21,210 nucleotides of DNA from a virus. Below are positions 1-21,210 of this stretch, one piece after another (position 1 is the stretch's first letter; the number at the start of each line of letters is the position of its first letter). Location of the stretch: positions 1 to 21,210 of IMG/VR virus record IMGVR_UViG_3300044729_002903. One strand, written 5' to 3'. Under the pieces are notes generated by a model. That model had not been told where the DNA came from and did not search any database. It saw only the letters and a program-made list of their open reading frames with translations. Made by a program: the position numbers and the translations under genes.

Positions 1-100
1 TTTTTCCATGTTTGCCAATTCGAACAATCATTCCATTTTTAATTTGAACTGAATTAAATCCATCGTGCCTTTTATAACTGCCAGATGATCTTCTTGACAT
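1..100 (-). CDS. Hypothetical protein, 3' part cut by the window edge
   Basis: The first 33 codons of an ORF that runs off the left edge. The ATG overlaps the stop of the upstream membrane-peptide gene (TAATG), so it is the last visible gene of the operon that begins at 1421. The visible part is basic (MSRRSSGSYKR at the start) and has no motif I recognise. Function unknown. Confidence 0.6.
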   Translation of the reverse strand, partial: MSRRSSGSYKRHDGFNSVQIKNGMIVRIGKHGK

Positions 101-195
101 TATTTAGCCAATAGATAAACTGCTGAAATACCAGCAAAAATAGCAATTAGTAAAAATAACGCTACTACGCTTTGACTTGCTTTTTTTAAGTTCAC
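100..195 (-). CDS. Small single-span membrane protein, 31 aa
   Basis: GTG start preceded by AAAGGAG about 7 nt upstream, a good Shine-Dalgarno site. The short basic N-terminus (MNLKKASQ) leads into one hydrophobic span (about residues 10-29, VVALFLLIAIF region) and a C-terminal lysine, so it is probably inserted with its N-terminus inside. Its stop overlaps the next start (TAATG). No family recognised. Confidence 0.65.
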   Translation of the reverse strand: MNLKKASQSVVALFLLIAIFAGISAVYLLAK

Positions 196-221
196 ATTGT
201 CTCCTTTTATATTATTATACA

Positions 222-866
222 CTATTCAAAATTTTTTATTTTAAAAAATACAGACATGGCAAATCTTGTATCGCTGGCAGGAAGAATGCCATGTCTATTC
301 CACCAGTGCCCAGGAAAAGATATTAACATCCCTGCCTCTGGTTTAATTTTTAAATTATGATGTGGGAAAAACAACTCTCCGCCATTATAATCATCATTTA
401 AATAAATTAAATTTGATATATGACCGCTCCAGTTATATTTTTGATATTTTTCTTTATCAATATCCAAGTTGTCAGAATGAACTGCAGTAACAAAGTTTTT
501 TGTTCTTCCAGCAAGATAAGAATCAAAGTTTGTCGATGGACTTGCATATTCATCATAGTCTAACTCTATATTAAAAAGACTTTCGGACTTTTCTTTGATT
601 TTTTTTATGTATTCTAAAACTTTAGAATCCACAATGGCTGGATTAAAATTTTTATGCTCACCCCTATCATACATAAAATTAATTTTAGTCATGATTAATT
701 CAATGTCTTTTTCAGGCATAAAGTTTTTAACTATTTTAATTGTATCTGTACCAGAGCCATGGATCTTGGTAAAACTATCTTGTCCAGGAATAAACTGTTT
801 TGCATAATCATCTCTAGTTAAATCATCTGAAGAATACTCTGGTGACTCAAAGTAATGCTTATCCAT
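222..866 (-). CDS. 2OG-Fe(II) oxygenase, prolyl-4-hydroxylase-like
   Basis: A 214-residue protein with the double-stranded beta-helix signature of Fe(II)/2-oxoglutarate dioxygenases. Predicted ligands are H130 and D132 (HSD), the distal H192 in RHGILP, and R201 as the 2OG-binding arginine; the YLNDDYNGGEL strand at 155-165 is typical of the P4H-like branch. Such enzymes hydroxylate protein or small-molecule substrates using O2 and 2-oxoglutarate; the substrate here is unknown. The start has GAGG upstream and overlaps the preceding gene by 8 nt, so translation is probably coupled. Two other 2OG oxygenases lie at 16824-17333 and 17495-18217. All iron and 2OG ligands are present, so it is probably active. 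Confidence 0.88.
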   Translation of the reverse strand: MDKHYFESPEYSSDDLTRDDYAKQFIPGQDSFTKIHGSGTDTIKIVKNFMPEKDIELIMTKINFMYDRGEHKNFNPAIVDSKVLEYIKKIKEKSESLFNIELDYDEYASPSTNFDSYLAGRTKNFVTAVHSDNLDIDKEKYQKYNWSGHISNLIYLNDDYNGGELFFPHHNLKIKPEAGMLISFPGHWWNRHGILPASDTRFAMSVFFKIKNFE

Positions 867-1017
867 TTAAGTCCTCAATTTCATTGATAATTCTATCTGC
901 TATAAGTTCATACTCAATTTCTAAGATAGAACTGTTTGGATCTATAATATGAACTTTTATCTTGCCTATTTCTTCAAAAAGAATATTTGTTATTTTTTTG
1001 TGTAGTTCTGAAGTCAC
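859..1017 (-). CDS. Hypothetical protein, 52 aa
   Basis: GTG start overlapping the previous stop by one base (TAGTG); its own stop lies inside the start region of the 2OG oxygenase (ATGGATAA). The sequence is a mix of beta and helical stretches (KVHIIDPNSSILEIEYELI) ending in an acidic helix. No family recognised. The tight overlaps on both sides are the main evidence that it is a gene. Confidence 0.65.
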   Translation of the reverse strand: MTSELHKKITNILFEEIGKIKVHIIDPNSSILEIEYELIADRIINEIEDLNG

Positions 1018-1199
1018 TATTTAGCCTCATCATTTTTTACATCAGTTATTCTTTGAATAGAGTTAGACAACAATGACTGTCGAAGCATTTCATACTGGCC
1101 TAAAAGATTAGACTCTTTTTTCTTATTTAACAATCGTTTTTTATTTTTCCTAGATCTTTTTATCTTAATCTTATTTTTATCGTTGTTATTTTTTTTCAT
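1017..1199 (-). CDS. Lysine-rich basic protein, 60 aa
   Basis: The first 28 residues are almost all K, R and N (MKKNNNDKNKIKIKRSRKNK), followed by a helix (NLLGQYEMLRQSLLSNSIQ). The basic tail suggests nucleic-acid binding, but this is inference. Its ATG overlaps the stop of the upstream zinc-finger gene (ATGA), inside the 1421-1 operon. Confidence 0.6.
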   Translation of the reverse strand: MKKNNNDKNKIKIKRSRKNKKRLLNKKKESNLLGQYEMLRQSLLSNSIQRITDVKNDEAK

Positions 1200-1306
1200 T
1201 TATGCTCCAAGCCATAGTGTCTTGAAAGGGTTTGATTGGCAAAAATTCCCCATCTAACTTCAATCTCTTTGTTACATTTTTCACAGATGACCGTCCTACT
1301 ACTCAC
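1196..1306 (-). CDS. C2H2-like mini zinc-finger protein, 36 aa
   Basis: GTG start inside the end of the upstream membrane-protein gene; stop overlaps the next ATG (ATGA). C8-x2-C11 and H30-x4-H35 are spaced like a classical C2H2 finger (CEKC ... HYGLEH). A one-finger protein could bind DNA or act as an adaptor. No Shine-Dalgarno site is obvious, so coupling to the upstream gene is likely. Confidence 0.6.
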   Translation of the reverse strand: MSSRTVICEKCNKEIEVRWGIFANQTLSRHYGLEHK

Positions 1307-1421
1307 TATCAAATTCTTTGTTGCTGACCCAAGTACCCTCTTGATCAACTCCATATGTCATGCCAATGTAGCACACAATAAACCCTGCAAAAAAACTAAA
1401 CATCATAAGTAATGCTGTCAT
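1299..1421 (-). CDS. Small single-span membrane protein, 40 aa
   Basis: ATG chosen because AGAGGAG lies directly upstream and a consensus promoter lies just beyond; a longer frame that starts further up would run through that promoter and into the opposite gene. One hydrophobic span (about residues 3-23) and a polar C-terminus (DQEGTWVSNKEFDSE). First gene of the operon running to the left edge. Function unknown. Confidence 0.7.
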   Translation of the reverse strand: MTALLMMFSFFAGFIVCYIGMTYGVDQEGTWVSNKEFDSE

Positions 1422-1439
1422 GTTACTCCTCTTTGTATC

Positions 1440-1468
1440 AGTATACCAAACAAAGGGGGATAAGTCAA
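1440..1468 (-). promoter_or_regulatory. Sigma70-type promoter for the 1421-1 operon
   Basis: TTGACT (1463-1468), a 17-nt spacer and TATACT (1440-1445), with TGG directly before the -10 box (extended -10). The transcript would carry a short leader ending in AGAGGAG before the ATG at 1421. The -35 box lies 2 nt from the -10 box of the divergent plus-strand promoter. Confidence 0.8.
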
Positions 1469-1470
1469 GA

Positions 1471-1476
1471 TATAAT
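1471..1476 (+). promoter_or_regulatory. -10 box for a leaderless gene
   Basis: TATAAT followed by 6 nt and the ATG at 1483, with no Shine-Dalgarno site in between. No clear -35 box. One of a set of starts in this window with the same geometry. Confidence 0.65.
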
Positions 1477-1482
1477 GTATAA

Positions 1483-1827
1483 ATGGAAAGAGCATTACTA
1501 TACTTAATATATTCTCCAGCGCTAAAGGCGTTCAAGGTTGGCATATCTAACCTATCTAATCGTAGATATTCACAGCACAGGGTCAAAGGCTGGATGTTAA
1601 TTGACTATTGGTATTTTGAGAATAGGGAAGTTGCTAGGTCTGTAGAGCAGGAGGTTTTAAAGGTTTTTCGTAATAAGTTTCCTGGGCGGTATTTAGCCAA
1701 AGAAGACATGCCTCAAGATGGCTATACAGAAGCATTTAGTAGTGAGAAAATATCATCAAAGAGGGTAATTAAAATTATCAATGCTACTGTTAAAGATACA
1801 AACAATGGAACACGTAATGCGATATAA
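1483..1827 (+). CDS. GIY-YIG-like endonuclease (T5orf172/MUG113 type)
   Basis: A 114-residue protein opening with the GIY-YIG-like strand pair LYLI (6-9) and FKVGIS (17-22), then an R/H-rich segment (NRRYSQHR, 26-33). A conserved-looking acidic position is E55 in the helix and E83 in GYTEAF, which would match the metal-binding glutamate. Members of this group cut DNA as homing-type or repair-like nucleases in phages; the target here is unknown. It is a standalone domain with no DNA-binding fusion. Probably translated leaderless. Divergent from the 1421-1 operon and followed by a small membrane-protein gene. Confidence 0.7.
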   Translation: MERALLYLIYSPALKAFKVGISNLSNRRYSQHRVKGWMLIDYWYFENREVARSVEQEVLKVFRNKFPGRYLAKEDMPQDGYTEAFSSEKISSKRVIKIINATVKDTNNGTRNAI

Positions 1828-1854
1828 TAAATTAATATACTTTTAGGGGTGGAT

Positions 1855-1974
1855 ATGGGAGTGCTTTGGTTTTTTGTTGGATTGATTGTGGGCTTGGCCT
1901 TAGATTTTGTCTTAGTGTTACATATGCTCAAACCTCTTAAGAAACGTATTCTAGAATTAGAAAATCGGCGGTAA
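1855..1974 (+). CDS. Small single-span membrane protein, 39 aa
   Basis: ATG preceded by AGGGGTGG, a Shine-Dalgarno-like site. One hydrophobic span (about residues 3-24) followed by a basic and then mixed-charge tail (KPLKKRILELENRR). It lies 27 nt after the GIY-YIG-like gene and is probably co-transcribed. Function unknown. Confidence 0.6.
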   Translation: MGVLWFFVGLIVGLALDFVLVLHMLKPLKKRILELENRR

Positions 1975-2027
1975 AGTCAAGGCGCAAAATAGAGGTTTTA
2001 AGTTCGGCGAAAAGTAGAAAGAGTAAA

Positions 2028-2062
2028 CTAATCTATGCACCTAGCGGTGCACTAATGGTTAG
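2028..2062. terminator. Stem-loop between convergent genes
   Basis: TGCACC (2036-2041) pairs with GGTGCA (2046-2051) around TAGC, flanked by CTAATC/GGTTAG (2028-2033 and 2057-2062). There is no T-run on either side, so termination is a guess from its place between the plus gene ending at 1974 and the minus gene ending at 2052. Confidence 0.4.
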
Positions 2063-2159
2063 ATTCTTCTACTTTAGCCAATATTCTCTTAATCATATCT
2101 TCTCTATATTCTGGGGTAAGAATAAAGCCAGTGTCCATCTCAGTCATAAGCACAGACAT
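2052..2159 (-). CDS. Hypothetical protein, 35 aa
   Basis: The sequence MSVLMTEMDTGFILTPEYRE continues into an amphipathic C-terminal helix. The start is uncertain: a TTG at 2183 and an ATG at 2147 are also in frame, and AAGG touches the chosen ATG. It follows the 48-aa gene closely, as the last gene of a three-gene minus operon. Function unknown. Confidence 0.55.
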   Translation of the reverse strand: MSVLMTEMDTGFILTPEYREDMIKRILAKVEESNH

Positions 2160-2172
2160 CCTTACTATTTCA

Positions 2173-2319
2173 TTAGTATTCAATGTTTATCCAGAAGCAA
2201 ACAAAGTCTATGCTTAAGTTGTATCTGTCTACGCTAAAACCTAATCCAAATCTGCGGGGATTGAATCCAACAGAAACCCAAGTCCTATTGCTAACTCTCC
2301 ACTCTTTATATTTAGTCAT
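2173..2319 (-). CDS. Hypothetical protein, 48 aa
   Basis: An ORF rich in aromatic and beta-forming residues (WVSVGFNPRRFGLGFSVD), suggesting a small beta-sheet protein. Its ATG overlaps the upstream stop (ATGA), and its stop abuts the next gene. No family recognised; it resembles small phage proteins of unknown role. Confidence 0.65.
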   Translation of the reverse strand: MTKYKEWRVSNRTWVSVGFNPRRFGLGFSVDRYNLSIDFVCFWINIEY

Positions 2320-2417
2320 AAATTTATCTTTTCTTTATTCACGGCTTGTTTATAGCCTAATTTGTATGACAGTAACACTAGTAAAACAATTGCTGATGAA
2401 TGTAGTAAATAAAACAT
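2316..2417 (-). CDS. Small membrane protein, 33 aa
   Basis: ATG preceded by TAAGGAG with good spacing. A hydrophobic stretch (about residues 2-17, HSSAIVLLVLLSY) is followed by a basic tail (YKQAVNKEKINL). First gene of the operon and preceded by a leader of about 107 nt in which AAGG of the Shine-Dalgarno site can pair with CCTTA. Confidence 0.65.
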   Translation of the reverse strand: MFYLLHSSAIVLLVLLSYKLGYKQAVNKEKINL

Positions 2418-2530
2418 ATCACTCCTTAATATAAGGGACAGTTTTAAGACATGTCCAGGTCCTATCCTGATCAGTTCATTTAGAGACGTTGTCAGGTGCT
2501 CAGTTCGTCTGGCTTTTGTTAAGCATTATA
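2418..2530 (-). promoter_or_regulatory. Structured 5' leader of the 2417-2052 operon
   Basis: Between the -10 box at 2531 and the ATG at 2417, the transcript can form AGACG/CGTCT, CAGG/CCTG and GGACA/TGTCC stems, and finally CCTTA-TAT-TAAGG, which holds half of the Shine-Dalgarno site. Almost all other promoters here give little or no leader, so this length is unusual. It could be a translational control element; I do not recognise a known riboswitch. Confidence 0.45.
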
Positions 2531-2559
2531 AGTATATAACATACTAAAAGGTTTGTCAA
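2531..2559 (-). promoter_or_regulatory. Consensus sigma70 promoter for the 2417-2052 operon
   Basis: TTGACA (2554-2559), a 17-nt spacer and TATACT (2531-2536). Its -35 box is 4 nt from the -10 box of the divergent methylase gene, so the two promoters probably interfere. Confidence 0.8.
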
Positions 2560-2561
2560 CT

Positions 2562-2569
2562 GCTATAAT
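2562..2569 (+). promoter_or_regulatory. Extended -10 promoter for a leaderless methylase gene
   Basis: TGC directly before TATAAT (2564-2569), then 6 nt and the ATG at 2576. There is no Shine-Dalgarno site and no clear -35 box. Confidence 0.7.
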
Positions 2570-2575
2570 GGCTTT

Positions 2576-3304
2576 ATGAGCAAATTATTTATGGTTGGAA
2601 CTCCTATAGGAAATCCAGAAGATATGTCTATTAGATCTTTGAATTATATTAAAGAGGCTAAAAATATAGTGGCAGAAAACCCAGAAGACTTTAAGAGATT
2701 TTTAGAATCTTTAAATATAGATAAAACTGGGGCCAACATAATGTATGCCCATACTTGGCCTGACCATATAGGGGAAGAACCACTCATTCGTAATGTCCTA
2801 GACCTATTAACATCAGGAGAGGATGTTTATGTAATTTGCGATGCAGGCATGCCAGGGATAGCAGACCCAGGGGGAGCAATTGCCCAGGAATGCATTAAAC
2901 GTGGTATCCAAATAATATCAACTCCTGGCCCCAGTGTAATAATTTCATCTGCGGTATCTACTGGTATCTCAAATGCATTTTTATTTGGTGGCTTTCTTCC
3001 TAAAGAAAAGGGTATGCGTCTAAAGAATTTACAGGCCTATAGAGTTAGCCCAGTCCCATACATATTCTTAATAACATATTTTTTTGATGCTGATGGGTTT
3101 GATGACTGTATCAAAGTTATGGGGGATCGTAATGGTGTCCTATGCTACAACCTAACTACTCCTAGAGAAACCACTATTTTTGGAAAACTATCAGAGTTAA
3201 AAGAGAAATATGCTCAAAGGTTTAATGCTGAACAACCAGATGATGTAACATTAATTATCGACAGTTATCCAAACAAAGCACTACAAATGCCATATTGCTG
3301 GTAG
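2576..3304 (+). CDS. RsmI-like tetrapyrrole-methylase-family protein
   Basis: A 242-residue protein of the SAM-dependent TP-methylase superfamily, closest in motifs to RsmI, which 2'-O-methylates C1402 of 16S rRNA. Visible motifs: VGTPIGNPED (7-16), ICDAGMPGIADPG (87-99), STPGPS (115-120) and GGFLPKEKG (138-146), in the RsmI order. The usual AEDTR after the first motif is changed to AENPED, and DAGTP to DAGMP. It is shorter than cellular RsmI (about 280 residues) and seems to lack the C-terminal domain, so the target may not be 16S rRNA. It is leaderless and followed by a nucleotidyltransferase gene with its own promoter. A second, more divergent relative lies at 18376-19119. Confidence 0.85.
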   Translation: MSKLFMVGTPIGNPEDMSIRSLNYIKEAKNIVAENPEDFKRFLESLNIDKTGANIMYAHTWPDHIGEEPLIRNVLDLLTSGEDVYVICDAGMPGIADPGGAIAQECIKRGIQIISTPGPSVIISSAVSTGISNAFLFGGFLPKEKGMRLKNLQAYRVSPVPYIFLITYFFDADGFDDCIKVMGDRNGVLCYNLTTPRETTIFGKLSELKEKYAQRFNAEQPDDVTLIIDSYPNKALQMPYCW

Positions 3305-3385
3305 CCTGAATTTTGAGCGGGATAGTCAAAAGAACCATATCAAACCCTATAGCCAATAACACCCCTGTTATGATATAAAACCTAG

Positions 3386-3391
3386 TATAAT
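3386..3391 (+). promoter_or_regulatory. -10 box for a leaderless nucleotidyltransferase gene
   Basis: TATAAT followed by CAAATA and the ATG at 3398. No Shine-Dalgarno site and no convincing -35 box. Confidence 0.65.
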
Positions 3392-3397
3392 CAAATA

Positions 3398-4012
3398 ATG
3401 AAAACAGTCTTTATATTAGCAGCAGGTGATGGCACAAGGTGGAATAACTATAGAGGTGCTCCCAAGCATAGGCTTGTAATTGAAGAGGAAGTCCTGATTG
3501 AAAGGACATATAGGCAGTTTTCTAAATATGCTGATAAGGTCATAATCGTCGCAGATGAGGAACAAGGTTTTGCCGAGACTTATATACCCGCCAAAAATAA
3601 AGAATGGAAAGATATAGCCAAGTTCTGGTCAAGTAGGGACATCTGGTCAGAAGGTAAGAATATTCTGGTTTTTGCAGATGTATATTTTACAGATGAAGCC
3701 GTTGAGGCAATAATGAATGACCCCTATGGCCTATCATTTTATCTACGCAGCAAAGGATCTAACCTTACAAAAAAGATATGGAAAGAGATATGGGGCATAG
3801 GGTTTGAAGGTTCTTCTATTCCTGTCTTAGAGTCTACAATATTAAAAATCATAGAATCTAAAGAGAATTACAGTACTGGTGGTTGGCGTTTGTATGATCA
3901 ATTAACCCAAGACAGAACAAGATTTCACTCTGTGGAGATAGATGATTGGACTGAAGATTTTGATTTTCCTGAAGATATTGATAGATGGGAAGCAAGGAGA
4001 AAGACTCTCTAA
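3398..4012 (+). CDS. NTP transferase, MobA/GlmU-like nucleotidyltransferase
   Basis: A 204-residue single-domain protein with the nucleotide-binding signature FILAAGDGTRW (5-15) followed by APKHRL (21-26), which replaces the common PK of sugar-nucleotide transferases. D94 in VFADVYF matches the metal-binding aspartate, and the C-terminus (DDWTEDFDFPEDIDRWE) resembles the closing acidic motif of MobA-like and GlmU-like enzymes. The family transfers an NMP from an NTP to a sugar phosphate, cofactor or phosphonate head group. The acceptor cannot be read from sequence. Its neighbour is the RsmI-like methylase, about 90 nt upstream. There is no acyltransferase domain, so it is not a full GlmU. Confidence 0.8.
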   Translation: MKTVFILAAGDGTRWNNYRGAPKHRLVIEEEVLIERTYRQFSKYADKVIIVADEEQGFAETYIPAKNKEWKDIAKFWSSRDIWSEGKNILVFADVYFTDEAVEAIMNDPYGLSFYLRSKGSNLTKKIWKEIWGIGFEGSSIPVLESTILKIIESKENYSTGGWRLYDQLTQDRTRFHSVEIDDWTEDFDFPEDIDRWEARRKTL

Positions 4013-4068
4013 TAGCCTTCTATGGCCTGATATGAGGGTTTTAGGGTTTGTTATTAGACAAATAAATA

Positions 4069-4191
4069 TTACTGATGAGGTTTAGATCTGACTGAAGAGT
4101 AAAGTGGAGGAAAGTGGTGTGTAATGGAGCATTTATACGTAGCGTTCGTAATGTTTTTTTGTAAAGAGGGCGGCGTCAAACCCCCTACCAT
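4069..4191 (-). CDS. Doubtful ORF, 40 aa
   Basis: Opens with MVGGLTPPSL; the ATG has AAAGG 5 nt upstream and would lie on the transcript from the promoter at 4241-4269. The sequence has no recognisable motif and overlaps an equally unconvincing plus-strand frame. Kept only because the promoter is so good. Confidence 0.25.
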   Translation of the reverse strand: MVGGLTPPSLQKNITNATYKCSITHHFPPLYSSVRSKPHQ

Positions 4192-4198
4192 CAAACCT

Positions 4199-4234
4199 TT
4201 AAACCATCAAACCATCAAACCTTATATGCCTCAT
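4199..4234 (-). CDS. Leaderless 11-codon mini-ORF
   Basis: ATG exactly 6 nt after a perfect -10 box, coding MRHIRFDGLMV and a TAA. Its second half consists of the GGTTTG repeats. It may be a leader peptide, or just the first bases of a non-coding RNA that starts at this ATG. Confidence 0.35.
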   Translation of the reverse strand: MRHIRFDGLMV

Positions 4235-4240
4235 AGCCAG

Positions 4241-4269
4241 ATTATATCCCAGAAACAATGGTTTGTCAA
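4241..4269 (-). promoter_or_regulatory. Perfect consensus sigma70 promoter without a clear gene
   Basis: TTGACA (4264-4269), a 17-nt spacer and TATAAT (4241-4246), both hexamers identical to consensus. It is one of the best promoters in the window, yet only an 11-codon ORF and a doubtful 40-codon ORF follow. Confidence 0.8.
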
Positions 4270-4397
4270 GCCCAAAAAGCATATAAAAAAATAATAAAAA
4301 ACCTTTAAAACCATAGGATTTCCAGGATAAAATAAAAGATTTCGTAATAAAAATAATAAAAAGGTTTGAAAATATTAAGGTTTTATATAGGGTAGTA

Positions 4398-4577
4398 TTA
4401 TGATTCAGATTGTCTGCGGTATCTTTTAAATACCCGCTTCAAATTGCCCCACGTTTTTATTGGGTGTATCACTGGGGAAAACGCAAAGGAAATTGCGTGC
4501 TCTATCGCCTCTTCTATCTCTCTTTCTTTTTCAGACTGACGGCGGAACATTGCTCTTGAAAAGTGGCGGGGACTCAT
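4398..4577 (-). CDS. Basic hypothetical protein, 59 aa
   Basis: Highly charged: an Arg-rich start (MSPRHFSRAMFRRQSEKERE), an acidic helix and a basic end (KRVFKRYRRQSES). The ATG lies 6 nt after TGT-TATAAT (4584-4592), so it should be translated leaderless. No family recognised; nucleic-acid binding is possible from composition only. Confidence 0.6.
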   Translation of the reverse strand: MSPRHFSRAMFRRQSEKEREIEEAIEHAISFAFSPVIHPIKTWGNLKRVFKRYRRQSES

Positions 4578-4583
4578 ATCATC

Positions 4584-4592
4584 ATTATAACA
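4584..4592 (-). promoter_or_regulatory. Extended -10 promoter, leaderless
   Basis: TGT then TATAAT (4584-4589), 6 nt before the ATG at 4577. No -35 box at standard spacing. Confidence 0.65.
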
Positions 4593-4610
4593 TTATTTTT
4601 TGGCGGGGGA

Positions 4611-4742
4611 TCAACCAACATACATATACTTAAAGTGAACCCTACAAACCTCTATAGAGAAACCATCTATATCAGAGTAAAAGATAGCATCATTATCACA
4701 ATAATAACACTTGGTTTGTTTTGGAGATGTAAGGTTTGACAT
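4611..4742 (-). CDS. Mini zinc-binding protein, 43 aa
   Basis: Contains CYYC (12-15) and C33-x2-H36, a Cys3His set consistent with one zinc site. The ATG is 6 nt after an extended -10 box (TGA-TATAAT at 4749-4757). It is the upstream partner of the 59-aa gene, with about 33 nt between them, though each has its own -10 box. Function unknown. Confidence 0.65.
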   Translation of the reverse strand: MSNLTSPKQTKCYYCDNDAIFYSDIDGFSIEVCRVHFKYMYVG

Positions 4743-4748
4743 ATAATG

Positions 4749-4757
4749 ATTATATCA
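4749..4757 (-). promoter_or_regulatory. Extended -10 promoter, leaderless
   Basis: TGA then TATAAT (4749-4754), 6 nt before the ATG at 4742. Confidence 0.65.
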
Positions 4758-4879
4758 GGTTTGGGGATAGAAAGGTTTGGATCGTAATAAGGTTTGAAGG
4801 TTTGTTAAAAAGTTCCACGATTTTTTGAGATCTGTCGTAATATGATGGTTTGATAAATAGGGACCCGAGGCGACGCCCT

Positions 4880-5110
4880 TTACAGGGAGCCGTCATAAGT
4901 ACTAGAACTATCTAACATAGAGTCCAAGTTCTCAAATCCTGAATCCTCTAATTCTAGAGAAGCAAGAAGCATATCAAATGATTCTGATAGATATAAGTCT
5001 GCTCTTGGAGAGGGATCTACAATTTGAGAGTCAATAAAGTATGCTAATGGAAGTCCTATATCGTTATAGTCAAAGAACTCCTCAAAGGCTTCTTCATCTC
5101 TATATTTCAT
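4880..5110 (-). CDS. Conserved actinophage hypothetical protein, 76 aa
   Basis: Begins MKYRDEEAFEEFFDYND and carries the segment YNDIGLPLAYFID with a downstream LEDSGFENLD, a pattern I recognise from small proteins of many actinobacteriophages; no function is known to me. The frame is open up to 5158, but that would overlap the previous gene by 41 nt; the ATG at 5110 follows its stop by 7 nt. Acidic overall. Last gene of the two-gene operon from 5345. Confidence 0.7.
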   Translation of the reverse strand: MKYRDEEAFEEFFDYNDIGLPLAYFIDSQIVDPSPRADLYLSESFDMLLASLELEDSGFENLDSMLDSSSTYDGSL

Positions 5111-5117
5111 CCATAAC

Positions 5118-5345
5118 TCAGATAAAATCTTTATCTTCGTCTGCGGTAAGGTCGTCAAGACTTTTTATCCCCTCTTGTTCGTTTCGTTCTAGTATAGCAT
5201 GGTCTAGCATTAACATCAACTTTTCCCATAAAGATTTTGGTGCAAGGCGTGCCAAATATCTTCCAACTTCATCTTCGCCTAGTTCCCAATAATCTAGCAG
5301 GTCTAGTATCTTTTTAGCAACTCTTTCATTGGCAGATACTCTCAT
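5118..5345 (-). CDS. Hypothetical helical protein, 75 aa
   Basis: The start at 5345 has GAAAGGAACT before it. An ATG further up at 5357 lies inside the -10 box and cannot be the start. The sequence is mostly amphipathic helix (RVAKKILDLLDYWELGEDEV, then LWEKLMLMLDHAILE) with an acidic tail. Small helical phage protein, function unknown. Confidence 0.7.
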   Translation of the reverse strand: MRVSANERVAKKILDLLDYWELGEDEVGRYLARLAPKSLWEKLMLMLDHAILERNEQEGIKSLDDLTADEDKDFI

Positions 5346-5355
5346 AGTTCCTTTC

Positions 5356-5384
5356 ATTATACAGAATTAAGTGGTGGAGGGCAA
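5356..5384 (-). promoter_or_regulatory. Promoter for the 5345-4880 operon
   Basis: TTGCCC (5379-5384), a 17-nt spacer and TATAAT (5356-5361). The short leader contains AAAGGA. Confidence 0.7.
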
Positions 5385-5444
5385 GTCCCACAACCGCCCC
5401 CCACCTTGTCGCATTAGGTGACCCCTACCCTTTGCGGATGATAC

Positions 5445-5807
5445 CTACACAGCGTGTACACTGCTAGGCAAATTATAATTAATAAAACTGTCAATGTCTT
5501 TATGATTGACATCATCATGACTGATAGTGTTATTAGTCAGGTCAATTAATATTGGATGGTCCATATAATCTAACGCAGTGTTAGGGTTACAGGCATAGAG
5601 TCCATACCCTGTTTCATCCAGAATGGAATCCTTTAGTAGATAACTAACAGCCATACGTGTATAGTATTCAGCATCACCTTTACGTACCGCTGCATGCTGC
5701 AGGGCCTGTGCTAGGTCTGAATACATAGAGTCTTCACCCCAGTGGCTGTACAGCGCTACCGCTAGGTCCTCTTTTTGTTTAAATACAAATGTACAACGTG
5801 CTCCCAT
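5445..5807 (-). CDS. Conserved phage hypothetical protein, 120 aa
   Basis: Begins MGARCTFVFKQKEDLAVALYSHWGED, a pattern I recognise as a widespread protein of actinobacteriophages with no assigned function. The pattern continues with YYTRMAVSYLL and a tract around GYGLYACNP. Start preceded by GAGGAAG and overlapping the previous stop (TAATG). Last gene of the long run that begins at 8014. Confidence 0.75.
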   Translation of the reverse strand: MGARCTFVFKQKEDLAVALYSHWGEDSMYSDLAQALQHAAVRKGDAEYYTRMAVSYLLKDSILDETGYGLYACNPNTALDYMDHPILIDLTNNTISHDDVNHKDIDSFINYNLPSSVHAV

Positions 5808-5965
5808 TATTCTTCCTCATTCTTTTCTATTAGATTGGGTACGATTGACAGTTGATTACTAATTTCATTAAAGATGCTGTCTTCATCTTCATTGTCAGTT
5901 TCATATTCAAAATTCATATAATCGCCTGTGGGCTCAAATATTACTTCAACTTCCCATCTTGCCAT
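5807..5965 (-). CDS. Acidic hypothetical protein, 52 aa
   Basis: Starts MARWEVEVIFEPTGDYMNFE and then becomes very acidic (ETDNEDEDS). The first strand followed by an E/D-rich stretch resembles small phage proteins with a beta-alpha fold. Both ends overlap neighbours as TAATG. Function unknown. Confidence 0.65.
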   Translation of the reverse strand: MARWEVEVIFEPTGDYMNFEYETDNEDEDSIFNEISNQLSIVPNLIEKNEEE

Positions 5966-6153
5966 TAGTTGGTCTCCTCAATGATTTCGTTAAGAAATAC
6001 ATATCCTAGTCCAATAGATGTATTATTTTCTAGTATTTTATATCTGTCGAAAACAATATCCTGAGCAATATTAAATGCTTGCTCCTCATCATTTGCATTT
6101 ACTGCAATTTGAACATTGTCTCCAATGCTTATAGAAACTATATATTTTTTCAT
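5965..6153 (-). CDS. Small beta-alpha protein, DpnD/PcfM-like
   Basis: MKKYIVSISIGDNVQIAVNA then NDEEQAFNIAQDIV has the strand-strand-helix pattern of the small DpnD/PcfM-like proteins seen on phages and mobile elements, whose function is unknown. Strong Shine-Dalgarno site (AAGGAG) 8 nt before the ATG. The match is by pattern only. Confidence 0.6.
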   Translation of the reverse strand: MKKYIVSISIGDNVQIAVNANDEEQAFNIAQDIVFDRYKILENNTSIGLGYVFLNEIIEETN

Positions 6154-6163
6154 TTGGGTCTCC

Positions 6164-6700
6164 TTAGAAATGAAAGTCTACTGGTACTAGATATTCTAGC
6201 CTAGACTGTTCAGGTTTGTCAAGTCTCTCCTCTAGATACTGAAACTTGGCGGTAAATTCACTGTGATCGTAAAAGCCACTGTCAGGGGTCCACTCACTAC
6301 TTAGCATGGTAATGGCTTCTTTGATTTCCCAGCGAGAAAAATCAAACTCCCTATCATTGTTTAGTTTACAATCATTACTAATATAATCAACGATATCTGA
6401 TTTGAGTTTATCAAATCCGCTATCAAGTTTCAGCAATTTTTCATTCATGTACTTAATACGATATTGCTTGATGTTTGATAGTACTTTCATAAATTCATCA
6501 GACTGTTCAGCATAGGAGATGATCATGTCTTGTGAATCTTTATATTGTGATTTACTCCAGCGGCCTCCACCAACTACATGCCAGTCAGACCAGTCAGCAA
6601 GGCGATACCCCTCATCGCTTGGCAACAGGCTTACTGTAGCAATGTCAAAGGCTTCTTGCCTGCTTTCTGCTTTTACGGCTATCCAGTGCAGTGTATGCAT
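6164..6700 (-). CDS. Conserved phage hypothetical protein, 178 aa
   Basis: An N-terminal strand-helix unit (LHWIAVKAESRQEAFDIA) is followed by WSDWHVVGGGRWS, a Trp/Gly motif I have seen in actinophage proteins, and a long helical C-terminal half with several Trp residues. The start overlaps the upstream stop (TAATG) with GAGGAAG before it. No enzymatic motif is visible. Confidence 0.7.
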   Translation of the reverse strand: MHTLHWIAVKAESRQEAFDIATVSLLPSDEGYRLADWSDWHVVGGGRWSKSQYKDSQDMIISYAEQSDEFMKVLSNIKQYRIKYMNEKLLKLDSGFDKLKSDIVDYISNDCKLNNDREFDFSRWEIKEAITMLSSEWTPDSGFYDHSEFTAKFQYLEERLDKPEQSRLEYLVPVDFHF

Positions 6701-7080
6701 TACTCTTCCTCACATTCATGGTCGTCTTCTTCAGGGTCATATATGTATACCCCACACTTAGAGCACTCTTCAGGTGATTCACCTATTTGGATTTGAATGG
6801 TTGTGTCAGGGGGACAAGGAACTTCAGTAACAAAGTACCCAATCCTATTAACGATATGCCAGCCATTCCAGATATAAGAACCGCCGTCGTCTCCGTCACC
6901 ATACATCCAAATATAGGAGGGGTCATGAGATTTAACAAACTCTACCTCATCACCATATGTCTCAAACATATAGCCAACGCCGTCTTCAATTTGAAAAGAA
7001 GCATTAGGGTCTATGTGATTAGGAATTGGCTTGTATGTATTAAACCATTCTTCCTCAGATAACTCAATAAAGTTTTGCAT
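6700..7080 (-). CDS. Hypothetical protein with C-terminal zinc site, 126 aa
   Basis: Acidic and aromatic (YIWMYGDGDDGGSYIWNGWH), ending in ECSKCGVYIYDPEEDDHECEEE, where C-x2-C and the later H-x-C could bind one zinc. Start preceded by AAAGAGACC. Part of the 8014-5445 run. No family recognised. Confidence 0.65.
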   Translation of the reverse strand: MQNFIELSEEEWFNTYKPIPNHIDPNASFQIEDGVGYMFETYGDEVEFVKSHDPSYIWMYGDGDDGGSYIWNGWHIVNRIGYFVTEVPCPPDTTIQIQIGESPEECSKCGVYIYDPEEDDHECEEE

Positions 7081-7109
7081 TCAGGGTCTCTTTCTTTAGT
7101 GTCTTAATA

Positions 7110-7475
7110 CTAATTATAGGGGTTGGAGTTGATTTTGACAACCTTTGGAGATGTGACCTTAATCACAGGTTCGTAAAAGGTTCCCTTAATGTCTTCAACA
7201 CCAATATATGACATTTCTCTTCCACAAGGGCAGTTCATTCTAACTACCCCATTTGGGAAGCCATACCCATCCCTGGCGGTAAATTCAAGAAGAGAGTCAC
7301 ATTCATCAGGGTCACAAACAAAGGTGTATCTTACCCAATTAAACCTTGGCTTTTGAACTTCAGGGTCTTGATTACAACAAGAACAGCCATTCTCGCAACC
7401 ACCATATGTCCTAGTACCATCAGGATTATTCTCTAGCCATATGGAGCACTTGCACTCCTCACACATCACTGGCAT
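7110..7475 (-). CDS. Cys-rich zinc-ribbon-like protein, about 121 aa
   Basis: Carries CEECKC near the N-terminus, then CENGCSCC, a later CDPDEC and a C-terminal CPCG, enough cysteines for two zinc ribbons (C-x2-C pairs and C-x3-C). The start is uncertain: 7475 gives MPVMCEEC, 7466 gives MCEEC, and an ATG at 7517 would overlap the upstream gene further. It may bind nucleic acid or scaffold a complex. A perfect TGTGA-N6-TCACA lies inside it at 7152-7167. Confidence 0.65.
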   Translation of the reverse strand: MPVMCEECKCSIWLENNPDGTRTYGGCENGCSCCNQDPEVQKPRFNWVRYTFVCDPDECDSLLEFTARDGYGFPNGVVRMNCPCGREMSYIGVEDIKGTFYEPVIKVTSPKVVKINSNPYN

Positions 7476-7632
7476 TATCAAAGTACCCTTCTGCCCATAG
7501 GCCTTGTAGGAAATCATGAGCCTTAACTAGATAGTTATGGATTGCAGGATTCTCATCAGGATTAACTAACAGGTCTGCCTGATAGACACCATAAGTCATG
7601 TCTGCTAAATCTCTTTGTGTATAGCCTAACAT
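7459..7632 (-). CDS. Hypothetical protein, 57 aa
   Basis: Begins MLGYTQRDLADMTYGVYQAD and ends in a helical segment (NYLVKAHDFLQGLWAEG). GGGAGAAATA before the ATG is a good Shine-Dalgarno site, and the start overlaps the upstream stop (TAATG). Function unknown. Confidence 0.65.
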   Translation of the reverse strand: MLGYTQRDLADMTYGVYQADLLVNPDENPAIHNYLVKAHDFLQGLWAEGYFDNASDV

Positions 7633-7799
7633 TATTTCTCCCAATATTCTAAAATAGTATTAAGAGTAATATGGACTGAACAATCACAATCTTCTCCACC
7701 CATATTATCCATAAACTCTAAGTGAGAGTAATTGTCGTCATAAATTTCTTGTACTAAGTTTCCAACAGTTAGGGCTCTTAGTTGGGTCACGGTTCTCAT
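7632..7799 (-). CDS. Hypothetical protein, 55 aa
   Basis: MRTVTQLRALTVGNLVQEIY then a loop with GGEDCDC. AAAAGGAATACGA precedes the ATG, which overlaps the upstream stop (ATGA); the stop overlaps the next ATG (TAATG). No family recognised. Confidence 0.65.
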   Translation of the reverse strand: MRTVTQLRALTVGNLVQEIYDDNYSHLEFMDNMGGEDCDCSVHITLNTILEYWEK

Positions 7800-8014
7800 T
7801 CGTATTCCTTTTCATACCAGTTGAGGGACTTTACATTTAATTCTAACTCATCTGTTGGATAATTGTCAAGTAGGTATTGTAAGGCATGACCAGCAGTTTT
7901 AAACTCAGAGATACAGGTGCTTTCGCCATATCCTTGAATATTGATTTCCCAGCAGTCAACACCGCCAGGAGAGCAAGCATAGTTCATTTCATATATTTCA
8001 GCATTTAGGGTCAT
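7796..8014 (-). CDS. Hypothetical protein, 72 aa; leaderless first gene of a long operon
   Basis: Starts MTLNAEIYEMNYACSPGG. A longer frame would extend back through the tRNA gene and can be dismissed. The ATG at 8014 lies exactly 6 nt after TATTAT of a TTGATT-17-TATTAT promoter, so the message should start at or near the ATG. It is the first gene of the run down to 5445. The sequence contains two short beta segments and a helix; function unknown. Confidence 0.7.
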   Translation of the reverse strand: MTLNAEIYEMNYACSPGGVDCWEINIQGYGESTCISEFKTAGHALQYLLDNYPTDELELNVKSLNWYEKEYE

Positions 8015-8020
8015 AAATAA

Positions 8021-8049
8021 ATAATACCAAATTCCAGCGAAAAAATCAA
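8021..8049 (-). promoter_or_regulatory. Promoter for the 8014-5445 operon
   Basis: TTGATT (8044-8049), a 17-nt spacer and TATTAT (8021-8026) with TGG before it. The ATG follows after 6 nt. Confidence 0.7.
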
Positions 8050-8102
8050 GTGCTACGTAATAGAAAAATAAATAACATTTTTGGTGGACTCGGCCCCGCT
8101 TG

Positions 8103-8176
8103 CGATCCCAACGGGACTTGAACCCGTAGCCTTTACCGTGACAGGGTAACGATCTAACCAATTGATCTATGGGACC
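8103..8176 (-). tRNA. tRNA-Asp (anticodon GTC)
   Basis: A complete 74-nt cloverleaf. The acceptor arm GGTCCCA pairs with TGGGATC (one G-T), the D stem is GATC/GATC, the anticodon arm is TTACC-CTGTCAC-GGTAA with anticodon GTC, and the T arm is ACGGG-TTCAAGT-CCCGT. The discriminator base is G and no CCA is encoded. It follows DUF932 on the same strand and lies between two protein operons; a phage copy probably boosts decoding of GAC/GAT codons late in infection. Confidence 0.95.
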
Positions 8177-8179
8177 AGA

Positions 8180-8204
8180 GAGCAGTTTTAAATCTTGCTC
8201 AGGA
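8180..8204 (-). repeat. CCTGAGCA hairpin element, copy 1
   Basis: On the minus strand TCCTGAGCA...TGCTC, with GAGCA pairing TGCTC (8180-8184 and 8196-8200). It lies right after the DUF932 stop and just before the tRNA. One of five copies in the window. Confidence 0.65.
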
Positions 8205-8212
8205 TTTATTTA

Positions 8213-9229
8213 CTAAACTAATTGTAGCGTATTACGCACAACATCTAGTAAGCGATTTTTTTCTGCATTGGTAGCAGCGTCAAATCCACTTGCTGCTGCT
8301 AGCATTGACTCATTAGAGCCACCACGAGCAGAACGATACCAGTCAAGACGCTCAGTTAGTGCATTGAAAGCACCCCACGCATTACCAGCAATCATTCCGT
8401 TAAATTCGCCAGTGTAAATATCGTTAATCATATCTACTTTATTTTCCCATTTCTTGATTGCACCCTTAGCATCTTTTTCAGGCTTTGGATATGCTGCAAG
8501 AATGATGTCATTGAAATCTTTTGCGGAGATTTCTTTTGAAATCATGGCGTGTGCCATCTTGTCAAATTCGTCCATATACTTATTAGCCATGCCTAAAGTT
8601 TCACGAGCAATTTGCACTTTACCATTAGCAGTTTGTGTATGACGAATCTTGAATGATTGCTTAACGCCATCTTTCTTGCGTGTGCGATTCAATGCAAGAT
8701 TAAGAGTGTTAGCGCACACAACACGAACAGGTGTTATGCTTGCTTGAATAGCGATTGAGCCATCATGTGATGTGTTAATGAGAAGATAAGTTTTAACCTT
8801 ATCTGCAACACCATTAGGGTCTAATACAGTTTCACGCTCTAATGCAAGAGAGCCAAATACTACACGACCACCCTTGATTGAGCCAGCAGTTTCCCAACGA
8901 CCGCCACCATCAAGAATGTTATCACCAAATGAAAATAAATCTTCATTCTGCAATACATGATAACGCTCACCAACAACACCCAAAACATCAGTTTGTGTAT
9001 CAGTTGTGGGATTTGTGCGAACAACATATTGGTATGCCTTGTCGCTAGTTAGGTGTGATGGGATTGGCATATCTTCAAGACGAACATTCCATCCATTAAG
9101 ATTAGCAGCAACTAACATTTCGTTAGTATTTTTTTCTTCAGTAAACACAGTTCCTAAACCATGCCACGCAGGTTCACGAAATGATGCAAAACTAATTGCG
9201 CCATTTTGAGATTCTAATTCATGAGCCAT
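8213..9229 (-). CDS. DUF932 family phage/plasmid-like protein
   Basis: A 338-residue protein with the usual opening of the DUF932 family (REPAWHGLGTVF at about residues 18-29). Further family features are QYVVRTNP, GVVGERYHVLQNED, FGDNILDGGGRWETAGSIKGG and a central VRVVCANTLNLAL block. Length agrees with the family. These proteins are common on phages and plasmids and their biochemical role is not established. The start has AAAGGG at good spacing. It has its own promoter (9256-9284) and is followed by hairpin copy 1 and the tRNA. Confidence 0.9.
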   Translation of the reverse strand: MAHELESQNGAISFASFREPAWHGLGTVFTEEKNTNEMLVAANLNGWNVRLEDMPIPSHLTSDKAYQYVVRTNPTTDTQTDVLGVVGERYHVLQNEDLFSFGDNILDGGGRWETAGSIKGGRVVFGSLALERETVLDPNGVADKVKTYLLINTSHDGSIAIQASITPVRVVCANTLNLALNRTRKKDGVKQSFKIRHTQTANGKVQIARETLGMANKYMDEFDKMAHAMISKEISAKDFNDIILAAYPKPEKDAKGAIKKWENKVDMINDIYTGEFNGMIAGNAWGAFNALTERLDWYRSARGGSNESMLAAASGFDAATNAEKNRLLDVVRNTLQLV

Positions 9230-9255
9230 TTTTTCCCTTTCGATTGTTTTAACTA

Positions 9256-9284
9256 ATTCTAGCAGTCATGACTGACAATGTCAA
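9256..9284 (-). promoter_or_regulatory. DUF932 promoter with a palindromic spacer
   Basis: TTGACA (9279-9284), a 17-nt spacer and TAGAAT (9256-9261) preceded by TGC. The perfect 12-bp palindrome CAGTCATGACTG (9263-9274) lies between the two hexamers, where a dimeric repressor could block polymerase. Confidence 0.7.
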
Positions 9285-9324
9285 CTAATACTGGGGAACA
9301 TAGGACAACCTTCTTAAATGGTAT

Positions 9325-9335
9325 AAAACGGACAT
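9325..9335 (+). repeat. AAAACGGACAT motif, copy 1
   Basis: An 11-nt motif also found at 11256-11266 and 12126-12136, at 15026-15036, and inverted at 15132-15142, always outside or at the very edge of genes. Confidence 0.55.
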
Positions 9336-9367
9336 TTCGGGCCCCTCGGGTTTTTTGCAAATTAATA

Positions 9368-9393
9368 GAGCCTTTTATGATCATGCTCAGGAT
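9368..9393 (-). repeat. CCTGAGCA hairpin element, copy 2
   Basis: GAGC/GCTC arms with the conserved CCTGAGCA on the minus strand, about 60 nt after the stop at 9454. Confidence 0.55.
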
Positions 9394-9411
9394 CTTTGGC
9401 CCCTTATTTAT

Positions 9412-9449
9412 ACTGGCTGTACCGTGGCCAGTGTTGATAGCCCCCTATC
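9412..9449 (-). terminator. Tandem hairpins after the 9454 gene
   Basis: ACTGGC/GCCAGT (9412-9417 and 9427-9432) and GATAG/CTATC (9436-9440 and 9445-9449) lie within 4 nt of each other just after the stop codon. No T-run follows, so termination or 3'-end protection is inferred from position. Confidence 0.45.
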
Positions 9450-9453
9450 AAAT

Positions 9454-9933
9454 TTAGTAATGGTCTTCTAATGACACTTCATCTACATTTAAGTCTGCGT
9501 CATAGTCATATGAACTTAAATCAACATCAATTGTGACATTGCTTAAGTCAAAGTCTGCAAGGTCTGCAATTGGAACACTAATTGTTCCGCTGAATGATAC
9601 AGTGCCCTGTACTTCAACTTCCTTGACTGGATTAATACCAAAGTGTTGACAAAGCGCTACGAGAACATCCTCTTTAGAATAGTTAGGGTCGTACCATTCG
9701 ACGATTAAGTCTTCAAGAGAATTCACTGTGCCCTGCAGATTCTGCAATGACTTTTTATTTGTACGGCCATTGTGTAGGTCCCATTCAATCTCAGTGACCT
9801 TGGATGTTAAATATGTTGGCTCTTCAGGAGCAGCGTATGTACCAGCAATGGCCTTGTACGTCACGAGAAGATTTGGGTTATAAGGCACTTCTAATTTGTC
9901 GATTGTTACTGCGTCCTGTAGTTCGTTTCCCAT
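9454..9933 (-). CDS. Conserved phage hypothetical protein, 159 aa
   Basis: The N-terminal half is helical with EWYDPNYSKEDVLVALCQHFGINPVKEVEV. A beta-rich C-terminal part follows (QGTVSFSGTISVPIADLADFD) with an acidic end. I have seen this organisation in actinophage proteins without a function. The ATG is preceded by GCAGG. It has its own promoter with an upstream CRP-like site. Confidence 0.7.
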   Translation of the reverse strand: MGNELQDAVTIDKLEVPYNPNLLVTYKAIAGTYAAPEEPTYLTSKVTEIEWDLHNGRTNKKSLQNLQGTVNSLEDLIVEWYDPNYSKEDVLVALCQHFGINPVKEVEVQGTVSFSGTISVPIADLADFDLSNVTIDVDLSSYDYDADLNVDEVSLEDHY

Positions 9934-9962
9934 GGGGCCTGCTTTCTGTTGTTGTTAATATA

Positions 9963-9991
9963 ATAATATCACAAAGGCTGGGGGAATGCAA
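9963..9991 (-). promoter_or_regulatory. Promoter for the 9933 gene
   Basis: TTGCAT (9986-9991), a 17-nt spacer and TATTAT (9963-9968) with TGA before it. The CRP-like site at 10024-10039 is centred about 75 bp upstream of the expected start of transcription. Confidence 0.7.
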
Positions 9992-10023
9992 ACCTGCTTC
10001 TTAATTAGTCTCACATAATGAGA

Positions 10024-10039
10024 TGTGATTTAGATCACG
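10024..10039 (-). promoter_or_regulatory. CRP/GlxR-like operator, site a
   Basis: TGTGA-TTTAGA-TCACG on the plus strand: one mismatch to TGTGA-N6-TCACA and with the central TA of the GlxR consensus. Confidence 0.6.
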
Positions 10040-10048
10040 TTGCCTCGG

Positions 10049-10064
10049 CCCCGCTTTTGCGGGG
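10049..10064. terminator. GC-rich hairpin
   Basis: CCCCGC-TTTT-GCGGGG, a 6-bp stem with a 4-nt loop, downstream of the minus gene ending at 10155 and hairpin copy 3. No T-run. It sits in the repeated GCGGGGCCGAG sequence that also occurs near 8092 and 12143. Confidence 0.45.
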
Positions 10065-10075
10065 AATTAAAAGAT

Positions 10076-10101
10076 GAGCAGTTTAGAACTCATGCTCAGG
10101 A
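10076..10101 (-). repeat. CCTGAGCA hairpin element, copy 3
   Basis: GAGCA (10076-10080) pairs with TGCTC (10093-10097); AGGA follows on the plus strand. It lies 54 nt after the stop at 10155. Confidence 0.6.
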
Positions 10102-10154
10102 GTCTTATCTCAGGAATAACTTAGCAGATGAGCCAAGTGCTTATCAGAGATAAA

Positions 10155-10325
10155 TTATTTAGTTGTGCTTACCATTGCTAAACGGCGTTGTCCGCTTGCT
10201 AACTGTAATGAGATACGAGTTAGTTTAGAGTTAATTGGTGAGAACTTTACAATTCTACCAGTTACGCCTGTTTTACTAGTGGTGAATAAATCACCTATTT
10301 GGTATGTGTATCCGCCTAGTGTCAT
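10155..10325 (-). CDS. Small SH3-like barrel candidate, 56 aa
   Basis: The motif YQIGDLFTTSKTGVTGRIVK followed by strand-rich sequence resembles the 55-aa protein at 10957-11124 (YKVGDLYTSQKSKVTGTILE), so the two look like paralogs. The pattern suggests a small SH3-like barrel, which often binds nucleic acid or protein; this is inferred. GAAAGG lies upstream of the ATG. Confidence 0.7.
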   Translation of the reverse strand: MTLGGYTYQIGDLFTTSKTGVTGRIVKFSPINSKLTRISLQLASGQRRLAMVSTTK

Positions 10326-10366
10326 TTGGGTCTTACCTTTCTGTTTGTGGGTTTGCTTACTTACTT

Positions 10367-10395
10367 AGTCTAACATTTTTTAGGGGGGAAGTCAA
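10367..10395 (-). promoter_or_regulatory. Promoter for the 10325 gene
   Basis: TTGACT (10390-10395), a 17-nt spacer and TAGACT (10367-10372) with TGT before it. The end of the spacer (AAAAAATGT) plus the -10 box is the same as in the promoter of the paralog at 11165-11193. Confidence 0.75.
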
Positions 10396-10421
10396 ATACC
10401 CTTCCCCACCTAATTATCTAA

Positions 10422-10844
10422 TTAAAGATAACGAGCAATAGCGTTGTAGGTGCTAGTGCTAACTGTTTCCTCGTCCGTCATTAAAAGAATACGGATAGCG
10501 TTAGAGATTTCCTCTTTCATCTCACGATAAGTGTGTTGATGGATTTGCTCAAAGTCCCTAGTTGGTTCAGCAGGGAACTCGCCTTCCTTAACTGTTAAAT
10601 CAAAATCAACATTAAGGTTGTTTGACCATTGGCGATAGTTTGTTCGCACATTTTGAGCCTTATCTATGTTAGCGATAGCGAAAGTAAATAACTCTTTTTT
10701 CCAAACCTCTAGTGCTTCGTTATACTTTGCTTCGTTCTCATCTTGCTTCTTGTAGTTAGCCTCTAGTTCTGCTAACTTATTTGTTAGGGCTGTAATAACC
10801 TTTGGTGTAGCGATTTTTACATTTATTGCTTTGCCTCTTGCCAT
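10422..10844 (-). CDS. Helical hypothetical phage protein, 140 aa
   Basis: Begins MARGKAINVKIATPKVITAL, then a likely coiled coil (about residues 21-50, NKLAELEANYKKQDENEAKY) and a second helical part with REMKEEISNAIRILLMTDEE. Resembles short helical phage proteins of unknown function. AAGGAAAAACC precedes the ATG, and it has its own promoter at 10880-10908. Confidence 0.7.
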   Translation of the reverse strand: MARGKAINVKIATPKVITALTNKLAELEANYKKQDENEAKYNEALEVWKKELFTFAIANIDKAQNVRTNYRQWSNNLNVDFDLTVKEGEFPAEPTRDFEQIHQHTYREMKEEISNAIRILLMTDEETVSTSTYNAIARYL

Positions 10845-10879
10845 TGTGGGTTTTTCCTTTTCTTTGTGATGGGGGTTCT

Positions 10880-10908
10880 ATCCTAGCAGGTTGCTAAGAT
10901 AATTACAA
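10880..10908 (-). promoter_or_regulatory. Promoter for the 10844 gene
   Basis: TTGTAA (10903-10908), a 17-nt spacer and TAGGAT (10880-10885) with TGC before it. Confidence 0.65.
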
Positions 10909-10910
10909 GT

Positions 10911-10935
10911 GAGCCTTTTTACATCTTGCTCAGGA
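10911..10935 (-). repeat. CCTGAGCA hairpin element, copy 4
   Basis: GAGC and GCTC arms flank an A/T-rich loop; on the minus strand it reads CCTGAGCAAGA. It starts about 21 nt after the stop at 10957 and ends just before the next -35 box. Confidence 0.6.
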
Positions 10936-10956
10936 TAGTTAGCCACTAGGCTAAAC

Positions 10957-11124
10957 TTACTTTGCTGTCCAAGTTGTCCAGCGTGTTGCGCCATTAACAT
11001 CTAACTTAACTCTAACTGTTGAGCCAGTTTTTGATGGTGCGATTTCCAAGATAGTGCCTGTAACCTTTGACTTTTGTGAAGTGTAAAGGTCGCCTACTTT
11101 GTAGGTTGCGGTTGATACTGCCAT
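10957..11124 (-). CDS. Small SH3-like barrel candidate, 55 aa
   Basis: YKVGDLYTSQKSKVTGTILE then STVRVKLDVNGATRWTTWTAK, five or so beta strands and no long helix. Shares the Y-x-[IV]-G-D-L-x-T ... VTG-x-I pattern with the 10155-10325 product, so a local duplication is likely. AAGGAAACAC precedes the ATG. A CRP-like site lies upstream of its promoter. Confidence 0.7.
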   Translation of the reverse strand: MAVSTATYKVGDLYTSQKSKVTGTILEIAPSKTGSTVRVKLDVNGATRWTTWTAK

Positions 11125-11164
11125 TTGTGTTTCCTTCTTTCTTGTTGGTTGGGCTTACTGTATA

Positions 11165-11193
11165 AGTCTAACATTTTTTGGCAAGAAATACAA
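11165..11193 (-). promoter_or_regulatory. Promoter for the 11124 gene
   Basis: TTGTAT (11188-11193), a 17-nt spacer and TAGACT (11165-11170) with TGT before it. The CRP-like site at 11234-11249 is centred about 84 bp upstream. Confidence 0.7.
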
Positions 11194-11233
11194 GTTGATT
11201 TCTAGTATTTCTCACATTTTGAGATTATTTTTC

Positions 11234-11249
11234 TGTGAGATAGATCACA
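11234..11249 (-). promoter_or_regulatory. CRP/GlxR-like operator, site b
   Basis: TGTGA-GATAGA-TCACA, a perfect match to TGTGANNTANNTCACA. Confidence 0.7.
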
Positions 11250-11255
11250 CTAGGC

Positions 11256-11276
11256 AAAACGGACATAACGGACATT
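11256..11276 (+). repeat. AAAACGGACAT motif, tandem copies
   Basis: AAAACGGACAT (11256-11266) is followed at once by AACGGACATT (11267-11276), a tandem repeat that runs into the stop codon of the 20-aa gene. Confidence 0.55.
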
Positions 11277-11337
11277 AGTGCCCCATTCCAGCAAACATAA
11301 TCATGATAAATAATACTGTTAGTAATAAGATTTCCAT
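11275..11337 (-). CDS. 20-residue membrane peptide
   Basis: MEILLLTVLFIMIMFAGMGH, almost wholly a hydrophobic helix, with a strong Shine-Dalgarno site (GTAGGAG) 4 nt before the ATG. It starts 6 nt after the gp88-family stop and is probably co-transcribed with it. Such tiny phage membrane peptides often modulate host membrane proteins or lysis; no role can be assigned. Confidence 0.55.
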   Translation of the reverse strand: MEILLLTVLFIMIMFAGMGH

Positions 11338-11343
11338 ATACTC

Positions 11344-12066
11344 CTACTTTTTAGAGGATGAGAAAACGATATCGCTCTTAGAGTATACACACAATCCGCA
11401 TGAAACGCAAGCGCTACCAGCATTTGAGATTAGGGGAATTGACTTTAAGTTCTCAGGACATTTAGCCCCAGGGCGGTTGAATAACTCTTTCATATCTGCC
11501 TGCCCAATTGCAAAATTTTTGGCAAGGTATGCAAGACGCACACCATGATCTTTCTTAAGACTAACACCTATCTCTTTATTCTCACTATCTGTTGAATAGT
11601 ATAAGGATAGATTAGGTATGCCCTTGAGCATTAACGCTGCAGAGTTTACTCTAGTGTATACCCAAAACTTTATATCTGTATTATTAAGGATGATAGTCTT
11701 CCATGCTAGAGTGTAAGTATCATTAAAGAAATCACCGTCCCAATGAATACGAAATAGCAATGGAGCATTTTTCTTTTCACAATCCTTTTTAAAATCATTA
11801 ATCATATTCTGCAATAGATTAACCATAGTAGGTTCATCAGCGTCTTTTAATAATTCCCAATTGTGAAGGAGGTTAGCCTTTACTCCTTTGAATAACTTTT
11901 CAAGTTTTCCTGCATAGCAGACACTTTCGCAGACGCTAGTGGCACCAGGACATGAGAATTCTTTGCCAGCAGGTAATCCAAAAGTATTAGCCATAGCGGC
12001 TTGCTTTCCATTTTTTGTGACTGCATTAGCAACTTTCCTGTCGTACGATCTTTTTAATTGGGTCAT
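11344..12066 (-). CDS. Gp88-family phage protein, Cys-rich
   Basis: A 240-residue protein of the mycobacteriophage gene-88 family (N-terminal SYDRKVANAVTKNGKQAAMA then FSCPGATSVCESVCYAGK). The N-terminal C39, C46 and C50 and the C-terminal C203, C220, C223 and C226 are placed like ligands of a metal or Fe-S site. The FRIHWDGDFFND block is also typical. Function is unknown to me; a radical chemistry role has no direct support. The ATG follows TATAAT by 5 nt, so it is probably leaderless. A 20-aa membrane peptide follows 6 nt downstream. Confidence 0.85.
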   Translation of the reverse strand: MTQLKRSYDRKVANAVTKNGKQAAMANTFGLPAGKEFSCPGATSVCESVCYAGKLEKLFKGVKANLLHNWELLKDADEPTMVNLLQNMINDFKKDCEKKNAPLLFRIHWDGDFFNDTYTLAWKTIILNNTDIKFWVYTRVNSAALMLKGIPNLSLYYSTDSENKEIGVSLKKDHGVRLAYLAKNFAIGQADMKELFNRPGAKCPENLKSIPLISNAGSACVSCGLCVYSKSDIVFSSSKK

Positions 12067-12071
12067 AATTA

Positions 12072-12100
12072 ATTATAACATTTTCAGGGCAAAAATACAA
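12072..12100 (-). promoter_or_regulatory. Promoter for the gp88-family gene, leaderless
   Basis: TTGTAT (12095-12100), a 17-nt spacer and TATAAT (12072-12077) with TGT before it. The ATG follows after 5 nt. Confidence 0.7.
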
Positions 12101-12125
12101 GTCTACGTAATTAAGAAAATAGGGC

Positions 12126-12152
12126 AAAACGGACATTTCCTCGGCCCCGCCT
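12126..12152. repeat. AAAACGGACAT plus TCGGCCCCGC block
   Basis: AAAACGGACAT (12126-12136) directly precedes TCCTCGGCCCCGCC, just after the minus stop at 12153. A near copy of this pair lies at 9325-9350, suggesting a repeated 3' element. Confidence 0.5.
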
Positions 12153-12404
12153 TTATTGCAACATCATTAAATCAAATTGGTCGTACTCGCCAACTGTAAC
12201 TGTTTCTCTTTCACCAAAATCATTTATGATTTCTAATTCATAGCCATCTACTAAAGAAATTATAGTAACAATAGATACAACTTCATCGTTAATAACAATT
12301 AAATCATCAACCATTAATTGACCTGCAGTTAATACATCAACTTTAACATAATCCATAATGGTAATGGTATCATCATTTTCTAGATCAATCATATTATTAC
12401 TCAT
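12153..12404 (-). CDS. Acidic beta-rich hypothetical protein, 83 aa
   Basis: ATG at 12404 (MSNNMIDLENDD) chosen inside the end of the upstream gene; 12392 is also possible. The core LTAGQLMVDDLIVINDEVVSI continues with strand-turn-strand sequence (GYELEIINDFGERETV), the pattern of a small SH3-like or KOW-like barrel. Last gene of the 13075 operon. Function unknown. Confidence 0.6.
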   Translation of the reverse strand: MSNNMIDLENDDTITIMDYVKVDVLTAGQLMVDDLIVINDEVVSIVTIISLVDGYELEIINDFGERETVTVGEYDQFDLMMLQ

Positions 12405-12681
12405 CACTAGGTTCAATAAACCATTCTAAGTGGTGCTGGCTTACTATTGCACTTGCTGGTGCTTGCTTACTACCTTTGTAGGTAATCTGAAAATCACCAA
12501 CCATTGGCATATCTATCATTCGTGAATAGTCCTTATCATAGTAAGCGTCAATTGCTTCAATACAAGGCTGAACCATTTCAGCGGGGACTGGTGGATAATG
12601 ATTACCCTTTAAGTGATAAAGTAATTGTGTTTCTAAGTCTAGTGTTGTGTCTGCTAATCCAATTGCGGTTACGCTTCCCAT
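12397..12681 (-). CDS. Conserved phage hypothetical protein, 94 aa
   Basis: The segment GNHYPPVPAEMVQPCIEAIDAY with a C-terminal SAIVSQHHLEWFI is a pattern I recognise from actinobacteriophage proteins of unknown function. The start overlaps the upstream stop (TAATG). Confidence 0.7.
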   Translation of the reverse strand: MGSVTAIGLADTTLDLETQLLYHLKGNHYPPVPAEMVQPCIEAIDAYYDKDYSRMIDMPMVGDFQITYKGSKQAPASAIVSQHHLEWFIEPSDE

Positions 12682-12890
12682 TATTTAATTACGACCTCTC
12701 CGTTAGTGTAGAAAGTTTTAGTATACATTTTACCTATTGGGTCTGATAAGTTATATGTTGCGTATTCTTTGGCTGTGCCATAGTCTACACATTTAGTCCA
12801 AGCGTCTACTGCCTCTAGCATATCGCTAACTCGCAGGGTATGAATTAACTTCCCATCATAGGAAGTAGTAAGTGAATAGTTATATTCCAT
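12681..12890 (-). CDS. Hypothetical protein, 69 aa
   Basis: Strand-rich start (MEYNYSLTTSYDGKLIHTL) followed by a helix (DMLEAVDAWTKCVDYG) and more strands. Strong AAGGAG upstream; TAATG overlaps at both ends. No family recognised. Confidence 0.65.
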   Translation of the reverse strand: MEYNYSLTTSYDGKLIHTLRVSDMLEAVDAWTKCVDYGTAKEYATYNLSDPIGKMYTKTFYTNGEVVIK

Positions 12891-13075
12891 TATGCGTTCT
12901 CCTTAGTGTTAAATAATTGGTGGTATTCCTGTATTTCATCAGCAGGGATATTGTAAGGATTACACTCACACGCCCATACATCATAGTCTATCGCATTTCC
13001 TACGAATTGCCAACCTGCGCCATAGCAATCACTATGAACAAGTATCTCCATTAAAGTATCTTTAAACTTTCCCAT
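12890..13075 (-). CDS. Hypothetical protein, 61 aa
   Basis: Begins MGKFKDTLMEILVHSDCYGAG and contains C17, C36 and C38 (ACEC), possibly one metal site. GAAAGGAAAAC precedes the ATG. First gene of the 13075-12153 operon, whose promoter region also holds the CRP-like site c and the two DnaA boxes. Confidence 0.65.
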   Translation of the reverse strand: MGKFKDTLMEILVHSDCYGAGWQFVGNAIDYDVWACECNPYNIPADEIQEYHQLFNTKENA

Positions 13076-13099
13076 TAGTTTTCCTTTCGTTATAAGATA

Positions 13100-13128
13100 A
13101 CCCTATCAGACTTTACTGACATTTTCAA
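13100..13128 (-). promoter_or_regulatory. Promoter for the 13075-12153 operon
   Basis: TTGAAA (13123-13128), a 17-nt spacer and TAGGGT (13100-13105) with TGA before it. ACGGCGTGTC (13130-13139, minus sense) abuts the -35 box, and the CRP-like site at 13161-13176 is centred about 75 bp upstream. Confidence 0.6.
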
Positions 13129-13160
13129 CGACACGCCGTAATTTTTGGAAAGTTTCAGGG

Positions 13161-13176
13161 TGTGATCTTAAACACA
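13161..13176 (-). promoter_or_regulatory. CRP/GlxR-like operator, site c
   Basis: TGTGA-TCTTAA-ACACA on the plus strand (minus sense TGTGT-TTAAGA-TCACA), one mismatch in the arms. Confidence 0.6.
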
Positions 13177-13185
13177 CGTAAAGCC

Positions 13186-13206
13186 TGTGGATAAACCTGT
13201 GGATAA
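13186..13206 (+). promoter_or_regulatory. Two tandem perfect DnaA boxes
   Basis: TGTGGATAA at 13186-13194 and again at 13198-13206, same orientation, 12 bp apart. This is the reverse complement of the TTATCCACA consensus. They lie between the CRP-like site and hairpin copy 5, in the intergenic region upstream of the 13075 operon. Confidence 0.75.
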
Positions 13207-13234
13207 CGCCTCGGGATTTTTCGAACAAATGTTT

Positions 13235-13260
13235 GAGCAGTTTTTATTCTTGCTCAGGAA
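13235..13260 (-). repeat. CCTGAGCA hairpin element, copy 5
   Basis: GAGCA (13235-13239) pairs with TGCTC (13251-13255). Starts 8 nt after the stop at 13268. Confidence 0.65.
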
Positions 13261-13267
13261 TTTTTTA

Positions 13268-13456
13268 TTATGCTGGAATTAAACCAATTTCATCAATACC
13301 GCAAGCAGTTTCAAATCTTGCATAGTCAAAATTTTCATTATCAGATTTAAACCATTGACAAAATAAATCTATTATATCTTCATAAGTAGTTTGCGGAATT
13401 TCATCTTTAAACTCTTTTAAGATATTGGCGGTTTGTATATAGTCTTTTCTAGTCAT
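13268..13456 (-). CDS. Small acidic conserved phage protein, 62 aa
   Basis: MTRKDYIQTANILKEFKDEI, then DLFCQWFKSDNENFDYARFETACGI. I recognise the pattern (a helical start, then F-x3-NxxFDxxRFxxACG) as a common small protein of phages and some bacteria with no known function. GAGAGGC precedes the ATG; the start overlaps the previous stop (TAATG). Confidence 0.7.
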   Translation of the reverse strand: MTRKDYIQTANILKEFKDEIPQTTYEDIIDLFCQWFKSDNENFDYARFETACGIDEIGLIPA

Positions 13457-13605
13457 TAGTTAGCCTCTCCGCTAGTAAATAAATTGCCTAGTGCAAAATT
13501 ATTACAATTACATTTTTCTACATCATAGTCAAGGTCATTACCCCAAAAGATAAGACCTTGTCCATTACACTCATCACAGTCAAAAGCCATTACAGAGTTT
13601 ATCAT
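13456..13605 (-). CDS. Half DnaJ-type zinc-finger protein, 49 aa
   Basis: CDECNGQG (10-17) is one CxxCxGxG repeat of the DnaJ zinc finger, and C32-x-C34 would complete a single zinc site. A conserved Gly pair and FWGND follow. Small proteins with a single such motif occur in phages; function unknown. TAATG overlaps on both sides. Confidence 0.65.
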   Translation of the reverse strand: MINSVMAFDCDECNGQGLIFWGNDLDYDVEKCNCNNFALGNLFTSGEAN

Positions 13606-13793
13606 TATTTCACCAACGCCTTTCCTCTTAGTGTGCCACTAACACCTAAAGCATCGCAAGCAACCTTTACAGAAATACCAACAGGCAATTTTTCTGGGTA
13701 AGTTGAGATGAATTGAGCAACAGCACCCTTGCTAGGGAGAGCGATAGATTTTGCCTCACCGCTAAAGGTTTCTAGTTTTACAGTGTAAGTCAT
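13605..13793 (-). CDS. Hypothetical protein, 62 aa
   Basis: MTYTVKLETFSGEAKSIALP then a helix (KGAVAQFISTYP) and VGISVKVACDALGVSGTLRG. CGAAAGGAAG precedes the ATG. First gene of the 13793-13268 operon. No family recognised. Confidence 0.65.
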   Translation of the reverse strand: MTYTVKLETFSGEAKSIALPSKGAVAQFISTYPEKLPVGISVKVACDALGVSGTLRGKALVK

Positions 13794-13829
13794 TATTTGA
13801 CTTCCTTTCGTTTGTTTGTTTATAGGGTA

Positions 13830-13858
13830 AGTTTAACAGATTTAACAGACATTATCAA
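13830..13858 (-). promoter_or_regulatory. Promoter for the 13793-13268 operon
   Basis: TTGATA (13853-13858), a 17-nt spacer and TAAACT (13830-13835) with TGT before it. The CRP-like site at 13890-13905 is centred about 74 bp upstream. Confidence 0.7.
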
Positions 13859-13889
13859 ATCCAAATTGCGACATTTAGGACATTGGGAA

Positions 13890-13905
13890 TGTGAGATACC
13901 TCACA
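13890..13905 (-). promoter_or_regulatory. CRP/GlxR-like operator, site d
   Basis: TGTGA-GATACC-TCACA, a perfect match to TGTGANNTANNTCACA. The stop codon of the next upstream gene (13901-13903) lies inside it. Confidence 0.7.
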
Positions 13906-14023
13906 GAGCCCCTTCCTGAAATAAGCCTATTTCTAGGTCAAGGATTTCTGCGGGGGTAGCCTCAGAAAGGTCAACCCACCCAGCACCTTGCTCATCAAGG
14001 CGAAAGATTTCTATATATCCCAT
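13901..14023 (-). CDS. Small acidic protein, 40 aa
   Basis: MGYIEIFRLDEQGAGWVDLS with a following PAEILDLEIGLFQEG. The ATG overlaps the previous stop (TAATG), with GGTGAG upstream. Second gene of the 14214 operon. Function unknown. Confidence 0.6.
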   Translation of the reverse strand: MGYIEIFRLDEQGAGWVDLSEATPAEILDLEIGLFQEGAL

Positions 14024-14214
14024 TACTCACCAACCTGAACTGCGATATTGCGGTAAGTATATTTACCAGTATCGCTACGAACCTGAACCAAATATCCTTC
14101 AGCATTTTCATACCAGATATCTGATTTATCTGCGGAGATAATTTCACCACGCAAAGTTTTTGAGTTATAGATTTTACCAATTAGTAAATCTTGTATTGTG
14201 TATAAGTTAGCCAT
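14023..14214 (-). CDS. SH3-like small protein, 63 aa
   Basis: YTIQDLLIGKIYNSKTLRGE continues into strand-rich sequence (GYLVQVRSDTGKYTYRNIAV). The outline resembles the two SH3-like candidates at 10155 and 10957 but is too diverged to call them paralogs by eye. AAAGGAAGTGG lies upstream. First gene of a two-gene operon. Confidence 0.65.
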   Translation of the reverse strand: MANLYTIQDLLIGKIYNSKTLRGEIISADKSDIWYENAEGYLVQVRSDTGKYTYRNIAVQVGE

Positions 14215-14251
14215 TGTTAGCCACTTCCTTTCGTTATTTTCTTACTCCGTA

Positions 14252-14280
14252 AGTTTAGCAGAAAAATCTCACAAAATCAA
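14252..14280 (-). promoter_or_regulatory. Promoter for the 14214-13901 operon
   Basis: TTGATT (14275-14280), a 17-nt spacer and TAAACT (14252-14257) with TGC before it. ACGGCGTGTC (minus sense, 14284-14293) lies 3 nt upstream, and the CRP-like site at 14322-14337 is centred about 84 bp upstream. Confidence 0.7.
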
Positions 14281-14321
14281 ATCGACACGCCGTAAATCTC
14301 AAAGTTTGAGACATTTTTTTC

Positions 14322-14337
14322 TGTGATCTTAACCACA
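14322..14337 (-). promoter_or_regulatory. CRP/GlxR-like operator, site e
   Basis: TGTGA-TCTTAA-CCACA, one arm mismatch; same central sequence as site c. Confidence 0.6.
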
Positions 14338-14364
14338 TCGTACGTAAAGCGACACGCCGTCTGC

Positions 14365-14386
14365 GCCGAGTAGGCTCGGCTTTTTT
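14365..14386 (+). terminator. Intrinsic terminator in plus sense with no gene before it
   Basis: GCCGAG-TAGG-CTCGGC (14365-14380) followed by six T. On the plus strand it is a textbook rho-independent terminator, but no plus-strand gene lies upstream for several kb. On the minus strand the same hairpin follows the stop at 14385 without a T-run. Confidence 0.6.
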
Positions 14387-14510
14387 ATTGCAATTTATTT
14401 TTATGTTTTATTTTTCTTGAATAATTTTTCTTTGATGGAATTGCAGTTGCAGCATTACTACGACGCAATTCTTGAATGCGAATTATTTTATTTTTTATTT
14501 CTTTTATCAT
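14385..14510 (-). CDS. Basic small protein, 41 aa
   Basis: MIKEIKNKIIRIQELRRSNA with a Lys/Arg-rich tail (SKKNYSRKIKHKNKLQ), strongly basic. The ATG follows the previous stop directly. Last gene of a four-gene minus operon. Possibly nucleic-acid binding by composition. Confidence 0.6.
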   Translation of the reverse strand: MIKEIKNKIIRIQELRRSNAATAIPSKKNYSRKIKHKNKLQ

Positions 14511-14654
14511 TTATTTTTCCATAACTGATTTGATAATTTCTAATTGTTCAATTGTGAGAAGCGCAGAAGCACTACCCCACATTTTAGGATAATTATTTTC
14601 TGTTAATTGACTAATTTCTTTTAACAGATTATTTTTAATTTCAAAATTATTCAT
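14511..14654 (-). CDS. Hypothetical helical protein, 47 aa
   Basis: MNNFEIKNNLLKEISQLTEN then a Trp/Gly turn and a C-terminal helix (TIEQLEIIKSVMEK). Start overlaps the upstream stop (TAATG). Function unknown. Confidence 0.6.
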   Translation of the reverse strand: MNNFEIKNNLLKEISQLTENNYPKMWGSASALLTIEQLEIIKSVMEK

Positions 14655-14764
14655 TATTTATATTCCCCTTTCAGGATAAGTTCATCTAACCTTTTGGCTA
14701 GAGGGTCTATCTCTTCATCTGAGAGATAGTTTTCTAATTCTAATTGTTTAACAAAGTCTATCAT
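14654..14764 (-). CDS. Acidic helical protein, 36 aa
   Basis: MIDFVKQLELENYLSDEEID with a second helix (PLAKRLDELILKGEYK). Its ATG overlaps the previous stop (ATGA), and its own stop overlaps the next ATG. Function unknown. Confidence 0.6.
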   Translation of the reverse strand: MIDFVKQLELENYLSDEEIDPLAKRLDELILKGEYK

Positions 14765-14940
14765 TTAGACACCTGCCAAGATGTCCACATAGGTAGACGT
14801 TCAGGGTCAGTATCGTTATACCAACGCTCAATGTTATTTTCGCAAACTTCACAAAAAGTGAATTGCTCATCATTAACGTCTGAGATAGCAGACTTATTAG
14901 GGACGTGTGATTTACACACTTGGATAATTGTTGAATTCAT
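14761..14940 (-). CDS. Small zinc-binding phage protein, 59 aa
   Basis: C9-x3-H13 and C30-x2-C33 (VCKSHV ... FCEVCENNIERWY) form a Cys3His zinc site; I recognise similar short proteins in actinobacteriophages. AAAGGAATTC precedes the ATG. First gene of the 14940-14385 operon. Confidence 0.7.
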   Translation of the reverse strand: MNSTIIQVCKSHVPNKSAISDVNDEQFTFCEVCENNIERWYNDTDPERLPMWTSWQVSK

Positions 14941-14990
14941 TTGAATTCCTTTCTAGTTCAGAAACCTTTTCTGACTTTCTTTATACTAGA

Positions 14991-14996
14991 AGTATA
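14991..14996 (-). promoter_or_regulatory. -10 box for the 14940-14385 operon
   Basis: TATACT with TGT before it; no good -35 box. The CRP-like site at 15053-15068 is centred about 76 bp upstream. The leader can form TCAGAAA/TTTCTGA (about 14958-14974). Confidence 0.55.
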
Positions 14997-15025
14997 ACAG
15001 GCACCACTGACATTTTTGGTACCAC

Positions 15026-15142
15026 AAAACGGACATATGGGATATATGCCATTGTGAGTTACACCACATTTTGGGGGTATCTATAAAGGGGACTTAAGCC
15101 CACCCAAGACACGCCCGACCACGCCGAGTAGATGTCCGTTTT
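15026..15142. repeat. Inverted pair of AAAACGGACAT motifs
   Basis: AAAACGGACAT at 15026-15036 and its reverse complement at 15132-15142 flank a 95-bp region that holds the CRP-like site f and no gene. Confidence 0.5.
15053..15068 (-). promoter_or_regulatory. CRP/GlxR-like operator, site f
   Basis: TGTGA-GTTACA-CCACA, one arm mismatch, with the central TA. It is placed for the minus operon starting at 14940. Confidence 0.55.
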
Positions 15143-15155
15143 GCACCTTTTGTCA

Positions 15156-15221
15156 TGTGGGCTAAATCACATACGACACGCCGTGCTAGGACTTGACTTT
15201 TGGGGGGTAGTGTGATAGTAT
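15156..15221 (+). promoter_or_regulatory. Promoter module P1 with CRP-like site g
   Basis: TGTGG-GCTAAA-TCACA (15156-15171), then GACACGCCGT (15175-15184), then TTGACT (15193-15198), a 17-nt spacer ending in GTGTGA, and TAGTAT (15216-15221). The CRP-like site is centred about 64 bp before the expected transcription start. Confidence 0.7.
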
Positions 15222-15306
15222 TCCATTATACAAATAAATAGAGATAGATAAGGCTAATGAGCCTACCAAATAAGGCGAACAAGTGTTCGCATGAGCGTAG
15301 CGAATA

Positions 15307-15372
15307 AGTGGCCTAAATCACACCAAATAGACGGCGTGTCCCCTTGACTTTTCGCCTAAAGTGTGATAGTCT
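15307..15372 (+). promoter_or_regulatory. Promoter module P2 with CRP-like site h
   Basis: AGTGG-CCTAAA-TCACA (15307-15322), then ACGGCGTGTC (15331-15340), then TTGACT (15344-15349), a 17-nt spacer ending in GTGTGA, and TAGTCT (15367-15372). Exactly the same length and order as P1, 151 bp upstream. Between them lies the hairpin GCGAACA/TGTTCGC near 15273-15288. Confidence 0.7.
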
Positions 15373-15487
15373 TACGACATACAATTAAATAAGAAATCCT
15401 AAGTGAGCCCCTAGCAATAGGGCAAATAAATTAGGTCAGCAAAAAGGTTAGCAAATCGCTAACTAGATTAAAAGAAAGGGTATCAAA

Positions 15488-15703
15488 ATGATATCACTAA
15501 ATACAATGGTTCTAGAGCCTAACCACCCTATGGCTTCCTCTAATACAAATACTCCCCTAGTATTTCGCAATTCAGTAGGCAACTACATGACTAGAAAGGC
15601 TTACCTAGAAATGCTAGTAGCCTCTAACGGAGTGGTATCTCACCGCTACCTATCACCTAACGAAAGCCGTTGGGTTATGAATAACAAGAAAGTAGGAAAC
15701 TAA
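15488..15703 (+). CDS. Hypothetical protein, 71 aa
   Basis: First gene of the plus operon driven by P1/P2. GAAAGGG lies upstream of the ATG. The leader from P2 is about 109 nt and can form a GTTAGC/GCTAAC hairpin. The sequence (MISLNTMVLEPNHPMASSN ... RKAYLEMLVASNGVVSHRYL) has no motif I recognise. Confidence 0.7.
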   Translation: MISLNTMVLEPNHPMASSNTNTPLVFRNSVGNYMTRKAYLEMLVASNGVVSHRYLSPNESRWVMNNKKVGN

Positions 15704-15705
15704 CT

Positions 15706-15858
15706 ATGACTATCACTTACTCACTATGGCAGGGTGGCAATTTGCTATCTGTAGGCAATAAGGCTAGCAAGCCTGAAGAAATCTTAGCGGTTATCGCTGA
15801 ACTAAATAAACTAGGTAAGGGTTTCACTTACAACATTAGAGAAGTAGAGGTTAAATAG
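15706..15858 (+). CDS. Hypothetical protein, 50 aa
   Basis: MTITYSLWQGGNLLSVGNKA, then a helix (KPEEILAVIAELNKLGKGF) and a final strand. ATG 2 nt after the previous stop. Looks like a small alpha-beta protein; function unknown. Confidence 0.65.
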   Translation: MTITYSLWQGGNLLSVGNKASKPEEILAVIAELNKLGKGFTYNIREVEVK

Positions 15859-15860
15859 TT

Positions 15861-15998
15861 ATGGAGTTTTATATTAACTTAGACTTTATTAGTATCTATG
15901 CTGATAGCATAGGACTACAAGTAGAGTTACCTACATGGTTACTAGTTGGCACTATCGCATTAGTTTATTCTATTAGACTAATGAGAAAAGATAAGTAA
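15861..15998 (+). CDS. Small membrane protein, 45 aa
   Basis: The C-terminal half is one hydrophobic span (TWLLVGTIALVYSIRL) followed by RKDK, so the C-terminus should be inside. ATG 2 nt after the previous stop. Function unknown. Confidence 0.65.
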   Translation: MEFYINLDFISIYADSIGLQVELPTWLLVGTIALVYSIRLMRKDK

Positions 15999-16112
15999 GT
16001 GGCTGAGTATTCTGCTGAGCAACTAAGACGCAAAGCCCACCTAGAAAATGGTGGGACTATTGCTAACTATGATCGCAGTCATTACATAGAGGACGCACAG
16101 CAAGACACATAG
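15999..16112 (+). CDS. Hypothetical protein, 37 aa
   Basis: GTG start directly after the previous stop (TAAGTG). MAEYSAEQLRRKAHLENGGT ends in DAQQDT; polar and charged. Last gene of the P1/P2 operon. Confidence 0.55.
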   Translation: MAEYSAEQLRRKAHLENGGTIANYDRSHYIEDAQQDT

Positions 16113-16178
16113 AAGGCTTCCCCCTTTTATGTGCTCACTATTTTTTTCTGTTATATTTTTTCAAATCATGCATCGTAC

Positions 16179-16203
16179 ATCTGAACAAAATATTCAGATT
16201 TTT
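16179..16203 (+). terminator. Rho-independent terminator of the P1/P2 operon
   Basis: ATCTGAA (16179-16185) and TTCAGAT (16193-16199) form a 7-bp stem with a 7-nt loop, followed by TTTT. Confidence 0.75.
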
Positions 16204-16227
16204 ATGAAAGTGAAAATAAAAATTTTT

Positions 16228-16617
16228 TCAGATTTGTGGCCAAGAGCCTCTGTCCTCTAAGACAAAGCCATTCTCTCTATCGAACAATTGATAATCTAGA
16301 CTTACAACTTTAAAGGTTTCTCCAAAAGCAAGAAGAACCTTAGCAAGATTTAATTCTCCGCAGGTATACAAGTCAAACTGAACTAATGATGGATCCTGCT
16401 CATCCCATATATGAAATGCTACATGGCTAGTCTCTATCATTACAATAGCCGTAAGGCCACGGTTGCCTGGTTTGTCAACATAGGACGCAAAAGGTCCTTT
16501 AATAATCTTCATGTCAATACTTTCAACTAGGCGGGTAAGGAAATCAACGCCTTGCTCTTCGGTATTGATAGGATTTTCTACTTTGGCATTAACAAGTAGG
16601 TGTTTGTGAAATATCAT
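16228..16617 (-). CDS. S-adenosylmethionine decarboxylase-like protein (SpeD family)
   Basis: A 129-residue protein close to the prokaryotic SpeD length. The core ETSHVAFHIW (62-71) followed by QFDLYTCGELN (80-90) matches the pyruvoyl-enzyme signature: S64 would become the pyruvoyl group, H69 matches the catalytic histidine 5 residues later and C86 the catalytic cysteine. Cellular SpeD has Glu directly before the serine, but here it is Thr, and two residues are inserted between H69 and C86. SpeD makes decarboxylated SAM for spermidine; some SpeD relatives have become arginine or ornithine decarboxylases, so the substrate is open. A Shine-Dalgarno site (TTGGAG) precedes the ATG. Its first 12 codons are repeated at 18258-18294. 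Confidence 0.85.
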   Translation of the reverse strand: MIFHKHLLVNAKVENPINTEEQGVDFLTRLVESIDMKIIKGPFASYVDKPGNRGLTAIVMIETSHVAFHIWDEQDPSLVQFDLYTCGELNLAKVLLAFGETFKVVSLDYQLFDRENGFVLEDRGSWPQI

Positions 16618-16639
16618 GGTTTCTCCAATCTAGTTTTCT

Positions 16640-16668
16640 AGTATACACTATTTGACAAATTAGGTCAA
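16640..16668 (-). promoter_or_regulatory. Promoter for the SpeD-like gene
   Basis: TTGACC (16663-16668), a 17-nt spacer and TATACT (16640-16645). It interlocks with the opposite promoter at 16652-16680: each -35 box lies in the spacer of the other. Confidence 0.75.
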
Positions 16669-16680
16669 GCGTGATAAAAT
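16652..16680 (+). promoter_or_regulatory. Consensus promoter for a leaderless zinc-protein gene
   Basis: TTGACA (16652-16657), a 17-nt spacer and TAAAAT (16675-16680), then 6 nt and the ATG at 16687. Confidence 0.75.
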
Positions 16681-16686
16681 AAATAT

Positions 16687-16827
16687 ATGCACTTACTTGG
16701 ACTAGAAATTCGGAAAGACCGTAGAGAAAAGAAATACTCTATGAGGTCTTGCTATCGCTGTAGCAGGATTATCTGGGTTGCAAAAGAGCAACTACGTGTC
16801 GACAACTACTGCTCATCCTGTAATTAA
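16687..16827 (+). CDS. Zinc-ribbon mini-protein, 46 aa
   Basis: Basic N-terminus (MHLLGLEIRKDRREKKYSMR) then C22-x2-C25 and C42-x2-C45, a four-cysteine zinc ribbon. Leaderless start after a TTGACA-17-TAAAAT promoter. Its stop overlaps the stop of the convergent 2OG oxygenase by 4 nt. It may bind DNA or RNA; no family recognised. Confidence 0.7.
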   Translation: MHLLGLEIRKDRREKKYSMRSCYRCSRIIWVAKEQLRVDNYCSSCN

Positions 16828-17333
16828 TATTTAGGGTTTTTGTATTTAAATTGATCTGTATATGAAATTGTTATAATATATCGCTTGCCAGATTTAACTG
16901 GAGTCACTCCATGCAGGAACGGAGTAGGGAAATAAACTAACTCATATTTTTCGGGGGCATAAGTATAACCATTATTTATTTCTGGAAATGACAACTCTCC
17001 TCCAGTATATGCGTCATTAAGATATATAACCGTACTAACTGTCTCTGTATCATTTTCTACATCCTTATGGTCATACATGAAAGATCCTTCTTCATATAGG
17101 GCTACAAGGTTTTCTCGAAAATAAAGATTTTGATCTCCAATAAATTTTTTAGAATATTTTTTGACAAACTCTACCACTTCTGGGTAGTTAGAGTTATAAA
17201 TCCTAAAGGTGCCATCTTTTCGCTCATTATTAAGTTTCTTCCTAGATCGTAAATCATCCATAAGGTCAATAAGAGACTGAGCATCTTCTGGCTCTACAAA
17301 GTTTTTAATATACTTTATGTCTTCTAGGTGCAT
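16824..17333 (-). CDS. 2OG-Fe(II) oxygenase, prolyl-4-hydroxylase-like
   Basis: A 169-residue single-domain enzyme. H89-K90-D91 and H141 are the predicted Fe(II) ligands and R151 (SGKRYIITISY) the 2-oxoglutarate ligand; STVIYLNDAYTGGELSFPE (100-118) is the typical core of P4H-like phage oxygenases. The substrate is unknown. The ATG is 6 nt after TGA-TATAAT, so it is leaderless, and its promoter backs directly onto that of the gene at 17363. Confidence 0.88.
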   Translation of the reverse strand: MHLEDIKYIKNFVEPEDAQSLIDLMDDLRSRKKLNNERKDGTFRIYNSNYPEVVEFVKKYSKKFIGDQNLYFRENLVALYEEGSFMYDHKDVENDTETVSTVIYLNDAYTGGELSFPEINNGYTYAPEKYELVYFPTPFLHGVTPVKSGKRYIITISYTDQFKYKNPKY

Positions 17334-17339
17334 TTAAAA

Positions 17340-17348
17340 ATTATATCA
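17340..17348 (-). promoter_or_regulatory. Extended -10 promoter, leaderless
   Basis: TGA then TATAAT (17340-17345), 6 nt before the ATG at 17333. Confidence 0.7.
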
Positions 17349-17350
17349 TG

Positions 17351-17356
17351 TATAAT
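17351..17356 (+). promoter_or_regulatory. -10 box, leaderless, back to back with the minus promoter
   Basis: TATAAT, then 6 nt and the ATG at 17363. Only 5 nt separate it from the opposite -10 box, so the two cannot be used at the same time. Confidence 0.65.
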
Positions 17357-17362
17357 ATTTAG

Positions 17363-17500
17363 ATGGCAATCCTAGATAACCTTGAATATGCAATGTGGAA
17401 TGATAAACCAGAAAACGATGGTTTGGCATTAAAAATTTTTTCAGAATTTTGCTGTGATTCTTGTTCTTGTAAGTCTGAGTCAGATCACAAAAAGTTATAG
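17363..17500 (+). CDS. Cys-cluster mini-protein, 45 aa
   Basis: MAILDNLEYAMWNDKPENDG with a C-terminal CCDSCSC cluster that could bind a metal. Leaderless start. Its stop overlaps the stop region of the convergent 2OG oxygenase by 6 nt. No family recognised. Confidence 0.6.
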   Translation: MAILDNLEYAMWNDKPENDGLALKIFSEFCCDSCSCKSESDHKKL

Positions 17501-18217
17501 ATTATATCCAGCAGCCCTGTAGGCATCATCTGTAGTTTGTCCATCGCTGATACCAATGCAGTCTGTATTGTTGTCTCTCATAACATTTTTACTTGTTTGT
17601 AATAGATGTGCATATTTGGCTTTATATTCTTCTTCTTGGGCTTCTGCTTTTTCTTTATGGTCTGGAACATATTCTTCATTTTCTATATCAGACCAAACTT
17701 GGACTAGCATAATGTCATAGTAATCGTCTGGACCAAATTCTATGTCTGGTCTCCAATGAACATCCTGATTTCCAGTAAACCATACAGCCGAACCTTCACC
17801 TGGCATATCAAATTTTTCATCTTTAACGTATATATCCCATTGCTTGCTAGACTTTAATCTAACTGTGCAAGTATAGATAATCTTATTTGCAACAACATCT
17901 ATGTGGGGGGATAAATTTGGAACACCACCACTCTCATGTGAGTATCTAGCAAAGATCAAGGCATTATTTGTAAAAGGTATTTTATTCTGTCCGTATTCTT
18001 CACCTTTCTTGATAAAGAAATTATATATATCTTGATGCCACGGACCGTATGTAGTTATAAAACCATTATTTGCAAATTTAAAAAATTTAGCATACTTATC
18101 TCCACTCTCATGGAGACCTTGTTCCATTAAATGATCTACATTTTTGTAAATAAGATCTATTTCTTTTTTCCCTAAAAAGTTTTCAACTTGAAAGGGCTCT
18201 ATTCTTTTAACCTTCAT
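17495..18217 (-). CDS. 2OG-Fe(II) oxygenase-like protein, 240 aa
   Basis: Counting from the ATG at 18217, H105 and D107 (LSPHID) are the predicted first two iron ligands, and H154 in GNQDVHWRPDIEF the third. The usual 2OG arginine is not obvious; R156 or a later residue would have to serve. A C-terminal extension of charged helices follows. The start is set by an extended -10 box (TGT-TATAAT) 6 nt upstream; the frame stays open to an ATG at 18319, which would read the chimeric segment at 18238-18294 in another frame. Probably an active hydroxylase on an unknown substrate, but less certain than the other two. Confidence 0.75.
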   Translation of the reverse strand: MKVKRIEPFQVENFLGKKEIDLIYKNVDHLMEQGLHESGDKYAKFFKFANNGFITTYGPWHQDIYNFFIKKGEEYGQNKIPFTNNALIFARYSHESGGVPNLSPHIDVVANKIIYTCTVRLKSSKQWDIYVKDEKFDMPGEGSAVWFTGNQDVHWRPDIEFGPDDYYDIMLVQVWSDIENEEYVPDHKEKAEAQEEEYKAKYAHLLQTSKNVMRDNNTDCIGISDGQTTDDAYRAAGYNL

Positions 18218-18223
18218 AATCTG

Positions 18224-18232
18224 ATTATAACA
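18224..18232 (-). promoter_or_regulatory. Extended -10 promoter, leaderless
   Basis: TGT then TATAAT (18224-18229), 6 nt before the ATG at 18217. It lies directly downstream of the chimeric ORF. Confidence 0.65.
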
Positions 18233-18237
18233 TTCTT

Positions 18238-18294
18238 TTACCATTTGCCTATTGGGCATTTGGCATTTACTAATAAGTGCTTGTGAAATATCAT
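18238..18294 (-). pseudogene. Chimeric 18-codon ORF: SpeD start fused to DUF6171-like end
   Basis: Codes MIFHKHLLVNAKCPIGKW. The first 12 residues are identical to the start of the SpeD-like protein at 16617, and the last 10 match the end of the zinc protein at 19094 (LVNAKCPIDKW) with one change. GGGAGAGACT before the ATG resembles the SpeD ribosome site. Joint at LVNAK, which both genes share. Probably a recombination relic, possibly kept as a leader peptide. Confidence 0.75.
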
Positions 18295-18359
18295 AGTCTC
18301 TCCCTTTACTGCTGATCATTTATTGAGCGTCTATCCAGTATACAACATTGGGGGGGAGA

Positions 18360-18368
18360 TGATATACT
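18360..18368 (+). promoter_or_regulatory. Extended -10 promoter for the second methylase gene
   Basis: TGA then TATACT (18363-18368), 7 nt before the ATG at 18376. No Shine-Dalgarno site. Confidence 0.65.
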
Positions 18369-18375
18369 CATATAT

Positions 18376-19119
18376 ATGGCTTTAATCGTTGCTGCTATAG
18401 ATATAGGAAATAAAAAAGATATTCCACAACGTACGCTGGAAGAAATAAAAAAATCTAACGTAATAATATGCGAGTATATTAACTCATTTAAACGGATGAT
18501 GCTTGCATTAAATATTGACATATCCAATAAAAATCTTATAGAGTTTAATCCATATATAAGTATGCCAGATAAAGTTATTAAAGATGTATTACAAATGCAA
18601 GAAGATGGCAAAAGTATAATGATTATAGGAAATCAAGGAACTCCATTAATTACTGACCCAGGGTTTGAAATTGTTGCAGAGTTTAGAAAAAAGAATTTAC
18701 CTGTATATTCAATTCCTGGACCTAGTGCTATAACTGCAGCACTCTCTACATCTGGTATATTGCCTGAAAAATTTTACTTTGCAGGCTTTATGCCATTAAT
18801 ATCAAAAGATCGTATAACATTTTTACATAATTTAAAAAATAAAGCAGACTGCGCTATTGTTATATTTGAACCAATTATTTTTAGTGGTTATCAATCATGC
18901 CTAGACATAAAAGAAGTTTTTGGATCAGAGAACAAAATGTCTTTGCACATAGATATGACGAGACAAACTGAAAAATCATTTTTATCTTCTGTATCTGAAT
19001 GTACTAATTGGATAGATAAAATTATAAACTCAGAGTCTTTTTTTAAAAACTATAATGAAGCCTCTGGGCTAGTATACGTGATAGATAACTGGCCTACCAT
19101 TTATCAATCGGACATTTAG
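18376..19119 (+). CDS. Divergent RsmI-like TP-methylase-family protein
   Basis: A 247-residue protein with GNQGTPLITDPG (85-96), SIPGPSAITAALSTSG (112-127) and FYFAGFMP (133-140), the RsmI order and wording. The N-terminal motif is changed: AAIDIGNKKDI replaces the usual TPIGN-x-DI, and ICEYINSF stands where AEDTR is expected. It keeps the SAM-binding GTP loop but may have a new substrate, or have lost activity. The C-terminal half is unlike RsmI and lacks its last domain. It differs strongly from the product of 2576-3304, so it is not a recent duplicate. Its 3' end overlaps the convergent zinc-protein gene by 26 nt. Confidence 0.8.
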   Translation: MALIVAAIDIGNKKDIPQRTLEEIKKSNVIICEYINSFKRMMLALNIDISNKNLIEFNPYISMPDKVIKDVLQMQEDGKSIMIIGNQGTPLITDPGFEIVAEFRKKNLPVYSIPGPSAITAALSTSGILPEKFYFAGFMPLISKDRITFLHNLKNKADCAIVIFEPIIFSGYQSCLDIKEVFGSENKMSLHIDMTRQTEKSFLSSVSECTNWIDKIINSESFFKNYNEASGLVYVIDNWPTIYQSDI

Positions 19120-19294
19120 CATTTACTAAAGTGGTTTTTAATTTCATAAAACATCCACACTTGCGACAGGTCTCTGTTTTAGGTCTAAAATATTCACAAG
19201 ACTTACAAATTTCTAGGCGGGACTTAACAATCTCATCTGTGCTTTTTGGCTGATTAGGATTAATTAAATCCCAAGGCCTAACATCTTTGGTCAT
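19094..19294 (-). CDS. DUF6171-like zinc protein, 66 aa
   Basis: RPWDLINPNQPKSTDEIVKS leads into CKSCEYF, CRKCGCFM and the terminal CPIDKW. The C-x2-C, C-x2-C-x-C and final C-P-[IL]-x-K-W are typical of short zinc proteins found in many phages. Function unknown. The ATG overlaps the previous stop (ATGA), so it is coupled to the DHH-like gene. Its last 10 codons recur in the chimeric ORF at 18238-18294. Confidence 0.8.
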   Translation of the reverse strand: MTKDVRPWDLINPNQPKSTDEIVKSRLEICKSCEYFRPKTETCRKCGCFMKLKTTLVNAKCPIDKW

Positions 19295-20049
19295 CTAAAC
19301 TCAATCTCCTGGTTATACGTGACACTATACTCACCTGAATATATTTCCGCATATGAAATGATATCATCCATATACCTTATAAGGGTGTTTAAGCCGACTT
19401 TATCAGCCATATACTTGGTACCCTTAGTTAATGGGAGATAATCCGTCCCCTCGCTTTCTAGGGCCTTATTTAGGGTATCTAGATATCTTTCCTTGCCAAA
19501 CCTTTTTGATGCAAAAGATTGTGTTGGATATTTCACTCTAATGTCTGAGATATCTAAGGTTTGTTCAATAATTGGAGTTACATCGGATTCTTTGAGCCTT
19601 TTTGACCATGTACGCATGTTACTGCTGTAATTTTCCATATTGATTAGTGTTGAATCAGCGTGAGCCATGCGTTTAAGGTCATATAGATCAAGATCAACCT
19701 CTATTGCCGACGAAATTAAAAAACAGGTTGCGTAAGGAAACTTTGAAGTATACATTTTAGTTTTCCAAAAACGATTTGGATTGAATGACGCATCGGCCAT
19801 ATTGTCATTTTCAATTCTCATATGATTTCCGATCGAAACGAACTCTTTCGTATTCATATCACAATCGACGAAAAGACATTCTTCAGGCTTAACATCGTCA
19901 GCAAGACATAATATGTTCTTATCGTATGTACCAACAATTTGCGAACCGAATTTGCGATTCAATAACTCCGCCGACATAAAACCATCGACATCTGGAGAGA
20001 TAATAATTTTTTGCGACTTCTGCAGTGTTTCCAATATAGCGCTTTGCAT
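19291..20049 (-). CDS. Possible DHH-superfamily phosphoesterase, degenerate
   Basis: Start at ATG 20049 with GGAG 9 nt upstream; a TTG 15 nt further up is also in frame. The opening IIISPDVDGFMSAELL (15-30) resembles DHH motif I (D20 and D22), LFVDCDMN (59-66) motif II, and SIGNHM (72-77) stands where DHH would be. A later MAHADSTLIN (128-137) could supply another metal ligand. If correct, it would be a nanoRNase or pAp-phosphatase-like enzyme, but the exact DHH triad is missing, so it may be inactive or a distant relative. First gene of a two-gene operon. Confidence 0.5.
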   Translation of the reverse strand: MQSAILETLQKSQKIIISPDVDGFMSAELLNRKFGSQIVGTYDKNILCLADDVKPEECLFVDCDMNTKEFVSIGNHMRIENDNMADASFNPNRFWKTKMYTSKFPYATCFLISSAIEVDLDLYDLKRMAHADSTLINMENYSSNMRTWSKRLKESDVTPIIEQTLDISDIRVKYPTQSFASKRFGKERYLDTLNKALESEGTDYLPLTKGTKYMADKVGLNTLIRYMDDIISYAEIYSGEYSVTYNQEIEFR

Positions 20050-20071
20050 TTTATATATCTCCAAATAATAA

Positions 20072-20080
20072 TGTTATAAT
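20072..20080 (+). promoter_or_regulatory. Extended -10 promoter
   Basis: TGT then TATAAT (20075-20080), 9 nt before the ATG at 20090; nearly leaderless. It overlaps the region that must hold the promoter of the opposite DHH-like gene. Confidence 0.65.
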
Positions 20081-20089
20081 ACTCATGTT

Positions 20090-20368
20090 ATGTTATTTTC
20101 AAGCCAATCCGCTCTTACTATCGAGATCATCATAGGTGTTACTACTATTGTAGCAGGACTCGTTGCAGCGGTCAAATGGTTAACAAAACATTATTTTGAC
20201 GAAATACGATCTGAAATGAGGCCCAATTCTGGATCAAGTTTAAAGGACCAAGTTACGAGATTAGAAGTTCGGATGACAGAAGCAAATGAAATGAGAAAAG
20301 ATATGGATAAAAAAATAGATAAGATGTTCGACACTTTACTAACACATATATCAAAAACTGATAAATAA
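20090..20368 (+). CDS. Membrane-anchored coiled-coil protein, 92 aa
   Basis: One N-terminal hydrophobic span (about residues 9-31, LTIEIIIGVTTIVAGLVAAV) followed by a charged helix that looks like a coiled coil (SSLKDQVTRLEVRMTEANEM onwards). Layout and size fit phage holin-like or spanin-like membrane proteins, but there is no lysis cassette beside it in the window. It is the last gene before the structural region. Confidence 0.65.
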   Translation: MLFSSQSALTIEIIIGVTTIVAGLVAAVKWLTKHYFDEIRSEMRPNSGSSLKDQVTRLEVRMTEANEMRKDMDKKIDKMFDTLLTHISKTDK

Positions 20369-20553
20369 TTTTCTCTATATATAATATATAAATAATATTA
20401 AAGGTTTAAAGATATTCTTTTTTCTTTATATATTTTAAGTATACACTATCGAATTGACACTCTGGTCCTAAATCTTAAATAATGAGACAAAACATACAAA
20501 ATTGTTACTAAATTGTTACAAAAAAATATATCAAATAAAATCAAAAATAATAG
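20369..20553. other. AT-rich spacer
   Basis: No gene or motif I can support; it separates the membrane-protein gene from the terminator and the structural module. Confidence 0.6.
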
Positions 20554-20593
20554 GTGTCTGGGAGTTCTATAAATGCTCTCCTGGGCACTTTTT
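20554..20593 (+). terminator. Rho-independent terminator before the structural module
   Basis: GTGTCTGGGAG (20554-20564) pairs over 11 positions (with G-T pairs) with the segment at 20578-20588 around a 13-nt loop, followed by TTTTT. It insulates the structural genes from upstream transcription. Confidence 0.7.
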
Positions 20594-20602
20594 GATATTT
20601 AA

Positions 20603-20611
20603 TGGTATAAT
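20603..20611 (+). promoter_or_regulatory. Extended -10 promoter for structural genes, leaderless
   Basis: TGG then TATAAT (20606-20611), 6 nt before the ATG at 20618. Confidence 0.7.
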
Positions 20612-20617
20612 CCTATT

Positions 20618-20995
20618 ATGTCTTCTTGTGAACCAGAGATTTTTGGTGCCGATCCAGTTACTATAAGGTGGAATGTTGTCCGTGGTGACACATCTACCAT
20701 TAGGGTTGATTTTTTAAATGATGACGAAACTACTAGTCTAGACACCGATGGATGGAGTTTCCTTGCTAGTGCATATGACCGTAAAACGGATATTCTTGAT
20801 GAATTAGAAGTAGAGTCTTTTGATGGGTATGTTATTGTTACTGCTCCCGCAGAAATCACATCGCTTTGGGGAACTACTTATGGTGGAACAGTTGCAGAGT
20901 TAAGTTTTGACCTAGAAATAACAATCGACGAAACAGTCTGGACTCCAGTTATAGGAACAATATCTGTAATTGGTGATGTTAGTGCGGGACTATAA
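20618..20995 (+). CDS. Virion structural protein, baseplate/BppU-like
   Basis: A 125-residue all-beta protein. The start (IRWNVVRGDTSTIRVDFLND) followed by TSLDTDGWSFLASAYD fits the WxRGDxxxIRFxLxD ... DLTGWTF pattern of phage tail and baseplate domains. It ends in a strand-rich DLEITIDETVWTPVIG region. First gene of the structural run. Function from pattern only. Confidence 0.65.
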   Translation: MSSCEPEIFGADPVTIRWNVVRGDTSTIRVDFLNDDETTSLDTDGWSFLASAYDRKTDILDELEVESFDGYVIVTAPAEITSLWGTTYGGTVAELSFDLEITIDETVWTPVIGTISVIGDVSAGL

Positions 20996-21093
20996 TGGCT
21001 GTCATTAAAGTTAGTAATGTAAAAACAAATTTGCCAGACGTAATTAAAATAACTGCATCTGGATCTGTTAAAACGGTAAAAATAAAGAAGTAG
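20995..21093 (+). CDS. Small basic protein, 32 aa
   Basis: MAVIKVSNVKTNLPDVIKIT ... SGSVKTVKIKK, beta-rich and basic. The ATG overlaps the preceding stop (TAATG). Function unknown, probably structural by position. Confidence 0.6.
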   Translation: MAVIKVSNVKTNLPDVIKITASGSVKTVKIKK

Positions 21094-21101
21094 GCTGAGA
21101 G

Positions 21102-21210
21102 ATGGCTGTAAGTAAGAGCGTCCCAACCCCATTTGATAGTAAAGATAAATATATTCAGCAGGTAATTGAGGCACAGCAAAACAATTCATCTAATACTCCA
21201 ATAACACAAG
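21102..21210 (+). CDS. Start of a further protein, cut by the window edge
   Basis: MAVSKSVPTPFDSKDKYIQQ and on; GAGAG lies just before the ATG. Only the first 36 codons are visible, polar and Gln/Asn-rich. Probably another structural protein by position. Confidence 0.55.
   Translation, partial: MAVSKSVPTPFDSKDKYIQQVIEAQQNNSSNTPITQ

Follow-up and report, generated by a model that had tools for sequence, protein, structure and literature searches.

Elements which integrate into the 3' end of a gene, with the end being restored, are known for tRNA genes. Other ways of gaining genes have been described for phages. A moron consists of one gene, equipped with a promoter and a terminator of its own, that has been inserted between genes which are neighbours in relatives; the mechanism of moron acquisition has been called mysterious (PMC4378225). 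As for the novel joints of mosaic phage genomes, illegitimate and homeologous recombination have been argued to contribute about equally to them, and RecET-promoted recombination between matches of 5-13 bp has been cited (PMC2327257).

The entry of a single accessory gene is usually hard to read, its joints having been erased. Here we describe a case in a viral stretch of 21,210 nucleotides (from now on, the window, i.e. the whole stretch that was analysed), in which an ORF of 18 codons is genuinely chimeric, made up of the ends of two genes. In all likelihood, it is the right-hand joint left by the insertion of a gene, through a double crossover with a relative having a zinc gene, a methyltransferase gene and speD. 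As such, it adds one more example to the known mosaicism of phages, and its joint is unusually easy to read: since the empty site, the duplicated gene end and the foreign gene tail all survive, the likely route (a homologous crossover plus a microhomology crossover) can be read. The features concerned are the following (L-numbers denote related contigs):

16228-16617, minus strand: resident speD (AdoMet_dc; PF02675, E=2.7e-12)
17495-18217, minus strand: oxygenase-like gene, directly after the zinc gene in the empty-site relatives, with its own -10
18218-18258, minus strand: original end (CPIGKW, stop) of the resident zinc gene, displaced, plus the 20-nt spacer to the oxygenase start codon; collinear with L006 3945-4726
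18238-18294, minus strand: scar, the chimeric ORF of 18 codons, with speD 5' codons 1-12 and zinc gene 3' codons (record self-search, relatives)
18259-18273, minus strand: candidate right crossover zone, TTAGTAAATGCCAAA (LVNAK codons), microhomology of at most 15 bp shared by the donor's speD and the resident zinc gene (scar against L006)
18295-18344, minus strand: imported speD 5' region, with extended -10 TGTATACT (18344-18337), leader and SD AAGGGAGAG
18376-19119, plus strand: inserted RsmI-like methyltransferase gene, tetrapyrrole-methylase fold (PF00590, E=1.1e-10), with its own -10 TGATATACT (18360-18368)
19094-19118, minus strand: foreign zinc 3' tail (ending KCPIDKW, stop), 8/25 nt different from L006 (Fisher test); same tail type in L113, L116 and L118
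19094-19294, minus strand: resident DUF6171 zinc-ribbon gene (PF19668, E=1.5e-10), intact, tail replaced
19178-19190, minus strand: probable left crossover zone within the zinc gene (nt 105-117), if the donor was L118-like

Compared with the systems mentioned above, the locus shows both likenesses and differences. Like a moron, the insert holds one gene with a promoter-like -10, has a lower G+C content and lies between genes that are adjacent in 11 relatives; nevertheless, the last 26 nt of the methyltransferase gene overlap the zinc gene end in antiparallel orientation, which leaves little room for a terminator. Moreover, while no recognisable signals were found for the morons of PMC4378225, the joints can here be placed within about 15 bp. 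Hence the insertion is best termed moron-like, working as a moron would, and full membership is not claimed. As in mosaic phages (PMC2327257), one joint lies at a short identity and the other in homologous sequence, with the difference that the identity at the right joint is a coding-word match between two unrelated neighbouring genes. Finally, as with integration into gene 3' ends, the original end persists here beyond the insert, which itself supplies the working end; unlike such elements, the insert has no integrase, recurrence or demonstrated att core.

The ORF lies on the minus strand, from its ATG at 18294 to its stop at 18238 (ATG ATA TTT CAC AAG CAC TTA TTA GTA AAT GCC AAA TGC CCA ATA GGC AAA TGG TAA), and its product is exactly MIFHKHLLVNAKCPIGKW. 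Residues 1-12 are identical to the first 12 of the speD (AdoMet_dc) product (16617-16228, minus), and the last 11 are those of the DUF6171 zinc protein end (19294-19094, minus), except for G instead of D. At the DNA level, the front repeats 45 nt of the speD start (84%), including 9 nt of the ribosome site (GGAGAGACT in the scar, GGAGAAACC in speD), and the back repeats 35 nt of the zinc gene end (83%). When a 121-bp segment was compared with its own record, it matched the speD start with E=1.2e-9 and the zinc end with E=4.1e-6 and, in consequence, neither match is due to chance. Thus, the chimera of speD start and zinc end described in the earlier note is confirmed, and so are the copied speD ribosome site and a recombination joint in the common LVNAK codons, at which the identity between scar and L006 starts.

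A separate contig (L004/L005) has the identical structure, with 15 of 8730 bp different from the window and none of these in the scar region, which argues against an assembly artefact. Conservation of the ORF in related phages, named in the earlier note as the sign of a functional leader peptide, was looked for: the ORF is absent from every other contig searched, being present in the window and L004/L005, which represent one phage population. To this population the scar peptide is restricted, and it shows no sign of selection; most likely, it is a by-product of recombination and not a working gene.

In a functional leader peptide, the 18 codons would be translated ahead of the oxygenase-like gene, coupling or attenuating its expression. 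The ORF does have a promoter-like -10 and a good SD, and it ends 20 nt short of the next ATG, but it is confined to one phage population, its parts are accounted for by the joint, and no Rfam element lies near it. Furthermore, the oxygenase-like gene has its own -10, TGTTATAAT, 6 nt before its ATG, which is found also in most of the empty-site relatives, where there is no scar; this spacing suggests a leaderless message. A leader function is accordingly most improbable. The name "oxygenase" is tentative, as the product of 17495-18217 has no Pfam match and a weak match to phrog_2954.

As regards gene starts in the window as a whole, 10 of 44 are preceded by a TATAAT-like -10 whose end lies 5-7 nt from the ATG (the null over all ATGs is 4.5%; p about 2e-5), which likewise suggests leaderless messages. 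These starts, mostly of accessory genes, are at 1483, 2576, 3398, 12066, 16687, 17333, 17363, 18217, 18376 and 20618. Many of the remaining genes carry SD sites.

Relatives were located using the oxygenase-like gene (17495-18217, minus) as query. The closest related contig, L006, has an oxygenase-like protein that is 95% identical. In 11 related contigs (L006, L007, L008, L110, L112-L115 and L117-L119; several are near-identical, and L119 ends within the oxygenase-like gene), the oxygenase-like gene follows 20 bp after the zinc gene, with nothing but this 20-nt spacer between them, and the methyltransferase gene is absent from this position. Given this empty site, the change is an insertion in the window's lineage. 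Window positions 19095-21210 are collinear with L006 1865-3979, and 17492-18273 with L006 3945-4726, so that the 35 bp of L006 3945-3979 are present twice in the window, in copies 856 bp apart with the methyltransferase gene between them. The net gain relative to the empty site is 856 bp. This extra DNA comprises (i) an RsmI-like methyltransferase gene together with a putative promoter of its own; and (ii) the beginning of a speD other than the resident one, with promoter, ribosome site and first codons. Its G+C content (0.31, against 0.36 in the window) differs modestly, as the neighbouring oxygenase-like gene has 0.34.

From the LVNAK codons toward the oxygenase start codon, across tail and spacer, the scar is identical to L006 except for one base; before LVNAK, the two are unrelated. 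The resident side of the right joint is thus TTAGTAAATGCCAAA, at most 15 bp, with a length that hangs on the bases of the donor. The zinc gene of L006 ends in LVNAKCPIGKW and TAA. The CPIGKW tail of the scar differs from L006 at 1 of 27 nt, while the CPIDKW tail of the window's zinc gene differs from it at 8 of 27 and from L113 and L116 at only 2. Along the whole zinc gene, there are 8 differences from L006 in the last 25 bases and 4 in the preceding 176 (Fisher p 6.7e-6). On this comparison, the scar tail and spacer are what used to be the 3' end of the resident zinc gene, and the present CPIDKW tail is imported. This reverses part of what the earlier note had proposed, i.e. that the scar may come from another member of the zinc family: another member was indeed involved, but CPIGKW is the resident ending and CPIDKW the foreign one. 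The T that creates the stop codon of the methyltransferase gene (19117-19119, antisense of GCT) is among the foreign bases.

The import probably reaches further into the zinc gene. Three of the four other differences from L006 (nt 117, 126 and 144) are the base of L118, while nt 104-105 have the L006 base; for this reason, the donor tract is likely to start between nt 105 and 117. Both crossovers within one 11-bp word would not fit the L118-like bases found from nt 117 onward, and such a scheme was abandoned.

Another mechanism is a site-specific mobile cassette, in which the methyltransferase unit would excise and integrate at the TTAGTAAATGC word, bringing a replacement zinc 3' end with it, in the manner of the elements that target gene 3' ends. 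Direct repeats of 35 bp (83%) do flank the insert, and the zinc 3' end is restored. In contrast, donor-like bases begin as early as zinc nt 117, which is ahead of the repeat; no integrase-like gene is present within the 0.86-kb insert itself, which holds the methyltransferase only; LVNAK occurs in the zinc genes of few relatives; and neither a second insertion of the unit nor a recurrent att core was found. We give this mechanism practically no credence.

The scar head has 36 coding bases, five of which are not those of the resident speD; all five differences are silent. If every substitution is taken as equally likely, the probability of such an outcome is about 0.0003 and, hence, the head is not a decayed copy of the resident speD. 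Owing to these five silent differences, a recent duplication of the resident speD start was discarded as its origin. We infer that the head diverged while it was within a working speD elsewhere. Upstream of it, there are an SD and the TGTATACT -10, and elements of the same kind precede speD in relatives. Between the ATG of the methyltransferase gene and that of the scar, 81 bp hold two divergent -10 elements; this stretch is as expected for an intact intergenic region from a phage in which methyltransferase and speD are divergent neighbours.

The inserted gene encodes a protein with a predicted tetrapyrrole methylase fold (PF00590) that resembles RsmI, the 16S rRNA C1402 2'-O-methyltransferase. 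It is not filed as RsmI, its score against the RsmI equivalog TIGR00096 (119.6 bits) being below the cut-off of 167.9. Its -10, TGATATACT, is 7 nt ahead of the ATG and is a promoter by sequence match only. The window encodes two different RsmI-like methyltransferases (2576-3304 and 18376-19119), both below the RsmI cut-off, and further RsmI-like paralogues are present in the related contigs L121-L126.

The donor arrangement of zinc gene, methyltransferase and speD was not found in IMG/VR (protein search and motif pattern), in 49 whole related contigs or in GTDB genomes. Neither IMG/VR nor a set of one genome per prokaryote species yielded a close relative of the methyltransferase; paralogues located elsewhere in related contigs reach only 26-35%. 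Among GenBank phages, tblastn with the methyltransferase gave distant matches only (best about 31% identity), none of them adjoining speD, and direct DNA comparison matched nothing. A search for zinc tails ending in CPIDKW did find donor-like tails, but the next gene in such contigs is not the methyltransferase.

Gene order in relatives points to a possible source. In all 23 relatives with both genes in the fetched stretch, the zinc gene precedes speD, with both on the same strand, and the two are only about 40-50 bp apart in L033, L040 and L045; a donor with the methyltransferase as single gene between them is therefore plausible. The past adjacency of speD and zinc gene assumed in the earlier note holds in so far as they are near neighbours in relatives; the reverse order, with speD ahead of the zinc gene, which a simple deletion would require, was seen in none of the 23. 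The zinc-to-speD interval (16617-19094 in the window) is a variable slot in which accessory genes vary by phage (L016, L017, L027-L045 and L055). One could regard it as a recurrent loading site for accessory genes, with the methyltransferase unit as a cassette entering at the LVNAK coding word common to zinc end and speD start, although we consider this very unlikely.

Under the insertion by double crossover, the donor phage would have had three genes in a row: a zinc gene of the DUF6171 type, next a gene for an RsmI-like methyltransferase that points towards the zinc gene, and then speD, divergent from the methyltransferase gene and expected to start with ATGATATTTCACAAGCACTTA. During co-infection, a donor tract would have replaced sequence in the ancestor of the window's lineage through (i) entry by a homologous crossover inside the zinc gene; and (ii) exit by a crossover between the LVNAK codons of the donor speD and those of the resident zinc gene, at TTAGTAAATGCCAAA, with at most 15 bp of identity. 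As a result, the zinc gene would remain intact with a donor tail, the methyltransferase would be gained, and the resident zinc tail would be fused behind the promoter, ribosome site and first codons of the donor speD. The sequences themselves show the empty site, the duplication, the foreign zinc tail, and the origins of the scar tail (native) and the scar head (speD); the donor gene order, a one-step rather than two-step route and the recombination enzyme are what we infer from these comparisons.

The same final sequence would result from two steps ending in gene loss. In that case, a larger insertion or duplication would first have put a complete donor block of zinc gene, methyltransferase and speD in front of another copy of the zinc gene. 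Most of the block's speD and most of this additional zinc copy would afterwards have been lost in a deletion at the short LVNAK match; the joint indeed looks like any short-repeat deletion. Nevertheless, this requires an extra intermediate, seen in no contig, the locus shows a net gain against 11 relatives, and speD lies upstream of the zinc gene in none of the 23 relatives with both genes fetched. We therefore judge it unlikely. The gene loss by deletion put forward in the earlier note is contradicted by the 856 bp gained, methyltransferase included, against the empty site in 11 contigs. Such a mini-ORF, chimeric as it is, can be mistaken for a trace of gene loss when it marks a gain.

Two other features of the window can be mentioned. 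A tRNA gene is located at 8103-8176 on the minus strand (Rfam RF00005, 68.5 bits). Besides, a protein of 257 aa (19291-20064, minus), has no match in Pfam, NCBIfam or PHROGs, although relatives also have it ahead of their zinc gene; SPDVDGFMSAELL, VDCDMN and similar motifs may point to a likeness to DHH phosphoesterases.
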